64,000 nucleotides of DNA from Paenibacillus riograndensis SBR5 (GTDB lineage: Bacteria > Bacillota > Bacilli > Paenibacillales > Paenibacillaceae), in contig NZ_LN831776.1 of NCBI RefSeq assembly GCF_000981585.1, positions 3,269,187 through 3,333,186 on the forward strand, read 5' to 3'. The translations under genes and the position numbers were made by a program. Each line of letters opens with the position of its first letter. Positions within the stretch are counted from its first letter, which is position 1. Below, piece after piece: positions 1 to 64,000 of the stretch. Under the pieces are notes generated by a model. The model was not told where the DNA came from and ran no database searches. It was given only the letters and a program-made list of their open reading frames with translations.

Positions 1-2
1 TT

Positions 3-425
3 ATGCCGGCAATGGAAACGGATCTGGAAGCCTTTGAGGAGAATTATCGGGATGCGCTGGCCTATCATCGGAGAGCGGAACAATTTTTGCGTCAGAAGCA
101 GCGGCTCAGCCTGGTGTTCAATGTGGGTTCTGTAGCGCTGGAACGGTACCTTGTCGCCTTATGTCACCTTTATGGGCTTGTGCCCCTGAATCATAATTAT
201 ATCTGTCTTATGAATGCTGTAGAAACTGCTGTAGAAGTGCCCAAGGAGTTGAATAAGGAAATCCGGTCGCTGGATTTCATCTTTGGCATCTGCTCGCTGG
301 AGGATTACTTTCATGGTACGCCGGAGCCGGAGGATTCGGCCCGCGTGTTGAACATGTGCGGGAAGGTGCGGGAGCTGTTTGATCCGGCCAGGATAGCCTT
401 GGTAAGAGCTGCGGCGGCGGGCTGA
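3..425 (+). CDS. Hypothetical protein, possibly partial at the 5' end
   Basis: A mostly alpha-helical protein of about 140 residues with no signal peptide or membrane segment. I do not recognise a named family. The helix-rich composition, with conserved-looking charged and aromatic positions (ALAYHRRAEQFL, SVALERYLVALCHLYG), recalls HEPN-type proteins, but no RNase R-x4-6-H motif is clear. The first ATG is two bases from the window edge, so the true start may lie upstream and no ribosome binding site can be judged. The 292 bases after its stop contain no gene that I can support. Confidence 0.55.
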   Translation: MPAMETDLEAFEENYRDALAYHRRAEQFLRQKQRLSLVFNVGSVALERYLVALCHLYGLVPLNHNYICLMNAVETAVEVPKELNKEIRSLDFIFGICSLEDYFHGTPEPEDSARVLNMCGKVRELFDPARIALVRAAAAG

Positions 426-717
426 GAGGCGCATTCATTAGCTTCAGCATGTTGTGATGGAAGACCCGGTGTGAATCCTAGATTGATCATGCGATTCGAC
501 ACACAATTAATAAGCATTCTATTGCACGAACTGCAGTCATGCCCAGAATCGACGCATTCACAATGAAGACTACAGATTTCAAATTCAATCTGGAGAGCTT
601 CCGGGAGCCGACAGCTTAAACTGTGTTCAGGTGCGGGCTGATGGGATTAATGAGGGAGAGAGGTTTACGTGGCTGGCGGGGTTCTTGAACCGGCTAAGCG
701 AAGGGGAGGGAAAGACA

Positions 718-1224
718 ATGCTGGAGCATGTGAGCTATAAGCTGCGGGAGTGCCAGGATCAGGAGCGAATCGGAGCGTTTCTGTCCGTGTCTAGAACCGG
801 CATTGTAGGGATCGGCGGAGACACTTATCCCTATGCGGTTCCGGTCAACTATGTATGGCATCAAGGCTCTATATATTTCCATGGTATGGGCTCAGGCAAA
901 AAAGTACGCCTGCTTGCGGAGCATCCGGCCGTAAGCTTCACCGTATACCGCGAAGACTGCACAGTGACCGATCCGGTTCCCTGCAAGGCGGATACTGCCT
1001 ATTTTAGTGTGATGCTGTTCGGTGAAGCCATCAGGGTCACTGATATGGGCGAGGCTGCCGGAGTGCTTCAAAAGATTCTGGATAAGTATACGCCGGGCTT
1101 CTACAAGCAGGAATTGTCGGCGCGGATGGTGGAGAAATACCGCTCTTCCATGGATGGGAACGGTGCGGCTGTCTACCGGTTGACTCCGGTTCACCTTACA
1201 GCCAAGGAAAATGCGGCTGTCTGA
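718..1224 (+). CDS. Pyridoxamine 5'-phosphate oxidase family protein (NimA-like flavin fold)
   Basis: A 168-residue split-barrel flavin-binding protein of the PNPOx-like/NimA group. The N-terminal part (RIGAFLSVSRTGIVG, then YPYAVPVNYVWHQGSIYFHG) and the GKKVRLLAEHPAVSFTVY stretch are typical of this family, whose members bind FMN, heme or F420 and reduce small molecules. The frame is open back to 631, but a GGGGAGGG site 5 bases before ATG 718 fixes the start. The gene stands alone and is followed by a hairpin terminator. The substrate is not predictable. Confidence 0.85.
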   Translation: MLEHVSYKLRECQDQERIGAFLSVSRTGIVGIGGDTYPYAVPVNYVWHQGSIYFHGMGSGKKVRLLAEHPAVSFTVYREDCTVTDPVPCKADTAYFSVMLFGEAIRVTDMGEAAGVLQKILDKYTPGFYKQELSARMVEKYRSSMDGNGAAVYRLTPVHLTAKENAAV

Positions 1225-1255
1225 GCAAGCCGGATGGCATGCAGCGTAGAATGGC

Positions 1256-1291
1256 AAAACAGCCTTCTGATTCGTAGAGGGCTGTTTTCTT
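1256..1291 (+). terminator. Rho-independent terminator after the PNPOx-like gene
   Basis: A 9-bp perfect stem (AAAACAGCC paired with GGCTGTTTT) with a 15-base loop is followed by T-rich sequence. Its T-containing arm faces the upstream gene. Confidence 0.75.
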
Positions 1292-1474
1292 TGCCTAATA
1301 TGTCATGATGCATAACATTAATAAGATATTTTTAGTCGAAAACACAAAATAGAACCTTCTATAATTGATTTTTTTAACGAAAAAAGATTAAAATACACAC
1401 AATAAGTTATATAATCTAACATATAAATAAATTATCTTTATGAAGTTTAGCGTGAGTGGAGAGGTGAAACGATC

Positions 1475-2521
1475 ATGATAGAGGAAAAGAAGAAACCGGT
1501 GCAAGAAATCGAACTTCCCCGTGATTGCACGTTCTCCCCTGAGGACTGGCGGGTACTGGCTGAATACTGGTATCCGGTGGCAATTGCCGACGAAGTACAG
1601 GACAAACCGCTGGCGGTGAAGCTGCTGGATATGAAGCTGGTGTGCTACCGCAGTGAAGGCAAGGTGGTGATCGCCCGTGATCTTTGCTTCCACCGGGGAG
1701 CGCCGCTGAGCAAAGGCTGGGTGGAGAACGGAGATATTGTCTGTCCGTATCATGGCTTCCGTTACAACTGTGAAGGTAAATGTACCGCTGTACCGGCCCA
1801 TCCCAGCTCCAAAATCTCACCCAAGCTGAAGCTGATCGTCTATCCGGCGGTGGAGCGCTATGGCCTGATCTGGACCTGTCTGGGTTCTGCGGCGGAGCAG
1901 ATTCCGGATTTCCCGGGCTGGGAAGACCCGGACTATATCAATATTTTGCCGCCGGGCTTCGATATTGCCGGTTCGTCCGGCCGCCAGATGGAGGGGTTCC
2001 TCGACGTCTCCCATTTCGCTTATGTGCATACAGCTACCTTTGGTGACCGGAACAATACAGAGGTTCCACAGTACAAGGTCAGACGCGAGGGCAATGAGCT
2101 GGTCGCTGAATACTGGAGTACAGTAAGCAACTATGGAAAAGGCCAAGAGAACCCGGCACCGGAGGGCTTCATGTGGCTGCGTGAATTCCGCGTGTTCCCG
2201 CCATTTGCGGCTTCCCTTACCGTGTATTTCCCGGACGAAGGCAGGCTCAACATTCTAAACTGTGCTTCCCCGGTATCCGCACGCTATACGCGGTTGTTCT
2301 GTCCGATTACCAGAAACTTCGACAAGAGTGCGCCGGTCGAGGATACGATTAAGTTCAATCTGCAGGTCTTTGCAGAAGACGCGGATATGGTGGAGGCGCA
2401 GACGCCGGAGGATCTGCCGCTTGATCTGCAGGCCGAAGCGCATATCCCGGCTGACCGCACATCCATCGCTTACCGCCAGCTGCTGACTGAACTGGGCCTG
2501 GGCCGGTCTTATACGTCATAA
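1475..2521 (+). CDS. Rieske non-heme iron oxygenase (aromatic ring-hydroxylating/demethylase type)
   Basis: A 348-residue oxygenase alpha-type subunit. The N-terminal Rieske domain carries the [2Fe-2S] ligands C71-x-H73 and C90-x2-H93. The catalytic domain has the mononuclear iron motif D177-x2-H180-x4-H185, and an acidic EDADMVEAQ stretch near residue 305 probably supplies the third ligand. The size and layout fit VanA/PAO-like single-component oxygenases acting on aromatic or cyclic substrates with an external reductase. No reductase or ferredoxin gene is adjacent, so electrons must come from elsewhere. The start ATG follows GGAGAGGTG. The upstream 100 bases are very AT-rich and suit a promoter. 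Confidence 0.88.
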   Translation: MIEEKKKPVQEIELPRDCTFSPEDWRVLAEYWYPVAIADEVQDKPLAVKLLDMKLVCYRSEGKVVIARDLCFHRGAPLSKGWVENGDIVCPYHGFRYNCEGKCTAVPAHPSSKISPKLKLIVYPAVERYGLIWTCLGSAAEQIPDFPGWEDPDYINILPPGFDIAGSSGRQMEGFLDVSHFAYVHTATFGDRNNTEVPQYKVRREGNELVAEYWSTVSNYGKGQENPAPEGFMWLREFRVFPPFAASLTVYFPDEGRLNILNCASPVSARYTRLFCPITRNFDKSAPVEDTIKFNLQVFAEDADMVEAQTPEDLPLDLQAEAHIPADRTSIAYRQLLTELGLGRSYTS

Positions 2522-2744
2522 ATAGTGGAGCATTCTATCGCTTGGTATCCACATTCCCTTCCTGTATCTGTTCTCCGGAGCAGCGTGCGGGAAGGGTTTT
2601 TGTGTTTTCTACCGTCCACTGGAGAATGTAGGCCCATGTCTGATAAAATAGAAATGTAGATGGTAGAATGAATACACAATGATTCCAGACTGTACCGGCG
2701 GCGGCGCAATGCAGGACCGGCATCAACCCAAAGGAGACTTGATT

Positions 2745-3653
2745 GTGGACGAGAAATTGAAGCAGGCTTATGAAAGGTTGGGGGTTCCTGAAACCGTAAC
2801 CAGAGAGGAATTGAACAAAAGGTTCGATCTGCTGCTAAGACGGCGGCGCTCCTTAACCACTGAAGCGGAAATTGCCGCCTATGAAGAGGAGTTTCAGGCC
2901 ATCAAGTTGATTCTCGATGCGAGAGACCAGCAGGAAATTCAAGAGGCTGAAGACCAGCGGCTGGCCAAATACGGCAGTCTTGCGGGCGGAGCACGTAAAT
3001 GGGAACGCTTTATGCGGCTCTATAAGACCCATGTCATCATTTCCATTATCGCGGTAATCGTGCTTATCTTTGCCGGAAACGCGCTATATAACAACTGGCA
3101 GCATAAAAAGTATCTGGCCACCCTGCCGCCGGTTGATGCGAAGATTATGTTCATAGGCAATTTCGGCGTGAAGGACGAAGACGGCAAAATGGATGCGCTG
3201 AACCAGGCGATTATCGAGCAGTACCCGGAATGGAAGCGGGTGGACAGCAGCATGGTCTATCTTCCCAAGACAGGCGAGGGCCCGGATACCCTGGATATGA
3301 ATTATTTGCAAAAAGCCGTAGTCGAGCTGGCAGCAAACACGCCGGATATTCTGATCCTTGATGAAGCTACGCTTGAATGGATCGGCAAGCAGGATGGGTT
3401 TCAGAATCTGGAGCCCATTCTGGCGGATGGCAAGATTTCCAAAGACGATCCCCGCCTGAAGTGGGGAAAGGTGGGAGAGAGCACTGAGGAACAGCTGTAC
3501 GCTGTTGACATCACGGACTCGAAGTTTGTGTCCTCCCTGCCGATCAACCATAACACCAAGTCTATTGAAATTGGAGTGCTGGGCGGAGATGAACCGAAGG
3601 AGAAAATCATTCAATTTGTGAAGCATATCGCCGAGGAGGGCGCAGCCCAGTAG
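2745..3653 (+). CDS. Membrane protein with N-terminal J-domain-like region
   Basis: About 302 residues. The first 70 (LKQAYERLGVPETVTREEL, then EEFQAIKLILDAR) look like a J-domain/Rossmann-free helical module of the kind annotated as J domain-containing in Paenibacillus, but the HPD signature of true DnaJ proteins is absent. One transmembrane helix follows around residues 90-115 (HVIISIIAVIVLIFAG), and then an extracytoplasmic domain of about 170 residues with no recognised family. The frame extends to 2679, but an AAAGGAGA site 7 bases before GTG 2745 indicates that start. Function is unknown; scaffolding or chaperone-like recruitment is only a guess. Confidence 0.75.
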   Translation: MDEKLKQAYERLGVPETVTREELNKRFDLLLRRRRSLTTEAEIAAYEEEFQAIKLILDARDQQEIQEAEDQRLAKYGSLAGGARKWERFMRLYKTHVIISIIAVIVLIFAGNALYNNWQHKKYLATLPPVDAKIMFIGNFGVKDEDGKMDALNQAIIEQYPEWKRVDSSMVYLPKTGEGPDTLDMNYLQKAVVELAANTPDILILDEATLEWIGKQDGFQNLEPILADGKISKDDPRLKWGKVGESTEEQLYAVDITDSKFVSSLPINHNTKSIEIGVLGGDEPKEKIIQFVKHIAEEGAAQ

Positions 3654-3714
3654 AGATTTGTTTCAGGAGGCTTCCTGCATCCCGTTTTTGCAGCCTCAAT
3701 AGATGGATAACAAG

Positions 3715-3758
3715 AATGGCGGAACAGAAGGGCACAATGCCTTTCAAGTTCCGCCATT
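3715..3758. terminator. Convergent hairpin between the J-like gene and pdxK
   Basis: An 11-bp perfect stem (AATGGCGGAAC with GTTCCGCCATT) encloses a second 7-bp stem. It sits between two convergent genes. T-tracts are weak on both sides, so it is a probable bidirectional terminator rather than a classical one. Confidence 0.55.
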
Positions 3759-3838
3759 ATTTGTGTTCAAGCATCTGCCGCTGTACGCTGAAGGATCAAC
3801 TGCAGCAGGTGTACACCTTGCTATGTCTTGTCCCGGTA

Positions 3839-4651
3839 TTAACGCTCCAGCCGGTAGCCGCCGTGGAAGACAGGGCCGACATATTGGTTAAACGCGTAGC
3901 CGCTGCGGATGGCAGCGGAGACGAAGTCCTTGGCTTTTACCACTGCATCATGGACAGACAAGCCGTTGGCCAGACCGCCTGTGATGGCAGCGGCAAAGGT
4001 GCAGCCTGCTCCGTGGTTGTAGGCCGGTTCAATTTTGGCTGTTTCCAGCACGGTATATTCAGAGCCGTCAAAGAACACATCTATGGCCAGATCGCCGCCC
4101 AGCGCTTTGCCGCCTTTGACGACCACATTTTGGGTGCCGAGAGCATGGATCAGGCGTGCAGCTTCTTTCATTTCGTCAATGGATGTCAGCTTGCCCAGCC
4201 CGGACAACACGCCGGCTTCGAACAGATTGGGTGTAGCCACTGTGGCGAGAGGCAGCAGCAGATCACGGATCGCATTTGCGCTCTCCGGATTCAGGACTTC
4301 ATCTTCCCCTTTGCAGACCATAACCGGATCAATGACTACGTTGGTCTGCAGATTTTCCTTGATCGCTTTTTCTGCCACCTTAACGATATCCACACTGCCC
4401 AGCATGCCGGTCTTCATGGCATCGACAGGACCCCCTGCGAACACGGTTTTCAGCTGCTCTGCAACGATGGCCGCATCAATCGGATAGACATTGTGATGCC
4501 AGCCGTTATCCGGGTCCATCGTAACAATAGTGGTCAAAGCGCTGAAGCCGTAGGTGCCATACTCCTCAAAGGTTTTGAGGTCGGCCTGGATGCCGGCGCC
4601 TCCGCTGGAGTCACTTCCGGCAATGGTTAGAGCTTTAATAATTTTTGACAA
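3839..4651 (-). CDS. pdxK: Pyridoxine/pyridoxal/pyridoxamine kinase (ThiD-like fold)
   Basis: A 270-residue ribokinase-superfamily enzyme. The N-terminus ([20 protein letters not shown]) and the anion-hole motif [16 protein letters not shown] are diagnostic of the ThiD/PdxK group. From memory, the sequence follows the Bacillus subtilis PdxK (formerly YwdB) closely along its whole length, including DAMKTGML and [12 protein letters not shown]. It phosphorylates B6 vitamers for the pyridoxal phosphate salvage pathway and may retain HMP kinase activity. It is a single-gene unit. A long open frame on the opposite strand is a shadow of it. Confidence 0.92.
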
Positions 4652-4784
4652 AGCGAACGTCCCCTTCTGGTATATGAATAGATAAAGCTTGATTCAGGTG
4701 GAATCTTTTAAACTCTACGATATTATAACAAAAAACATTCCCGGTGTCCGCACTCCGGCAGGAGGTTGTACGGGTAAGGTATGT

Positions 4785-6224
4785 CTATTTGCTGTCCAGG
4801 CTGCTTAACGCAAGCTTGATGGCCTTGTCATAACGGTAAGGCTCCGCACTGTCGCCGCCCATCCAATACACTGCAAGAAACTTGCCGCCCCGGAAAATAT
4901 GGGGATAAATCCGGACACCCCCATCGTTGGTTGTACGGTTAATCGCAAGCTTCAGCGCTTCCAGGCCAGCGGCGCATTGCTCTGCATTGTCGTAAGTATA
5001 GACAGACAGCCGGTCCGGACGCGCGGGGGTATCGGTTTTGTCGATCAGCAGCTCATCCGGCCACTTGCCTGCCAGCTCTTTTTTGAATAAATGCTCTTCG
5101 TTGTCAGGGACACGGCTCAATTTCATTCCCCGCTGCTCCAGAGCGAGGTAAAGGGATTCTGCTGTATAATCCTTATAGTCTGCGGCAGTGTCCGAATTCT
5201 GGACAGCAGGGAGTAGAAGCGGACCGTGATAGGTTGTAAAAAAGCGAAGGATGGTGTCGGTTACGTCCTGCGCCGCAGCACCGGGAGAGGCGGTCAGCTC
5301 CAGCTTACGGAAAAGATAACCCCATTCCCCTTCCTCATAATAGGCCGCTCCATCCGTTTGATAACCTTGGGTTTCCGCTGCTAGCGCATACCGCACGGTC
5401 CGGGCGTCTGCGCCTGAGGTACCTGCTGTTTCCTGCCGGAGGAATGCCGGTGGATCGGCAGTGAACCCCTTCTCATTAGCCCAGCCCGCCTTCCCGGGGA
5501 AATAAGTTCCGATACTGCCGACTGCGCAGCCTGTGCACCCCCAGGCATTATCGGAGTACTCCATAGTCTGCTCCGGGTTCTCCGGGTCTGCAAACGTCAC
5601 CCCATAGGAGCCGTTGGCTCCGGTTACCGCCGAAGCCTTCCAGCCTGCCGGAGCCAGCAGAACATAAGCACTGCCCGTGTCGGCCTGAAAGACTAGTGCC
5701 GCCTGGAGTTTGCCTTCCATCGCTGAAGGCAGTCTGAAAGTCATGCCGGGCAACGCGGGAGGAGTGTAGGACGCCGGACTGTTCCCGTCATCCAGAGCAG
5801 GAACCGAAATCATGGCTGTCAGCGGGAGCGATATTTCTACGCCTTCAGCATCTGAAGAAGGGAAGGAGACGGCGGCAGCATAATTGCTGGCGATCCCGAC
5901 TACATGGTCATTGCGGGCGCCGCTTTGACCGTTGCCGGACGGAATGACGTCGATATTCCCGCTTTCTTGCGGAGTAACAGCCGGCATGACTGCGGCAGCA
6001 GGTGATCCGGCGGGAGGGCCGGGCTTCAGGCTGTTGAAACCGAACCACAGAATCATTGCCGCAAGCGGCAGCAGCACAGCGGCGTAGCGCCAGCCCTTGA
6101 ACGGCTTTGGCCCTGGATCCCCTAGACGACTCTCAACATTCTCCCGCATTTGGGCAGTGAAATGTGTGTTGTCGAAAGGCTTCTGCTTCAGTTGTTTTTC
6201 CCATTCCTCAGGTATTTTGCTCAT
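4785..6224 (-). CDS. Membrane-anchored anti-sigma-like protein paired with the ECF sigma factor
   Basis: About 479 residues: a cytoplasmic N-terminus of around 48 residues, one transmembrane helix (AAVLLPLAAMILWFGF), then a long extracytoplasmic part with two or more mixed alpha/beta domains and a CTGC pair near residue 230. The ATG is in an ATGA overlap with the sigma gene stop and has its own AAAGGAGC site, so the two are translationally coupled. A single-pass protein directly behind an ECF sigma gene usually holds the sigma factor at the membrane until a signal arrives. No zinc ZAS motif (HxxxCxxC) is visible, so the anti-sigma role rests on context. Confidence 0.75.
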   Translation of the reverse strand: MSKIPEEWEKQLKQKPFDNTHFTAQMRENVESRLGDPGPKPFKGWRYAAVLLPLAAMILWFGFNSLKPGPPAGSPAAAVMPAVTPQESGNIDVIPSGNGQSGARNDHVVGIASNYAAAVSFPSSDAEGVEISLPLTAMISVPALDDGNSPASYTPPALPGMTFRLPSAMEGKLQAALVFQADTGSAYVLLAPAGWKASAVTGANGSYGVTFADPENPEQTMEYSDNAWGCTGCAVGSIGTYFPGKAGWANEKGFTADPPAFLRQETAGTSGADARTVRYALAAETQGYQTDGAAYYEEGEWGYLFRKLELTASPGAAAQDVTDTILRFFTTYHGPLLLPAVQNSDTAADYKDYTAESLYLALEQRGMKLSRVPDNEEHLFKKELAGKWPDELLIDKTDTPARPDRLSVYTYDNAEQCAAGLEALKLAINRTTNDGGVRIYPHIFRGGKFLAVYWMGGDSAEPYRYDKAIKLALSSLDSK

Positions 6225-6757
6225 GATTTTCCCAGCTCCTTTTCCCAACCTTCTTTTGCTTTCTGTCTCGCGCGGTGAAGTCTCGATTTGGCCGCAGGCA
6301 GTGAAATGTCCAGAAGCCCGGCCAGTTCCTCCATACTGAGGCCATAGTGGGCATACAGCATCAGCACTTCTCTATGCTTGCGGGGCAACTGCAGGACGAT
6401 TTTCCATACCTCGCTGCTCAGGGATTGCTGCATGTACACCTCTTCCGCCGAAGGGCTGAATGACTTCCCGCCAGCACTTTCCTGAAGGGTTACCCGCCGT
6501 ATAAAGCTGCTGCTTCTGTAGGAGAGCCAGCGGTTACGGGTGATCTGCAGCAGCCAGGTCCGGACCGCAGCTTCACCGCGAAAGGTATTCATATATTTGT
6601 AGGCCCGGATGAAGGTCTCCTGGGCGATGTCATCGGCAGCGCTTCGGCTGCGGGTCAGATAGTAGGCATAGTTCCACACATCATCGCCATAGTTCTCCAT
6701 AAGGGTCTGTAATGCCCCGGCGGTCATGGTGGCTGCTTCGTTCGTTACGATAGACAT
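6221..6757 (-). CDS. ECF-type RNA polymerase sigma factor
   Basis: 178 residues with sigma-70 region 2 (SAADDIAQETFIRAYKY, residues about 38-55) and region 4 (LPRKHREVLMLYAHYGLSMEELA, then AAKSRLHRAR, residues about 120-170). There is no region 3, as in extracytoplasmic-function sigma factors. It directs RNA polymerase to a small stress regulon and is co-transcribed with the downstream membrane partner. The unusual point is its translation start: an uninterrupted run of 12 G lies five bases before the ATG, where a normal ribosome binding site would be. Confidence 0.92.
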   Translation of the reverse strand: MSIVTNEAATMTAGALQTLMENYGDDVWNYAYYLTRSRSAADDIAQETFIRAYKYMNTFRGEAAVRTWLLQITRNRWLSYRSSSFIRRVTLQESAGGKSFSPSAEEVYMQQSLSSEVWKIVLQLPRKHREVLMLYAHYGLSMEELAGLLDISLPAAKSRLHRARQKAKEGWEKELGKS

Positions 6758-6762
6758 GCGGT

Positions 6763-6774
6763 CCCCCCCCCCCC
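6763..6774 (-). promoter_or_regulatory. G12 homopolymer in place of the sigma factor ribosome binding site
   Basis: On the minus strand, 12 consecutive G (written as C on the plus strand) precede the sigma start by five bases, with GA just upstream giving a GAGGGG-type Shine-Dalgarno. Homopolymers of this length slip during replication, so spacing and strength of the site could vary between cells. Confidence 0.6.
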
Positions 6775-6948
6775 TCGTTCAAATACTCGTCTACTGTATT
6801 GACCTCTGCATTCCTGGAAAGGTTTCTTTTTTTGTGTGAAAAAATAGAAGGGAAATGGGAACAGGCGGAAAGGGCGGTGGGTAGGAGGCGGGTTCTCACC
6901 GGAGCAAACTGCATATCCATATAGAAGCACAATGTTTAGGAGGCTGCC

Positions 6949-8061
6949 ATGATCGAAATCAGTTTATGCATGATCGTCCGCAACGAAGAGAACAGTCTGC
7001 CCCGCTGCCTGTCTTCCGCAGTATCCATTGCAGATGAGATCGTTGTCGTAGATACGGGGTCGACAGACCGGACCAAAGAAATTGCCGCGTCTTTTGGGGC
7101 GGTGATTTATGATTTTACGTGGATCGAGGATTTCTCGGCGGCCCGGAACTTTGCCTTCAGCAAGGCGACCAAGGACTATATCCTGTGGCTGGATGCCGAT
7201 GATTACCTGAAGGATAAGGATCAGGAGCTTTTCAGAGGACTCAAAACCAGTCTTCCGGGACATGTGGACAGCGTGAATATGCCATATAATCTTGCTTTTG
7301 ACGCTGCTGGCAATGTGGTGACCTCACTTCGCCGCAACCGGCTGGTCCGCCGCAGCTGCAATTTCAAATGGATAGGACCGGTGCACGAATATCTGGAGGT
7401 GTACGGCCCATCCTACAGCAGTGATGTCTGCATTACACATGAAAAAGACAAGGCCTACACGGACCGCAATCTGCGGATTTACCAGAAACGGGCCGCAGCC
7501 GGTGAAGCCTTCTCCCCCCGGGACCAATACTATTACGCGAATGAGTTGCGGGACCACGGGATGCATGAGGAGGCGTGCCGGTACTATACCCTTTTTCTGG
7601 AAGGGGGGCAGGGCTGGATCGAGGATAATTACCAGGCCTGCCTGCGGCTTGCCGAATGCCAGGAACGGTTGGGGAACAGGGAGGAAGCTTTTCAGGCACT
7701 CTGCCGGACACTGAAGATCGATAAGCCGCGGGCGGAATTCTGCTGCAGACTGGGTGCCTGGCACTTGGAGAAGAATCAGCTGCATCAGGCCGTCTACTGG
7801 TATGAGCTCGCTGTGATGCTGCCCCGGCAGAATGACTCCATGGGCATACGCAATGAAAGCTACAGCACCTGGCTGCCTAATCTGCAGCTGGCATTATGCT
7901 ATGACCGTCTTGGACAGCACGAGAAGGCTAACCTGTTCAATGAAACGGCATTGCGTTATCATCCGGCCCATCCCAGCATGCTGTATAACCGGAATTATTT
8001 CAAAACCCTGCTCGGTGATAAATATGTCGCGCTGCAGCCCATAGCAGAGCAGGCAGAGTAA
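6949..8061 (+). CDS. Family 2 glycosyltransferase with C-terminal TPR region
   Basis: 370 residues. The GT-A domain starts immediately with SLCMIVRNEENSLPRCLSS, carries the nucleotide-sugar signature VVVDTGSTDRT and the metal-binding LWLDADD (DxD-like) near residue 85. Residues about 200-350 are tetratricopeptide-like helices (DNYQACLRLAECQERLGNREEAF). This architecture is shared with SunS-type protein and peptide glycosyltransferases and with many Paenibacillus cell-surface enzymes. It is cytoplasmic. A strong TTAGGAGG site precedes the ATG. The acceptor is unknown; no peptide precursor is adjacent. Confidence 0.88.
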   Translation: MIEISLCMIVRNEENSLPRCLSSAVSIADEIVVVDTGSTDRTKEIAASFGAVIYDFTWIEDFSAARNFAFSKATKDYILWLDADDYLKDKDQELFRGLKTSLPGHVDSVNMPYNLAFDAAGNVVTSLRRNRLVRRSCNFKWIGPVHEYLEVYGPSYSSDVCITHEKDKAYTDRNLRIYQKRAAAGEAFSPRDQYYYANELRDHGMHEEACRYYTLFLEGGQGWIEDNYQACLRLAECQERLGNREEAFQALCRTLKIDKPRAEFCCRLGAWHLEKNQLHQAVYWYELAVMLPRQNDSMGIRNESYSTWLPNLQLALCYDRLGQHEKANLFNETALRYHPAHPSMLYNRNYFKTLLGDKYVALQPIAEQAE

Positions 8062-8095
8062 GTGAGGAAAGTGAGATGTCTTTGGACTGAAACGT

Positions 8096-8186
8096 CTGCG
8101 GATAGCTCGCGAAGGAATAGGGTGATCCTTCTTCAGCATGCCCCCGTTGATTTTGGAGCGGTGGGGGATTCCTGCGGCCGTAAGCC
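8096..8186. repeat. Outer module of dispersed intergenic repeat, copy 1
   Basis: The stretch from CTGCGGATAGC through GAAGGAATAGGG and CAGCATGCCCCCGTTGAT to GCGGCCGTAAGCC is matched in two separate pieces at 45331-45393 and 45731-45767. The pieces are joined here but apart there, so the repeat is mosaic. No coding potential is seen. Confidence 0.75.
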
Positions 8187-8298
8187 GAAGGCCAGCTTGC
8201 CCGGAAACAAAGGCGGAAATACCGTTGTTGGAGTGAAGAAGGCCGAGTTTTGAGGGGGGAGCCAGTCTAAAATTCCTAATTCCAACTAGCAATTACTT

Positions 8299-8576
8299 AC
8301 CGGTTTCTTCGCAGGTGCTAGTTGGAAAAAGGGAACTTATTTTTCCGGAAATAAAGAAATCCTGAGATTGAAGTGGAAAAAGTAAACTTAATTGGGCCAC
8401 ATTTCTGGTCCAATGGCGAAATGGGCTGAATTAGTGTCCCTTTTTCCACTTCATCTGCCCGAGGATAGGGTACTCCGGCAAATTAGTTAACCTTATTCCA
8501 CTTAAAGAGTTGCCGTAGGATTCATGGGGAATCGTTCTCCAGGTAACGCTAGAATAAAGACGGCTGCGCTGTCCCG
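8299..8576. repeat. Dispersed intergenic repeat, copy 1 core (278 bp)
   Basis: This block matches 45771-46047 with about 19 differences in 278 positions (about 93% identity by hand alignment). It contains four related 20-25 bp motifs of the form AAGTGGAAAAAGG.ACACTAA, two on each strand, so the element is built of inverted pairs. It has no credible open frame. It lies between a glycosyltransferase and an SGNH hydrolase gene facing each other. Confidence 0.88.
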
Positions 8577-8632
8577 TAGAGGAGAGTATGTCCGTTTTTG
8601 TTCCAAAAAAGGAATATATTTCTGTCGCTCGC

Positions 8633-8706
8633 GGACACAGAAGCCCTTATATTGTTCATTTGAGTCCAAAATGATGGGTAAGGAGAGGTTTAGCGGATTC
8701 TCAGTC
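8633..8706. repeat. Third module of the dispersed repeat, copy 1
   Basis: The segment beginning GGACACAGAAGCCCTTATAT and ending TCAGTCC has a diverged counterpart at 45600-45676 (GGACTCAGAAGCCGTTATAT, ending GAGTCC). Its ends are themselves loosely inverted (GGACnCAG with CTnAGTCC). In copy 2 it lies on the other side of the core, again showing shuffled modules. Confidence 0.55.
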
Positions 8707-8786
8707 CGGATAATCTGCAGAACCCGCTGATCCGCCTCAATAACGGATCTCCTGTCCTCAATAGAAAGCAATCGACTGGATTAAAA

Positions 8787-8820
8787 GAACCCGCTGCACG
8801 TCCGGATGTGCAGCGGGTTC
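8787..8820 (-). terminator. Terminator of the SGNH hydrolase gene
   Basis: A 13-bp perfect stem (GAACCCGCTGCAC with GTGCAGCGGGTTC) and 8-base loop is followed on the minus strand by TTTTAAT. Confidence 0.85.
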
Positions 8821-8878
8821 TGCCTGTTCCATTAAATTCTGTTCCATTAAATAAGGGAACAGGGCCGGCGGCAATGGA

Positions 8879-9646
8879 TCAGCGGCCGTGCAGAGCCTGT
8901 CCCTTGCCGTCAAGCAGCAAATGGGGTTCGCTGCTGGAGAGGAACTCCAGCACCTTGTCATAGATAATGCGGTGCCCTGCCCGGTTGGGGTGAATCCCGT
9001 CACGGCAGATGAACTTTGTATAATCCGGCTGCTGAAGAAAAGCGCTCCGGACATCAATAATCTTTGTCTTGGTGCTCTCGGCGACCCTGATAATGGTGGA
9101 ATTGTACCGTTCCTGCCACCAGTAGATTTTGGTGACACTGCCGAGGAATTTCATAATGTTCGCTTCCGAAGCCGGATTGTTTCCGCTCACCCATTTAAAG
9201 TAGTTGTCCGCATTCAGCGGCGGCAGACTCATCAGAATCGGCATGATCCCTTGGGTGCTCAGAAAGTCGATCATATCCCGGAGCATGCTTTCGAATGCCG
9301 GGAAATCGGTTTTGGGATTATGCTCTGCTTCAGGGTTATTCACAATCTCTTCCCAGTGGAAATCGCAGTCATTCCCCCCGTATTCAATCAGCACCATATC
9401 CGGCTTCTCCTTCAGCACATCCCGTTTGAGATTGCCGAAGCCCTTGAGCAGCGTATTGCCGAATCTGGCGGTGTTGCGCAGCGCCCCCTTCAGCTTGCCT
9501 TGCAGCAGGGAGACGTAATTGTCCTCCAGAATTACATATTTGCTTCTGGCCTCGTCATAGACGACACCCTTCGAAATGGAGTCTCCGCTCACCATATACT
9601 TATATTCAAGCTCTGCAGCCGCCGAATGATTTTCGATCTGATGCAT
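8879..9646 (-). CDS. SGNH/GDSL-family hydrolase
   Basis: About 255 residues with all four SGNH blocks: the nucleophile serine in MVSGDSISKG (block I), a glycine in the GNTLLKGFG stretch, the asparagine in YGGNDCDF (block III, GxND) and the DGIHPNRAGH Asp/His pair (block V). These enzymes hydrolyse esters, often acetyl groups on sugars. No signal peptide is present, so it acts in the cytoplasm. A GTG at 9652 overlaps the GGAGGTG site, so ATG 9646, 6 bases after the site, is the better start. It is convergent with the GT2 gene across the repeat. Confidence 0.88.
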   Translation of the reverse strand: MHQIENHSAAAELEYKYMVSGDSISKGVVYDEARSKYVILEDNYVSLLQGKLKGALRNTARFGNTLLKGFGNLKRDVLKEKPDMVLIEYGGNDCDFHWEEIVNNPEAEHNPKTDFPAFESMLRDMIDFLSTQGIMPILMSLPPLNADNYFKWVSGNNPASEANIMKFLGSVTKIYWWQERYNSTIIRVAESTKTKIIDVRSAFLQQPDYTKFICRDGIHPNRAGHRIIYDKVLEFLSSSEPHLLLDGKGQALHGR

Positions 9647-9738
9647 GGCCACACCTCCGGAACTATATTGTACTTAATCTTAGTGTAAACCATTCATAAA
9701 GGCATTGCCTATGTATAAACGTCATTGGTTATGCAAAC

Positions 9739-9777
9739 AAGCAGCTGCGAAATCCGCGATTCGGGCAGCAGCTGCTT
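9739..9777 (-). terminator. Terminator of the GT4-like glycosyltransferase gene
   Basis: The 10-bp stem AAGCAGCTGC with GCAGCTGCTT is followed on the minus strand by TTGTTTGC. It separates this gene from the downstream SGNH hydrolase. Confidence 0.7.
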
Positions 9778-9792
9778 CATTTTAGCTTCAGG

Positions 9793-10899
9793 TTAATGGC
9801 CTTTGCTTATTCTATATCCGGCTATCCGGCGCAATAAGGGGGTCCGGGCTGGTTCATTATGGGGGATATTCTGCATGAACCGCACGACAGCCTGCTCCAT
9901 ACTGTTAACACTATTATCCCAGGTCCAGGCCAAAGAATCGGCTTCACCTTGTTCAGCGAGCCGGGCTCTGAGTGCAGGATCAGCAATCAGGCGCAGCACA
10001 TCATGGGCCAGCCGGTTCTCATAACGGTAGGAGAGCAGGCAATTCTCCTCGTGGCGGGCATACTGGAGATTTCCTCCGGAGTATACAGACACTAGCGCTG
10101 CCCCGCAGCGCATGGCTTCCAGTCCCGGCAGGGAACCGGCATCGAAGGCACTGGCGCTGACAAAGATATCCGCCCCGTTATAGTGATAACAGAGCTCTTC
10201 ATCATTTTTCGGAGTGAAAAACCGGTATTTGCCTTCGGCCTTCATCCTCTGCAGGGATTCCGAGGAATAGAACTCATCCGGCGGGCAGATGAAGTTGATG
10301 TTCACCTGCGGCGCGTTATGCCTGACGATATCGAGCTGTTTCACCAAATAGCCCTGTTCACGGTGCGAGGCAAAGCCGTTCTCCTCCTTGCGCAGAATCG
10401 CCGTGATATTCAGCGGCTCCTGCAGCATGTGGCGGATATGCTGGTTCCGAAACCCTGTACTGATGCCGACCGGCACAATGCTCCCGGTAATTCCATGGCT
10501 CAAAGCAATTAATTCCTGCTGCCATTGTGACAAAACAAGCAGCTTGTCAGTGATATGATAGGAAGGAAAGGATACTTCATTCTCCGGCAGGAAGAGCGGC
10601 TCATAGCATAGTGACAGGCGGATATGCATACCTTTTCCCTGTTGGCTTGCCGCCTCGGACACGGGAACCGTCGTATAGAAATTGGACACAATAATATCAC
10701 TGACAGGGAAATCAGATTCTCTCAGCACAGTTTGGTCTGTAGTTAGTATGCTAGAATGGACCTCATAGGAAATGTCGCCCCCTAATGGCATGAGGATCAC
10801 AACATCATGACCCCGGGCGGCAAGCCCGTTGGTGAGTTCTACCAGCATACGCTGCGCCCCGCCATGGCATAAAGTGAGAATGGGAAATGTAAACCTCAT
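9793..10899 (-). CDS. Family 4-type (GT-B) glycosyltransferase
   Basis: 368 residues. The N-terminal Rossmann half opens with PILTLCHGGAQRMLVELTNGLAARGHDV, the classical GT4 glycine-rich entry, and the C-terminal half carries the sugar-nucleotide site (ADIFVSASAFDAGSLPGLEAMRCGAALVS, residues about 270-300), in which the usual E-x7-E appears as a G-LEAM-type variant. It transfers a sugar from an activated donor, probably to a surface glycan. The frame reaches back to 10944, but a GGGAAGAGG site precedes ATG 10899. It is a single-gene unit. Confidence 0.85.
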   Translation of the reverse strand: MRFTFPILTLCHGGAQRMLVELTNGLAARGHDVVILMPLGGDISYEVHSSILTTDQTVLRESDFPVSDIIVSNFYTTVPVSEAASQQGKGMHIRLSLCYEPLFLPENEVSFPSYHITDKLLVLSQWQQELIALSHGITGSIVPVGISTGFRNQHIRHMLQEPLNITAILRKEENGFASHREQGYLVKQLDIVRHNAPQVNINFICPPDEFYSSESLQRMKAEGKYRFFTPKNDEELCYHYNGADIFVSASAFDAGSLPGLEAMRCGAALVSVYSGGNLQYARHEENCLLSYRYENRLAHDVLRLIADPALRARLAEQGEADSLAWTWDNSVNSMEQAVVRFMQNIPHNEPARTPLLRRIAGYRISKGH

Positions 10900-11038
10900 G
10901 AATGACCTCTTCCCTTCTACAATATAGCTGAAAATAGCAAACACTGGTTATGTATACTATTTTATTCAGCGAATGTCGAAGAGTGCCGGGACTGCAGCCT
11001 TAAAATTGTAACGGGTTCCCCAAAGAGGAGGCAGTAAA

Positions 11039-11545
11039 GTGAATGAGATTATTAGCGAATGTATGAGAAGACTTGATCAGTCGCTGGGGTATCTGGAGCT
11101 GGCAGCCGGAGGGCTGACGGAGGACCAGATATGGTTTCGTCCGCGGACCAGGATGAATGCGATAGGCAATCTGTGTCTGCATTTGGCCGGCAACGAATAT
11201 CAGCATCTGGCCTGCGCGGTCGGGGGGCGTCCGGCAGAGCGGGACAGGCCTTCAGAATTTTTGACCCGTGGAGGCTTTACACCGGAGGAACTGCTGGAGT
11301 TATTGCGGGAAATAAGACGGGAGAGCCGGGCTGTAGTCAATGGATTGACCGAAAAGGATCTGGAACGGGTCGTCACTGTGCATTATCCTGAAAATTCAGA
11401 AATGGATAGTTACAGCTGGAGTATTCAAAAGATACTGATCGGTACGGCAGAGCATTATGCCTACCATACCGGCCAGATTGTGTATCTCGCAAAATGGATG
11501 CAGGAAGAGGATGTGCATCTGCTGAACTGGAAGCATTACGACTGA
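11039..11545 (+). CDS. DinB/YfiT-superfamily protein (DUF1572-like)
   Basis: 168 residues forming the four-helix DinB bundle. The candidate metal histidines are the LHLAGNEYQH pair near residue 50 and HYAYHTGQ near residue 140. Relatives include bacillithiol transferases and uncharacterised metal-binding proteins; substrate is unknown. GTG start after GAGGAGGC. Its last 10 bases overlap the end of the convergent epimerase gene, so the two 3' ends share sequence and their transcripts would be mutually antisense there. Confidence 0.85.
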   Translation: MNEIISECMRRLDQSLGYLELAAGGLTEDQIWFRPRTRMNAIGNLCLHLAGNEYQHLACAVGGRPAERDRPSEFLTRGGFTPEELLELLREIRRESRAVVNGLTEKDLERVVTVHYPENSEMDSYSWSIQKILIGTAEHYAYHTGQIVYLAKWMQEEDVHLLNWKHYD

Positions 11546-12381
11546 GTGTCTCTTAGGCGTTCCAGCAGCGCCACCGTTTCGCGGATTGCCGGGCCTTGAA
11601 TATCCTCCAGCGAGACATCGATCATCGGTTTACAGGCCTGGAGCTTATTCAGGAACTCCGCAGTGTGGAACAATCCCCGGCCAGCCTGGCCATGGCGGAT
11701 GCGGATTCCCTCGGCATACATATCCTTCAGGTGGGCCAAAATGATCCGGTCCCCGAACAGGCTGAAGGCATCGTCCACAATCTCATCCTGGTTCTGGACG
11801 TTATCTCCGATCAAGTTGCAGGGATCGAAGACTACGCCAATTGCGCTGGAGGGGACTTCGTCGAGAATCCGGCGCACTTTGGCCGGAGTGGACAACGTAT
11901 GGGTGCTTACGCCTTCCAGCCCGAGGAAGACTCCCCATTTTTCCGCTTCCTCGGCCAGCTCCTCGACCGTGGCCCGCAGGGTTTCCCAGCCCAACTCCTC
12001 ATAGCGGTAAGGCTCAAATTCGGCAAAAGTGGTCAGCGCACCGGTCTCCGTAGCGACCATTGGTGCGCCGAACTGCCGGGCATAACGCAGATGCTCCTTG
12101 AACCGCCCGATCTCCAGCCGGCGGATGGCCGGATCGGGATGAATCGGGTTAATGTAACAGCCGAGCACACCGATGCGGATTCCCGCGCGGTCAAACTGTT
12201 CAGCGATATAATTGGCAAGGCCCGGGCTAAGCTTGCCGGTCGAGGTATCTATATCCTGTATAGCTTTGGACAAGGCCAGCTGGACGAAATCGATTCCATA
12301 ATCTTGAAGCGCGGCAGTCAGCTCTTTCAGGGGCAGACAGCCTGCGGTGTGGGCCAAAGTTCCGTAACGGATGGTAAACAT
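11536..12381 (-). CDS. Sugar phosphate isomerase/epimerase (xylose isomerase-like TIM barrel)
   Basis: About 281 residues of the AP-endonuclease-2/TIM-barrel epimerase family. The typical metal-site segments are visible: FLGLEGVSTHT (Glu), GVVFDPCNLIGD (Asp), ILAHLKDMY (His) and DVSLEDI (Glu). It probably interconverts keto sugars in a hexuronate or pentose route, in line with the divergent CE7 esterase. The start is odd: AAAAGGAG abuts ATG 12381 with no spacer, so initiation may instead use an upstream TTG (12450) that would add 23 residues across the cre-like site, or another codon. Confidence 0.82.
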   Translation of the reverse strand: MFTIRYGTLAHTAGCLPLKELTAALQDYGIDFVQLALSKAIQDIDTSTGKLSPGLANYIAEQFDRAGIRIGVLGCYINPIHPDPAIRRLEIGRFKEHLRYARQFGAPMVATETGALTTFAEFEPYRYEELGWETLRATVEELAEEAEKWGVFLGLEGVSTHTLSTPAKVRRILDEVPSSAIGVVFDPCNLIGDNVQNQDEIVDDAFSLFGDRIILAHLKDMYAEGIRIRHGQAGRGLFHTAEFLNKLQACKPMIDVSLEDIQGPAIRETVALLERLRDTQS

Positions 12382-12425
12382 CTCCTTTTGGAAAATAGGG
12401 ATTTGTATTATTATTAACTTTATAT

Positions 12426-12439
12426 TAATAGCGCTTACA
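12426..12439. promoter_or_regulatory. Catabolite-responsive (cre-like) element between epimerase and CE7 esterase genes
   Basis: On the minus strand TGTAAGCGCTATTA matches the CcpA consensus TGWAARCGYTWNCW at 13 of 14 positions. A second AGCGCT-centred, weaker copy lies at 12452-12466. The position between divergent sugar genes fits carbon catabolite control. Confidence 0.6.
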
Positions 12440-12483
12440 GTTACTTGCAATCATAAAGCGCTGACAGAATAGGAGAGCATGCA

Positions 12484-13455
12484 ATGAATACGATAGAGCT
12501 CCGCAAGCAGGAACTCGAGAACTGCCGTCCTGAACCGACACTGGAACAGGGAGTAGTCAACGAATTTTGGGATGGCATCCTTGCAGAGTATGCCCGCAAA
12601 CCGCTGGAGATTATTTCTGTGCCCGAAGTGACGCCATATCCGGGAATGCGGGTAGACAAAGTCAGCTTCCAGAGCTTTGATGAAACAAGGGTCCATGCCT
12701 GGCATATTCAGCCTGCACAGGCGGGAAACGGCGGGGGTCCGCTTCCTTGCATCATTACATTTCCCGGCTATACCGGGGACAGGGGATATCCGGAGCGTTA
12801 CGCTTCCTGGCTGCTGCTCGGCTATTCCGTTCTGGCCGTGGATGTGCGGGGACAACTGGGAGAGACCGGAAATCTGCTGCCCATGGAGAGCGGAGTGGCT
12901 AAGGGCTGGATTACGCAGGGACTGCTGGAGAAGGAACATTCTTATTATATGGCAGTGGCTATGGACACCGTCCGCGCAGTGGAAACGGCTGCACAGCTTC
13001 AGGGCGTGGATCCGTCGCGTATCGCGATTACCGGCGGCAGCCAGGGCGGGGGCATTGCTCTGCTGGCTGGTGCTCTGAGCAGCAAGATCGCCGCTGTGGC
13101 CGCAGACATCCCCAATCTGTGCCGGCTGGATTTCGGCGTGCTGAATTCAACCAGCTCCCTGACCGAAATCGGCGCTTATGTGCGGCGTTATCCGGAGCAT
13201 CTGGAGCGGGTGCTGGATACGCTTGCTTACTTCGATATCGTGAACCTTGCCCCGCGCATTACGGCCCCGGTTCTGATTTCTGTCGGCTGGAAGGATACCG
13301 TCTGCATGCCGGAAAGCGTATATGCCGCTTATAACCGCATAGAGTCGGATAAGCAGATTATGGACTATCCCTTCTCCGGACATGAGGTTAGTGAATATCA
13401 TCTCCGGCAGAAGGTGTTGTTCTTACAAAAGCATCTGGGTCAGGCGGAACGTTAG
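12484..13455 (+). CDS. CE7-family acetyl esterase (acetylxylan esterase/cephalosporin deacetylase type)
   Basis: 323 residues of alpha/beta hydrolase fold. The CE7 hallmarks are in order: RGQ in AVDVRGQLGET (about residue 123), the nucleophile elbow TGGSQGGG (about 186), the aspartate in VGWKDTVC (about 276) and the catalytic FSGHE (about 305). It removes acetyl groups from short xylo-oligosaccharides and other small esters. It lacks a signal peptide, so it works on imported oligosaccharides. AGGAGAG precedes the ATG. A cre-like site upstream suggests repression by good carbon sources, shared with the divergent epimerase. Confidence 0.9.
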   Translation: MNTIELRKQELENCRPEPTLEQGVVNEFWDGILAEYARKPLEIISVPEVTPYPGMRVDKVSFQSFDETRVHAWHIQPAQAGNGGGPLPCIITFPGYTGDRGYPERYASWLLLGYSVLAVDVRGQLGETGNLLPMESGVAKGWITQGLLEKEHSYYMAVAMDTVRAVETAAQLQGVDPSRIAITGGSQGGGIALLAGALSSKIAAVAADIPNLCRLDFGVLNSTSSLTEIGAYVRRYPEHLERVLDTLAYFDIVNLAPRITAPVLISVGWKDTVCMPESVYAAYNRIESDKQIMDYPFSGHEVSEYHLRQKVLFLQKHLGQAER

Positions 13456-13484
13456 ACGAAGAAAGCTGTCTCCTGAGATCGACA

Positions 13485-13515
13485 AAGAGGCGCCCCCTGT
13501 GGGCGCCTCTTCTTT
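13485..13515. terminator. Terminator between the CE7 esterase and ltrA-like genes
   Basis: An 11-bp perfect stem (AAGAGGCGCCC with GGGCGCCTCTT) with 5-base loop. It lies between convergent genes and can serve both. Confidence 0.85.
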
Positions 13516-13559
13516 GATGAACATTCTAAGCTGGCTGAGATTAAAGCGGATCATCCTTG

Positions 13560-14648
13560 TTAGCTTGTGATCCGGGCATACACGGCAAAGAATAGCGCCA
13601 TTTCACCCATGATCAGCACATTCGGCACGTGAACTGCCATGTCCAGAATGTAAAAGCAGACCAGGACCGCTGTAAGCACCGCCAGATGAACGATTCCCAG
13701 CCGCTGCTGCTTATGCCGGTACACGTGGAAGACCAGTGTTGTCGAGGCAAAGTAGAGCAGCACGGAGCCGAAAAGCAGATTCACCATCAGCTCATAATGA
13801 AGCTTGTTCAGGAACAGCAGCTGGATAGAAGCGGCCAGCATGCACAGCGACAGGAAGATGAACAGATGTCCATAAATGATCGTCTGCCCGGCTGTATGAA
13901 CATTTTTATCCACCTTTTTCTCCAGATTATCGTAATACTGCCACCACATGGCTATAATCAGCACGAAGGTCAGGCCCGCGAAGCCTACTGACTGCAGGGT
14001 CCAGGTGCTGGATTGCAGCACGGCAAGAATGCTCACAACGGACTCCCCCAGGAGAATCAAGGCAAACAGGGAGAAACGCTCCAGCAGATGGTGAGTATTG
14101 GCGGGTGTCCGGACCAGAATTTTTCGGCCCGCCAGCGGCAGGATGATGTCGACGGCAATTCCGGCGTACAGCACAGCATAACGGACCCAGGAATCAAAGA
14201 ACAGGGAACAGGCGGATATCACCAGTCCGATCCAAAAGCGGCTGCCTAAATAATGAGCGGTGGCTCTAAGATGCCCGTTTTCCTTGGAACGTACGTAATG
14301 ATATTGTACCGCAGTCATCGCCCGCAGCCCGAGGTAGCCTGTCAGAAACGAATAATAGGTCTGATCGAAATCCACGGACAGGCTTGCCGTCATAATCAGC
14401 ACAAAAAACAATTGAATAATCAGAAAAATCCGGTGAGAGACAATGTCCTGCCCATACCGGTTGACAAACAGCGTCTGGCCCACCCAAGCCCACCAGATCG
14501 GGATAAAAATCAGCACGAATTTGCCCAGCGTTTCAAGCGAAAGGGTTTCGTCCTCTACATGCAGCAGCACATGGCTGGCTTTGGATACGGCGGCAACATA
14601 CAGCAGATCATAGAAGAGCTCCAGCCAGGTTACTTTTTTTACAGTCAT
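13560..14648 (-). CDS. ltrA: Low temperature requirement protein A (LtrA) family membrane protein
   Basis: 362 residues with about ten hydrophobic segments. The family signatures WLELFYDLLYVAA at the N-terminus and HHLLERFSLFALILLGESV in the middle identify LtrA. The Listeria founding member is linked to growth in the cold, but its biochemical role is unknown. AAAGGAG precedes the ATG. The gene is divergent from the YkvA-like gene with about 136 bases between them. Confidence 0.88.
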   Translation of the reverse strand: MTVKKVTWLELFYDLLYVAAVSKASHVLLHVEDETLSLETLGKFVLIFIPIWWAWVGQTLFVNRYGQDIVSHRIFLIIQLFFVLIMTASLSVDFDQTYYSFLTGYLGLRAMTAVQYHYVRSKENGHLRATAHYLGSRFWIGLVISACSLFFDSWVRYAVLYAGIAVDIILPLAGRKILVRTPANTHHLLERFSLFALILLGESVVSILAVLQSSTWTLQSVGFAGLTFVLIIAMWWQYYDNLEKKVDKNVHTAGQTIIYGHLFIFLSLCMLAASIQLLFLNKLHYELMVNLLFGSVLLYFASTTLVFHVYRHKQQRLGIVHLAVLTAVLVCFYILDMAVHVPNVLIMGEMALFFAVYARITS

Positions 14649-14784
14649 ATAACGCTCCTTTGTTGTTCGGATGAATGCAGTTCTGCAGGGGCTGTTTACC
14701 CGGAGCGGTCTCGGTTATATGTTATAATAAAGGCACTCTACCGATGAGCGCAAGACAATCCGGGCATTAGAGGAGGAAACGCAG

Positions 14785-15159
14785 ATGGAGAAGGACAGGG
14801 ATCAGCTGCCGGCGGAAATCGCCGTGGAGAATTTCAAATACAGCGAGAAGAACGAGCAGCTGGTAAAAAAGAGCTTTTGGAGCAAAACCCGGAAGTTTGC
14901 CGGAAAAATCCCGTTTACCAAAGATGCTGTGGCGATGTATTACTGCGCCATAGATGCCAAAACCCCTTTGTGGGCCAAAGGCATTGCCTTCGGGGCATTG
15001 GCTTATTTCATTTCCCCCATTGACGCGATCCCAGATGCGCTGATCGGCCTGGGCCTCACCGATGACGCAGCAATTATTGCCGCAGGTGTAAGGGCGATTG
15101 CCGGCCAGGTAACGGAGGAGCACCGGCAGAAGTCAGAGGAATTTTTTGAGAAGGAATAA
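14785..15159 (+). CDS. YkvA-family (DUF1232) membrane protein
   Basis: 124 residues. The core KGIAFGALAYFISPIDAIPD and the following GLTDDAAIIAAG form the DUF1232 hairpin, a short membrane-associated segment with a conserved P-D-A-I-P-D motif. Function is unknown for the family. A clean AGAGGAGG site precedes ATG. The gene ends shortly before the convergent hypR. Confidence 0.9.
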   Translation: MEKDRDQLPAEIAVENFKYSEKNEQLVKKSFWSKTRKFAGKIPFTKDAVAMYYCAIDAKTPLWAKGIAFGALAYFISPIDAIPDALIGLGLTDDAAIIAAGVRAIAGQVTEEHRQKSEEFFEKE

Positions 15160-15187
15160 AGCATTCGATATAAGCTTGGCTGCACCT

Positions 15188-15571
15188 TCATAGAGTCTCT
15201 ACCGGAGAGCTTTCTACGGAATGCTGTTTGGTCTGGTATTCTACGCCCCAATCCCTCATCAGCCGGATGATGGGGATGAGGGTCCGGCCGAACTCGGTCA
15301 GGGAGTATTCGACCTTCGGCGGAACCTGCTGATAGACCTCGCGGTGAACAACACCATCCTCTTCCAGCTCCCGGAGCTGCAGGGTCAGCATCCGCTGGGT
15401 GATTCCGGGACAGATCCGGCGGAATTCGCTGAACCGTTTCTTTTCCTCCATCATGTGGTACAGCAGCACGCCTTTCCACTTGCCGCCGATCACATCAAGG
15501 GTGAACTCCACAGGGCAGGCTGCCTGGTCGCAGCCCGGAGAATTACCGAAGCCGCCTTTACGGTCGCGCAT
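15188..15571 (-). CDS. hypR: HxlR-family redox regulator, HypR-like
   Basis: 127 residues with a winged helix (PGITQRMLTLQLRELEEDGVV) of the HxlR/DUF24 family. Cysteines C19 (AACPVE) and C54 (RRICPG) are 35 residues apart, the same spacing as the C14-C49' pair that forms the intersubunit disulfide in B. subtilis HypR. HypR senses hypochlorite and disulfide stress and activates the flavin oxidoreductase gene hypO. Here a HypO-like gene is directly divergent, which strengthens the call. An extra cysteine (C14) near the N-terminus is not part of that pair. AAGGAG precedes the ATG. Confidence 0.8.
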   Translation of the reverse strand: MRDRKGGFGNSPGCDQAACPVEFTLDVIGGKWKGVLLYHMMEEKKRFSEFRRICPGITQRMLTLQLRELEEDGVVHREVYQQVPPKVEYSLTEFGRTLIPIIRLMRDWGVEYQTKQHSVESSPVETL

Positions 15572-15602
15572 AATAACGTCACTCCTTCAGTATCATTTTG
15601 TA

Positions 15603-15656
15603 TACTACATTACATTAATGTGCGTACTTCAAAAATAATTATATATACATTAATAT
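15603..15656. promoter_or_regulatory. Candidate HypR operator in the hypR-hypO divergent region
   Basis: The palindrome ACATTAATGT (15612-15621) is flanked by GTATAC-like and GTAC half-sites, and a near copy ACATTAATAT follows at 15647-15656. It sits between a redox regulator and its probable target. The match is by position and symmetry only. Confidence 0.45.
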
Positions 15657-15670
15657 AAACGCATAAACTT

Positions 15671-15693
15671 CACTCCGTCAATGAAACGGAGTG
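15671..15693 (+). other. Hairpin in the hypO leader
   Basis: CACTCCGT and ACGGAGTG form a perfect 8-bp stem with a 7-base loop, ending about 20 bases before hypO. No T-tract follows, so it is not a terminator; it may stabilise the message. Confidence 0.4.
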
Positions 15694-15713
15694 AACCGAA
15701 AGGGAGAGTGACT

Positions 15714-16388
15714 ATGGAATTTAATGCAGCAGCCAAAAAGGAAATTATCGCGGCCTATGAATTCAGACATGCTACGAAAGAATTCGACAGCAGCCGGAAG
15801 ATCAGCGGAGAAGACTTTCAGTTCATCCTGGAAACCGGAAGACTCTCACCCAGCTCATTCGGCTTCGAGCCTTGGAAGTTTGTGGTGGTACAGAATCCGG
15901 AGATCCGGGAGAAGCTGCGCCAGTTTGCCTGGGGCGCCCAGAAGCAGCTTCCGACCGCCAGCCACTTCGTGCTGATTCTCTCCAGACTGCCCAAAGATCT
16001 GGCTGCCGGATCAGATTATATCCAGGGAATCATGAAGGATGTGCAGAACCTGCCTCCGGAAGTTGCTGAAGGAAAACGCAAGATGTATAACACCTTCCTG
16101 ACAACCGATTTCGGATTGACAGGCAATGACCGTGCCCTGTTCGAGTGGGGCGCCCGCCAGACTTATCTGGCCCTTGGCAATATGATGACGGCCGCCGCCC
16201 AGATCGGCATTGATTCCTGCCCGATTGAAGGCTTCGACAAGCCGAAAATCGAAGAGATTCTGGCAGCTGAGGGCATTATGGATCCGGAGCATTTCGGAAT
16301 CGCCTGCATGGTGGCTTTTGGCTACCGCCTGAATGAGCCGCGCGGTAAAACCCGGCGCAGCGCAGAGCAGGTCGTTCAGTGGGTATAA
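15714..16388 (+). CDS. hypO: Nitroreductase-family oxidoreductase, HypO/YfkO-like
   Basis: 224 residues of the FMN-dependent nitroreductase fold. Long stretches match my memory of B. subtilis YfkO (HypO): FRHATKEFDSSRKIS, ILETGRLSPSSFGFEPWKF, WGAQKQLPTASHFVLIL and MMTAAAQIGIDSCPIEGF. In Bacillus it is induced by HypR under hypochlorite and thiol stress and probably reduces quinones or other electrophiles. The frame opens at 15681, but AAAGGGAG precedes ATG 15714. A long-stem terminator follows. Confidence 0.88.
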   Translation: MEFNAAAKKEIIAAYEFRHATKEFDSSRKISGEDFQFILETGRLSPSSFGFEPWKFVVVQNPEIREKLRQFAWGAQKQLPTASHFVLILSRLPKDLAAGSDYIQGIMKDVQNLPPEVAEGKRKMYNTFLTTDFGLTGNDRALFEWGARQTYLALGNMMTAAAQIGIDSCPIEGFDKPKIEEILAAEGIMDPEHFGIACMVAFGYRLNEPRGKTRRSAEQVVQWV

Positions 16389-16400
16389 GGTAAGGCAACA

Positions 16401-16458
16401 AAAACTGCTCTGCCGGTGGTCACATAATACATTGTGCCTGCCTGCAAAGCAGTTTTTT
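16401..16458 (+). terminator. Terminator of hypO
   Basis: AAAACTGCT pairs with AGCAGTTTT and is followed by more T. The loop of about 38 bases contains a further possible helix. Confidence 0.7.
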
Positions 16459-16591
16459 GCTGTGTGAAGGTTTTGAATATACATAAAAGCTTCGAAAAAT
16501 AATTGAAAAATTACTGAAAAATCTGCTAGTCTTATGAAGTGAGCAGTTTTGCACCGGATTGTCATTTCAAGATTGAAGGGATTCCTGCAGC

Positions 16592-17002
16592 ATGAAAATC
16601 ATTCGTATTATTGCCCAGGTAGCTGTACTGTACCTGTTTTTTCTCGCCGGGGATTATTTGCAGAAGCAGCTGCATCTTCCGGTTCCGGGCAGCATTGTCG
16701 GACTGTTGCTTTTGTTTATTTTACTGCTGTTCAAGATCGTGCCTGTGAAGCTGATTGAGGACGGCTCATTATTCATTCTGGCCTATCTGCCCATGTTCTT
16801 CATTCCGGCAACGGCCGGAATTATGAATCACCTGGATATTTTCAGCGGCCGGGGGCTGATGATGATTGGCATCCTGGTTGCCAGCAGTGTGCTGACGATG
16901 GTTGTGACGGCACATGCCACCGAGTGGATCACAGTCCTCAGGACTGGCAGCAGAAGCCGCTCTAAAATAACGGTTGCCCGCGAGAAGGGGAGCGAAGCAT
17001 GA
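16592..17002 (+). CDS. cidA: CidA/LrgA family holin-like protein
   Basis: 136 residues, four predicted membrane helices. The family region LPVPGSIVGLLLLFILL and AYLPMFFIPATAGIM is clear. The protein pairs with the CidB/LrgB partner encoded next, with which it overlaps by 4 bases. Such pairs were described as holin/antiholin modulators of murein hydrolase activity and, in B. subtilis (PftAB), as pyruvate transporters. A GAAGGGA site precedes the ATG. No LytSR-type two-component genes are adjacent, so the Cid/Lrg/Pft assignment is not settled. Confidence 0.85.
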   Translation: MKIIRIIAQVAVLYLFFLAGDYLQKQLHLPVPGSIVGLLLLFILLLFKIVPVKLIEDGSLFILAYLPMFFIPATAGIMNHLDIFSGRGLMMIGILVASSVLTMVVTAHATEWITVLRTGSRSRSKITVAREKGSEA

Positions 17003-17688
17003 ATATTCTGCTTGCCGCCGGCTTCGTCCTGATGAATGTTGGTATTTATCTGTTCATGGCCATGCTGTACAAAAGATTTCGTCTACCTGTGCTTCTGCCG
17101 GCGCTCACCGCAACTTTTACCGTGGTGGTTCTTCTGCTTGGCTTCGATATTTCCTATGACACTTATATGATCGGCGGGGAATGGATCAACCGCCTGCTCG
17201 GACCGGCTGTGGTATCCCTCGCTTACCCGCTGTATAAGCAGCGCCATGTGCTGTGGCAGAACCTCCCGGCCATACTTGGCGGTACGGTTATCGGGCTGCT
17301 GGTCGGCATGTTCAGCGGGATGCTGCTGGCGGCCGGCCTTGGTTTTTCCAAGCTGTATGTGCTCTCAATCTTGCCCAAATCCATTACGACCGCAGTAGCG
17401 ATCCAGATTTCCAGCAGTCTTGGCGGGGACTCTTCCTTAACCTCCGTCTTCGTCATGATCGCCGGGTTTACCGGAGCCATTGGCGGGCCTTATATCATCA
17501 GACTGTTCAGAATCCGCAGCGAATCCGGCATTGGCATCGGCCTGGGGACCGCTTCCCACGCTCTGGGCACAGCCAAAGCGCTGGAGTACGGAGAACAGTC
17601 GGTGTCCATGAGTTCTGTGGCTATGACGGTCTGTGCGATTGTAGGTTCGATAGTAGGTCCAATCGTGTCATGGATCATGTATCATTAG
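16999..17688 (+). CDS. cidB: CidB/LrgB family membrane protein
   Basis: 229 residues with six or more hydrophobic segments. Conserved LrgB features include the SYDTYMIGGEWINRLLGPAVVSLAYPLY stretch split around residue 60, LPKSITTAVAIQIS and GIGLGTASHALGTAKALEYGE. It is translated through an ATGA overlap with cidA and would form the same complex. It ends 11 bases before the convergent GH51 gene, leaving little room for a terminator. Confidence 0.88.
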   Translation: MNILLAAGFVLMNVGIYLFMAMLYKRFRLPVLLPALTATFTVVVLLLGFDISYDTYMIGGEWINRLLGPAVVSLAYPLYKQRHVLWQNLPAILGGTVIGLLVGMFSGMLLAAGLGFSKLYVLSILPKSITTAVAIQISSSLGGDSSLTSVFVMIAGFTGAIGGPYIIRLFRIRSESGIGIGLGTASHALGTAKALEYGEQSVSMSSVAMTVCAIVGSIVGPIVSWIMYH

Positions 17689-17698
17689 AACATCCGGC

Positions 17699-19222
<1,524 letters not shown>

Positions 19223-19291
19223 TTATAGAATTAATATAAATCTTAATTGATGTTGCATTTTTATGATTACATCATACGAATGATCCTTTAT

Positions 19292-19333
19292 AATTAGCAA
19301 TATAAAAATTCAGGATTAACTTAATTGCTAATT
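19292..19333. promoter_or_regulatory. Inverted repeat operator between abfA and its divergent regulator
   Basis: AATTAGCAAT (19292-19301) and ATTGCTAATT (19324-19333) are perfect 10-bp arms 22 bases apart in an AT-rich divergent promoter region. The distance centre to centre is 32 bp, three helical turns, as expected for two dimers or one long-reach dimer. Confidence 0.6.
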
Positions 19334-19366
19334 CTTGCCCTTTGGAGGACAGATTGGAGGATAGAA

Positions 19367-20269
19367 ATGTATTTAACAACGAATTCTGAATCGCTTAGGG
19401 TATATGAAGCTTTGGCCAGCGAGGTGCGGCTGCGCATTATTGATCTGCTGAGTGACCGGGAGATGCATATCAAAGAGCTTGCCGCAAGCCTCTATCTGAG
19501 CAGTGCCATTATCAGCTCCCATGTCGCCAAGCTGCAAAGGGCCGGCATCGTCAGCTCACAAATGAAAAGAATAGACGGCGGAACCTATAAATACTGTTCA
19601 CTGTCCGCGAACTTTTTACAGATCAAGCTGGCGGGCTCACGCGGCATTTCCCGAAAAGTGGTTGAGGTATCGGTCCCTGTGGGGCATTATACAGATTTGC
19701 AGGCGGCACCAACATGCGGCATTGCTACAACGGAGAAGCTGATCGGTTATTATGATGATCCGCGGTACTTTTTGGACCCGGAGCGTGTAGATGCCGGAAT
19801 CCTGTGGTTTGCCAAAGGTTATGTGGAATATAAGGTGCCCAATTATCTTTTTATGGATCAGAAGGTGCAGGAGATCGAAATCACCATGGAAATTGGCTCA
19901 GAGGCCCCCCATGTGAATGAGAAATGGCCTTCGGATATTACGTTTACCCTGAATGGAGTAGAGTTGGGAAAGTGGACGAGTCCCGGTGACTTCGGCGTAA
20001 TGAGAGGGCGGCTGACGCCGTCCTGGTGGAATTCCAATGTGAACCAATATGGGCTGCTGAAGGTGCTGCGGATTAATTCCGGAGGGACTTACATAGACGG
20101 ACAGCAGATTTCTGCGGTGACGCTGAATGAAGTATCCTGGCAGCAGGATCAATGGAGCTTCCGGTTAACCGCTGAAGACAGCACCCGGCGGCGGGGCGGA
20201 TTAACTTTGTTCGGCCGGGGCTTCGGCAATTACGAGCAGGATATCGTATTCAGGGTATATTACGAATAA
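19367..20269 (+). CDS. ArsR-type regulator with a large C-terminal sensing domain
   Basis: 300 residues. The first 85 are a winged helix of ArsR type (ALASEVRLRIIDLLSDREMHI, split by the recognition helix SSAIISSHVAKLQRAG). There are no metal cysteines. The remaining 215 residues are beta-rich with many tryptophans and tyrosines (FAKGYVEYKVPNYLF, TPSWWNSNVNQYG) and resemble a carbohydrate-binding jelly roll more than any ArsR sensor. GGAGG precedes ATG 19367. Context with GH51 suggests that it reads an arabinose-containing sugar and controls abfA. Confidence 0.8.
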   Translation: MYLTTNSESLRVYEALASEVRLRIIDLLSDREMHIKELAASLYLSSAIISSHVAKLQRAGIVSSQMKRIDGGTYKYCSLSANFLQIKLAGSRGISRKVVEVSVPVGHYTDLQAAPTCGIATTEKLIGYYDDPRYFLDPERVDAGILWFAKGYVEYKVPNYLFMDQKVQEIEITMEIGSEAPHVNEKWPSDITFTLNGVELGKWTSPGDFGVMRGRLTPSWWNSNVNQYGLLKVLRINSGGTYIDGQQISAVTLNEVSWQQDQWSFRLTAEDSTRRRGGLTLFGRGFGNYEQDIVFRVYYE

Positions 20270-20386
20270 GGCGGGGAACGGCGTTACGGTGTGAATGAAT
20301 CTCAGCATGTTTGCGAAACAGTCCAATGGGTAACTATAAACTAAGTAACCCATTAACCTGCACAGCATGCGAAGGAGGATTTCAAC

Positions 20387-20560
20387 ATGTCAGATCATAT
20401 CAAAAATGAAGCGGACATCCGCAATAAAGAAAGTAAAAAAGACGATTCGCTCGCAGAACGCAAAAAGATGGAAAATGGTGTGGACATTGAGCCGGAGGCC
20501 GACGACTGGGTAGCCAAACCTGCGGATACCTCCCATCCTGATCCGTTCCCTAAGAGCTAA
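20387..20560 (+). CDS. Small acidic hydrophilic protein
   Basis: A 57-residue protein with excellent GAAGGAGGA site 7 bases before ATG and a terminator right after its stop. It is very rich in Asp, Glu and Lys (NKESKKDDSLAERKK) and ends with a proline-rich tail (SHPDPFPKS). No hydrophobic core is evident, so it is probably disordered. No known family is recognised. Such proteins are common in Paenibacillus and may be sporulation or stress associated; this is a guess. Confidence 0.7.
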   Translation: MSDHIKNEADIRNKESKKDDSLAERKKMENGVDIEPEADDWVAKPADTSHPDPFPKS

Positions 20561-20580
20561 AGACAGCGTCCCTGTCTTCT

Positions 20581-20613
20581 GACAGGCTATCCTCACTGGA
20601 TAGTCTGTTTTTT
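20581..20613 (+). terminator. Terminator of the small acidic protein gene
   Basis: An 11-bp stem with one G-U pair (ACAGGCTATCC with GGATAGTCTGT), 5-base loop and TTTTT. Confidence 0.85.
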
Positions 20614-20787
20614 GAGCGGCCCGTATTGAGAATCGATTAGTAAATAATATATACTGGAATCAAATATAAGCACGATCAAGTAAAAGTACAGTACAGTCAC
20701 GCGCGAACTCAGGCATGTCTTCATTCTCCAGTGCATCGCAGATTTCACAAGTCTCTGGGCAATCTATATTGCGGGGAGGAATCGTTA

Positions 20788-20973
20788 ATGCGGAGTCGAA
20801 ACGAGAACGGCCGGTACCGGCAAAAGCGCGGGGATGCGCTTGTGGGCAATCTTGAGAAAAAGTACGGTTCGGACTTTGGCGTACGCAGCGACATGAAGCT
20901 GGAGACGCTGAGAAGGCAGCATGGCGGACAGTCACTGACACAGCTGCTCAAGGAGCAGCACGACAAAAACTAA
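20788..20973 (+). CDS. Small basic hypothetical protein
   Basis: 61 residues with a strong GGGGAGGA site before ATG 20788; the frame extends upstream to 20731 but without a site. The sequence is basic at the N-terminus (MRSRNENGRYRQKRGDA), followed by KKYGSDFGVRSDMKLETLRR, which looks like a short helical segment. A terminator follows directly. No family is recognised. It appears to be a complete single-gene unit. Confidence 0.65.
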   Translation: MRSRNENGRYRQKRGDALVGNLEKKYGSDFGVRSDMKLETLRRQHGGQSLTQLLKEQHDKN

Positions 20974-21011
20974 TCTACAGGGAACGCAATCTGAAGCTTC
21001 CCGGAAGTCAT

Positions 21012-21039
21012 AACATAACCTGCGGGTTATGTTTTTTTT
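21012..21039 (+). terminator. Terminator of the small basic protein gene
   Basis: AACATAACC pairs with GGTTATGTT over a 4-base loop and runs into a T tract. It also lies at the 3' end of the convergent tetR. Confidence 0.88.
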
Positions 21040-21040
21040 G

Positions 21041-21631
21041 TTAATGCTCATGCCCCAACTGGCTGATGGCTTCATCAAGTATTTCGTGTAGCGTTGGCCC
21101 TCCCGGAGTTGAACTAGTCCAAAAAAAGACCGCTGCACGTACCGCGGCAATTAGCATCGCTGCTAATAATGTCGGATAGATATCCCGCGTCAGATCCTTT
21201 TTTGTACGTTCTGCGATGACCTTCGCGAGGTTTCGTTCGAACTCGATCTCTGCCTTTCGCTGTGCGCCGATCAATGCGGGATCATCCCGAAGGAGGATCA
21301 TGTGTGCCAGCCATTGCCGGTCCGCTGGCTCTGAAAACCCGGCAAGAACTGCGGCCCGGAGCGAGTCCTTTAGAGCTTCACCGGGCGGTCGGTCGGCTAA
21401 CGCAACAGCAATCTTCTCGGAACGTTGATATGCATTGCCGATGATGGCCGCTTCTTTAGAAGGGAAATAGTTATTGAATGTTCGCAGGGAGACATTTGCG
21501 GCAGCGGCAATGTCCTCAACCCGAACCTGGCCAACCCCCCTTTCGATTGCGAGGTTAAGGGCTATTTCGATGAGCGTTCGCCGTGTCTCATCCTTCTTAC
21601 GTTCTCTCAAACCGGATTTTTCAGTCTTCAT
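21041..21631 (-). CDS. TetR/AcrR family regulator
   Basis: 196 residues. The N-terminal HTH is clear (RRTLIEIALNLAIERG and VEDIAAAANVSLRTFNNYF, residues about 15-60); the C-terminal helices form the ligand pocket and dimer interface. ATG 21631 lies 10 bases after GGAGGA; an upstream TTG overlaps that site. The gene lies 92 bases after an alpha/beta hydrolase on the same strand, so it probably regulates that gene and itself. Confidence 0.88.
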   Translation of the reverse strand: MKTEKSGLRERKKDETRRTLIEIALNLAIERGVGQVRVEDIAAAANVSLRTFNNYFPSKEAAIIGNAYQRSEKIAVALADRPPGEALKDSLRAAVLAGFSEPADRQWLAHMILLRDDPALIGAQRKAEIEFERNLAKVIAERTKKDLTRDIYPTLLAAMLIAAVRAAVFFWTSSTPGGPTLHEILDEAISQLGHEH

Positions 21632-21723
21632 ATCAATCTGTTCCTCCAATTATGCGGATAGTCAAAGATCCATGGCGCTGAAATTACACAGCACCATGGA
21701 CTAAATATCAATAATGCTAATTA

Positions 21724-22983
21724 TTATTTCTGCTCAACTGAAGTCTGAATGTTATAATCGAGGACTTCGTCCAGCCAATCAAACATTACCTGGTAGCTAA
21801 GCGGCAGATTGTTAATTTGACAGTGCAGGTCAGCGCCATCCTCTTCAGTCCCAAAAAAGATAGCATTCTTCTTGTTCGGTGCTTTCTCGTAAGTCTCAAC
21901 CGCTTGTCTCTTCATCTCAGGATGTTCGGCTTCCGAGTACATGGAGAGCAAGGGACACTTGACGTCTCGCGGATCAACGTCGAGCGCTTCCTTTGCTGCA
22001 TCATACCATTCTACGATACTATCGAAGCCGTGTGACCAAACTGATCCGGCGAATAGTGCCTGGCCTGTATATGGCATCTTTTCAGTTTGCTTTGCCGCTT
22101 CATCCGCGCTGCCTCGAAGAAACGAAGGCATGCCGCGTTCAATGAAGGTAGCCATTGAGTATACCGGTGAGTTCGGAACTGCTGCAGCAAAACGGTCATC
22201 GCAACTTGCATGAACCATTGTCTTGGCGCCGCCATAGCTCATACCGCTTACGACCAATCGGGCAGCATCCACATCAGGGCGGGCGAGGAGGAAATCAGTG
22301 GTGGCTCTATAGACGTTGTGCAGCTCCTCCTTCGGGAAGTTTTTGGCTGTCGCCTCGGGTTCATAGAATCTGACACAGACATCCCAAGGAAGATCAATGA
22401 TCAGCGCATTATATCCCCGGTCAATCGCCGCTTGTCCTCCGAGGAAGTAGGTGTCCTCCTTGTGTGTCTCTCCACCGTTGTGGAAAAGAATCGTCGGCTT
22501 TGGCACATCACTGTGCTCAGCCTTCAAAAAGCAGCCTGGGAACTTATAACCTTTGTATTCCACCTCCACCCACTGATGGGGAATCTGCCCAGATTTCGCA
22601 TCAAGCGCCTTCCGGAAGCATTCCACACTCTTTTGATGAAACCGTGCGAAATCCGGTTCGTGCGGAAATGTACCGTAGAAGGCCGCTCTGTAGTACGAGT
22701 GGGCGCGTGTAAACGCCTCACCGGCGCTAAAGGAGTGGCCTCTCTTCAGACTGTCCTCTGCGGTTGCCTCAACTTTAATGGCTTCCTTCTCAAATTCATT
22801 CTTATAACTGGTAATGGAATTCGGATCAATCTGCCGGGCGAGTTTGAATAGCTCTCCCTGGGAAACGCCCCCGCAGTGCATAAACGAAAGCAACCACTGG
22901 AAAGTAAAGTCGATATCGTCACGCTCGAAGAATATCTTGTTTTTCAAACGCGCTGCGACCTTTGTATCTTGATCATCTACCAT
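21724..22983 (-). CDS. Alpha/beta hydrolase of the FrsA/DPON-hydrolase-like group
   Basis: 419 residues. An N-terminal helical cap of about 170 residues precedes the hydrolase core. The nucleophile elbow is SGMSYGGAK near residue 255, and the catalytic histidine is probably in DGADLHCQ near the C-terminus. This two-part layout is shared with 2,6-dihydroxypseudooxynicotine hydrolase and related C-C or ester hydrolases. AAGGAGG precedes ATG 22983. A tetR gene follows. Substrate is unknown; the regulator suggests that it is a xenobiotic or signalling molecule. Confidence 0.85.
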   Translation of the reverse strand: MVDDQDTKVAARLKNKIFFERDDIDFTFQWLLSFMHCGGVSQGELFKLARQIDPNSITSYKNEFEKEAIKVEATAEDSLKRGHSFSAGEAFTRAHSYYRAAFYGTFPHEPDFARFHQKSVECFRKALDAKSGQIPHQWVEVEYKGYKFPGCFLKAEHSDVPKPTILFHNGGETHKEDTYFLGGQAAIDRGYNALIIDLPWDVCVRFYEPEATAKNFPKEELHNVYRATTDFLLARPDVDAARLVVSGMSYGGAKTMVHASCDDRFAAAVPNSPVYSMATFIERGMPSFLRGSADEAAKQTEKMPYTGQALFAGSVWSHGFDSIVEWYDAAKEALDVDPRDVKCPLLSMYSEAEHPEMKRQAVETYEKAPNKKNAIFFGTEEDGADLHCQINNLPLSYQVMFDWLDEVLDYNIQTSVEQK

Positions 22984-23388
22984 TTTACAGTCCTCCTTAA
23001 AGAATTTACAGTCTGGATTATCCTCAGCAGATAAGCTTAAGCAAGGGAAAGAGTTGACCACTGCGCAAACCCGGGCCCGTGAATAAGCGTCCAGCGATCT
23101 AATCTCTGTAGCATATTATTGCATATTAAGCAAAAATGCACAACGCGAAAAATTGCATAACATGCAATATTTTTTTAAAGACTATTTTTTATTCCGTCGC
23201 CCGCCGAATGTGAGCTCCATAAGGTGCTGTATATTCTGCAAACTGCCGTGTATGGGGAACCGTTTTCTCGAATGAACTCAATATTAACTAATATTTACCA
23301 TAATGATTCCCGTTTTTACCGGGCATACTACCTCCCAATATAACCTGTTCATAACAGGGAGGGGGCGGGACCTATTTCGATTACACAG
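22984..23388. other. Intergenic region with TGCA-rich palindromes
   Basis: No gene is seen in these 405 bases. The main features are the palindrome ATTGCAT-aac-ATGCAAT at 23152-23168, preceded by looser GCATATT and TGCACAA motifs (23111-23142), which may be the operator of the downstream tetR/hydrolase unit, and a short hairpin CCTGTT-cat-AACAGG at 23344-23358 that runs into the ribosome binding site of the next gene. Confidence 0.5.
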
Positions 23389-23946
23389 TTGCTTTTGCTG
23401 GGGGATGCTCCGGGTTCGCTGCTGGCCGGTGAATATTTTTTTTATTTTATGCTGTATTCCTTTCTGGGCTGGGTTCTGGAGGGCAGCTATAATCTATACA
23501 GCCTGGGAACGTTCCGCAAGGAAGGGTTCCTCAAAGGGCCCTTTAAGCCGATGTACGGCTTTGCCCCGCTGCTGCTGTTGGCTGCCAAGGACCTGGGGCT
23601 TTCGCTGCCGCTGATGATCCTGCTGGCGTTAATCATCCCGTCTGCTGTCGAATACACCAGCGGATTGCTGCTGAAGTCTGCTTTTCATAAGCAGTGGTGG
23701 GATTATTCGGGGATGTCCTACCAGCTGCAAGGGCACATTTGCCTGAAATTTTCCTTATACTGGTGGGGGCTGGCGACGGTCTGTGTGTATGGCCTGCAGC
23801 CGCTCATCGAGAGGCTGTATCTCCGGATTTCCGCATTGTGGATGCTGCTGCTGCCGCTTGCGGCGCTGCTGCTTGCAGCCGATCTGCTCTGGACCTGCCG
23901 GACCCGGCGGCGCAGCGTGAGGGGGCTTGAGCTTGGGGAAGGCTAA
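23389..23946 (+). CDS. Putative ABC-transporter type IV family (CmpB) membrane protein
   Basis: 185 residues, about five membrane helices. The family pattern is complete: FLGWVLEGSYN, EGFLKGPFKPMYGFAPL, PSAVEYTSG, WWDYSGMSYQLQGHICL. Despite the Pfam name, the transport role is unproven. The start is uncertain: the best site GGGAGGGGG is 24 bases before TTG 23389, while an in-frame ATT at 23374 is properly spaced; AUU initiation is rare. A small hairpin covers part of the site. It is a single-gene unit. Confidence 0.82.
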   Translation: MLLLGDAPGSLLAGEYFFYFMLYSFLGWVLEGSYNLYSLGTFRKEGFLKGPFKPMYGFAPLLLLAAKDLGLSLPLMILLALIIPSAVEYTSGLLLKSAFHKQWWDYSGMSYQLQGHICLKFSLYWWGLATVCVYGLQPLIERLYLRISALWMLLLPLAALLLAADLLWTCRTRRRSVRGLELGEG

Positions 23947-24106
23947 ACGCAGGTTTTATGCGAAGTTGTACGGAATATCCAGGGACATTGTCAGCCTGCC
24001 GGGCTGGCAGTGTCCCTTTGCTGTTTGTATAGACAAGGAATACATGCTAGTCTTGTAAAATATAGTGAGATAGGTTTATCAAGAAAAACGTGGTTCGGGA
24101 GGGCGA

Positions 24107-24562
24107 ATGTGCAGGATTGGAAAGGCCAGCATCGTTATTATTGTGATGGAAACTTTCATCATCGGGATTTTGGCGGGCTTGCTGCTGGTTGCAACGGGCA
24201 AGCAGGAGACAAGGGATCAGTCTGATTTGATCACCCATTTTGACCGGATGGATTTGAAGCGGATTGAAAAAATGATCACTGGATTCAGTGAAGGTAAAGG
24301 CGATAAGCTAACCATGCTCCAGTGGGGGATAGACAGCGGGCCATTCATTCATGATTTATATAACGATGGCAGGGAGATCCACTGGACCGTGGATAATACC
24401 AGAGACGGGATGAGCGCAAATCCAGGAAAGACGGAATATGTATGCAGGGCAATCGGACTTGCCGAGACCGCGGACTTCTACAGGGTTGAGGTTTCGGATT
24501 GCGACGGCTATGCCAAGGATGAGCAGATCAGCTTGATTTCGTTCAACAAGGATAGATTATAA
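24107..24562 (+). CDS. DUF4362-type membrane-anchored protein
   Basis: 151 residues. One hydrophobic helix near the N-terminus (ASIVIIVMETFIIGILAGLL) serves as signal anchor. The rest follows the DUF4362 pattern: DSGPFIHDLYNDGREIHWTV, DNTRDG, and a paired cysteine region EYVCRAIG to VSDCDG. Members are usually secreted or lipid-anchored; function is unknown. GGGAGG precedes the ATG. It is 11 bases from the Nudix gene, so they are probably co-transcribed. Confidence 0.75.
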   Translation: MCRIGKASIVIIVMETFIIGILAGLLLVATGKQETRDQSDLITHFDRMDLKRIEKMITGFSEGKGDKLTMLQWGIDSGPFIHDLYNDGREIHWTVDNTRDGMSANPGKTEYVCRAIGLAETADFYRVEVSDCDGYAKDEQISLISFNKDRL

Positions 24563-24573
24563 GGAGGGTTAAC

Positions 24574-25047
24574 ATGCCGATATCTGAATATTACCGCAGT
24601 CTGCGCAATAAGGTCGGGAGCGGATTGTTGATGGTGCCGTCTGTCGCAGCAGTGATCCGGAATGAGGAAGGCGATATTCTCCTGCTCCGCAAAGGAGGGG
24701 AACAGCTGTGGGGTTTACCCGCAGGTGCCATTGAACCTGGTGAGACCCCCTCAAGGGCACTGCGCCGGGAGGTGTTTGAAGAAACGGGTTTAATGGTGAA
24801 TCCGCTGCGGATTATTGGCGTATTCGGCGGTGAGAAGTATACATATGAATACATCAACGGGGACCGGGTTCAATATTCGGTCATTGTATTTGAATGTGCA
24901 ATCGTCAAAGGGACGCTCCGAAGTGTGGACGGGGAGGCAGAAGAGCTGGTGTTTTTTAGCGGGGATGAGCTTCCTGAACTGGCGATCCCCTATCCCCCGG
25001 AGATATTTAGGGGAGATGATGCTGCTGATCGGGCCATCTTCGAATAA
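24574..25047 (+). CDS. Nudix hydrolase
   Basis: 157 residues. The Nudix box is intact, beginning at GAIEPGETPSRAL and continuing RREVFEETGL (G-x5-E-x7-R-E-x2-E-E-x-G), residues about 50-72. Such enzymes hydrolyse nucleoside diphosphate derivatives. A perfect AAGGAGGG site precedes ATG. It lies between the DUF4362 and DUF2809 genes in a short operon. Confidence 0.9.
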   Translation: MPISEYYRSLRNKVGSGLLMVPSVAAVIRNEEGDILLLRKGGEQLWGLPAGAIEPGETPSRALRREVFEETGLMVNPLRIIGVFGGEKYTYEYINGDRVQYSVIVFECAIVKGTLRSVDGEAEELVFFSGDELPELAIPYPPEIFRGDDAADRAIFE

Positions 25048-25062
25048 GGCTGTCATCAAGCT

Positions 25063-25473
25063 ATGGGGATGAATGTAATGAGGTCCAAAATGATATATAG
25101 CTCTGCTGTGCTCCTGGCGATGATCATGGGCCTCGGCTCCAGAGCTTTTGGCGAGCGGCTGCCGCCGTTTGCCGCCAGCCATCTGGGGGATGCACTCTGG
25201 GCATCGATGATTTATTTTGCCTGCCGTGTGCTGTTCACCCGGAAACCTCTGTGGCAGTCGCTGCTCCTAAGCCTGTGCTTCAGCTTCGGAATTGAGTTCA
25301 GCCAGCTCTACCAGGGGGAATGGATCAACGGGCTGCGGACTACCAGGTTAGGGGGATTAATTCTGGGAAAAGGATTCCTCTGGATTGATCTTCTACGCTA
25401 TACGGTGGGGATTGTTTTCTCCTATGCCTTGGACCGCTTTTGCTGGCCTAAAAAATCTAATAATGATGTCTAA
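25063..25473 (+). CDS. DUF2809 family membrane protein
   Basis: 136 residues with four hydrophobic segments. The sequence carries the DUF2809 markers: GLGSRAF, HLGDALWASMIYF, FGIEFSQLYQGEW, then a TRLGGLILGKGFLWID block. Function is unknown (VanZ-like topology). It starts 15 bases after the Nudix stop and is the last gene of that unit. Several near ATG codons (25063, 25078) compete as start; neither has a strong site. Confidence 0.82.
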   Translation: MGMNVMRSKMIYSSAVLLAMIMGLGSRAFGERLPPFAASHLGDALWASMIYFACRVLFTRKPLWQSLLLSLCFSFGIEFSQLYQGEWINGLRTTRLGGLILGKGFLWIDLLRYTVGIVFSYALDRFCWPKKSNNDV

Positions 25474-25496
25474 CGCCGCAACAGGACATGTCTATG

Positions 25497-25551
25497 AACC
25501 GTCCAATGGACCGCCCTTTCATCTGCTGAATGAGAGGACGGTTTTCTCTTT
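25497..25551 (+). terminator. Terminator of the DUF4362-Nudix-DUF2809 unit
   Basis: AACCGTCC pairs with GGACGGTT across a 31-base loop and is followed by TTCTCTTTTT. Confidence 0.6.
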
Positions 25552-25696
25552 TTCTATAAATCTTACAAAATTGCTTCTGGATTATCGCAGTAAAGGAATA
25601 TATATTTAGTGGGTTGGCTTGCATTTGTAATTATATGGATGCAGGAACTGCTGCAAATCAGCCAAACGCTGCCTGATATGGAGATGAGATCTGCTA

Positions 25697-26488
25697 ATGA
25701 CGAACAGTTTAATTGTAGTGTGCATTCTGACCATGATCATTCACACAGCCGAGACATTGTCGTATTCAGTGCGCTTTGCCGGTGTGAAGCTGAACAAAAT
25801 CGCCATCGCGTTATCCCTGACGGGAATTATTGTGCTGGTGTCCAGAACGGCCAATATGGTCCAGGCTCCGCTGACAGCCAAATTTGTTGATTATGCCAAA
25901 ACACACCACACCTTTCCGCTGGACAATTATTTGCGGATTATCATGTTGGCCTCTTCACTGGGTACCTTGATTGCCATTGCCTTGTTCCCGAGCTTTGTGG
26001 GGCTGTGCGGAAGAATCATCTCCAAGCTGGAGATTGAAGGCTCCATTCCCAAGCTGCTGACCAGTGTGACGATCGGCCAGCTGAAGAACACCCGCAAGTA
26101 TTTCCGCAAGCCCAGAGTGATGCTGCACAGCTTCCGCTATCTGGGGATTCCGAAGCGTTTTATTATAATGAATATATTTGTTACCGCGTTCTATACGGTT
26201 GGTGTGCTGTCCTCATTGCTGGCCGCCCATCTGGTACCTGCCCTCAGCACTACCGCATCCCAGGCCTCCGGGTTGATCAACGGGCTCGCTACCATCATGC
26301 TGACGATCTTCATTGACCCTCAGCTTGGCATTATCACCCATAAAGCCATTGAAAATGCAGATTCCCGTGATCAGCTGGGGAAAATCTACGTCTTATTGAT
26401 GGGCTCACGTTTCCTGGGGACTCTGCTGGGCCAGCTTGTACTTCTGCCGGCAGCTCATGTGATCATTTGGCTGGTGCAGCTCATTTGA
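25697..26488 (+). CDS. amj: Lipid II flippase Amj
   Basis: 263 residues with about six membrane helices. The sequence matches my memory of B. subtilis Amj (YdaH): IIHTAETLSYSVRFAGVK, IALSLTGIIVLVSRTANM and the late FIDPQLGIITHKAIEN. Amj is an alternate to MurJ and flips undecaprenyl-linked peptidoglycan precursor across the membrane; in B. subtilis it is induced when MurJ fails, under SigM control. GGAGATGAG precedes the ATG. It stands alone. Confidence 0.88.
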   Translation: MTNSLIVVCILTMIIHTAETLSYSVRFAGVKLNKIAIALSLTGIIVLVSRTANMVQAPLTAKFVDYAKTHHTFPLDNYLRIIMLASSLGTLIAIALFPSFVGLCGRIISKLEIEGSIPKLLTSVTIGQLKNTRKYFRKPRVMLHSFRYLGIPKRFIIMNIFVTAFYTVGVLSSLLAAHLVPALSTTASQASGLINGLATIMLTIFIDPQLGIITHKAIENADSRDQLGKIYVLLMGSRFLGTLLGQLVLLPAAHVIIWLVQLI

Positions 26489-26570
26489 GGGACAGCCGGA
26501 GCAGAGGAAATCCGATACTGCCTGTATACATAGCAAGTATTGTTAAATCAACATCTTATACCTAGCGGGC

Positions 26571-27383
26571 TTATTTAGGCAGCTTGGCTTCAGCAGCCCG
26601 CAGCGCAACTGTGATCTTCTGCTCCCATGCATAGGATTGCTGCCCGAAAGTGCGAAGTTCCCCCATCCGGGTATAAGCTAGTTTCATCGCCGCAGCTGCT
26701 GTGATGGCGTCTCCCGATGCAATCGCCGCTTTGTAGCGCTTGTGAGCCTCCGCGCGCTCCGTCTGTGCGGTGCTGGCGGCTTTATTCTGGGCAGTAATCA
26801 GCTTCTTGAGACTGGCAACAGGTGCCAGGGCATCTTTGGCTGGTTGTATCTTGGCTGCCGTCAGCGTCCGGGCTTCAGCAAATGCGGTATTCTTCGCCTT
26901 GACCTCGGCCCGGGCAGCAGCAGCGGCGGCCTTCAGCTTATTGCGCTTAATCTCCAGCAGGGTCGCTGACTTGAGGTTCCCTGCCTTGCGTGCTGCTGCA
27001 ATCTGTTTGCTGAGCGAAGTGTACTCCTCCAGCAGCGGCGCATGTTTCTTCTTCATGGCCTCGGCTTCTGACTTCAAGCGCTTCAGCAAGACAGAATCTA
27101 TGGTCTTCAGCTTCAGATTAATGGCGGCAAGATCGGCATTGTTCTGCTTGCGGAGCGTCTGCGTTCTCGCAGTCTCGGACTTCAGTGCCGTCTGAAGTCC
27201 GGTATAATCGCTGTAGAGATTATGGATCTCATCCAGAGCGGAGTCCCAGTCACCGGCAGCGGCAGCATACGGTGCGGGTGAGGCCAATACAAAAAGCAAT
27301 ATCAGCAGCCCTATCCATCTGCTGGACAAGCCTGCGCCGTATCTTTTTTCAGCAGCAACATATTTCCGTCTTAAATCTTTCAT
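26571..27383 (-). CDS. Secreted Ala/Lys-rich coiled-coil protein
   Basis: About 270 residues. A signal peptide with a long basic n-region is followed by LLILLFVLASPAPYAAAAG. The mature protein is almost entirely helical with heptad-like Ala, Lys and Glu patterns (LKSEAEAMKKKHAPLLEEY, AAAAARAEVKAKN). No catalytic domain is seen. AGGAG abuts the first ATG (27392), so the second, 9 bases later, is the better start. A structured leader with a terminator-like hairpin lies just upstream, suggesting control by attenuation. Confidence 0.75.
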   Translation of the reverse strand: MKDLRRKYVAAEKRYGAGLSSRWIGLLILLFVLASPAPYAAAAGDWDSALDEIHNLYSDYTGLQTALKSETARTQTLRKQNNADLAAINLKLKTIDSVLLKRLKSEAEAMKKKHAPLLEEYTSLSKQIAAARKAGNLKSATLLEIKRNKLKAAAAAARAEVKAKNTAFAEARTLTAAKIQPAKDALAPVASLKKLITAQNKAASTAQTERAEAHKRYKAAIASGDAITAAAAMKLAYTRMGELRTFGQQSYAWEQKITVALRAAEAKLPK

Positions 27384-27407
27384 AGAATTCATCTCCTATA
27401 ATAGTGT

Positions 27408-27482
27408 CGATAAGACACGCAAAAAAGCACCCCCAAGAAAGGCCCAAAGGCCTGTCCTGCGAGGTGCTTCTCCCGCTTATCG
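27408..27482 (-). promoter_or_regulatory. Structured leader/attenuator upstream of the coiled-coil gene
   Basis: Three nested helices can form on the minus strand: CGATAAG with CTTATCG (27476-27482/27408-27414), AAGCACC with GGTGCTT (27463-27469/27425-27431) and GGCC with GGCC inside. The middle stem is followed by TTTTTTG, like an intrinsic terminator, only about 40 bases before the gene. A competing stem GTGTC-GACAC uses part of the outer helix. I cannot match it to a known riboswitch. Confidence 0.55.
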
Positions 27483-27677
27483 TATGAAAATTTGTCCTTT
27501 TACTATAGCTTGAAATATATGGATAGTCAAGATAGGAAAGAACGCAGGTTCGCTTTTTCGCGCATCTTTTGCTAGTATTATGTAACTGAACCAAGAAATC
27601 TAGTAGAATGAATCTATAGTTTACAATATTGGATAATGTTCGGCACCTAGAACCAGTCGGAACAGGGAGATGACGTT

Positions 27678-28679
27678 GTGCAGCTTAGACATGTAAAAAT
27701 CCTGGGAACGGGTAAATATTTACCCTCCAGGAAGGTGACGGATGAGGAATTGGACACACTGCTCGGCACACCTGCAGGCTGGGTCAATAAAATAACTGGT
27801 GTAGGGGTGCGGCATTATGCCGGCGGGGGTGAAACGGCCTCCACCATGGGGGCAAAAGCGGCGGAAGCGGCGCTTCTGGCGGCAGGCCTCAGCTTTGCGG
27901 ATATCGATTGCCTGGTCTGTACCAGCGGAACGAAGGAGCAGCCTCTGCCGAGTACAGCCGTATTTATACAGCAGGCCATGGGACAGGAGAACTCTGGCGT
28001 GCCTGCTTTTGATATCGATTCAACCTGCCTCAGCTTTCTGGTAGGCCTGGATGTCATGTCCTATATGGTCGAAGCCGGACGGTACCGGAATGTGCTTCTG
28101 GTAGCTTCGGAGATTGCTTCAGCCGGGCTTGATTACGAAGATAAGGAGAGTGCGGCACTGTTTGGAGACGGGGCGGCTGCGGTGGTCATTGGTCCGAGCG
28201 CAGCCGGGGAGTCTTCGAAGATTCTGCACGCCTCGCTCAAAACATACAGCAGCGGCGCCCGTTACTCAGAGATTGCCGGAGGAGGCACCAGACTGCATGC
28301 CCGGAAATTCAGCAGGGAGAATGCACTGCCTTATCTTTTTCATATGGACGGACAGGCTATTTTCAGAAAAGCTTCTAAGCTCCTTCCAGAATTTTTGGAA
28401 GATATGCTGGCACAGAGCCATACGCAAATGGAGGATTTCCGTTTGGTTGTGCCCCATCAGGGAAGTGCGATGGCCATGCGGCTGCTCCGTAAAAAGCTGG
28501 GCATAGCCGAGGACAGATTCCTCGACAATACGCCGGGTCATGGCAATACCATTGCGGCTTCAATCCCGATGGGGCTGCATGAAGCGGTCAGTCAGGGGCG
28601 GGTGCAGCGGGGAGACCGCATACTGTTCATTGGAACTGCAGCCGGTCTGTCACTGGGAGGCCTGATCCTTGATTACTGA
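27678..28679 (+). CDS. Beta-ketoacyl synthase III (FabH/OleA-like), first gene of a biosynthetic operon
   Basis: 333 residues of thiolase fold. The catalytic Cys-His-Asn triad is C117 (FDIDSTCLSF), H260 (LVVPHQGS) and N290 (GHGNTIAAS). The family uses acyl-CoA or acyl-ACP and condenses it with malonyl-ACP (FabH) or with a second acyl-CoA (OleA). Since this gene begins a dedicated cluster with no ACP or malonyl-loading gene, it is likely a specialised condensing enzyme rather than the housekeeping FabH. GTG start after AGGGAG. Residues that separate FabH from OleA cannot be judged by eye. Confidence 0.88.
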   Translation: MQLRHVKILGTGKYLPSRKVTDEELDTLLGTPAGWVNKITGVGVRHYAGGGETASTMGAKAAEAALLAAGLSFADIDCLVCTSGTKEQPLPSTAVFIQQAMGQENSGVPAFDIDSTCLSFLVGLDVMSYMVEAGRYRNVLLVASEIASAGLDYEDKESAALFGDGAAAVVIGPSAAGESSKILHASLKTYSSGARYSEIAGGGTRLHARKFSRENALPYLFHMDGQAIFRKASKLLPEFLEDMLAQSHTQMEDFRLVVPHQGSAMAMRLLRKKLGIAEDRFLDNTPGHGNTIAASIPMGLHEAVSQGRVQRGDRILFIGTAAGLSLGGLILDY

Positions 28680-29898
28680 TCCTTCCGGCAGTCCGCAGGT
28701 CATGAATGTGCTCATTACCGGCGGACGGGCACCTGTGGCGCTGGAGCTCTCCCGGCTGCTGCAGGCTGGGGGGCACCGGGTGTATGCCGCAGAAAGCGCC
28801 GAATACCATTTGTGCCGCGTTTCTTCGGCAGTGGAACGAAGCTTTCGCGCCCCGCCGCCAAGGTACAACCCGGAAGCTTATATTGATCTGCTGGCAAGGC
28901 TGGTGGAAGAACTGCACATTGATGTGCTGATTCCGCTGTGCGAGGAGATTTTTTATATTTCGGCCGGTCTTGCCCGCCTCCGCGGCTGCCGCGTGCTTTC
29001 CGCAGAACGGGAGGCGCTGGCCAGGCTGCACCACAAGGGCGAGTTCATTGCCTGGGCCCGCGAACTGGGGTTAACCGTCCCCGAGACCAGGCTGCTCAGC
29101 AGTCCGGAGGAATGGAGAATCCAGACGGATGAAGCGGCACATAAAAGGGAGGCATGGGTGTACAAACCGGCGTATTCCCGCTTTGCCTCCAAAGTCATTC
29201 TGCCCCGTACGGTCAACGGGAGGCAGGAGGGAATAGGGGGCCCGCGCAGTCTTGCCGCTCCGCGCGGCATTTCATCCGCTGCACCATGGGTGGCGCAGCA
29301 GTATATCACAGGTGAGGCCATCTGCACTTACAGTGTTGTGCATCAAGGTGAGGTCATTGCACATGCGGCATACGGCAGCAGGTACCGGACCGGCAGGTCG
29401 GGAGCGAGTGTATACTTTGAGCATCTGGAGCATCCGGCGGCTTTGGACTGGGTGCAGCGCTTCAGCCGGGCTTCCGGCTTCAGCGGCCAGATCGGCTTTG
29501 ATTTCATCCAGGTGCAGGAGGGGACCTTGTATCCGATCGAGTGCAACCCGCGTGCGACCAGCGGGATTCATCTGTTCGCTGCGGAGGACGGGCTGGTGCA
29601 GGCGCTGCTGAATCCGGAGCAGCGGGCTCTGGCCGGAACCGTCAGCACGCCGCGTTCCGGCAAAAAGTCCATGCTCGCGCTTCCCATGCTCGCCTGCGCC
29701 CTGCGGCCGGGACCGGCAGGCCTGGCGGAGTGGGGGAGAGCGCTGCGCCAGGCGGAGGATGTAATCTTCCGCAAGAGTGATCCGCGCCCCTTCCGCGAGC
29801 AGCTTCGGATCATCTATCACGCCTGCCGCTTGGCCAGGCGGAACAAGATTTCGGTTACTGAAGCCCTGACTGAAGACATAGAATGGAACGGTGAATGA
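28669..29898 (+). CDS. ATP-grasp ligase of the biosynthetic operon
   Basis: 409 residues. The N-terminal Rossmann-like part (NVLITGGRAPVALELSRLLQ) leads into an ATP-grasp domain with the phosphate-binding lysine in WVYKPAYSRF, and the metal-binding tail GFDFIQVQ then PIECNPRATSGIHLF. This is the carbamoyl-phosphate-synthetase-like branch, which links a carboxylate to an amine or thiol through an acyl phosphate. The TTG start lies 8 bases after GGGAGG inside the end of the KAS III gene, an 11-base overlap. ATG 28702 is a less likely start. Confidence 0.85.
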   Translation: MITDPSGSPQVMNVLITGGRAPVALELSRLLQAGGHRVYAAESAEYHLCRVSSAVERSFRAPPPRYNPEAYIDLLARLVEELHIDVLIPLCEEIFYISAGLARLRGCRVLSAEREALARLHHKGEFIAWARELGLTVPETRLLSSPEEWRIQTDEAAHKREAWVYKPAYSRFASKVILPRTVNGRQEGIGGPRSLAAPRGISSAAPWVAQQYITGEAICTYSVVHQGEVIAHAAYGSRYRTGRSGASVYFEHLEHPAALDWVQRFSRASGFSGQIGFDFIQVQEGTLYPIECNPRATSGIHLFAAEDGLVQALLNPEQRALAGTVSTPRSGKKSMLALPMLACALRPGPAGLAEWGRALRQAEDVIFRKSDPRPFREQLRIIYHACRLARRNKISVTEALTEDIEWNGE

Positions 29899-30890
29899 TG
29901 ACTAGAGTGCTTGTAACGGGCGCAACGGGCTTTCTTGGGCGTCATGCGGTACAGAGGTTCGCAGAGCTGGGCTGGGAAGTATTCGGGCTAGGGCGGAACC
30001 TGGAGGCCGGACAGCAGATTGAAAAGGACGGGGCAGTCTTTGTATGTGAAGATTTGCGCCACACGGAAGCAGCGGCCCGCGCATGCACAGGGATGGATCT
30101 CGTCTTTCATTGTGCGGCGCTCTCCTCCCCTTGGGGTAAATACAGTGATTTTGTGGCCTGCAATGTGGAGGCTACACGCAACATAGCGGAGGGCTGCAAG
30201 CGGCACGGTGTCCCGCGCCTGATTCATATCTCCACTCCAAGCCTGTATTCCAGCCGCAAGAGCCGCTTAAGCATCCGGGAAGCAGAGCCGCTCCCGCCGA
30301 AACCGGCTAACAGCTATGCGGCAACCAAGCTTATGGCGGAGCGTGTCGTGCAGCAGGCAGCCGGAGAAGGGCTGGCGGTATTTATACTGCGGCCCCGGGC
30401 GATCTTCGGGCCAATGGACAATGCCCTGTTCCCCCGGCTTCTTGCAGCCAATCAGGGCAAGGGCGTGCCGCTTCTGGACGGCGGCACGGCCATGATTGAT
30501 GTCACCTGTGTGGAGAATGTCATCGATGCCATGCTGCTCTGCTCCAGTGCCCCGCTGTCAGCGGCCGGGCGTGCCTATAACATCACGAACGGCGAGCCGA
30601 TCCTGTTCCGGGACCTGCTTGAGCGGCTGTTTGCCCGGCTGGAGATGCCGCTGCACAGCAGGCAGCTTCCCTACCGGACTGCATACGCTCTAGCGGGACT
30701 ACTGGAAGGTGTATACAAGCTGCTGCCCTTCCTGGGCGAGCCGGTGCTCACCCGGTATTCCGCTTCGGCACTGGGGGTCTCCCAGACGCTGGATATTTCG
30801 CTGGCGCGGGAACAGCTTGGCTATCACCCCCGTGTGACTACAGATGAAGGTCTTCAATCCTTCGCAGAATGGTGGAGAGAACAGAAATGA
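29895..30890 (+). CDS. Extended-SDR NAD(P)-dependent reductase/epimerase (OleD/3-beta-HSD-like)
   Basis: 331 residues. The dinucleotide motif is VTGATGFLGRHAV, the catalytic serine lies in HISTPSLY (about residue 115) and the Y-x3-K pair in SYAATKLMAE (about 141). OleD, which reduces the 2-alkyl-3-keto acid made by OleA, belongs to the same branch, so in this operon it is a good candidate for reducing the KAS III product. It overlaps the ATP-grasp stop by ATGA. There is no signal for membrane location. Confidence 0.88.
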   Translation: MMTRVLVTGATGFLGRHAVQRFAELGWEVFGLGRNLEAGQQIEKDGAVFVCEDLRHTEAAARACTGMDLVFHCAALSSPWGKYSDFVACNVEATRNIAEGCKRHGVPRLIHISTPSLYSSRKSRLSIREAEPLPPKPANSYAATKLMAERVVQQAAGEGLAVFILRPRAIFGPMDNALFPRLLAANQGKGVPLLDGGTAMIDVTCVENVIDAMLLCSSAPLSAAGRAYNITNGEPILFRDLLERLFARLEMPLHSRQLPYRTAYALAGLLEGVYKLLPFLGEPVLTRYSASALGVSQTLDISLAREQLGYHPRVTTDEGLQSFAEWWREQK

Positions 30891-31741
30891 TAACTTCAAC
30901 TCCGGTATCGGTGTCGATCCTGTCAGCAGGGTACTGTCTGCATCCCGAGCTATTGACGCTGAAGGGCGGTACAATCAAACCCGTCGCTTTTCCAGCGGGC
31001 TATGCGCTGCTGAGGCATCCGCAGCACGGGCCGATCCTGTTCGATACAGGCTACAGTTCACGTTTCTTTGAGGAAACGGCGAAGCTGCCGGCTTCATTGT
31101 ACCGCCATATTACACCTGTAGTTTTCAAAGAGGGAGAAAGTGCCGTGGAGCGGCTCCGGGAAGCCGGCATTGCGCCGGAGGAGATCCGTTATATGGTGCT
31201 GTCCCATTTTCATGCTGACCACATCGGCGGTGTCCGGGATTTTCCCAAGGCGCAGTTTATTTATTTGCGGAAGTCATACGAGGCGGTACACCGCCTTGGC
31301 CCCATCAAGGCGCTCCGGGCCGGATTTCTTCCGGGACTGCTGCCGGAGGATTTCACTGCACGTTCCCTGCCCGTGGACGAGTATTCACCACAACGCCCGC
31401 TGCCCCCCGGATTTCCTTTCACGGAAGCTTACGATCTGCTTGGCGACGGCAGCCTGCTGGCGGTGGAGATGTCCGGCCATGCTGCGGGAATGATCGGCTT
31501 GTTTGTGTCCGGAGACGGATATGACTATCTGCTCTGTGCGGACACCGTATGGTCCAGCCGGGCCTTCCGCGAGAACCGCAGGCCGCATCCGGCAGCCGGT
31601 CTTATCATGTCTGACCGCAAGGAATACCGGCATAATTTTGACCGTTTACGGGTGATTCACGAGAATTTTCCCGGCCTGCGGATTGTGCCCAGCCACTGCC
31701 GTGAGGCACTGGCTCTATGGGGAACAGGCGGTGTCCGATGA
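30887..31741 (+). CDS. Metallo-beta-lactamase fold hydrolase (lactonase-like)
   Basis: 284 residues. All metal ligands are visible: SHFHADHIGG (about residue 110), SGHAAGM (about 200), CADTVW (about 220) and VPSHC (about 268). The layout is that of AHL lactonase-like MBL enzymes, which open lactones or cleave thioesters. In an operon with a condensing enzyme and an adenylating enzyme it may hydrolyse a lactone or thioester intermediate, taking the place of OleB. ATGA overlap with the upstream reductase gene fixes the start. Confidence 0.88.
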   Translation: MITSTPVSVSILSAGYCLHPELLTLKGGTIKPVAFPAGYALLRHPQHGPILFDTGYSSRFFEETAKLPASLYRHITPVVFKEGESAVERLREAGIAPEEIRYMVLSHFHADHIGGVRDFPKAQFIYLRKSYEAVHRLGPIKALRAGFLPGLLPEDFTARSLPVDEYSPQRPLPPGFPFTEAYDLLGDGSLLAVEMSGHAAGMIGLFVSGDGYDYLLCADTVWSSRAFRENRRPHPAAGLIMSDRKEYRHNFDRLRVIHENFPGLRIVPSHCREALALWGTGGVR

Positions 31742-33054
31742 GACGGCTGACGCGGACGCTCCGGTACTACATCCTTACCAGATGGGGACGCCGCTGGAAG
31801 GACCGGGCAGCCCTGGAGCAATGGCAGGAACGGCGGATACGGCGGCATGTGGAACGAATCCGCCGGCTATCGCCGTTTTACCGCGATCTGTGGGCGGATA
31901 TGCCGGCGGAAGAGTGGCGGCGTTTTCCCGCTATAGAAAAACAGCTCATGATGGATTATTTCGATACGCTCAACACAGCAGGAATTACCAAAGACATGGC
32001 TTTTGCCGAGGCTTATGAGGCGGAGAACAGCCGTTATTTCAAGCCGACGCTGCATGGCATTACTGTTGGACTGTCGTCGGGAACGTCGGGAAACCGCGGG
32101 ATATTCCTGGTCAGTGAACAGGAGCAGGCCTCCTGGACAGGTGCTGTATTGGCGAAGCTGCTGCCCGGAGGGCTGTGGCAGCGCGCTAAGATCGCTTTTT
32201 TTCTGCGGGCGAACAGCAATCTCTATGAGTCTGTCCGGCAAGGGCGCCTGCAGTTTCAATATTTTGATCTGCTGGAGCCGGTTCCGCAGCTGGTCGCAGG
32301 GCTGGAGCGGTACAGTCCTGACATCTGGATCGCCCCGCCGTCCATGCTCCGTATGCTCGCCGAGGCGCGGCTGTCGGGAGGCCTGACGGTTCAACCGCGC
32401 CGCCTGATCTCGGTAGCGGAAGTGCTGGACCCGCTGGACCGGGAGCATATTGAGCGGACCTTCGGCCAGACCGTTCACCAGGCTTATCAATGTACGGAGG
32501 GGTTTCTCGGCTGCACCTGTAAATACGGCATGCTGCACCTTAATGAAGATATTGTTCATATTGAAAAAGAGTATCTTGACCGTGAATCCGGGCGTTTCGT
32601 GCCGGTTGTGACAGACTTCTCAAGAAGCGTCCAGCCCATTATCCGCTACCGGCTGAATGACATTCTTACCGAATCGGCGGCTCCCTGCCCCTGCGGCTCT
32701 TTGTTTACGGCGATAGAACGGATTGAAGGGCGGTGCGATGATATTCTGTATCTGCCCCATTCGGAGAATGGCGAGCTGGTCACGCTGTTTCCCGATTTTG
32801 TCACCCGGGCTGTGCTGGCGGCATCACCGGAGATCGAGCATTACCGGGTCATTCAGCGCAGTCCGCTGGATCTGGAGATTTCGTACCGCACACGCAGAGG
32901 CAGCGCAAAGGATATAGAGTCCTTGTTGGCCGGAGAATTCTTGCGTTTGTTCACCCGTTTCAGCTGTATTCCGCCTCAGCTTCAGTTCACCGATTACAGC
33001 TTCACACCTGGAGCGGTGAAGCTGCGCCGGGTAGAAAGGAGCTGGAAGCTTTGA
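31738..33054 (+). CDS. Adenylate-forming enzyme of the PaaK/F390-synthetase type
   Basis: 438 residues. ANL-family motifs are present: the P-loop LSSGTSGNRG (about residue 115), YQCTEG (A5, about 253), the DFSR..IIRYRLND stretch (A7, about 300) and ERIEGRCDDILY (A8, about 330). A CPCG zinc-like pair lies between. The enzyme would activate a carboxylic acid as acyl-AMP and hand it to CoA, an amine or an internal hydroxyl. It is related to coenzyme F390 synthetase-like proteins, and its substrate is unknown. ATGA overlap with the MBL gene. Confidence 0.85.
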   Translation: MRRLTRTLRYYILTRWGRRWKDRAALEQWQERRIRRHVERIRRLSPFYRDLWADMPAEEWRRFPAIEKQLMMDYFDTLNTAGITKDMAFAEAYEAENSRYFKPTLHGITVGLSSGTSGNRGIFLVSEQEQASWTGAVLAKLLPGGLWQRAKIAFFLRANSNLYESVRQGRLQFQYFDLLEPVPQLVAGLERYSPDIWIAPPSMLRMLAEARLSGGLTVQPRRLISVAEVLDPLDREHIERTFGQTVHQAYQCTEGFLGCTCKYGMLHLNEDIVHIEKEYLDRESGRFVPVVTDFSRSVQPIIRYRLNDILTESAAPCPCGSLFTAIERIEGRCDDILYLPHSENGELVTLFPDFVTRAVLAASPEIEHYRVIQRSPLDLEISYRTRRGSAKDIESLLAGEFLRLFTRFSCIPPQLQFTDYSFTPGAVKLRRVERSWKL

Positions 33055-34193
33055 AGGACGGAGTGTATCTATATGACCGGGACAGCGCCCGGGAGCTGCA
33101 ATGGCCTGACACGGAATATGGCCGGTATGCACGGCAATACATTTCAGCAATGCTGGAGCATCCGGCAGAGCACTTTATCGCCAATGTGCATACAACCGTC
33201 AAGGCGGTAGTGGTTGACGGCCTGCCGATCCCCATTACCGTAAATGAAAACGAGTATGCCAATTCCTATGTCTGCTCCCCGTACACGCATTATGTCAGCT
33301 ATGCCCAAGAGGAACTGGCGTTATTAAATAACCGGCTGCTGGAGGGAACATTGGCTGTTGTTCTGCGGGGTATGGGGCTTCTGCTGCGGACTGCCCGGTT
33401 TAACAAGGTGGTCCAGGTCAACAACTGGCTGCTGTCCACCAACCTGTATCCCCCGGTGAGCCCGGATCAGCTGCTGAAAGTAATTGATTTTCTCCGCTCC
33501 GAGTTTCCCGGTTATACGGTTCTTTTGCGCTCCCTCAGCAAGGAGACTTCCGGTGCTCTCCTGGAGGCCCTGGACGGATATGGCTGTAAATGGGTGCCGA
33601 GCCGCCAGATTTATCTGCTGCAGCATCCCGCAGGGTCCAAGGCGAAATGGCTGGTCAAACGTGACCGGGCTTTGCTGGACAAGCATGGCTACACGGTTGA
33701 CCCGCCCGGGCAGATTACGGAGGAGGATATCCCCCGCATTGTGGAGCTGTACGAACTGCTATATATACATAAATATTCGAAGCATAACCCGCAGTTTACG
33801 GAGGCCTACATCCGGCTGGCGCTGGAGAAGCGGACACTTTATATATACGGGCTGCGCAAAAACGGCAGGCTTGACGCCGTACTCGGCTTCTACAGCCGTG
33901 AAGGTGCGATGACAGCGCCGCTGTTCGGCTATGATACCTCACTGCCCCAGCCGCTCGGCCTGTACCGGATGCTGTCGGCCGTACTGATCGATCTTGCCGG
34001 GAGCAGGGGGGAGCTGCTGCATGAGAGCTCCGGGGTAGGGCAGTTCAAGCGCAACCGCGGAGCGGTGGGGGCCACAGAACTGTCAGCTGTCTTTGACCAA
34101 GGCACATCCTGGCTGAACCGCTGCAGCTGGTCCTTTTTGGGCTGGCTGCTCCGGCGGGTGGGCATCCCGTTGATCCAGAAGCTGAAGCTGTAG
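33051..34193 (+). CDS. GNAT-like acyltransferase of the biosynthetic operon
   Basis: 380 residues. The N-terminal third has no recognised fold. The C-terminal part resembles a GNAT/FemAB-type transferase: ITEEDIPRIVELYELLYIHK, LYIYGLRKNGRLDAVLGFY, then LHESSGVGQFKRNRGA as the presumed acyl-CoA loop. It may transfer the acyl group made by the operon. It starts with TTG in a TTGA overlap with the adenylating enzyme. No membrane segment is seen except a weakly hydrophobic C-terminus (WSFLGWLLRRVGIPLI) that could attach to the membrane. Confidence 0.7.
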   Translation: MKDGVYLYDRDSARELQWPDTEYGRYARQYISAMLEHPAEHFIANVHTTVKAVVVDGLPIPITVNENEYANSYVCSPYTHYVSYAQEELALLNNRLLEGTLAVVLRGMGLLLRTARFNKVVQVNNWLLSTNLYPPVSPDQLLKVIDFLRSEFPGYTVLLRSLSKETSGALLEALDGYGCKWVPSRQIYLLQHPAGSKAKWLVKRDRALLDKHGYTVDPPGQITEEDIPRIVELYELLYIHKYSKHNPQFTEAYIRLALEKRTLYIYGLRKNGRLDAVLGFYSREGAMTAPLFGYDTSLPQPLGLYRMLSAVLIDLAGSRGELLHESSGVGQFKRNRGAVGATELSAVFDQGTSWLNRCSWSFLGWLLRRVGIPLIQKLKL

Positions 34194-34249
34194 TACATTT
34201 GTTTTAAGCTGAAATTTTGGGAGCGCAAAACGATGAAGAAGGTGCAATT

Positions 34250-35116
34250 ATGAACAGCAAAAACGGGCAGAACGCCGATACAATCGCCCTCATCACCGGG
34301 ACCTCTTCCGGTTTCGGGCTGCTGACGGCGCTGGCTCTGGCACGCCAAGGCTGCCGGGTTGCAGCCACCATGCGGGACATAAGCCGCCAAGGGGAGCTGC
34401 TGCGCCAGGCCGGAGAAGCCGGATTAGCGGAGCGGATACATGTGATAAGTCTCGATGTCACGGACTCGGCGTCCATTCAATCGGCTGTTGCGGCCGTTCT
34501 GGACAAGTTCGGACGAGTGGATGTGCTGGTCAATAATGCCGGTTTTGCCGTAGGCGGCTTTGTGGAAGAAGTGGGCATGGAGGAATGGCGGCGGCAGATG
34601 GATACGAACTTTTTTGGGCTGATTGAAGTCACTAAGGCCGTGCTTCCTGTCATGCGGCGTCAGCGTGCGGGCCTGATCGTCAATATCAGCAGTGTCAGCG
34701 GGTTGACCGGATTTCCCGGCTACGCTCCATATGCTGCTTCCAAATACGCCGTGGAGGGCTTTAGCGAGAGTCTGCGCCAGGAGGTGCTGCCGTTTGGCAT
34801 CCGGGTCGTGCTGGTGGAGCCCGCCTCTTTCCGTACCCCGATCTGGGATAAAGGGATGGAGGGGATGCACACCAGCGTCAACTCGCCGTATCAGGAGCAG
34901 CTTGCCCAAGTACTGCGGTATTCCCGGATGAGCGCCGAGACTGCACCCGATCCGGAGCAGGTTGCCGGGCTGATTGCACGGATCACTGCGATGAAGGCAC
35001 CCCGGCTGCGCTATCCTGTCGGCAAAGGCTCCCGCCTGCTAACGATCGGCAAAACGCTGCTGCCCTGGAAGGTTTTTGAAGGGATTATTGCCAGCTCGCT
35101 CAAAAAAATGAAATAA
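34250..35116 (+). CDS. Short-chain dehydrogenase/reductase, last gene of the operon
   Basis: 288 residues. The classical SDR motifs are TGTSSGFG (residue 13 onward), NNAG, the serine in NISSVSG and YAASK (catalytic Tyr and Lys about 163-167). The sequence after the active site (VVLVEPASFRTPIWDKG) fits reductases of keto lipids. It comes 56 bases after the acyltransferase gene with a weak GAAGG site, probably still in the same transcript. It provides a second reductase for the pathway. Confidence 0.88.
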   Translation: MNSKNGQNADTIALITGTSSGFGLLTALALARQGCRVAATMRDISRQGELLRQAGEAGLAERIHVISLDVTDSASIQSAVAAVLDKFGRVDVLVNNAGFAVGGFVEEVGMEEWRRQMDTNFFGLIEVTKAVLPVMRRQRAGLIVNISSVSGLTGFPGYAPYAASKYAVEGFSESLRQEVLPFGIRVVLVEPASFRTPIWDKGMEGMHTSVNSPYQEQLAQVLRYSRMSAETAPDPEQVAGLIARITAMKAPRLRYPVGKGSRLLTIGKTLLPWKVFEGIIASSLKKMK

Positions 35117-35157
35117 TGGATGATAGGATCTGGCTGAATGGAATGGAGGTGTGCTTA

Positions 35158-35559
35158 ATGCCGGGTACGGTAGGACTGCATATTTGCTTTGATAAGCGCG
35201 GCCGCGAGATTGAAGTTCTGGATGTGACACCGGTGGCGCAGGGCAAATACCGTATTGAAGAAACGCCGATTTTCAATCCGTGCATTACCCTTGGGGATAT
35301 TATTAGAGTCGAGGAAAAGCAGGGAATTGCGTATTATGTGGAGACGGTGCAGAAATCACGTTATGTCAGATATGCCTGGCTGCTGAGCAAAGAGGCGGCA
35401 GCTTCGCAGGAAATTCATGAGTTCAAGCGGCGGATAACAGAACATAAGGGCAGATGGGAGCAGATCTTCGGCGGGCTGCTGGTGATCCATCTTTCCAAGC
35501 ATTCCGGGGTTGATGTAGAAGCCGAAATGGCCCTGATTCTGAAACGTTTTGAAATTTAA
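35158..35559 (+). CDS. DUF4265-like hypothetical protein
   Basis: About 133 residues. The stretch around IEETPIFNPCITLGDIIRVEE then YYVETVQKSRYVRY resembles the DUF4265 pattern, with moderate certainty. The frame starts at 35116, sharing one base with the SDR stop, but TGGAGGTG places translation at ATG 35158. No signal peptide or membrane segment. It may be a trailing gene of the biosynthetic operon. Confidence 0.6.
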   Translation: MPGTVGLHICFDKRGREIEVLDVTPVAQGKYRIEETPIFNPCITLGDIIRVEEKQGIAYYVETVQKSRYVRYAWLLSKEAAASQEIHEFKRRITEHKGRWEQIFGGLLVIHLSKHSGVDVEAEMALILKRFEI

Positions 35560-35588
35560 TCCGAGATGGACCGAGAGGTGGCAGTAAA

Positions 35589-36086
35589 ATGAAAAAATTT
35601 CTGAAGCAGTGGGTACCGAGCATAGCCATCGGTATTGTTTTGTCTTTGTTTATCCGTACATATGTAGCTGAAGCCATGAGGGTCCCAACCGGCTCTATGA
35701 TTCCGACGATCCAAATCAACGACCGGCTGGTTGTGGAGAAAATGCTCTGGCTGACCTCGCTGAAGCATGGCGATATCGTAGTGTTCAATCCGCCGGTACC
35801 TGGCGATGAGCAGAAGAAATATGTCAAACGCCTCATGGGGCTGCCGGGAGATACCCTGGAGATCAAAGACGGGGCCTTGTACCGAAATGGAGAACAGGTC
35901 GATGAGCCGTACCTTCAGGAGAAGATGAACTACAGGTTCGGGCCGGTCACGGTCCCCGCAGACCACTACTTTTTTCTGGGCGATAACCGCAATACAAGCT
36001 ATGACGCCCATCTGTGGAGCACTCCATTTGTAGCCAAGGATAAGCTGATCGGCAAAGTTCTGCTGGATGTTAATGATCTTTTCTAA
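35589..36086 (+). CDS. lepB: Type I signal peptidase
   Basis: 165 residues with a single N-terminal membrane helix (PSIAIGIVLSLFI) and the protease domain outside. The catalytic serine is S36 in PTGSMIPT and the lysine K80 in KRLMGLPGD. The substrate-binding box FLGDNRNTSYDAHLW is intact. It removes signal peptides of exported proteins. GAGAGGTGG precedes ATG. The last four bases overlap the convergent Dabb gene. Confidence 0.92.
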   Translation: MKKFLKQWVPSIAIGIVLSLFIRTYVAEAMRVPTGSMIPTIQINDRLVVEKMLWLTSLKHGDIVVFNPPVPGDEQKKYVKRLMGLPGDTLEIKDGALYRNGEQVDEPYLQEKMNYRFGPVTVPADHYFFLGDNRNTSYDAHLWSTPFVAKDKLIGKVLLDVNDLF

Positions 36087-36385
36087 AAAACAGGGTAATC
36101 CACAACTACGACATTCTCAATGATTCCTTCCAGCAGTCCTACAAAATGTTGATGAGCCGGATGTGGTCCATACTTGCGCAGGGCTTCCTGATCACTAAAG
36201 GTCACGCGAAGCCCCAGCGTATATCCATGGATGTTCTCCGTTTCCTCCGTCTCGTTCACACCTGCCGTAAGCTCCACAATCCCCGGAATGGAATCCTTCA
36301 GCGCCAGAAGCGTCTGCACCAGCTGCTCTCCGTTGCCGGGCTTATACTGCTCATTAAATCTAAAAACAACAAGATGCTCATACAT
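36083..36385 (-). CDS. Dabb (stress-responsive A/B barrel) domain protein
   Basis: 100 residues. The Dabb pattern is complete: HLVVFRFNE, SIPGIVELTAGVNE, YTLGLRVTFSDQEALRKYGPHPAH and a C-terminal VVVDY. The dimeric alpha/beta barrel occurs in stress proteins and in small cyclases; no role is clear here. GGGAGG precedes the ATG. Confidence 0.88.
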   Translation of the reverse strand: MYEHLVVFRFNEQYKPGNGEQLVQTLLALKDSIPGIVELTAGVNETEETENIHGYTLGLRVTFSDQEALRKYGPHPAHQHFVGLLEGIIENVVVVDYPVF

Positions 36386-36480
36386 GGTTTGGCATCCTCC
36401 CTTTTTTTATTTAGATTATAGCTGCATAACCTGTTCAAGTATACTGCTCCGTCATTCCGATTCGTGAAAGGAAACACACC

Positions 36481-36710
36481 ATGCAGGACCAATTACCTGT
36501 ATCCCGGATCAAAAGTCTGCTCAGAGCATCCAATCCATCCAAATCGACGGGCCAGTTGTGGGCATTAAGCCTATAGGCAACAGAATTGTCCCCATCCGCC
36601 TAAGCTTCCGTTTTATCGATGACCGTGAGCAGGCGATGAAGCAGCTGACCCGCTGGGCAGAAGAGAATAGAGTCAAGCTGACCTACAAAAGATTTGTAAA
36701 ATGGATGTAG
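36481..36710 (+). pseudogene. Frameshifted remnant of a small protein
   Basis: From ATG 36481 the frame reads MQDQLPVSRIKSLL and then breaks. A second frame continues as IQIDGPVVGIKPIGNR, IVPIRLSFRFIDDREQ and NRVKLTYKRFVKWM before a stop. Both halves have codon use like real genes, so a one-base indel near 36525 probably broke a gene of about 75 codons. I do not recognise the family. A third scrap (VVWERDFNHIVALEDYRL) at 36740-36800 is probably another piece of decayed coding sequence. Confidence 0.45.
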
Positions 36711-36841
36711 AAGAGGCTTAAGTCGGGGATTCTATATACCTAGTCGTGGTCTGGGAACGTGACTTTAACCATATTGTGGCTCTGGAGGATTATAGGCTAT
36801 GATCAAATAAAGTTTATACATAAAAAAAGGGGTGCTGAGAC

Positions 36842-37873
36842 TTGAAAGTTCATGTCACTGATCTTAAACACGGCGACTGTCTTCTGACAGACACTTTCAA
36901 TAGTGTGGGTCTGCACGTTCTTCCCAAAAGAACGGTAGTTCAGCGTGAGGAAATCACCATCCTGCTCCGGCACAAGATCGAATACGTGGATATTGAGCCG
37001 CGCACCGCAAGTCATGCCGAAGACAGTGGACTCGGCCACAGTCTGAATGACAACTTCGACCATGCGATCCAGAATTACGAATCGATTTTCCTGGAGGCAT
37101 TGGCCCAAGGCACGTTCACTCAATCCATGGTGGATGATACACTGCAGCCGCTGCTGGAAACGCTGGATACGCAGAAAGATGTCGTATCTTTGCTGCTGCT
37201 GCTCGAACGCGACGACATTGATACATATCACCATTCCCTGCAGGTCGGCCTGCTGTCGTATTATATTGCTGCCTGGATGGGTCATTCCAAAGAGGAACGG
37301 TACGAGATCAGCCGTGCAGGCTATCTGCATGATATCGGCAAAAGCCAGGTGCCGTTGTCTATCTTGAACAAAGCCGGAATCCTGACACCTGCTGAAGAGG
37401 AAGAACTGAAACGGCATACAACCTTCGGGTATGAGATTATCCGCGGTTCGAAGATGGATGAGAAGACGGCACTTGTGGCGCTGCAGCATCATGAATTTGA
37501 GGATGGAACAGGTTATCCGAACCAGATCCTTAAAAGCGGGATTCATCCGTACACGGAGATTGTCACGGTGGCGAATATTTACATGGGATTGACCACCTCC
37601 CGGCTGAACCAGCCGAAGCAAGGGTTGGTTGCTGTACTGCGCAAGGTGCATGAAATGGGCTTTGGCAAGCTGAACGGAACAGTGGTACAAGCACTTACCG
37701 GACATCTGCTGCCGGGCTTTGTAGGCAAAAATGTTCAACTCTCCAATGGGGAAATCGGGACGATTGTGATGAATAACCCGCTGGATATGTTCAGGCCGCT
37801 GGTTAAAGTCGATAATGTGTTCAAAGACCTCTCGCGTGAGCGCAGCTTGTCAGTTGAAGAAATCATTATGTAA
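36842..37873 (+). CDS. HD-GYP domain protein, probable cyclic di-GMP phosphodiesterase
   Basis: 343 residues. The HD-GYP domain covers about residues 125-290 with the metal ligands and signature motifs TYHHSLQVG, YLHDIGKSQVP, HHEFEDGTGYP and IVTVANIYMGL. The N-terminal 60 residues match the short helical region commonly found ahead of Firmicute HD-GYP domains. The enzyme degrades c-di-GMP to pGpG or GMP; the intact HD and GYP motifs support activity. TTG start after AAGGGGTG. A strong terminator follows. Confidence 0.9.
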   Translation: MKVHVTDLKHGDCLLTDTFNSVGLHVLPKRTVVQREEITILLRHKIEYVDIEPRTASHAEDSGLGHSLNDNFDHAIQNYESIFLEALAQGTFTQSMVDDTLQPLLETLDTQKDVVSLLLLLERDDIDTYHHSLQVGLLSYYIAAWMGHSKEERYEISRAGYLHDIGKSQVPLSILNKAGILTPAEEEELKRHTTFGYEIIRGSKMDEKTALVALQHHEFEDGTGYPNQILKSGIHPYTEIVTVANIYMGLTTSRLNQPKQGLVAVLRKVHEMGFGKLNGTVVQALTGHLLPGFVGKNVQLSNGEIGTIVMNNPLDMFRPLVKVDNVFKDLSRERSLSVEEIIM

Positions 37874-37899
37874 ATCAAGCAGCTATGAGATCAGGCATA

Positions 37900-37945
37900 A
37901 GGTTATCCCGTTCGTTGCATAACGGACGTCCGGGATAGCCTTTTT
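37900..37945 (+). terminator. Terminator of the HD-GYP gene
   Basis: An 11-bp stem (AGGTTATCCCG with CGGGATAGCCT, one G-U pair), 20-base loop and a T tract. Confidence 0.85.
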
Positions 37946-38017
37946 GTATGCGGGGAATTTGAATTCGTCTAATAGATTGGCTATGATGAATGAAAGATTA
38001 AGATAGGAGACATGAGT

Positions 38018-38755
38018 ATGAGCACCCAAGATCAGATCGAAAAATTCAAGCAGCTTAAATATGAATTGACCCGTTTTATGATGATTTACAAGTTCGCACT
38101 GGAGGAAATGGAGACCAAAATTGAAATCCTGAAGCAGGAATTCCAGATGCTCCATGACTACAGCCCGATCGAGCATACGAAATCGCGGATCAAATCCCCT
38201 GAGAGCATTATGAACAAAATGCTGCGCAAAAACAACGAGCTGTCGCTGCCTGCGATCAGAGCCACTATTAAGGATATCGCCGGATTGCGGATTACCTGCT
38301 CTTTTATCTCCGACATTTATCAGGTCAGCGCCATGCTGCAGAAGCAGGATGATCTGAAGGTGCTGGGCGTGAAGGATTACATCAAGCATCCCAAGCCGAA
38401 TGGCTATCAGAGCCTGCATCTGCTGGTCGAGGTTCCGGTGTTTTTGTCGGACTGCCAGGAGCATGTCTGTGTAGAGGTGCAGATCCGTACCATTGCCATG
38501 GATTTCTGGGCCAGTCTGGAGCACAAAATCTTTTATAAATACAGCCAGTCCGTTCCTGAGCACCTGACCCGCGAATTGAAGAATGCCGCCGACAAGGCGT
38601 ATGAGCTGGATCTGCAGATGGAGCGCCTGCACCGTGAAATTAAGGAGATTAAGGATGCCCAGGGCGACGATACCGATGTAGAGCTCCGCCGGATCATGAT
38701 CAACAACCAGCAGTTTAATCTGCCGGCGAATTTCATCAAGCTGTTAGGTGAATAA
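38018..38755 (+). CDS. relP: Small alarmone synthetase RelP (YwaC/SasA type)
   Basis: 245 residues. The synthetase domain matches my memory of B. subtilis YwaC rather than YjbM: PIEHTKSRIKSPESIMNK, DIAGLRITCSFISDIYQ, DYIKHPKPNGYQSLHL and VQIRTIAMDFWASLEHKI. It makes (p)ppGpp or pGpp from GDP/GTP or GMP and ATP, without a hydrolase domain. An acidic C-terminal coiled tail is typical. TAGGAG lies 2 bases before an ATG at 38012 and 8 before ATG 38018, so the latter is the better start. Transcription usually follows cell-wall stress. Confidence 0.9.
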   Translation: MSTQDQIEKFKQLKYELTRFMMIYKFALEEMETKIEILKQEFQMLHDYSPIEHTKSRIKSPESIMNKMLRKNNELSLPAIRATIKDIAGLRITCSFISDIYQVSAMLQKQDDLKVLGVKDYIKHPKPNGYQSLHLLVEVPVFLSDCQEHVCVEVQIRTIAMDFWASLEHKIFYKYSQSVPEHLTRELKNAADKAYELDLQMERLHREIKEIKDAQGDDTDVELRRIMINNQQFNLPANFIKLLGE

Positions 38756-38812
38756 AGGAGGTAATACATAGAGGTTTTTTTGAAAATCAGTAAAGTGGAG
38801 GAGAGATGAGCT

Positions 38813-40438
38813 TTGAGCACGCCTGATCTTCGCAGCATAACCGTCAATCAAATCGGCTATTCCACAGAAGGAGTCAAGATCGCCGTTATCAATGGGGAAG
38901 GGCAGAATTTCCGGGTAATCCATGAAGAGACAGGGACTGTGGTGTATGCCGGGAAGTCCGGCGCTGCCGTGCTGGATAAGCCCAGCGGTGCCAAGGCCCA
39001 AACGGCTGATTTCTCGGAAGTCCGAACCGCAGGGAGATATTACGTTGAAGGGGAAGACGGAGCAGTATCCGCTTCCTTTGTGATTGCCAACAAGCCCTAT
39101 CAGGAGCTGCAGCAGGGACTTTTGAAAGCCTTTTATTATTTCCGCTGCGGTGTGGAGCTGACCGGGGAATATGCTGGTCCGTGGGCACACGGTCCATGCC
39201 ATACGGCAGAAGGCATCGTGCACGGGCAGCCGGAGAAGCGCCTCGATTGCTGCGGAGGCTGGCATGATGCCGGCGATTACGGCAAATACTCCGGCCCCGG
39301 CGCCAAGGCTATTGCCGATCTGCTGTTGGCCTATGAGCTGTATCCGGCAGCTTTTGCCGCTGCGGTTCCGCTGCCGGAGAGCGACGGCAGGACGCCGGAT
39401 GTACTGCTGGAGTGCAGGGTGGAGCTGGATTGGCTGCTCAAGATGCAGGAAGCCGGTACAGGCGGAGTGTACCACAAGCTGACGACACTGAGCTTCCCCG
39501 GCCTTGATGTGATGCCGGAGGACGATACTGCGGAGCTGTATATCTCACCGGTATCGGCGGCTGCTACGGGCGACTTTGCCGGGGTGATGGCGATGGCGGC
39601 AAGAGTCTATGAGCCATATGATCAGGCTTATGCACGCCGGTGCCTGGCGGCGGCGCAGGCCGCCTGGACTTGGCTGGAGCAGCATCCCGGGGTTTCTGGT
39701 TTCACTAATCCGCCGGGAATAACTACGGGTGAATACGGAGACGGGAATGATCAGGACGAGCGGTTCTGGGCAGCCGCAGAACTTTACCGTGCTACCGGCA
39801 GGGAAGTCTATCACGAGGCGGCTCAGGCGCTGGCGAAGCAGCCGTTCCCGAAATACAGCCTGGGCTGGGCAGATATGGGCGGCTACGGCACGCTGGCGTA
39901 TCTTCTGAGCGGGGAATCCGCTGCTCAGACGGCGTTGTATGCTTCGCTGAAGCAGGGGCTGCTTGCTGAAGCTGACCGGCTGGTACGGCTGAGCCGGGAC
40001 GACGGATACCGGATTTCCCTGCGGGAAGAAGATTATATCTGGGGCAGCAATATGCTGGTGATGAACAATGCCATGCTGCTGCTGGCGGCAGAGCATTTCA
40101 GCGGGAACATAGCCTATGCTGATTGCGCGCTGGATCATCTGCATTATCTGATGGGCCGCAATGTGCTGGACATCAGCTATGTGACCGGGTTCGGCGACCG
40201 TCCGGTGATGCACCCGCATCACCGCCCCTCTGTAGGGGATGGTGTTGCCGACCCTGTGCCCGGCATGGTATCCGGCGGACCCGACCGCGGGCTGCATGAT
40301 GAGTATGTTGCGCTGCATCTGCAAGGCAAGCCGGCCGCGCAGTGCTTTGCCGATCATGACCTCAGCTATTCCACGAATGAGGTCACGATCTATTGGAACT
40401 CTCCGGCCGTGTTTGTGACGGCCCGGTTTAATGTCTAA
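38813..40438 (+). CDS. Glycoside hydrolase family 9 enzyme, intracellular
   Basis: 541 residues. An N-terminal Ig-like CelD_N domain (about 1-95, VNQIGYSTEGVK) precedes the alpha6/alpha6 barrel. Catalytic signatures are GGWHDAGDYGKYSGPG (base Asp), HPHHRPS and the acid Glu in STNEVTIYWNSP. With no signal peptide, it fits cytosolic GH9 members that cut cellodextrins or glucosamine oligomers after uptake. TTG start after GGAGGAG. Its end overlaps the first in-frame ATG of the next gene. Confidence 0.9.
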   Translation: MSTPDLRSITVNQIGYSTEGVKIAVINGEGQNFRVIHEETGTVVYAGKSGAAVLDKPSGAKAQTADFSEVRTAGRYYVEGEDGAVSASFVIANKPYQELQQGLLKAFYYFRCGVELTGEYAGPWAHGPCHTAEGIVHGQPEKRLDCCGGWHDAGDYGKYSGPGAKAIADLLLAYELYPAAFAAAVPLPESDGRTPDVLLECRVELDWLLKMQEAGTGGVYHKLTTLSFPGLDVMPEDDTAELYISPVSAAATGDFAGVMAMAARVYEPYDQAYARRCLAAAQAAWTWLEQHPGVSGFTNPPGITTGEYGDGNDQDERFWAAAELYRATGREVYHEAAQALAKQPFPKYSLGWADMGGYGTLAYLLSGESAAQTALYASLKQGLLAEADRLVRLSRDDGYRISLREEDYIWGSNMLVMNNAMLLLAAEHFSGNIAYADCALDHLHYLMGRNVLDISYVTGFGDRPVMHPHHRPSVGDGVADPVPGMVSGGPDRGLHDEYVALHLQGKPAAQCFADHDLSYSTNEVTIYWNSPAVFVTARFNV

Positions 40439-40466
40439 GGAAATGTCTGCTAAGGAGCGAATTTCA

Positions 40467-41168
40467 GTGAACCCTTACCAAGTGATCAGCCTGGACATGT
40501 TCCAGACCCTGGTGAACATTGAAGGCCGGAGGAACCACATCTGGAGGCCGATTCTGCAGCAGGATTTTAGCGAAGCGCGGGCTTTGGAGCTGGGTCAGGC
40601 CCTGTTAACGCATTATTTTGCACAGGCGGCAGCCATTCGGGATGCCGGGAGCTTTTGCACCAGTCAGGAAATATACCGCAGGGGCTTTGAGAAGGTGTTC
40701 CAGGAGCATCTGCTGAGCTTTGATTGCCATGAAGCTGTAGATATTCTCTTTGCCGAGCACCGGCTGTCCGGCCTCTATGCAGATACCGTGCCTTTCCTGC
40801 AGAAGATCTCTGAAGCGTATCAGATCTGCATTGTCAGCGACACGGATACCCTGATGCTGCCGGATTTCTATAAGGAGTATCCCATCAAGCTGTTTACTTC
40901 AGAAGATTACGGCTCCTACAAAAATGACGGACGGAACCGGATGTTCACTGAGGTTATCGCGTACTACGGCGTGCAGCCGGAGGAAATACTTCATATTGGA
41001 GACTCTGCCTCGGATGTGCTGGGAGCGGCAAGAGCGGGAATCCGCAGCTGCTGGATCAACCGGACCGGATCAAGCTGGAAGCATACTGTGCAGCCGGATT
41101 ATACAGTAAGCAATCTGGAAGAGCTTTATCCCATTCTTGAGCCGGGTGCTCCTGCAGAGCCTGCTTGA
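40467..41168 (+). CDS. HAD-superfamily hydrolase
   Basis: 233 residues. HAD motifs are in order: I SLDMFQTL (nucleophile Asp), II VSDTDT, III lysine in SYKNDG, IV HIGDSASDVLG. The helical cap lies between motifs I and II. It hydrolyses a phosphomonoester; substrate is unknown. The frame opens at ATG 40431 inside the GH9 gene, but AAGGAG 9 bases before GTG 40467 supports that start. It is probably co-transcribed with GH9, which suggests a sugar phosphate substrate. Confidence 0.85.
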   Translation: MNPYQVISLDMFQTLVNIEGRRNHIWRPILQQDFSEARALELGQALLTHYFAQAAAIRDAGSFCTSQEIYRRGFEKVFQEHLLSFDCHEAVDILFAEHRLSGLYADTVPFLQKISEAYQICIVSDTDTLMLPDFYKEYPIKLFTSEDYGSYKNDGRNRMFTEVIAYYGVQPEEILHIGDSASDVLGAARAGIRSCWINRTGSSWKHTVQPDYTVSNLEELYPILEPGAPAEPA

Positions 41169-41424
41169 TCGTTACAGGATCAGCAGGCGCAATCGGCAGG
41201 GCAATTGCTGAGGTTCTGCTGCGTGAAGGCGCAGAGGTGCTGATTAACGGGCGTTCGGAAGACAAGGTTAACGCGGTGGTCCAGGATTGAAGCATAAGCA
41301 TACCGGAGCCAGGGTGCTGCCGGCTGTGGCTGATCCCGGAAATGAACAGGGCTGTGATAGAATGGTGGAGCAGTTTCCCGAAGCACTGCGTGCAGATGGC
41401 GGATGGGTTCGCAGCGTGTTCTAA
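41168..41424 (+). pseudogene. Remnant of a short-chain dehydrogenase gene
   Basis: The frame reads LIVTGSAGAIGRAIAEVLL, then REGAEVLINGRSEDKVNAVVQ, and after a one-base shift near 41288 continues as LKHKHTGARVLPAVADPG and EQFPE before unrelated codons. This is the first third of an SDR: the TGxxxGxG site is intact but there is no start codon, NNAG or YxxxK. It directly abuts the HAD stop. Confidence 0.75.
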
Positions 41425-41426
41425 AG

Positions 41427-41551
41427 AGAAAATTTCATAGAGCCTTCATATGCCTGATCCGGGAACTCTGGATCAGGCGATTCAGCGATACAACTGGCAT
41501 AACCGCTATCATCTTGCGCAGATCACCTCTTGGATTAACCGAAGCGGCTGA
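41427..41551 (+). pseudogene. Remnant of a DinB/YfiT-type bacillithiol transferase gene
   Basis: Fragments FIEPSY and, after a shift, PDPGTLDQAIQRYNWHNRYH then LAQITSWINRSG read like the C-terminal end of YfiT/BstA proteins (compare YAWHxxHHxAHI). The rest of the gene is gone. Together with the SDR fragment this makes a 390-base graveyard. Confidence 0.6.
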
Positions 41552-41569
41552 TAATTCACAGTGAATTGA

Positions 41570-41616
41570 AAAGAGCAAGCGGATTCGGGATCTGTTCCCG
41601 CCGCTTGCTCTTTTTC
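41570..41616. terminator. Bidirectional terminator downstream of the remnants
   Basis: A 13-bp perfect stem (AAAGAGCAAGCGG with CCGCTTGCTCTTT), 18-base loop, T tracts on both strands. It can end the GH9-HAD transcript and that of the convergent hydrolase. Confidence 0.9.
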
Positions 41617-41640
41617 TCTGTTTTGGGCTCCGGTAAATCT

Positions 41641-42507
41641 TTAGTCCCGGCTGGCCTGAACGATTTTATCGGCAATCTCCTTGGGCGCATAATGGGGAGC
41701 GGCCATATGATCCCCGGTGCCTTCAATGAAACGGTATACTCCTAAATGGCCGGATTGAACCGGATGCCAGCCATAGGACGGGAGCTCGGGCATCGCGATA
41801 TCCTCGGTCAGATACAGATAGCTTTTTGGTGTTTTCAGGCTGTAGAACTTCTTAAGGTCCAGCTTCTGAAACAGAGGGCCTGCCGGTTCAGGTATCACCT
41901 TTTTATAGAGCAACTTTGCCTGCTCCAATGTAGCTGTATTGACGAAGGTGTCACGGAACAGGTCAAAGGGAAGCATGATGGTGTTGTTGCCCGAGGCCTT
42001 GCTGAGTCCCAGGAACAGCTCTGCTGCCGGAGGGGGAAATTGATCGGCTGCGCTCTGTCCGTCCAGCGGGGCGAAGGCATCAAAAAACACCAGCCGCTTC
42101 AACCGGTCGGGCACTTGTTCGGCTGTTTTTTGGATGACTGTGCCTCCGAAGCTGTGTGCAAGCAAAATAATATGATGGAGATCCTTCTGCTTAATAAAAT
42201 CAACGACAGACTGTGTCTCCTGCTCGTGTGTAACATTTTTGTCCGGATCCGCTCCATGCCCGGCATACTCCGGCGTGTAGACGGTATGTCCCATTTTCCG
42301 CAGCTCAGCCGCAATGCCATCCCAAAAGCTTGCATCCACCCAGGCCCCGTGTACGAGGACAAAAGTTAATGCTCCGGAAGGTGCGGGTTTGCTTTTTAAT
42401 GCTGATGCTTCGGCTGCGGCTCCACCAAAAGGCAGTGCCGTCAAAAGAACAAGAAATGCCATGAAAATGGCGAGCGTTGGCAAGGTTTTGTTTCTGATCC
42501 ATTTCAT
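41641..42507 (-). CDS. Secreted alpha/beta hydrolase
   Basis: 288 residues. The signal peptide (MKWIRNKTLPTLAIFMAFLV, cleavage probably after GGAAAEASA) is followed by a canonical fold: the oxyanion HGAW, nucleophile elbow LLAHSFGGTV, and histidine GTGDHMA near the C-terminus. It resembles salicylate esterase/hydroxynitrile-lyase-like bacterial esterases. AGGAGG precedes the ATG. It is divergent from the diguanylate cyclase gene, with a hairpin-rich 230-base gap. Confidence 0.85.
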   Translation of the reverse strand: MKWIRNKTLPTLAIFMAFLVLLTALPFGGAAAEASALKSKPAPSGALTFVLVHGAWVDASFWDGIAAELRKMGHTVYTPEYAGHGADPDKNVTHEQETQSVVDFIKQKDLHHIILLAHSFGGTVIQKTAEQVPDRLKRLVFFDAFAPLDGQSAADQFPPPAAELFLGLSKASGNNTIMLPFDLFRDTFVNTATLEQAKLLYKKVIPEPAGPLFQKLDLKKFYSLKTPKSYLYLTEDIAMPELPSYGWHPVQSGHLGVYRFIEGTGDHMAAPHYAPKEIADKIVQASRD

Positions 42508-42657
42508 TTTTCGGAAGCCTCCTGAAGGTGGGTTGGTCAAGTCATTACCTTGAGATTCTGCCCCAATGCATTCCAAAAAATGTGCTTGCCAGACAAAGGT
42601 TTTGGTAAAAAAAACTGCGGGTGGACTCTCTTCCCCAATCGTATATATAATCAAGTA

Positions 42658-42699
42658 GAAACGGCTTCGCAGGCCTCTAAAAGAGGCGGCTTCCGTTTC
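42658..42699. other. Large hairpin in the leader of the diguanylate cyclase gene
   Basis: GAAACGG pairs with CCGTTTC, and inside GCCTCT with AGAGGC around AAA. It ends 39 bases before the gene. There is no T tract, so it is a stable leader structure or protein site rather than a terminator. It does not match c-di-GMP riboswitch consensus that I recall. Confidence 0.5.
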
Positions 42700-42738
42700 A
42701 TCGAGAACTGCCGCCCATGAGCACAAGGAGGTTAAGGA

Positions 42739-44334
42739 ATGCCCAGACTGGGAGGAGCAGGACAAAGACCACAGAAAAAACTCAGTCTTACCCTACTGCT
42801 GATCGGTCTGGTCACACTGGTGGTTCTGCTGACTTCGACGATCCTGCTCACCGCTTCATATCATTCAAAAAAAAAGTCGCTCATAGAAACGACCCTGAAT
42901 TTGAATCTGGCCAATGCCGAACGCATGAGCCGGACAATGGATTCTCTATTCCGTTCCATGCGCAGCAGTATGGAATACAGCGCGGACAAGCTGTCCAAGC
43001 TCCATGAGCTGTCACCCGGGCAGGTGAATGATTACCTTGAATTGATGCGCAAGAGCAGCACTTATTTTAATTCAATTCTTCTGGTAGGGGCAGATGGAAT
43101 CGTCCGCAATACCTCACCGGCAACGCTTGGAATGGAGGGCAAACCGGTTATGTCCCCCTGGGCGGTGGAAGCGCTTCGTCTTAAAAAACCATATCTCTCT
43201 GAGCCATACACCGCTCTTTCGACGGGGAGAATGATCGTTTTTATGAGTGAGCCGGTATATGACCCGGATAAACATTATCTCGGGCAGCTGGGCGGCACAA
43301 TCTACCTGCAGGATAACAATATCCTAAATATGATCTTTGGCAACACGAATGATATTGACGCTTCCGGATCGTATTATTATATTGTCAGCTCCAGCGGGCA
43401 TCTGCTGTTCCATCCCGACAAAGAACGGATTAACGAAGATGTCAGCAGCAGTGAAGTTGTCCAGGAATTGATGAAAGGCAACAGCGGGCAGAGAGAGGCG
43501 TTCAACATAAGAGGGGTCCGGATGCTGGCCGGCTATTCAAGTGTTCAGGCCAATGGATGGGGAATTGTAGCAGTATCCCCTGTGAGCTTCATTCAGGAGG
43601 AGCTGTGGAGCCAACTCCGTATTACTCTTGCTTATACGTTGATTCCCTTTGTGATTCTGCTGCTTCTTGCTGTTCTCCTGTCCCATCAATTAGCCCAGCC
43701 CTTTGTCATGCTTGCTGATCTGATGAGCAGAGTGGGCAAGGGAAAAGCAGAGCTGCCTGAACTGAAGCCGCACTGGAACCGGGAGGCGGACCTGTTGACC
43801 AAAGCGGTCACCATAGCCTGGAGTAATATCCAGAAGCATACAGACCAGCTCACCCAGGCAGCGATGACGGATCTTTTGACAGGCCTGGCCAACCGCAGAT
43901 CCCTTGAGCTTACCATGAATCAGTGGATTGCCGCGCAGTTTTCGTTTTCTGTGATTGTGCTTGATGTCGATAAATTCAAATTTGTGAATGACACCTACGG
44001 CCACCTGGCAGGAGATGAGGTTCTGAAGCAGGTTGCAGATATATTGAAAATGAGCATACGTCCGGGGGATGTCTGCTGCCGTTATGGCGGAGAGGAATTC
44101 GTTGTGCTTCTTCCGCGAACCAAGGCTTCGGATGCTTATACCGTGGCGGAACGAATCCGCAAAACGCTGGAAACCTCTGTAGTTTCACAGACGGTAAAAG
44201 TGACCTCCTCCCAGGGAATCGCCCATTATCCGAGCCACGGCAGTTCTCTGGAGGAACTGCTGCAGCAGGCGGACCGTGCAATGTATAAGGCCAAAGGCCT
44301 GGGCAGGAACCGGACGGTTATAGCTGAGGAGTGA
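42739..44334 (+). CDS. Membrane diguanylate cyclase with extracellular Cache-like sensor
   Basis: 531 residues. The first helix (LLIGLVTLVVLLTSTILL) and the second near residue 300 (YTLIPFVILLLLAVLL) flank a double-Cache-like sensor of about 250 residues. The GGDEF domain covers about 370-530: MTDLLTGLANRRSLE, DVDKFKFVNDTYGHLAGDE, active site RYGGEEFVVLL, with an inhibitory RxxD site (RPGD) five residues before it. It makes c-di-GMP and is probably feedback inhibited. A possible HAMP-like linker follows helix two. GGAGG-type site lies before ATG 42739. Confidence 0.9.
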   Translation: MPRLGGAGQRPQKKLSLTLLLIGLVTLVVLLTSTILLTASYHSKKKSLIETTLNLNLANAERMSRTMDSLFRSMRSSMEYSADKLSKLHELSPGQVNDYLELMRKSSTYFNSILLVGADGIVRNTSPATLGMEGKPVMSPWAVEALRLKKPYLSEPYTALSTGRMIVFMSEPVYDPDKHYLGQLGGTIYLQDNNILNMIFGNTNDIDASGSYYYIVSSSGHLLFHPDKERINEDVSSSEVVQELMKGNSGQREAFNIRGVRMLAGYSSVQANGWGIVAVSPVSFIQEELWSQLRITLAYTLIPFVILLLLAVLLSHQLAQPFVMLADLMSRVGKGKAELPELKPHWNREADLLTKAVTIAWSNIQKHTDQLTQAAMTDLLTGLANRRSLELTMNQWIAAQFSFSVIVLDVDKFKFVNDTYGHLAGDEVLKQVADILKMSIRPGDVCCRYGGEEFVVLLPRTKASDAYTVAERIRKTLETSVVSQTVKVTSSQGIAHYPSHGSSLEELLQQADRAMYKAKGLGRNRTVIAEE

Positions 44335-44338
44335 ATTG

Positions 44339-44371
44339 AGGCATCTTCCGCTGAAGAAGGTGCCTTTTTGC
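44339..44371 (+). terminator. Terminator of the diguanylate cyclase gene
   Basis: AGGCA..CTTC pairs with GAAG..TGCCT and is followed by TTTTTG. Confidence 0.7.
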
Positions 44372-44414
44372 AAATATAGTAATTTATATGCTTCGTGCTA
44401 TATAGTATTCTTCT

Positions 44415-44450
44415 AAACGGGTACCGTCCTTATAAGGACGGTACCCGTTT
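44415..44450. other. 36-bp perfect palindrome
   Basis: Half-site AAACGGGTACCGTCCTTA is followed at once by its exact reverse complement, with no spacer. It lies about 100 bases before the cupin gene. It can form an 18-bp hairpin or cruciform; T content after it is modest, so terminator function is possible but not certain. Confidence 0.85.
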
Positions 44451-44550
44451 CTGCTTGTGCGGCAGAAAAAATATTCACATGGGCCTGGGCGGATACATAT
44501 TCTAACGCAGGAACGATAAAAAACGGATTGGCGGAAAGGAAGGCGTTCAG

Positions 44551-45300
44551 GTGACTTTATACATGGATTACAAATCACCCACTACCCAATTTAGCTTTGA
44601 TGTGAATTCAAACACAACGTTTAAGAAGGATGATTGCAATTATATCAATACCTTGTCGGTCAAAGAGCTGAATACACTGGAAAATACATCGCTTCTTGAT
44701 ATATTTCTCAGCCGGTCGAACGTGGTGGAACCGCATTATCACCAGAATTCCGCTGAACTCGTCTATTGTATCTCGGGTGCTGCTGTCGTCTCGCTGATCA
44801 ATCCGTTTACGAACGAGCTGCTGCATTTTCCCATTACACCGGGCCAGGTGGCCAATGTACCCCAGGGCTGGTGGCACTATGAAGTGGCTACAGTCGATTG
44901 TACCCATCTGCTGGCCATCTTCAACGCCCCTGTGCCAGAGGTCATTCTGGGATCCGATCTCCTGACGATTACCCCGGCGAATGTGCTTGCCCACACATAC
45001 TGTCTCAATGAAGCCCAAGTGAAGGACACGCTGGCGCCGGTGAAGCCGGGTACCTTCATCGGACCGCCAGCAGACTGCTGCGAACCCGGCAAGACCGGCG
45101 GAGCAAATGCGGCTCACCCTAATAATATGGCTCCACATCCATACCCGCAGTCTCCGCAAATGCTGCAGCCTCTTGGCTATCAGCCTTCTCCGATGCACGG
45201 TTATTACGGCCAGCCGTATGTCCAGCAGTACCACGGGCAGCCTTATGTTCAGCCTTATCCGGGCCTGCAACCCGCGGTTGACCCGGCCGGGAATGTGTGA
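44551..45300 (+). CDS. Cupin protein with Pro/Tyr/Gln-rich repeat tail
   Basis: 249 residues. A single germin-type cupin barrel (about 40-150) has the metal motif HYHQNSAELVYCISG and the second box VPQGWWHY. Such proteins include oxalate decarboxylase-like enzymes and spore or surface proteins. The last 60 residues are low complexity with repeats of GQPYVQ (YYGQPYVQQYHGQPYVQPYPG, two units in tandem here), which suggests surface or coat association. GTG start after AAGGAAGG. A cysteine pair DCCEPG joins the two parts. Confidence 0.82.
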   Translation: MTLYMDYKSPTTQFSFDVNSNTTFKKDDCNYINTLSVKELNTLENTSLLDIFLSRSNVVEPHYHQNSAELVYCISGAAVVSLINPFTNELLHFPITPGQVANVPQGWWHYEVATVDCTHLLAIFNAPVPEVILGSDLLTITPANVLAHTYCLNEAQVKDTLAPVKPGTFIGPPADCCEPGKTGGANAAHPNNMAPHPYPQSPQMLQPLGYQPSPMHGYYGQPYVQQYHGQPYVQPYPGLQPAVDPAGNV

Positions 45301-45330
45301 ACCTAAACCCGGACTGAAAATCTGCCAGAA

Positions 45331-45393
45331 CGATCCGTCTTCAGCATGCCCCCGTTGATTATGGAGCGGTGGGAATCCCTGCGGCCGTAAGCC
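45331..45393. repeat. Outer module of dispersed repeat, copy 2 (left piece)
   Basis: CGATCC followed by CAGCATGCCCCCGTTGAT and GCGGCCGTAAGCC matches the right half of 8096-8186. Here it is separated from the core by about 380 bases. Confidence 0.7.
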
Positions 45394-45599
45394 CCGTGTT
45401 CCCGTGTCGTTATTCACCCGTCTGGTTGATTTTGTTAAAATTTATATGTTTTGGGGGATGCGACTTACCCCTTATTTCAATTGTATGGGGAAATTATACA
45501 GTGTGAAAAATGTGGATATCTTGGAAGCCTCAGATGGGGCTCCATCCGCGGACCGAGGAGACCTTATTTTGCCAAAAATCTTACTTTTTCAGCAGTTAC

Positions 45600-45676
45600 G
45601 GACTCAGAAGCCGTTATATCGTTCGTTGGAGCCAGGAATAAAGGGGAAAGGGACAAATAAAGACATCTGAGTCCGT
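45600..45676. repeat. Third module of the dispersed repeat, copy 2
   Basis: GGACTCAGAAGCCGTTATAT to GAGTCC parallels 8633-8706. Here it precedes the core; in copy 1 it follows it. Confidence 0.5.
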
Positions 45677-45730
45677 TGTCCTGCGGAATAGCCGAATCTT
45701 CTATCCATAACGGCTTTCCTGTCCGTAACG

Positions 45731-46047
45731 GCTGCGGATCGATCGCGAAGGAATAGGGCGATCCGTCTTTACCGGCTTCTTCGCAGATGCTAGTTGGAAA
45801 AAGGGAACTTATTTTTCCGAAAATTAAGAAATCCTGAGAGTGAAGTGGAAAAAGTAGACTTAATTGGGGTACTTTTCTGGTCCAATGGCGAAACGGGCTG
45901 AATTAGTGTCCCTTTTTCCACTTCATCTGCCCGAGGGTAGGGTACTCCGGCAAATTAGTGTACCTTTTTCCACTTAAAAAGTTGCCGTAGGATTCATGGG
46001 GAGTCGTTCTCCAGGTAACGCTAGACCAAGACGGCTGCGCTGTCCCG
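45731..46047. repeat. Dispersed intergenic repeat, copy 2 (core 45771-46047)
   Basis: The core aligns with 8299-8576 with 16-18 substitutions and one single-base gap. It is preceded directly by the left half of the outer module (CTGCGGATCGATCGCGAAGG at 45731). The same four AAGTGGAAAAAGG.ACACTAA-type motifs occur, two per strand. The 870 bases between the cupin gene and the response-regulator remnant consist mainly of these modules, and no gene is seen there. Confidence 0.88.
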
Positions 46048-46180
46048 GGGAGGATGGCACAGCCGTTTTTGTTACTGTGTCCGAAGCTTTTATGGTATCT
46101 TATGGGAGTGGCTGCTGCGTCTAACCTACTGAGATAACGGAGAATGGAATCGGATGAAATATGTTACGGGTGCAGAATAA

Positions 46181-46632
46181 TGTGAGCGCTTTTTGCTAGA
46201 GCATGAGCCGTCATTGATTCTGCTGGATATTAATCTGGGCCAAACCTCGGGTTTTGAGCTGTGCAAAAGGCTGAGGAAGACGATGAAGGCGCCCATTCTG
46301 TTCATCAGCGCACGCTCCAGTGATGATGATATTCTGATCGCTCTTAACATAGGCGGGGATGACTATACCCATAAGCCGTACACGCTCAGTGTGCTGCTCG
46401 CCAAGGTGAGGGCTGTGCTTAAACGTTATGGGGGCCAATATACTGTGGAAGCGCCGGAGATTCTGGAATTCGGGAAGGTGCGGACAACTGCTCGCTTTCC
46501 CGTGTGCGGGTAGACGGCGTAGAGGTCAAATTCACATCTATGGAGTACAAGCTCCTCTGCTATCTGGCACGCAACATGAACCGGATCGTCGCTAAGGAGG
46601 AGCTGTTTGCAGAAGTGTGGGAGATGCTATTG
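46181..46632 (+). pseudogene. Decayed OmpR-family response regulator
   Basis: The first frame keeps the receiver core (LILLDINLGQTSGFELC with the phospho-Asp, PILFISARSSDDDILIAL, YTHKPYTLSVLLAKVRAVLKR). A shift near 46483 moves into the winged helix in another frame (VDGVEVKFTSMEYKLL, LARNMNRIVAKEELFAEVWE). The first 35 residues and the end are missing, and no sensor kinase gene follows. It lies beside repeat copy 2, so a rearrangement there may have broken the locus. Confidence 0.88.
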
Positions 46633-46643
46633 CCCCAAAACAC

Positions 46644-46675
46644 AGCCACCCGCAGATGGCTTCCTGCGGGTGGCT
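46644..46675 (-). terminator. Terminator of the yhdH-like gene
   Basis: A 12-bp perfect stem (AGCCACCCGCAG with CTGCGGGTGGCT), 8-base loop and TGTTTTG on the minus strand. Confidence 0.8.
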
Positions 46676-46681
46676 TTGCTG

Positions 46682-47674
46682 TTAAGACAAGCGGACTAAT
46701 ACGCGGCCCCGCGTGTTGGATGTAAGGATATCCTCCAGAGCCGCAGGCAGCTCAGTTAAAGTAACCTCGCGGTCCACAAGCGCGTCCAGCCGCTCAGGCT
46801 TCAGATCAGAGGCCATCCGCTCCCAAATCTGAATGCGCTGCTCTATGGGACAAGCGACGGTATCGATCCCCAGCAGGCTTACACCGCGCAGAATAAAAGG
46901 CAGGACCGTTGCCGGCACCGCTGTTCCGGCGGTTAAGCCGCTGGCGGCAACGGAGCCGCCGTAGGCGATTTTGCTGAGCAGCGCAGCAAGCGGGGCGCCG
47001 CCGACCGAATCAACCGCCGCCTGCCACAGCTGCTTGTCGAGCGGCTTGCCGGACCCCCCGCTGACCTCTTCGCGCGAAATGATTTCGGCGGCTCCCAGCG
47101 TCTTCAGATAGCTGTCTGCATCTGCCTGGCCTGTACTGGCTGTGACCTGATAGCCTTTCTTGGCAAGCATGGCTACCGCCGTTCCGCCGACCCCGCCGGT
47201 TGCGCCGGTGACCAGCACTTTGCCCTTATCCGGCGCAGCCCCGTGAGCCTCCAGTGCCTGGATGGACATGGCAGCGGTAAAACCGGCCGTCCCGTAGATC
47301 ATCGCTTCCCGCAGGCTTAGGCCTGCCGGCAGCGGCATGACCCATCCGGCAGGGATGCGCGCATACTCGCTGAAGCCGCCGTAATGGGAGACGCCGATGC
47401 CGTAGCCGGTGGCAATGACAGCCTGCCCTTCGTGGAACCGCGGGTCTGCGGAAGAGACGACTGTTCCCGACAGATCAATACCAGGGATAAACGGATAATT
47501 CCGTACGATGTTCCCGTTCGGGATACTTGCGAGTCCGTCTTTATAGTTCACACTGGAATAGGCCACACGGATCAGTACTTCTCCGGCAGGCAATTTCTCC
47601 AGCGAAAGCGGCTGGACCGCCACGGAAAAGGTCTCCCCTTTGTCCACAACCAATGCTTTAAAGGTTTCTGTCAT
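46682..47674 (-). CDS. yhdH: YhdH/AcuI-type quinone oxidoreductase (zinc-free MDR)
   Basis: 330 residues of the medium-chain reductase fold. The YhdH subfamily markers are SSVNYKDGLA (about 42), PFIPGIDLSGTV, and the NADP site VLVTGATGGVGGTAVAML (about 153). No zinc-binding cysteines are present, as expected for this branch; AcuI reduces acryloyl-CoA. AAAAGGAG precedes the ATG. The gene diverges from a tetR gene across a promoter with a clear operator. Confidence 0.9.
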   Translation of the reverse strand: MTETFKALVVDKGETFSVAVQPLSLEKLPAGEVLIRVAYSSVNYKDGLASIPNGNIVRNYPFIPGIDLSGTVVSSADPRFHEGQAVIATGYGIGVSHYGGFSEYARIPAGWVMPLPAGLSLREAMIYGTAGFTAAMSIQALEAHGAAPDKGKVLVTGATGGVGGTAVAMLAKKGYQVTASTGQADADSYLKTLGAAEIISREEVSGGSGKPLDKQLWQAAVDSVGGAPLAALLSKIAYGGSVAASGLTAGTAVPATVLPFILRGVSLLGIDTVACPIEQRIQIWERMASDLKPERLDALVDREVTLTELPAALEDILTSNTRGRVLVRLS

Positions 47675-47712
47675 GCAAGGTCTCTCCTTTTGACGAGCTG
47701 TAATGTAAATCA

Positions 47713-47741
47713 GTTATATATTATTTATTCTGACCGGTCAA
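47713..47741 (-). promoter_or_regulatory. SigA-type promoter of yhdH overlapped by a TetR operator
   Basis: On the minus strand TTGACC (47741-47736) and TATAAC (47718-47713) are 17 bases apart, close to the vegetative consensus. The perfect palindrome TGACCGGTCA (47731-47740) covers the -35 box. On the plus strand TATAAT at 47759-47764 probably serves the tetR gene, whose -35 would also lie in the palindrome, so one operator can control both. Confidence 0.7.
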
Positions 47742-47794
47742 CTTTTTATTTTCTGTGATATAATATACATTATTCCCTAAATCGTGGAGGTCCT

Positions 47795-48391
47795 ATGGTA
47801 CGCTACAAGAAATCGGAAGAGAAACGCAAACAGATTCTATTCGCTGCCTTTCAGGCGTTGTCCGAGCTGGGGTACGACTCCGTAACCCTGCAGACCATCG
47901 CAGACCATGCAGAAGTCAGCAAGGGGGTTGTGCATTATTATTTTGACAACAAGGAAGCGGTCCTGGTGGAGCTGCTGGAATGGCTGACCGCCAAAATATC
48001 CGCCAAAGAGCAGGCAGCGGTGCAGGAGCAGCAGACAGCAGCAGGCAAGCTTAAGGCTTACATTGATTCCGCATTCCCCGGACCTGCGAAGAACCGTTCC
48101 TTTTACCGGGTATATCTGGATTTCCTGGCCAGAGCGAGCCGGATTCCGGTGTACCGGGAGATCAATCAGCGTTTCTATGACAACTGTGCACGGATCAGCA
48201 CGGAGGTGCTGACACTGGGCCAGAAGGAAGGGATTTTTGCCAAGGAATTAGCCCCGGACACTACAGCCCCTGTGATCCGTGCGATCATTGACGGCTGCCT
48301 GATCCAGTGGCTGATGAAAGACGACGACGAGCTGCATGCCGCGTATAAGGAAATGTGCTATGAGGCGGTGATGAAGGTGCTGCGGGTGTGA
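47795..48391 (+). CDS. TetR/AcrR family regulator divergent from yhdH
   Basis: 198 residues. HTH residues 10-55: QILFAAFQALSELGYDSVTL then TIADHAEVSKGVVHYYF, which is the TetR signature. The C-terminal domain with many aromatic residues fits the BetI-like ligand domain. It probably represses yhdH and itself through TGACCGGTCA. GGAGG precedes the ATG. Confidence 0.9.
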   Translation: MVRYKKSEEKRKQILFAAFQALSELGYDSVTLQTIADHAEVSKGVVHYYFDNKEAVLVELLEWLTAKISAKEQAAVQEQQTAAGKLKAYIDSAFPGPAKNRSFYRVYLDFLARASRIPVYREINQRFYDNCARISTEVLTLGQKEGIFAKELAPDTTAPVIRAIIDGCLIQWLMKDDDELHAAYKEMCYEAVMKVLRV

Positions 48392-48500
48392 AGGTCCCGA
48401 TAGTACGGGAAGGTTGTGCTGCAAACCAAATAATATTATGTATAAAATGTGAACTGTAGTATATTGGACATAGATTGGTCAGAAAAAGGAGGCTAGCTCT

Positions 48501-49910
48501 ATGTCGATTGCGACAACGATGATTATTCGGCTGGAAATCCGCAAGTCAGTTGCGACCTTTGGAGATGTGGCGTCGAGACTGGCTGCAGTTGGTGGCGATA
48601 TCGTGGCCATTGACGTGATACGCGCAGGCAAGGATGTGACTACACGGGATATTACGGTCAATGTGCAGGATGCTGCGAATGAAGAGATTATTACGGTGCT
48701 TAAGGACATGCCGGGGATTAAGGTTATCAATATATCGGACCGGACCTTTCTTGCCCATATCGGCGGCAAAATTGAGATTACCCCCAAGATACCGATCAAG
48801 AACCGGGAAGATCTGTCACTGGTCTATACGCCGGGTGTGGCGCGTGTCTGCATGGCGATTGCTGAGGACCCGGGCAGAGCCTATTCGCTTACGATGAAAA
48901 GAAATACGGTAGCTGTCGTCACCGACGGCACAGCAGTGCTGGGGCTGGGCGATATCGGTCCGGAAGCGGCGATGCCGGTAATGGAAGGGAAGGCGATGCT
49001 GTTCAAGCAATTGGCAGATATCGATGCTTTTCCGTTATGCCTGGGTACCAAAGATCCGGAAGAAATTATCCGTGTTGTGAAAGCGGTTACGGCTGGGCTT
49101 GGCGGCATCAACCTGGAAGACATCAGCTCTCCGCGCTGCTTCGAGATTGAACGGCGGCTGTCCGCTGAATTGGATATTCCGGTGTTTCATGACGATCAGC
49201 ATGGGACGGCTGTTGTAGCTTTGGCCGGTCTTTTGAATGCGCTGAAGGTAGTCGGCAAAAGGCTAGAGGATTGCCGGATCGTCGTGGTTGGCATCGGGGC
49301 AGCGGGTGTGTCGATCTGCCGTCTGCTGCTGGCGGCGGGGGCACGGAAGGTGTATGCGGTTGACCGGGCAGGCATTCTGCACAAGGGACAGACGTATGAC
49401 AATGCCGAGTGGAGCTGGCTTGCCGAAGCCACCAATCCCGAGGGGCTGACCGGAGGGCTGACGGAGGCGATGCAGGGGGCAGATGTGTTCATTGGGGTAT
49501 CCAGTGGGGGCATTTTGAGCGAGGATCATCTAAAAAGTATGGCGGAGGACAACATCGTGTTTGCCATGGCGAATCCGACCCCCGAGATCGAACCGGAGCT
49601 GGCCGAGTCTTATGCCCGGGTCGTGGCGACAGGAAGAAGCGATTATCCGAATCAGATCAATAATGTGCTTTGTTTTCCGGGGATTTTCCGCGGGGCGCTG
49701 GACTGCAGGGCCAAGGTGGTCAATCTGGAAATGAAGCTGGCTGCGGCTCAGGCGATTGCTTCGGTGGTTCATCCGGACGAGCTCAATGAGCAGTATATCA
49801 TCCCGAGTATTTTTAATGAAAAAGTGGTTGAAGGCGTACGGGAGGCGGTCATCCGGGCCGCAATCGCAACAGGTATGGCCCGCAGGCTTCCGCCTGATAT
49901 TTCGGAGTAA
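48501..49910 (+). CDS. NAD(P)-dependent malic enzyme with N-terminal ACT domain
   Basis: 469 residues. Residues 1-85 form an ACT-like domain (RKSVATFGDVASRLAAVGGD, then NISDRTFLAHIGGKI). The malic enzyme part has the tyrosine VYTPGVARVC, metal ligands in PVFHDDQHGTA, and the NAD site VVVGIGAAGVSICRLLL. It decarboxylates malate to pyruvate. Bacillus YtsJ-type enzymes have this layout; an ACT domain suggests allosteric control. AAAGGAGG precedes the ATG. Confidence 0.92.
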   Translation: MSIATTMIIRLEIRKSVATFGDVASRLAAVGGDIVAIDVIRAGKDVTTRDITVNVQDAANEEIITVLKDMPGIKVINISDRTFLAHIGGKIEITPKIPIKNREDLSLVYTPGVARVCMAIAEDPGRAYSLTMKRNTVAVVTDGTAVLGLGDIGPEAAMPVMEGKAMLFKQLADIDAFPLCLGTKDPEEIIRVVKAVTAGLGGINLEDISSPRCFEIERRLSAELDIPVFHDDQHGTAVVALAGLLNALKVVGKRLEDCRIVVVGIGAAGVSICRLLLAAGARKVYAVDRAGILHKGQTYDNAEWSWLAEATNPEGLTGGLTEAMQGADVFIGVSSGGILSEDHLKSMAEDNIVFAMANPTPEIEPELAESYARVVATGRSDYPNQINNVLCFPGIFRGALDCRAKVVNLEMKLAAAQAIASVVHPDELNEQYIIPSIFNEKVVEGVREAVIRAAIATGMARRLPPDISE

Positions 49911-49956
49911 GACAAGGACAACAACAAGTTTTTCACATCATATTTGCCGGCAAAAG

Positions 49957-49990
49957 GGTACAGTGAGAAGTGTCGCTGTATCTTTTTTTT
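49957..49990 (+). terminator. Terminator of the malic enzyme gene
   Basis: GGTACAG pairs with CTGTATC (one G-U), 12-base loop, T8 tract. Confidence 0.75.
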
Positions 49991-50022
49991 GACTTAGCTG
50001 AGTTTCATTCATAGGAGGACAT

Positions 50023-50568
50023 ATGTACAGCAGAATTCATATCATGGGGGCTTCGGGAGCGGGAACCAGTACCCTGGGGCGGGCTTTGGCCGGACATTTG
50101 CCGCATGTCCATTTGGACAGCGATGATTATTTCTGGGAACATAAATATACTCAACAGACAGAGCTTACTGAAAGATTGCGGACGATCCAGCGTGATCTTG
50201 ATCAACAAGAGCCTTATATTTTGTCCGGTGCGGTCTGCGGATGGGGGGACGGGCTGCGTCCGCGCTTTGATCTGGTTGTTTTTTTGTGGATTCCGCCGGA
50301 AATCCGGCTAGAACGCCTGAGAATGAGGGAGAATGAACGTTATGGTGCGGACAGTCTGCCTGGCGGCAGCATGTATCAGGAGGTGCAGACTTTTATGGAG
50401 TGGGCGGCTTTATATGATACGGCAGGCCCGGAAGTCAGAAGCCGGGTGCTGCATGAGGAATGGATGTCACATTTACAGTGCCCTGTGTTAAGGTTGGAAG
50501 AAGATATGACCGTGGCTGCGCGTGTGGAGGCTGTACTGCGGGAGTATGCTGCTAAAATAACCCAATAA
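50023..50568 (+). CDS. P-loop ATPase/kinase-like protein
   Basis: 181 residues. Walker A is MGASGAGTSTLGRAL at residue 8; the acceptor-like LDSDDYFW and ILSGAVCGWGDGL stretches are typical of small adenylate-kinase-like or shikimate-kinase-like P-loop proteins annotated as AAA or adenylate kinase. The lid region has RLRMRENERYG. Substrate is unknown. AGGAGG lies before ATG. The following GNAT gene begins 26 bases later. Confidence 0.82.
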   Translation: MYSRIHIMGASGAGTSTLGRALAGHLPHVHLDSDDYFWEHKYTQQTELTERLRTIQRDLDQQEPYILSGAVCGWGDGLRPRFDLVVFLWIPPEIRLERLRMRENERYGADSLPGGSMYQEVQTFMEWAALYDTAGPEVRSRVLHEEWMSHLQCPVLRLEEDMTVAARVEAVLREYAAKITQ

Positions 50569-50594
50569 ACCAACAGAAAGCGGGATAACTGCAT

Positions 50595-51038
50595 ATGGTC
50601 ACTATTAAGGAAATTGAATTCGAATCACTAGGCGCATTGAACAGGCTCTACGATGAGCTGATCGGTGGCCCCACGGACCCGCAGAAGCTGGAAGCGGCCT
50701 TTCAGTCGGTGAAGGCGGACAGCCGTTACATACTGTTAGGCGCTTTTGTAGACGGGGAGCTGCTGGGCTCGATGATGGGCATCATCTGCCAGGATCTTGT
50801 TGGCGATTGCCGTCCGTTTATGGTGATTGAAAACGTAGTAGTTTCTTCGCGGGCACGGCGCCAGGGCCTCGGCAAAAAGCTGATAGCCGCCCTGGAAGCC
50901 ATTGCTCACGAAAGAGACTGCTACTACATCATGTTCGTCTCCGGGGAGAAGCGGAAGGAAGCGCATATTTTTTATGAGGCGATGGGCTACCGGGAAGAGA
51001 AGGTGGAGGGATACCGTAAGCATCTGAGCTCGCATTGA
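50595..51038 (+). CDS. GNAT-family N-acetyltransferase
   Basis: 147 residues. The acetyl-CoA loop is SSRARRQGLGKKLIAAL (R/Q-x2-G-x-G/A), residues about 90-106, with motif B IFYEAMGYREE at the end. It acetylates a primary amine of an unknown small molecule or protein. It is the second gene after the P-loop ATPase, perhaps co-transcribed. Confidence 0.88.
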   Translation: MVTIKEIEFESLGALNRLYDELIGGPTDPQKLEAAFQSVKADSRYILLGAFVDGELLGSMMGIICQDLVGDCRPFMVIENVVVSSRARRQGLGKKLIAALEAIAHERDCYYIMFVSGEKRKEAHIFYEAMGYREEKVEGYRKHLSSH

Positions 51039-51122
51039 GGGCAGCTTACGGTCCCGGCACTCTTGCTGCTGCAGTGTTCTGACATATCAACAGTAATGGT
51101 GGACAGCCCGCCTGTTCGAATA

Positions 51123-51926
51123 TCAGCTTCCCGTACTCTTATAATGCCTCACCCCAAAACGCCAGACCAGCAGCGAAAAACCCAGGAATGCCGCACCGGC
51201 AGGAAGGGCGAGATATCCCAGCCACTGCGGGTAATCCCAGCCGCATACCGTGGCCGCAGGGTAGAAGCTGATAAAAAGCATGGGCAGCACAAAGCTGAAC
51301 ATGCTTTTTAGTGCTCTCGGCATGTAAGGCTCGGGACAACGGGTGATCTGGTAGCTGGCATTGGTCAGGAGATAGATCCAGTCCAGGCCTTTGATGGTAA
51401 AGAACGCAAGCCCCGAGGTAAGCACGAATACCCCGCAGTACATGACACAACCTCCCGCCAGCGCCATGGCGAGGACTAGAAGCTTCCCCGGTGTAAGGGA
51501 GACCCCAAGCTCCGAGAGTGCCCAGCCCATGGCGCAAATCCCCGTAACCGGGCGGACCAGACGGTGCAGATGAAACCTGGAGGCGGCCACCTGAACGAAG
51601 AGGGAGCGGGGGCGGAGCAGCAGCCTGTCGAAGTCGCCGGAGCGCAGCATCTGCCAGGGGAAATAATCGAAGCCCCGGCACAGACTCTCCGCCAGACCAA
51701 AGGAAGCGACCGCTAGTGCATAGACCAGAATAATATGGGCCACCGTCCATTCCCCAATGTTGCCGAAGCGGGAGAAGAGCAGCACAGTCGCAATCGGGTC
51801 CGAGATGACCACGACCAGCACCTGGATCAGCATCAGCCACCAGCCTTTGTATTCCATGCCCGACAGCAGGTGCATCCGCAAGTATTTGAAATAGATTTTG
51901 CTTTCAGCGATCATCCTTCTGTTCAC
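51123..51926 (-). CDS. ABC-2 type export permease, second subunit
   Basis: 267 residues with six membrane helices (for example WLMLIQVLVVVISDPIATVLLF, split, and VLAMALAGGCVMYCGVFVLT). It belongs to the ABC2_membrane_6 family (PF06182). GTG 51926 overlaps the preceding permease stop by GTGA; ATG 51914 is an alternative with a GGGAGG site 12 bases upstream. Together with the next two genes it forms an exporter with a heterodimeric membrane part; substrate is unknown. Confidence 0.85.
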   Translation of the reverse strand: MNRRMIAESKIYFKYLRMHLLSGMEYKGWWLMLIQVLVVVISDPIATVLLFSRFGNIGEWTVAHIILVYALAVASFGLAESLCRGFDYFPWQMLRSGDFDRLLLRPRSLFVQVAASRFHLHRLVRPVTGICAMGWALSELGVSLTPGKLLVLAMALAGGCVMYCGVFVLTSGLAFFTIKGLDWIYLLTNASYQITRCPEPYMPRALKSMFSFVLPMLFISFYPAATVCGWDYPQWLGYLALPAGAAFLGFSLLVWRFGVRHYKSTGS

Positions 51927-52753
51927 CCTCCCTGTACGATAATGCTTCGGAGTTTATGGTTCATGATGGTTCGTCCGGCCGCGATAAAGACGGCACTCCA
52001 AAAGAACTGCAGGCCAATTGCAGGCAGTGCGGCGGATGGCATCAGACTGCCGACATACAGCTGAACCGGGATATCCGCAAACCCGCCAAACGGCTGGAGA
52101 TAGAGAAAGGTCTGCATGAAGTCAGGCCAGAGCCGGAGCGGAAGATAAGTGCCGGACAGGATTCCGCTGAACAGCAGCAGCATATACGTAGGCCCGTCAC
52201 CCCAGGTGATATTCAGCCTTATCGCCGTCACGAACATGGCAAAAGAGGAGCACAGCACAAAAGCCATCACGACAGACAGCAGGAAACAGGCAAAGCCAAG
52301 AGCGGAAGCCGGGGCACCAAGTGCGTAACCCGCAGGCATCAAAAGACCGGTCAGGATGGTGGCAAGGCTGCGGAGCCAGGAGGTGCCCAGCTTGCCCGCC
52401 GAGCTTTTGACGAACCAGTGTGTGTACAGATTCAGGGGGCGGCACAGCTCGACTCCGACATCGCCGTTGTTGATTTTACCCATAATCTCACTGTCAATGC
52501 TCATTGTTTGCAGCACAAACAGCCCTTGGGCGAGCCACACATAGGATATGGTTTGCGGTAAAGCAAGCCCGTTGTTATTCCAGGCTCCGTTATCGCTGTA
52601 TGTATAAAACACGGTAAACAGCACGCATTCCAGCAGTCCCCAGAACACGCTGACGAACACGCCGGATATGGCGGAAGCGCGGTACTGCAATCCTTCGGCC
52701 ATACGTATGCGGAAGAGGGAAATGCAAGCCTTGAAGGTACTCCGGAAATTCAT
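51923..52753 (-). CDS. ABC-2 type export permease, first subunit
   Basis: 276 residues with six membrane helices (VFVSVFWGLLECVLFTVFY, LLMPAGYALGAPASALGFACF). It is the paralogous partner of the downstream permease (PF06182). AGGAGG precedes the ATG. The NGDVGVELCRPLNLY loop after helix two is the coupling region typical of the family. Confidence 0.85.
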   Translation of the reverse strand: MNFRSTFKACISLFRIRMAEGLQYRASAISGVFVSVFWGLLECVLFTVFYTYSDNGAWNNNGLALPQTISYVWLAQGLFVLQTMSIDSEIMGKINNGDVGVELCRPLNLYTHWFVKSSAGKLGTSWLRSLATILTGLLMPAGYALGAPASALGFACFLLSVVMAFVLCSSFAMFVTAIRLNITWGDGPTYMLLLFSGILSGTYLPLRLWPDFMQTFLYLQPFGGFADIPVQLYVGSLMPSAALPAIGLQFFWSAVFIAAGRTIMNHKLRSIIVQGG

Positions 52754-52786
52754 TTCACACCTCCTGAAAGTTTTGTGAGCTTTCGC

Positions 52787-53602
52787 TTAAACCAATGACA
52801 GGTCATTATACATGGCTGCAATCATAGCATCCGTATTTACCTTCGTAATTACCTCGGGAGCATACTTCTCCTGCAGGCCGCCAAGCCGCCCGTCATACAG
52901 CAGCTGTCCATGTCCGATGACCATCACCCGCTCGCAGAGCGCTTCAATGTCATCCATATCATGGGTGGTCAAGACCATGGTTACCCCGTAATTGCGGTTT
53001 TCTTCTTTTAAAAAGGTGCGCAGCGCAAGCTTGGATACGGCATCAAGCCCGATGGTCGGCTCATCCAGGAAGAGGATTTTGGGCCGGTGCAGAAGGGCGG
53101 CTACCAGCTCGCAGCGCATCCGCTGCCCCAGGGACAGCTGTCTGACAGGTGTTTTTAAAAGCGCTTCCACCCCAAGGGTTGCCGTTAGCTCAGTAAGTCT
53201 TGTTTTATAATCCCCGGCGGGTATCGCGTAAATATCCTTCAGCACGTCAAAAGAGTCCGCGACCGGCACATCCCACCACAGCTGGGACCGCTGCCCGAAC
53301 ACAACGCCGATCTTGGAGACATGCTCCACACGATTCTTCCATGGAACCTTGCCCATAATGGTGCATTCGCCGCTGTCCGGGGTGAGGATGCCGCTCATCA
53401 CCTTGACTGTAGTGGATTTGCCTGCGCCGTTAGGCCCGATGTATCCCACAAGCTCGCCTTCCGCAATCTCAAAGCCGATTCCAGCCAGCGCTTCCACATG
53501 CGTCACATTGCGCATAAAAGCCCCCCTCAGCAGCCCCCATTTTCCCTCGGGCCGTTTATACACCCTAAAGGTTTTACAGATATCTTTGAGTACAATTTGC
53601 AT
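52787..53602 (-). CDS. ABC transporter ATP-binding protein
   Basis: 271 residues. Walker A GPNGAGKST (about 60), Q-loop VVFGQRSQLWW, signature LSLGQRMR, Walker B ILFLDEPTIGLD and switch HD in TTHDMDD are all intact. It powers the two downstream permeases. GGAGGTG precedes ATG 53602. The frame extends further upstream without a site. A three-gene operon ATPase-permease-permease results. Confidence 0.92.
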   Translation of the reverse strand: MQIVLKDICKTFRVYKRPEGKWGLLRGAFMRNVTHVEALAGIGFEIAEGELVGYIGPNGAGKSTTVKVMSGILTPDSGECTIMGKVPWKNRVEHVSKIGVVFGQRSQLWWDVPVADSFDVLKDIYAIPAGDYKTRLTELTATLGVEALLKTPVRQLSLGQRMRCELVAALLHRPKILFLDEPTIGLDAVSKLALRTFLKEENRNYGVTMVLTTHDMDDIEALCERVMVIGHGQLLYDGRLGGLQEKYAPEVITKVNTDAMIAAMYNDLSLV

Positions 53603-53744
53603 CTGGTGCACCTCCTTCGTGCAGAAGATCATAACATTTACAGGCCGCTGAGATAAAATGGCATTCTCCCGTCCGTGGTTCCACCCGAGTAGCATTGGAG
53701 GGGATATCACATGAAATTACTCCATTTTTCATAAAAATGCTTGC

Positions 53745-53866
53745 TATCTTGACATTTCCGTGCTATATTAATTTTATAGTTAACGCAAGTAAACCATAGT
53801 TTTTTTTACATATGTGTCTCAAAAATTGTCTTTAAGTACCGGTGAATTTTTCACCGGTATTTTTGC
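53745..53866 (+). ncRNA. Possible small RNA: promoter followed by a terminator without a gene
   Basis: TTGACA near 53749 is followed 17 bases later by TTTTAT and by TATAGT. About 60-90 bases downstream comes an intrinsic terminator, TACCGGTGAA with TTCACCGGTA and a T tract (53837-53866). No open frame with a binding site lies between. The -10 match is weak, so the transcript is a proposal. Confidence 0.35.
53837..53866 (+). terminator. Intrinsic terminator with no upstream coding gene
   Basis: A 10-bp perfect stem with a 3-base T loop followed by ATTTTTG. On the minus strand it could also act upstream of the ABC operon leader. Confidence 0.8.
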
Positions 53867-54018
53867 GTTTGTACGCCTTTTTTCTGCCAGATGGGAGGTC
53901 CATTTGTGCTGCATTGGAGCAGCAGATTTCTGTACAGTGGGAAACTCAAACGATTGGGCAGGGAGCGCAGCACACTCCAATACGCTAAGCTATTGCAGGC
54001 AGGCTATATGGTGAAATG

Positions 54019-54395
54019 AGAGGTAGAAATACCTTTGATTTCGGCGCAGACAGGCTATGTGGCAGGATGAGAGGTAAAAATACCTTTGATTTCGGTGTGG
54101 ACAGGCCATATGGCGAAATGAGAGGTAAAAATACCTTTGATTTTGGCGCAGACAGGCTATGTGGCAGGATGAGAGGTAAAAATACCTTTGATTTCGGTGT
54201 GGACAGGCCATATGGCGAAATGAGAGGTAAAAATACCTTTGATTTCGGTGTGGACTACCCCATATGGCGAAATGAGAGGTAAAAATACCTTTGATTTCGA
54301 TGTGGACAGGCTATGTGGCGGAATGAGAGGTAAAAATACCTTTGATTTCGATGTGGACAGGCCATATGGTGAAATGAAAGGTAAAAGTTTCCAAA
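54019..54395. repeat. 51-bp tandem repeat array (7 full units plus a partial)
   Basis: The motif AGGTAAAAATACCTTTGATTT recurs starting near 54021, 54072, 54123, 54174, 54225, 54277, 54328 and 54379. Spacing is 51 bases, once 52. Units alternate between a GCAGACAGGCTATGTGGCAGG type and a GTGGACAGGCCATATGGCGAA type, so the higher-order period is 102. Each unit contains GGTA-AAAA-TACC and most contain CCATATGG. Frames stay open on both strands because 51 is a multiple of three, but no binding site or start supports translation. Confidence 0.92.
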
Positions 54396-54627
54396 GGAAA
54401 TAAAGAATATACTGGCCGCGCTTCATTAACGTTATCAGGCAGGTTGGCTGAAAATCAATCACGCTGAACCATACCACAAGTAGCGGCAAGTTTTTTGAAG
54501 AATAGCTCGCAGGAGCCTGTAGTTACAGCATAAAGACCTTAGAAGCAGGATAGGTCACAATGTGTAAACGGCTTATGCGAGCTTTTTTATTGCACTACAC
54601 AATGATTGGGTTTGAATGGTAGATTTA

Positions 54628-55176
54628 TTATTTAGAATAGGGCGCAATCCCCTTTGTATAGAGGTTGTCCACTAACCTGAAAAATTCTTCTGACGATAAA
54701 TCCTTTTCTCGCCGGAGCCAAAGACGAAATAAAGAAAGGGAGGTTGAGAGGTAAAACTCAATCAAGTACGGCGTGATGGAATGGTTTTGCGGAGAGTTAA
54801 ATTCCAAGCTATCCAAGGTGATCTCTCTTTTTAAGCGTTCTAAAAAACGAGTGCTTCCATAATCACCCAGGAGGGCACTGAGAATCGAGAGATACTCCCT
54901 TTTGTCCAAACAATGGAGCGCATTTTGGACCGTGTGCATAGATAGCTCTTTATTCGCCAATTCTTCTTTTATGTAGCTCAATAAATTATTTTCAACAAAG
55001 TCTAACAGTTCGTAAATATCAGAAAAGTATTGATAAAATGTACTGCGGTTATATCCTGACTTATTCGCAAGCTCTTGAATGGAGATTTTTTCAATCGGCT
55101 TTTGGCTATATAACTCACAAAAAACATCTATAAACATTTGTCTTGTTTTCTCCGTTGTTTCGGGCTGCTTTTTCAT
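54628..55176 (-). CDS. TetR-family regulator in an AT-rich island
   Basis: 182 residues. HTH is ISIQELANKSGYNRSTFYQYF (residues about 32-52, shown split by its turn). The C-terminal helices are of the TetR_C type found in Firmicutes. AGGAGG precedes ATG. It is divergent from the PanE-like gene. GC content is clearly lower and codons richer in A/T than in neighbours, as in the next gene. Confidence 0.88.
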   Translation of the reverse strand: MKKQPETTEKTRQMFIDVFCELYSQKPIEKISIQELANKSGYNRSTFYQYFSDIYELLDFVENNLLSYIKEELANKELSMHTVQNALHCLDKREYLSILSALLGDYGSTRFLERLKREITLDSLEFNSPQNHSITPYLIEFYLSTSLSLFRLWLRREKDLSSEEFFRLVDNLYTKGIAPYSK

Positions 55177-55268
55177 TTTATCCTCCTATTCGAACAAGAA
55201 TATCGTCCGACAAATAATAAAAAACTGATGGTTGATAAAGGAATAATAAAAATCTATCATCGTATTAT

Positions 55269-55280
55269 ACAACATGTTGT
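55269..55280. promoter_or_regulatory. Palindromic operator candidate between tetR and the PanE-like gene
   Basis: ACAACATGTTGT is a perfect 12-bp palindrome in the 145-base divergent gap. It lies about 42 bases before the PanE-like start, in a good position for repression. Confidence 0.5.
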
Positions 55281-55321
55281 CTGATGATTGAAAGGAAATG
55301 TTGAAAAATAGGAGTGGTTTT

Positions 55322-56233
55322 ATGTCAGCAAAACAAAATAGGGTTTTAATTTTTGGTGCAGGTGTGATAGGCAGCGCATACGCGATCAAATTCATTGAAG
55401 CAGGGATTGACGTCACTCTGTTTGCACGTTCTAATAGATTTACAACATTGAAAGAAAAAGGCCTGCAATATAATGAAAAAGGTGCGGTTAAATCTATAAA
55501 AGTAAATGTCATTGATACGCTTGAAAATGATGATGTATATGATTTTATTTTCGTTACCGTTCGTTACGATCGATCCGAATCAGCGCTGTTAGCATTAAAA
55601 GATAATCAAAGCAAAAATATTGTTACGATGATTAGCAATTCAAATGGATTTTCTTCGTGGCTGGATATTGTTGGAGATAGACTTTTACCAGCTTTCCCCG
55701 GTGCCGGCGGACAGATTAAAGAGGGGATTTTGTATGCCCGGTTTCCACCAAAGGTTCTGGTGGCTACTATGTTTGGAGAAATTAGTGGTTTAGTGACCGA
55801 ACGTACAGAAAACCTCGCAAAATTATTTGAAACAGCAAAACTTCCCTACGCAATTAATCAGGATATGAAAGCTTATCTAATCACACATTCAGTATCGGAC
55901 ATTGCTATGATTAGTGTTTTACATTCTGAAGATAAGATCATTGATGAAAAAACAGTTAAAACCAGAAAAACGGCACATAAAATAACAATCACTTTAAAAA
56001 CGTATTTAAAGGCAATCCAAAAAGCCGGCATTGCTATTAATCCATCTGTACTTAAAATTGTGCCTAAATTCCCTAATCTGATTTTGGATGTTTTCTTTAT
56101 GATATGGCTACGGACTAAAATGGTTAAGAATATGATGTTGCCGGATTATGCGATTAGTGCAAATAATGAAATGGTGCAGTTGAATAACGATTTATTGAAG
56201 TTTTTAAATCAAAATGATATCGATCCCGTGTAG
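55322..56233 (+). CDS. Ketopantoate reductase (PanE/ApbA) family protein
   Basis: 303 residues. The Rossmann motif is VLIFGAGVIGSAYA at residue 8; the FARSNRF stretch after strand two suggests NADPH preference; the C-terminal helical domain is diverged. The low similarity in the active-site Lys/Asn/Glu region and the adjacent TetR suggest a detoxifying or secondary role rather than pantothenate synthesis. TAGGAGTGG precedes ATG 55322. AT-rich, with frequent AAA, ATT and TTA codons, unlike flanking genes. Confidence 0.8.
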   Translation: MSAKQNRVLIFGAGVIGSAYAIKFIEAGIDVTLFARSNRFTTLKEKGLQYNEKGAVKSIKVNVIDTLENDDVYDFIFVTVRYDRSESALLALKDNQSKNIVTMISNSNGFSSWLDIVGDRLLPAFPGAGGQIKEGILYARFPPKVLVATMFGEISGLVTERTENLAKLFETAKLPYAINQDMKAYLITHSVSDIAMISVLHSEDKIIDEKTVKTRKTAHKITITLKTYLKAIQKAGIAINPSVLKIVPKFPNLILDVFFMIWLRTKMVKNMMLPDYAISANNEMVQLNNDLLKFLNQNDIDPV

Positions 56234-56394
56234 AATATAGAAAACCAGTCTAATACTTTAGTTGGCTATAATTGTTTTTTCCATGCCGGGGATTCCGTCT
56301 GGTGTGCTAAACTGGGAACAAGTGTGATTTATTTAACATTTGCTTATGAATCTAGCTTATGAATCTAGCTGACAACATTTCATGGAGGGGTTGC

Positions 56395-56934
56395 ATGCAG
56401 ACGTTTTTTCGCTATAACTGGATGGTTCGGGAAGAGTGGTACAAGTGGTGTGAGGATTTGACGGAGGAGGAGCTGCTGAAGCCGCGCGTCGGCGGGGTCG
56501 GCGGGATTCTGAAGACTCTGTTTCATATTGCCGATGTGGAGTGGAGCTGGATTATGGTGATGCAGGGCAAACCTGATTTTCAGGAGGATTTTGCCGGGTT
56601 CAGCAGCCTGGAGAAGGTAAGGGAGCTGGATGCCCGCTTCCGGCCGGAGGTGGAGTCCTTTGTATTGAACTGGAATGAGGGACTGGAACGGAAGATTTTT
56701 ACCGACACACAAAAGGATGGATCCGTGGTAACCGATGCCTGGGGCGAGATTATGCGCCATGTGATTGCCCACGAAATTCATCACATCGGGCAACTTTCAG
56801 TGTGGGCCAGAGAAGCCGGCAAGCAGCCGCCGTCCGCGAACGTAATCGGCAAGGGGCTTATGGACAGTTTGCCTGGCAGCTCTATACACGCGGAAACCAC
56901 AAATGCCGCAGGTCCACCCAGCCCTGGCTGTTGA
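56395..56934 (+). CDS. DinB-family protein
   Basis: 179 residues. Candidate metal ligands are H53 region (KTLFHIADVEWSW) and IAHEIHHIGQL near residue 130, which is the three-histidine pattern of DinB/YfiT proteins. The start ATG 56395 follows GGAGGGG. The C-terminus (SSIHAETTNAAGPPSPGC) runs 53 bases into the convergent SgrR-type gene, so the tail may be an extension past the family's usual end. Confidence 0.85.
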   Translation: MQTFFRYNWMVREEWYKWCEDLTEEELLKPRVGGVGGILKTLFHIADVEWSWIMVMQGKPDFQEDFAGFSSLEKVRELDARFRPEVESFVLNWNEGLERKIFTDTQKDGSVVTDAWGEIMRHVIAHEIHHIGQLSVWAREAGKQPPSANVIGKGLMDSLPGSSIHAETTNAAGPPSPGC

Positions 56935-58552
56935 AGGTTACGCCGCGCACGGAGGGCAGATAAGCGGTCTGGACCGGCTTTTCGTACAGAATATGCAGCT
57001 GATGGTCCTGCGTCAGCTTGTCCTCAATCCGCTTGAAGCCTCCGGCTCTCGCTCGGGGATCGGGCTCACGTGCGATCAGGTTCAGCATACCCTCTATACC
57101 GGAACGGATGCCAGGCTCCACATGCTCTGCCAGCGTCTGGTACAGATCGAACAGCCGCAGCTCCTCGTCCTGATCACGGAGCAGAGAGAAGACGATGAGG
57201 TCGGACTGCAGGCGCACAGGGCCTTTGAATTCCTCCGGCGAGACGGACAGGACGGTGCAGGCATAGCCGCGCCGGATCAGCCGGGAGGCAATATGCCCGG
57301 CATCCCCCAGATATTGCGGAATGGTAGCAATCTGCAGGGGGCCTGGCGCCAGCTCTGGAGTAGCGGGAGCAGAAGGCGATGCCGCTTCATCCAGACAAGA
57401 CAATATATCCGCGCGGAGCTGGGGATCGCTTAAGGGGCCGTTTTTTTTGGTGTTGCAGGTGACAAACTTGCGCACATAGGATTCAGAATGAATCCGGCTC
57501 CAGGAGGCGGCATCCGCTGTGGAAGGATTCGGGATGACATGAAAGGCAGAAGCCGTATCCGGCTGCACCTGCTCTATGCCAAACGGCACATAAAGAATTT
57601 CCACGCGGTCCAAATGGGCCCGCCCCTGATAATAATAAGGGAATACCTCCAGCACGCAGAGCTCCTCGCTTATCTCCACCAGCTTGAAGGGCCCGGTGCC
57701 AACCGGCCTCCGGCCAAAGTCACCCTCTGGACCGGATTCCATATCACGCGGAACAATCGCTGCCCGGCTGGTGCACAGGAACGGAAGAAACAGCTCATTC
57801 GGCTTCCGCAGAACGATGCGCACCGTGGTAGAATTCAAGGCTTCCACCCCGGTAATCTCCTTGAAAATGGAGCTGTAGAGCGTCCGCTGCGAGGTCTGCA
57901 TCAGCCGCTGCAGTGAATAGACCACATCCTCGGCGGATAGCACCTTTCCATGATGGAACAGGACTTCCTTGCGCAGGTGAAATGTCCATCCGGTGCGGCT
58001 GCCATCCACATCCCAGGCGTGGGCCAGGCCGGGAACAATGCCCCGTTCGCTGCTTCGCCCCACCAGTCCGTCAAAAACATGGCTGGATACAAAAGATTCG
58101 GCCAGCAGATTCATATACAGCGGGTCAAAGGTATGCAGCTTCTGGTTAACCGGAAGCCGCAGCGTATCAATCTGCTTGTTGCTGCGGATTTCGGAATGAT
58201 GCCCGAAATAAGCCAGCAGCCAGCCCTGCAGCGTATTCTGAAGCGAGGAGGAACGGGCATGTCCCCGAATGCCCTCGATGGCGCTGCCGACGTCCTTGCT
58301 GCTGATTGCCTGCTTCATGGACTCCAGGGCGATCTCCTCCGCATCCGCGAGGAACGTCAGCTTCGAGCGTTTGCCCCGGCCCCGGCTGGGGGTCCAGGTG
58401 ATCCAGGCCAGTCCGGCCATTTTATTGATAATATGCAGGGCATTGCGGTGGGTGCAGCCCAGGGTGTGTGCCAGCTCATCCAGAGTAACCGGAATTTCCC
58501 CCGGCCCTCCGTGATGGGAATGGAGCTTCAAAAATTGGCTGTGCAGCTTCAT
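56882..58552 (-). CDS. SgrR-type transcriptional regulator with solute-binding domain
   Basis: 556 residues. Residues 1-110 form a winged helix (VTLDELAHTLGCTHRNALHI then INKMAGLAWITWTPSRGRGK). The rest is an SBP_bac_5-type solute-binding domain (FDGLVGRSSERGIVPGLA, VLSAEDVVYSLQRLM, RPVGTGPFKL). The same fusion occurs in E. coli SgrR, which responds to sugar-phosphate stress. Here it stays in the cytoplasm and may read an oligopeptide or sugar signal. AAGGAG precedes ATG. It is divergent from the DUF4173 gene. Confidence 0.88.
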   Translation of the reverse strand: MKLHSQFLKLHSHHGGPGEIPVTLDELAHTLGCTHRNALHIINKMAGLAWITWTPSRGRGKRSKLTFLADAEEIALESMKQAISSKDVGSAIEGIRGHARSSSLQNTLQGWLLAYFGHHSEIRSNKQIDTLRLPVNQKLHTFDPLYMNLLAESFVSSHVFDGLVGRSSERGIVPGLAHAWDVDGSRTGWTFHLRKEVLFHHGKVLSAEDVVYSLQRLMQTSQRTLYSSIFKEITGVEALNSTTVRIVLRKPNELFLPFLCTSRAAIVPRDMESGPEGDFGRRPVGTGPFKLVEISEELCVLEVFPYYYQGRAHLDRVEILYVPFGIEQVQPDTASAFHVIPNPSTADAASWSRIHSESYVRKFVTCNTKKNGPLSDPQLRADILSCLDEAASPSAPATPELAPGPLQIATIPQYLGDAGHIASRLIRRGYACTVLSVSPEEFKGPVRLQSDLIVFSLLRDQDEELRLFDLYQTLAEHVEPGIRSGIEGMLNLIAREPDPRARAGGFKRIEDKLTQDHQLHILYEKPVQTAYLPSVRGVTFNSQGWVDLRHLWFPRV

Positions 58553-58666
58553 GCATCCAGCTCTCCTTCATTAAAATAGGAAACAAACCTTTTTTTCTTT
58601 CTCTTTTTCTTCTTATTTTATCAGCTAGAATCAGGATAAGAAAGTAAGAAGATGGAGGTATTTACC

Positions 58667-60202
58667 ATGGAAGATCAGACGGTACCGAAGCCGGAGCGGG
58701 CTTTTCAGGCCCTGGGGGCGGCTTTTCTGCTCGCAGTCTTGAACCAGTATTTGTTTTACGGTAAAATGCCGGGGGTTTCCTATCCGGTTTTTGTATGTTT
58801 GTATTATGTGTTTGTGCTCTACTTTGCCAAAGACAAGCTGCGCAAGCCCACTGTTGTCAGCTATATCTGGCTGGGGGCGATTATGCTGCTCTCTCTGACA
58901 TATGCCTTGTTCGCGAACTGGCTGTTCTTCGGGCTGAATCTGCTGGTCATTCCGGCGCTGATTTTATTACATATGACCTGCATGCTAAGCTATAAGCTCC
59001 CGTCCTGGAGCGGACCCCTGATGATCGGGGCGGCGGCGGAGCATTTGTTTGCCCAGAGCCTGCGGCACTGGGGGACAGCGCCACGGATCATCCGCAGAAT
59101 GTTCGGCGGGGGGAAGCTGCAGGATGAACGGAAGCAAGTGGTGATCAAAGTGCTGACCGGGCTGGGGATCTCTTTGCCGCTGCTGCTGATTGTAACCTCG
59201 CTGCTCTCCTCGGCGGACGGTGTGTTCCATGAGCTGCTGGCAGGGATTCCGCGGATGCTGGAACGGCTCTCCTTTGGCGAAGGGTTTGCGCGGCTGCTGT
59301 GGGTTCTCCTGCTGGGAACAGGCATGTTCGGCCTTCTCTGGGGTTTTGTCGATCACAAGGTGTATGTGTGGAACCCGAAGCCGGAGCTGAATATGGAGGA
59401 CGGGCCATCGGCGGAGCCGCTGAATGAGCTGCTTCCCCAGCCTTTGACGCTGAAGGTGGACCCGGTGATCCTCACAACTATTCTGACCGTTATCAATACG
59501 GTATACGTACTGTTCGTAAGCTTGCAATTCTCTTATCTTTTCGGTGCCTGGGAGGGCATTCTGCCGGAGGGCAGCACCTATGCCGATTATGCGCGCAGCG
59601 GTTTTTTGGAGCTGATTCTGGTGACTTCGATCAATTTCGTTCTGCTGCTCCTGTCCCTGCATTCGACTGGCCCGGCGGCAGCCCGGCTGCGCACAATCAT
59701 AAATACCCTGCTCTACATCCTGGTGCTCTGTTCTGTGGTTATGCTCTATTCCGCCTATTCCCGGCTGGCTCTGTATGAAGAGGCTTACGGGTATACGTAC
59801 ATCCGGTTTCTGGTGCATGCGTTTATGATTTTTCTCGGACTGCTCCTGGTGCTGGCGGCGGTGCGGATCAGCCGGGTGCAGTTTCCGCTGGCTCCGTGCT
59901 GTCTGGCTCTGGGGCTGTTCTCCTACGTGTTGATCAACTATATTGGCATGGATCACATTATCGCAGAGCAGAATATCCAGCGCTATGAGACAAGCGGCAT
60001 CCTCGACAGCAGCTATTTATCCAGACTGTCACCGGATGTCACGCCGCTGCTGGTCGACTTCAGCAAGCAGAACAACGGCAAGCTGGATGAGATTCTGCGC
60101 GAACAATGGGACAACCGGACGCAAGCCGCTCGGTCATGGCCATCCTTTAATGCAGCGAGGTTCCGTGCGGAGCGGGCGCTGGAGCATTATTTTGCCGAAT
60201 AG
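58667..60202 (+). CDS. DUF4173/DUF4153 multi-spanning membrane protein
   Basis: 511 residues with about eleven hydrophobic segments. The DUF4173 pattern is visible near the end (MLYSAYSRLALYEEAYGYTY, IRFLVHAFMIFLG). The C-terminal 90 residues are soluble and helical. Function is unknown. ATG 58667 lies 7 bases after GGAGGT; an ATG at 58652 overlaps that site. Divergent from the SgrR-type regulator, which could control it. Confidence 0.82.
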   Translation: MEDQTVPKPERAFQALGAAFLLAVLNQYLFYGKMPGVSYPVFVCLYYVFVLYFAKDKLRKPTVVSYIWLGAIMLLSLTYALFANWLFFGLNLLVIPALILLHMTCMLSYKLPSWSGPLMIGAAAEHLFAQSLRHWGTAPRIIRRMFGGGKLQDERKQVVIKVLTGLGISLPLLLIVTSLLSSADGVFHELLAGIPRMLERLSFGEGFARLLWVLLLGTGMFGLLWGFVDHKVYVWNPKPELNMEDGPSAEPLNELLPQPLTLKVDPVILTTILTVINTVYVLFVSLQFSYLFGAWEGILPEGSTYADYARSGFLELILVTSINFVLLLLSLHSTGPAAARLRTIINTLLYILVLCSVVMLYSAYSRLALYEEAYGYTYIRFLVHAFMIFLGLLLVLAAVRISRVQFPLAPCCLALGLFSYVLINYIGMDHIIAEQNIQRYETSGILDSSYLSRLSPDVTPLLVDFSKQNNGKLDEILREQWDNRTQAARSWPSFNAARFRAERALEHYFAE

Positions 60203-60322
60203 CAGCCTTCATCTGCGGCAGGCCGGGAGCGGGAGGGCTGGACGGATTACAGGGGAGTTGGCTGAGCCGCGCATGCTGTGTTACATTTAATGCATTCGTG
60301 ACCAAAAGTGGGGGAGCTGCCT

Positions 60323-61018
60323 ATGCAGTGGATTGCAGATCAGGACAAGATCCGGATGTTGGCCGGGCACAACGGTATGATGGAGATATTCAGCAGCGGG
60401 GCCATCTCCGGTATGGAGCTGCGGCGCTACAGTGACGGTGAGGCTATCTGCTCGGTAGGCGACCGGCTGGAGCATATGTTTATACTGGTGGAGGGGCGGC
60501 TCAAGATTCATACCCTGCTTCCTAACGGGAAATCGCTGCTGGTCCGTTTTGCCCGGCCGATGTCGGTAATTGGGGATGTAGAGCTGCTGCGCCAATATCC
60601 GGTCAAAAATGAAGTGGTGTCCATGGGCGAAAGCCTGCTGCTGGCGGCCGGAAGAGCGCTGGTTCTGAAGGAATTTGAGGAAAATACAGCACTGCTGCGT
60701 TTCCTGGTAGGGGAGCTGAGCCACAAAATGTATACGCTGGGCCAGACCACGGCACTGAATCTGCTCTATCCGCTGGAAAACCGTTTTGCCAGCTATCTGT
60801 TATCCCTGTTTGCGGACAGCGGCGGGCAGCGCGTGGAGGAGATCCGTACGTCTACACTTGCGGAAACGGCAGATTTGCTCGGGACCAGCTACAGGCATCT
60901 TAACCGGATCGTGCGCCGTTTTGTGGAGGAAGGTATTGTTGAACGCAAGAAGGGCAGCCTGAGTGTGCTGGACCAGGACAAGCTGGTTCAATTGGCAAAC
61001 GGCAATCTTTATGAATAA
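60323..61018 (+). CDS. Crp/Fnr-family transcriptional regulator
   Basis: 231 residues. Cyclic nucleotide-binding-like barrel at about 25-115 (SDGEAICSVGDRLEHMFIL, LLPNGKSLLVRFARP), a long dimer helix, then the Crp-type HTH (LAETADLLGTSYRHLNRIV then FVEEGIVERKKG). The layout resembles YeiL. The cysteine near residue 44 does not suggest an Fe-S cluster as in Fnr. GGGGGAG precedes ATG 60323. It may be co-transcribed with the DUF4173 gene, from which it is separated by 120 bases. Confidence 0.88.
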   Translation: MQWIADQDKIRMLAGHNGMMEIFSSGAISGMELRRYSDGEAICSVGDRLEHMFILVEGRLKIHTLLPNGKSLLVRFARPMSVIGDVELLRQYPVKNEVVSMGESLLLAAGRALVLKEFEENTALLRFLVGELSHKMYTLGQTTALNLLYPLENRFASYLLSLFADSGGQRVEEIRTSTLAETADLLGTSYRHLNRIVRRFVEEGIVERKKGSLSVLDQDKLVQLANGNLYE

Positions 61019-61078
61019 TTGCTATATAAAGCGAACTTGAAAAACTTACAAAAGGGAAAAGGGAAGTAGGGGAAGTTT

Positions 61079-61185
61079 GGAACTGTAGGAGCGTTAGCGA
61101 CCGCCTTTGTATCCGGATTTCATCCGCTAAAAACGGCATGAATCAAGAAATCTGGATACAACAGCGGCCGGAAGTCCAAACATTC
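61079..61185. repeat. REP-like palindromic intergenic element
   Basis: Arms TTGTATCCGGATTTC (61107-61121) and GAAATCTGGATACAA (61147-61161) pair with one mismatch around a 25-base loop. Flanking GCGTTAGCGACCGCC and CAGCGGCCGGAAG also look conserved in style. I have the impression of similar sequences recurring in Paenibacillus intergenic DNA; only one copy is in this window. Confidence 0.6.
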
Positions 61186-61312
61186 TCCGTAGTCCCGACA
61201 AGCCCCTAATGTAAATATCTTAAGTTCACTCTATATAAAGTCTGGAACATTTCAGTGATCAGAGATGGTGTTTTCACTGGAGAGTTCCATATTTGATGGG
61301 AGAGAAATAGAC

Positions 61313-61888
61313 ATGACAGCCAGTTCAAACAACGATATTAAATTGTCTCCGGAACAACGTGAGGGGCTGCTTGAAACTTTGAAAGCCCGTTTTGAGAAAA
61401 ACATGAACCGTCATCAAGGTCTTGAATGGGCTAATGTACAAGCAAAACTTGAAGCTCAGCCGGACAAGCTATGGCCGCTTCATGAAATGGAAAGGACTGG
61501 CGGTGAACCGGATGTCGTTGGTCATGACGAAGAGACGGGCGAATACATTTTTTATGATTGTTCAGCGGAAAGTCCGAAAGGCCGCAGAAGTGTATGCTAC
61601 GACCGTGAAGCGCTGGAGTCGCGCAAAGAACATAAGCCGCACAATAATGCGATAGAAATGGCGGCTGCCATGGGCATTGATCTTTTAACAGAAGCACAAT
61701 ACCGGGAGATGCAAAAGCTTGGAAAATATGATTTGAAAACGTCCAGCTGGGTGAAAACACCTGAAAGCATCAGAGCACTCGGTGGAGCCGTCTTTTGCGA
61801 CCGCCGCTATGACACGGTCTTTATGTACCACAATGGAGCAGAATCCTATTATGGTGCGAGAGGGTTCCGCGGCTCTCTAAGGGTCTAG
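61313..61888 (+). CDS. DUF4256 family protein
   Basis: 191 residues. The family pattern includes NMNRHQGLEWANVQAKLE, MERTGGEPDVVGHDE, YIFYDCSAESPKGRRSVCYD, EALESRKEHKP and CDRRYDTVFMYHNGAESYY. The family is common in bacteria and unassigned. GGGAGAG lies before ATG 61313. It is a single-gene unit. Confidence 0.9.
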   Translation: MTASSNNDIKLSPEQREGLLETLKARFEKNMNRHQGLEWANVQAKLEAQPDKLWPLHEMERTGGEPDVVGHDEETGEYIFYDCSAESPKGRRSVCYDREALESRKEHKPHNNAIEMAAAMGIDLLTEAQYREMQKLGKYDLKTSSWVKTPESIRALGGAVFCDRRYDTVFMYHNGAESYYGARGFRGSLRV

Positions 61889-62223
61889 GGGCAAATCGTA
61901 ATATTGCACATACTATTCATAGAATCGGTCCTCGATCAGCCCCAAGCGATATCTTATATTATTACCATAATTAGTTAGTTCATGGATAAGTCTCCGGGGT
62001 TCGGTCAGGCATCTTGCGCTTGCGGTTTGTTGTTCTGCATGGTTTCGCAGGGGGGATCGTTCTTTTTTTTGCATTTAAGAGGGGCCGGAGGATAGACCGC
62101 TAGCTAATTAGTAGACTATATATCGTAAAGGGGGCGGCAATTTAAGAAGTAACCTGGCAAACAAGAGTTTTATGAAAGCGCATACTTTTAAGCGGATCAA
62201 ACAATTAGGGGAGGTGGTTGTCC
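61889..62223. other. Intergenic region upstream of the large secreted protein
   Basis: No gene is seen in these 335 bases apart from the leader of the next one. It is AT-rich around 61950-61980 and 62100-62130 and contains the cre-like site and, directly before the start, GGGGAGGTGG. Confidence 0.6.
62173..62186 (+). promoter_or_regulatory. cre-like element upstream of the secreted carbohydrate-binding protein
   Basis: TGAAAGCGCATACT matches TGWAARCGYTWNCW at 13 of 14 positions and lies 38 bases before the start codon, where CcpA binding would block transcription. Confidence 0.5.
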
Positions 62224-64000
62224 ATGTTGACAGGAAATACAGCATCTGCCGGAAAAAGGTTGCTCATGTACTGCCTGATCACTGTTTTGTTCGCAGGCCA
62301 GCTAGCGCTGTTTCCGGCTGTCAGTTCGGCTGCGGGGAACCTGGCTGCGGGCAAGACGATGACGGCAAGCTCTGTTGGAGATGTTTATGTTGCGTCCAAT
62401 GCCAGTGACGGCAATCAGGCGACGTATTGGGAGAGCTCCGGCAACGCTTTTCCGGGGTGGCTCAAAGTAGATCTTGGAGCAAGCAGCAGCGTCAATCAGG
62501 TGGTGCTGAAGCTTCCGGCTTCCTGGGAGGCAAGGACCCAAACGCTTTCGATTCAAGGCAGCCCCGACGATTCCTCATACAGCAATCTGGTGTCAGCCGC
62601 TAGCTATACATTCAATCCCTCCAGCGGCTCTAATACGGTAACCATCCATTTCACGGCTGCCACCGCCCGGTACATCAAATTGAATTTCTCAGCAAACACA
62701 GGCTGGCCGGCCGCCCAGGTGTCTGAATTCGAGGTGTATGGCACCACGGCTTCTCCCAATGGAACTTATGAAGCAGAAGCAGCCTCATTATCCGGCGGAG
62801 CCAAAATCAACACCGACCACAGCGGCTATTCCGGTTCGGCTTTTGTTGACGGGTATCTCACACAGGGAGCATCTACTACCTTTACGGTTACCGCCTCTTC
62901 AGCAGGCATCTACGATGCTGCGCTAAGATACGCCAATGCTTCGGGCAGCACCAGAACGCTCAGTGTCTACGTCAACGGCACGAAGGTCAAGCAGACCTCA
63001 CTCGCCAGCCTGGCCAACTGGGATACCTGGTCAACCAAAGTAGAAGCACTCAGCTTGCTATCCGGCACCAACACGATTGCTTACAAATATGATTCCACCG
63101 ATTCCGGCAACGTAAATCTGGACAATTTGCTCCTAACTCCGGGAGTCACACCGACACCAACAGCGACTCCCACGGTAGCGCCAACAGCGACTCCTACAGT
63201 AGCGCCAACAGCAACACCAACACCAACACCAACACCAACAACGACTCCTACGGCAACGCCAACAGCTACGCCATCCGCTTCACCGACAGTTGCTCCAAGT
63301 ACAGGCCCGGGGTCTAATCTGGCGATTGGTAAAAGCATCAGCGCATCGTCCTCCATCTATACGTTTGTGCCAACGAATGCCAATGACGGCGATGTCACCA
63401 CTTACTGGGAAGGCACGGGCGGGAGTTATCCCAATACGCTCAGCGTTAATCTGGGCGCCAATGCCAGCGTGACCTCGGTTGTTGTGAAGCTTAACCCGGC
63501 ATCTATCTGGTCCGCACGCACTCAGACGATTGAGGTGCTTGGGCATAACCAGGCCGCCTCAGCATTCACAAGCCTGGTTCCGCCAGCAGTGTATACCTTT
63601 AATCCGGCCAGCGGCAACTCCGTGACCATTCCGGTCACTGCCACCGTGAGTGAGCTTCAGCTGAAAATCACCGCCAATTCCGGTTCAAGCGCCGGGCAGG
63701 TGGCTGAATTCCAGATTATCGGCACACCGGCGGCCAATCCGGATTTGACGGTAACATCGATGTCCTGGTCACCGTCTGCTCCGGTAGAGACGGATGCCAT
63801 TACATTAACCGCTGCTGTCAAAAACACCGGGACTGCCGTCTCCGCAGCGACAAATGTCAGCTTCTACCTGGGCACAGCCCTGGCAGGAACAGCACCTGTC
63901 GGCGCGCTGGCCGCAGGAGCCTCAAGCAATGTGTCACTTAACATCGGGGCCAAGGAGGCGGCTGCTTATGCGCTCAGCGCCAAGGTCGATGAGGGCAACA
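62224..64000 (+). CDS. Large secreted multidomain carbohydrate-binding protein, partial at the 3' end
   Basis: 592 codons are present and the frame is still open at the window edge. A signal peptide (residues 1-38, hydrophobic LITVLFAGQLALFPAVSS type) is followed by an F5/8 type C (discoidin) domain of about 135 residues, a CBM6-like domain starting GTYEAEAASLSGGAKI, a Thr-Pro linker of about 55 residues, a second F5/8 C domain (SNLAIGKSISASSSIYTF) and the start of a CARDB domain (PDLTVTSMSWSPSAP). Such an array usually carries a glycoside hydrolase or lyase, which would be beyond this window. GGGGAGG precedes ATG. Confidence 0.88.
   Translation, partial: MLTGNTASAGKRLLMYCLITVLFAGQLALFPAVSSAAGNLAAGKTMTASSVGDVYVASNASDGNQATYWESSGNAFPGWLKVDLGASSSVNQVVLKLPASWEARTQTLSIQGSPDDSSYSNLVSAASYTFNPSSGSNTVTIHFTAATARYIKLNFSANTGWPAAQVSEFEVYGTTASPNGTYEAEAASLSGGAKINTDHSGYSGSAFVDGYLTQGASTTFTVTASSAGIYDAALRYANASGSTRTLSVYVNGTKVKQTSLASLANWDTWSTKVEALSLLSGTNTIAYKYDSTDSGNVNLDNLLLTPGVTPTPTATPTVAPTATPTVAPTATPTPTPTPTTTPTATPTATPSASPTVAPSTGPGSNLAIGKSISASSSIYTFVPTNANDGDVTTYWEGTGGSYPNTLSVNLGANASVTSVVVKLNPASIWSARTQTIEVLGHNQAASAFTSLVPPAVYTFNPASGNSVTIPVTATVSELQLKITANSGSSAGQVAEFQIIGTPAANPDLTVTSMSWSPSAPVETDAITLTAAVKNTGTAVSAATNVSFYLGTALAGTAPVGALAAGASSNVSLNIGAKEAAAYALSAKVDEGN

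Follow-up and report, generated by a model that had tools for sequence, protein, structure and literature searches.

The operon and its surroundings

What is made by a seven-gene operon whose four core roles correspond to those of OleA, OleD, OleC and OleB, and which carries an ATP-grasp ligase and a tandem-GNAT protein as well? The operon lies in a window of 64,000 nucleotides (the whole stretch of DNA that was analysed), and its host is a Paenibacillus close to P. graminis. A sequence-only reading of the window had placed seven ORFs here, all in one direction, with overlaps of 11, 4, 4, 4 and 4 bases between them and a single gap of 56 bases. We recover the same ORFs, on the + strand, and the same junctions, the junction figures assuming internal ATG starts for MBL (30887), F390 (31738) and SDR (34250), whose longest ORFs begin further upstream, as given in the list below. 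KAS III starts with GTG, and the ATP-grasp ligase and the tandem-GNAT protein both start with TTG.

27596..27625, + strand: upstream element AAATCTAGTAGAAT-N5-TATAGTTTACA, a block on which the window and 7 close Paenibacillus relatives align
27678..28679, + strand: KAS III condensing enzyme (KAS); intact triad Cys-His-Asn, Leu in place of the OleA Glu
28669..29898, + strand: ATP-grasp ligase (GRASP); Pfam ATP-grasp_3 and predicted fold
29895..30890, + strand: extended SDR, OleD-like (OLED); Pfam Epimerase, Y141 and K145 intact
30887..31741, + strand: metallo-beta-lactamase-fold hydrolase (MBL); longest ORF 30869-31741
31738..33054, + strand: F390 synthetase-related adenylate-forming enzyme of the F390/PaaK type (F390); TIGR02304, longest ORF 31717-33054
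33051..34193, + strand: tandem-GNAT protein; predicted fold, without Pfam or NCBIfam match
34250..35116, + strand: short-chain dehydrogenase (SDR); PRK06914 subfamily, longest ORF 34217-35116

Judging from the aligned block, the upstream element is probably a promoter or operator. Searched for with as many as 3 mismatches, its 30-base pattern occurs once in the host's own 7.9 Mb genome, a single site that speaks against a regulon. A sigma-70 scan of 27200-36500 is uninformative, with 4 sites where 5.1 are expected. At the other end, the start of a DUF4265 gene (35116-35559) shares one base with the SDR stop; because no more than 7 of the 80 loci have this gene beside the cassette, we do not take it as an eighth member. 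Within the operon there is no PKS gene and, as the sequence-only reading had said, no PP-binding carrier domain (the whole genome has 55 PP-binding matches).

Conservation and spread of the cassette

A search of genome contigs returns at least 560 relatives (at least 591 stretches), and we compare the best 80 F390-anchored loci. These 80 head a longer list, sorted by similarity to Paenibacillus, and come mostly from Paenibacillus and its relatives. In 76 of them, beyond what chance would give, the KAS III, ATP-grasp, OleD-like, MBL and F390 genes follow one another in this order on one strand, all within 6.5 kb. The earlier claim of one operon is thus borne out, and the gene order is kept elsewhere; two Cyanobacteriota genomes have the five-gene order too. 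By gene, the 80 loci contain matches to OLED (79), KAS (78), ATP-grasp (78), MBL (77), SDR (64) and GNAT (51). Each of the five core genes is matched in a single piece over at least 70% of its length in 70 loci; in the other ten, three from Brevibacillus among them, one or more core genes are not matched at full length in a single piece. A separate search gives 20 stretches that share some genomes with the 80 loci and are not independent of them.

Active-site residues are intact in the window proteins and in nearly all relatives compared, the YxxxK and E-x-N-x-R checks accepting the pattern anywhere in the protein. The survey that made these checks undercounts gene combinations, since its ORF calling fuses some genes and misses others. 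Distances for KAS, OLED, MBL and F390 correlate with r of 0.82-0.94 (84 complete loci, thinned to 41), values that ignore shared species ancestry and are given little weight here. Phage records hold two weak MBL matches.

The four core genes KAS, OLED, MBL and F390 also occur without ATP-grasp and GNAT in several groups. A smaller core of this kind, lacking ATP-grasp, is found in Streptococcus, Fusobacterium, several Pseudomonadota and E. coli, and beside it stand finishing genes for a glycosyltransferase, a sulfotransferase, or PAP2 with a fatty-acid hydroxylase and a desaturase, which suggests that these bacteria have a chain-building module in common and that its end groups are exchangeable. 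The sole NCBIfam match of the E. coli cassette hydroxylase at E<=1e-8 is OlsE, of ornithine-lipid modification, at 66.6 bits and far under the cut-off of 475; the window operon has no such hydroxylase gene. Oral Streptococcus is among the carriers, as is Fusobacterium, and of the complete E. coli genomes 672 of 5426, about one in eight, have the module.

The condensing enzyme

KAS matches Pfam ACP_syn_III_C (90.3 bits) and passes PRK07204, the model for beta-ketoacyl-ACP synthase III, with 434.9 bits against a cut-off of 402, under which the E. coli cassette KAS falls (333.4 bits). It lies below the cut-off of TIGR00747 fabH (246.7 of 292.1 bits) and above that of the broad PRK09352 model (261.4 vs 249 bits). 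NF006720, which we take to be an OleA-like model, finds nothing at E<=1e-60 in 199 sampled Bacillota genomes, but the controls are likewise without a match, and the result does not establish absence.

We built a tree from 34 cassette KAS, hand-picked for spread from about 100, and 12 other proteins. The 34 lie on one side of a branch (96/82) that adjoins CorB/MxnB. Six FabH-type rows form another branch (98/97), which does not include the cassette KAS; these are also separate from the two FabH-like copies of the host's own genome, where one FabH-like paralogue lies about 2 kb from an acyl-carrier-protein match; OleA is a single row on a long branch (4.74). The TIGR00747 score and the position outside the FabH branch lead us to reject housekeeping FabH as the identity of KAS, in agreement with the sequence-only reading.

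That reading had also called KAS OleA-like, and this description is not supported. At the OleA glutamate site the 103 cassette KAS, the window's included, have Leu (53) or Ile (50) and never Glu, and in the tree their branch adjoins MxnB/CorB. For OleA, PMC7064751 gives Glu117 followed by Pro in all but two aligned proteins, and this paper and PMC4578411 describe Glu117 as the base that defines OleA. MxnB and CorB, the top-scoring solved relatives of KAS and its sister branch in the tree, share with it an intact Cys-His-Asn and a non-acidic residue at the OleA-Glu site. They join polyketide chains (PMC4578411), whereas the cassette operon has neither a PKS gene nor a carrier, for which a free ACP could serve.

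Reductases, hydrolase and adenylating enzyme

OLED matches Pfam Epimerase (131.5 bits), and its best NCBIfam match is OleD (2-alkyl-3-oxoalkanoate reductase), at 242.1 bits for a cut-off of 580; the E. coli OLED reaches 146.1 of 580 bits. MBL matches Pfam Lactamase_B (59.5 bits), with the motif HxHxDH at residue 113 of its longest ORF, and no match to an alpha/beta-hydrolase of the OleB type appears in Pfam for any of the seven operon proteins. F390 passes TIGR02304 with 506.5 bits (cut-off 251.9); its nucleotide loop (G122, T123, G125) is intact in all 109 sequences compared and its C-terminal Lys, K435, in 108, the remaining row being gapped there. SDR matches Pfam adh_short (189 bits) and passes PRK06914 (383 bits, cut-off 320), and against 3-ketodihydrosphingosine reductase it scores 220.9 bits for a cut-off of 400. 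A sphingolipid route was considered on account of this score and rejected, since the listed matches of the seven proteins include no PLP-dependent synthase family.

The putative conjugating end

The ATP-grasp ligase scores 24.8 bits against Pfam ATP-grasp_3 (cut-off 23.2), and E291, N293 and R295 of its E-x-N-x-R motif are invariant in 37 sequences. Its predicted fold resembles PylC and L-amino-acid ligases, which have the same motif, at 13-17% identity, and the purine-pathway enzymes GAR synthetase and PurK, along with a CPS-like protein, match equally well. Neither Pfam nor NCBIfam has a match for the 380-aa GNAT protein at E<=0.001. The protein is a tandem GNAT, and the fold predicted for it is nearest to the aminoacyl-tRNA-dependent transferases Sbb17, FemX and MprF, at 7-14% sequence identity and, for MprF, in the soluble part only. 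From these predicted folds, the two proteins fit a role as a conjugating end module.

What the operon may make

The locus offers to an interpretation its genes and their order, active sites that are intact, the kinship of the proteins and their predicted folds. We propose, giving it close to an even chance, that the operon is a dedicated lipid-type pathway whose end product in Paenibacillus is a hydroxy-acyl compound capped with one or more amino acids. In the scheme that we infer, for its substrates and step order as for its product, KAS would couple a fatty acyl thioester with a doubly activated partner (a malonyl- or 3-ketoacyl-thioester), because it has no glutamate to take a proton from a plain fatty acyl chain, as OleA and PpyS do. 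The OleD-like reductase would then turn the beta-keto product into a beta-hydroxy product, the MBL hydrolase would release the acid from a thioester or lactone, and the F390-type enzyme would adenylate the freed acid. These four steps would form a core that is coupled to other end groups in other bacteria; in Paenibacillus, the ATP-grasp ligase and the FemX/MprF-like tandem-GNAT transferase would add one or more amino acids, and SDR would perform a last redox change.

How does this compare with an Ole-type pathway? A KAS III, a reductase of the extended SDR type, an adenylate-forming enzyme and a hydrolase share one operon and pair one to one with the roles of OleA, OleD, OleC and OleB, and with parts swapped such a route would condense two fatty acyl-CoAs head to head, reduce the product with OLED, close a beta-lactone with the F390-type enzyme, and open or remove it with MBL. 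OleD is indeed the top NCBIfam match of OLED, F390 belongs with OleC to one broad superfamily, and the four core genes occur without ATP-grasp and GNAT elsewhere. We nevertheless find this route quite unlikely: none of 103 KAS has the glutamate that in PMC7064751 stands as Glu117-Pro in nearly all aligned OleA, KAS adjoins MxnB/CorB, OLED remains far under the OleD cut-off, an MBL fold and a TIGR02304 ligase take the places of OleB and OleC, and the ATP-grasp and tandem-GNAT genes are additions. The sequence-only reading had argued for an olefin- or beta-lactone-like route ending in a conjugate; its acyl- and amine-conjugating end agrees with the predicted folds, its Ole-like part is not supported by the KAS residues, the OLED score or the MBL fold of the hydrolase, and nothing in these results shows an olefin or beta-lactone product.

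The kinship of KAS to MxnB/CorB is itself an argument for a second reading, which we consider unlikely, that KAS, as they do, forms an alpha-pyrone or a comparable small ring, and that the other genes modify it into a diffusible signal or antibiotic, not a membrane lipid. A patchy distribution, common for secondary metabolites, would suit this, as would an MBL that resembles AHL lactonases, though far under the model cut-offs (at best 86 of 390 bits); the missing PP-binding carrier domain and the desaturase, fatty-acid hydroxylase and PAP2 neighbours in other phyla argue against it. It is improbable, too, that KAS is a FabH-like primer for special fatty acids, which the operon would only trim and activate for an envelope polymer. 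The branch apart from the genome's two FabH-like copies weighs against such a primer, as do the paralogue near the acyl-carrier-protein match and a KAS that passes PRK07204 and misses TIGR00747, though it clears the broad PRK09352. In its favour, the Cys-His-Asn triad of KAS is of the FabH type, FabH structures are a better match to KAS than OleA is, and free fatty acids could be activated by the F390-type enzyme.

Returning to the lipid-type pathway, we put forward more tentatively, at somewhat less than an even chance, that KAS-OLED-MBL-F390 is an unrecognised, patchily spread module for one new bacterial lipid class in at least four phyla. Its polar end would be set by exchangeable genes: Paenibacillus and some Cyanobacteriota would add amino acids, Streptococcus and Fusobacterium a sugar, and Rhodobacterales sulfate, and E. 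coli would have hydroxylated or unsaturated chains. We found no paper on the cassette or its product in the open-access literature, and no characterised pathway there that matches it, as had been anticipated; the cassette is widespread in bacteria and, it appears, unstudied. Its conserved enzymes have intact active sites in Bacillota, Cyanobacteriota, Fusobacteriota and Pseudomonadota, and we found no product in print. The comparison across phyla sets a fixed chain-building half against a swappable end-group half, and the chemistry thereby becomes testable. If our reading is true, a whole class of bacterial lipids would have been overlooked, perhaps because the cassette is without a PKS, NRPS or carrier gene.

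The operon and its surroundings

The window is part of one 7.92 Mb contig, and from 27678 to 35116 on its + strand seven open reading frames lie head to tail, with a G+C content per kilobase of 0.56-0.62 at 28 to 35 kb compared with 0.46-0.55 in the measured flanking kilobases. The tight junctions described in the sequence-only reading (overlaps of 11, 4, 4, 4 and 4 bases and one 56-base gap) were reproduced, these lengths presupposing internal ATG starts for three of the seven frames. The products are a KAS III condensing enzyme (KAS), an ATP-grasp ligase, an extended SDR with OleD as top NCBIfam match (OLED), a metallo-beta-lactamase-fold hydrolase (MBL), an adenylating enzyme of the F390 synthetase-related family TIGR02304 (F390), a 380-residue tandem-GNAT protein without a family match (GNAT) and a short-chain dehydrogenase (SDR). 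The closest named relative of the KAS, from Paenibacillus graminis, is 96% identical to it. Three features adjoin the operon:

27596-27625, upstream: 30-base element common to the window and seven close Paenibacillus relatives, with a single occurrence in its own genome
35116-35559, downstream: DUF4265 protein (29.8 bits, cut-off 27); its first base coincides with the final base of the SDR stop codon
35589-36086, after the DUF4265 gene: signal peptidase I (Peptidase_S26)

Conservation and distribution

An alignment of the F390-type protein, used as query in a genome scan, matched at least 560 encoded relatives, of which the best 80 were retained. These come for the most part from Paenibacillus, with Cohnella, Brevibacillus, two Calothrix and members of the family Thermoactinomycetaceae. 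Within these 80 loci tblastn matched OLED in 79, KAS and ATP-grasp in 78 each, MBL in 77, SDR in 64 and GNAT in 51, while the DUF4265 and signal peptidase I genes each stand beside the cassette in only 7. The neighbourhood, put forward as a unit from the window alone, does recur: KAS, ATP-grasp, OLED, MBL and F390 follow one another in the same order, on a single strand and inside 6.5 kb, in 76 of the best 80, and in 70 each of the five is a single-piece match covering 70% or more of its length. Twenty stretches of related genomes, which overlap in part in species with those loci, contain KAS, ATP-grasp, OLED and F390 in every case (MBL in 19, GNAT in 17, SDR in 12).

Three Brevibacillus loci (L080, L083, L084) match OLED and MBL only as short pieces (21-66% of the query), and the pathway there may be altered or decaying. 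The F390 gene has internal stop codons in two related genomes (G102:C2, G110:C1) and is matched as two separate pieces in a third (G136:C1). Taken with the short Brevibacillus pieces, these genes point to possible decay of the pathway in some relatives. A second, diverged ATP-grasp gene directly follows F390 in some relatives (L131:11335-12645, from Paenibacillus chitinolyticus; L047; L052), a hint of a longer amino-acid end.

The distribution is patchy. With its own genome left out, 38 of 150 relatives have a strong F390 match (E<=1e-80), and 19 of the 38 belong to the same genus; TIGR02304 is present in 9/398 Bacillota genomes (its own included), 27/98 genomes of a genus taken to be Streptococcus and 7/194 genomes of the Calothrix phylum. 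Some TIGR02304 genes sit outside the cassette: two Bacillota matches (L153, L154; 34-35% match to the window protein) lack a neighbouring KAS or OLED, and one Calothrix locus (L123) has F390 without the other cassette genes.

The condensing enzyme

A 46-row tree puts the 34 cassette KAS together on one side of a branch (96/82), next to CorB/MxnB (joint group 98/97) and apart from FabH, including two FabH-like copies from the window's own genome. The separation from FabH on which the sequence-only reading depended thus holds, with CorB/MxnB as neighbours; OleA has a long branch and an unsure placement. Passages of PMC4578411 place MxnB/CorB within the FabH clade.

The catalytic triad is intact (Cys in all 103 cassette KAS, His and Asn in 102, the remaining row being the short Streptococcus frame L182). 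The proposed likeness to OleA fails at the OleA-specific glutamate: that site is Leu in 53 and Ile in 50 of the 103, and Glu in none, whereas, according to passages of PMC7064751, Glu117 followed by Pro occurs in all but two aligned OleA proteins. As PMC4578411 reports, the matching change E105A abolishes the product of PpyS, and MxnB and CorB have Val there; its authors suggest that the alpha-carbon in MxnB/CorB, flanked by two carbonyls, may deprotonate without such a base. From the missing glutamate and these findings we infer that the partner substrate of the cassette KAS is doubly activated (malonyl or 3-ketoacyl).

Versions in other lineages

Six stretches of the Calothrix phylum were compared, and two have KAS-GRASP-OLED-MBL-F390-GNAT (GRASP, the ATP-grasp ligase) in the window's order (L206, 43-55% identity; L209, 32-44%). 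The others have MBL-F390-GNAT (L207) and MBL-F390 (L208), both starting near a contig end, OLED-F390 (L210) and F390 alone (L205). In the two Calothrix among the best 80 loci, KAS and GRASP share a locus of their own (L161, L162), apart from F390, which lies with OLED, MBL and GNAT in L132. Rieske-type proteins adjoin cassette genes in Calothrix (L161:10437-11480, judged from the sequence start only) and Shinella (L191:10315-11304, PF00355), which suggests an oxygenase step in some versions.

All 10 Streptococcus stretches inspected, among 27 genomes with a match, have OLED-MBL-F390-KAS; five include a glycosyltransferase resembling the L149 protein (Pfam Glyco_tran_28_C and EryCIII-like_C; MGT 63.6 of 260 bits), and ATP-grasp and GNAT are present in one stretch. 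Named carriers are S. oralis, S. infantis and Fusobacterium nucleatum.

On plasmid records, the cassette stands beside a divergent sulfotransferase and a TetR regulator (Ketogulonicigenium, Paracoccus), with ATP-grasp, GNAT and a Rieske-like piece (Paraburkholderia), with GNAT, a Rieske protein and ATP-grasp in opposed orientation (Shinella), or with ATP-grasp (Pontibacillus). One Pseudomonas has the core, and P. amygdali has KAS, OLED and MBL together, with F390 about 15 kb off. The Fusobacterium version is preceded by an SDR and a Glyco_transf_21 protein.

In E. coli a seven-gene island, KAS-OLED-MBL-F390-PAP2-fatty-acid hydroxylase-fatty-acid desaturase, lies between narI and the tRNA-Tyr genes:

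L193:5001-11882, E. coli seven-gene island
L183:7149-14030, E. coli seven-gene island

Among 5426 complete E. coli genomes 672 contain a match to it, which spans 80% or more of the island in 671, and 671 of 673 island places are chromosomal. The KE48 'plasmid' with the island also bears narGHJI, galU and hns and is therefore probably a piece of chromosome.

Proposed pathway

These comparisons establish gene content, gene order, kinship, residues and folds. Searches of an open-access library gave no paper on the cassette, and of the 10 papers there that contain the term 'F390 synthetase', the passages of four (PMC2649909, PMC9823363, PMC5467263, PMC5501837) do not describe its gene set. Among those passages, PMC2649909 suggests glycerol attachment for an F390 synthetase-type gene of Desulfotalea, and a mutant screen table for a kiwifruit Pseudomonas (PMC9823363) contains a transposon mutant whose disrupted gene bears the annotation 'Coenzyme F390 synthetase'.

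The finishing genes of the E. coli island are lipid genes, and nothing else hints as strongly at a lipid as the product of the core. Substrates, step order and product we infer as follows: the four-enzyme core (KAS, OLED, MBL, F390) would build and activate a hydroxy-acyl chain, which Paenibacillus and some Cyanobacteriota would finish with amino acids.
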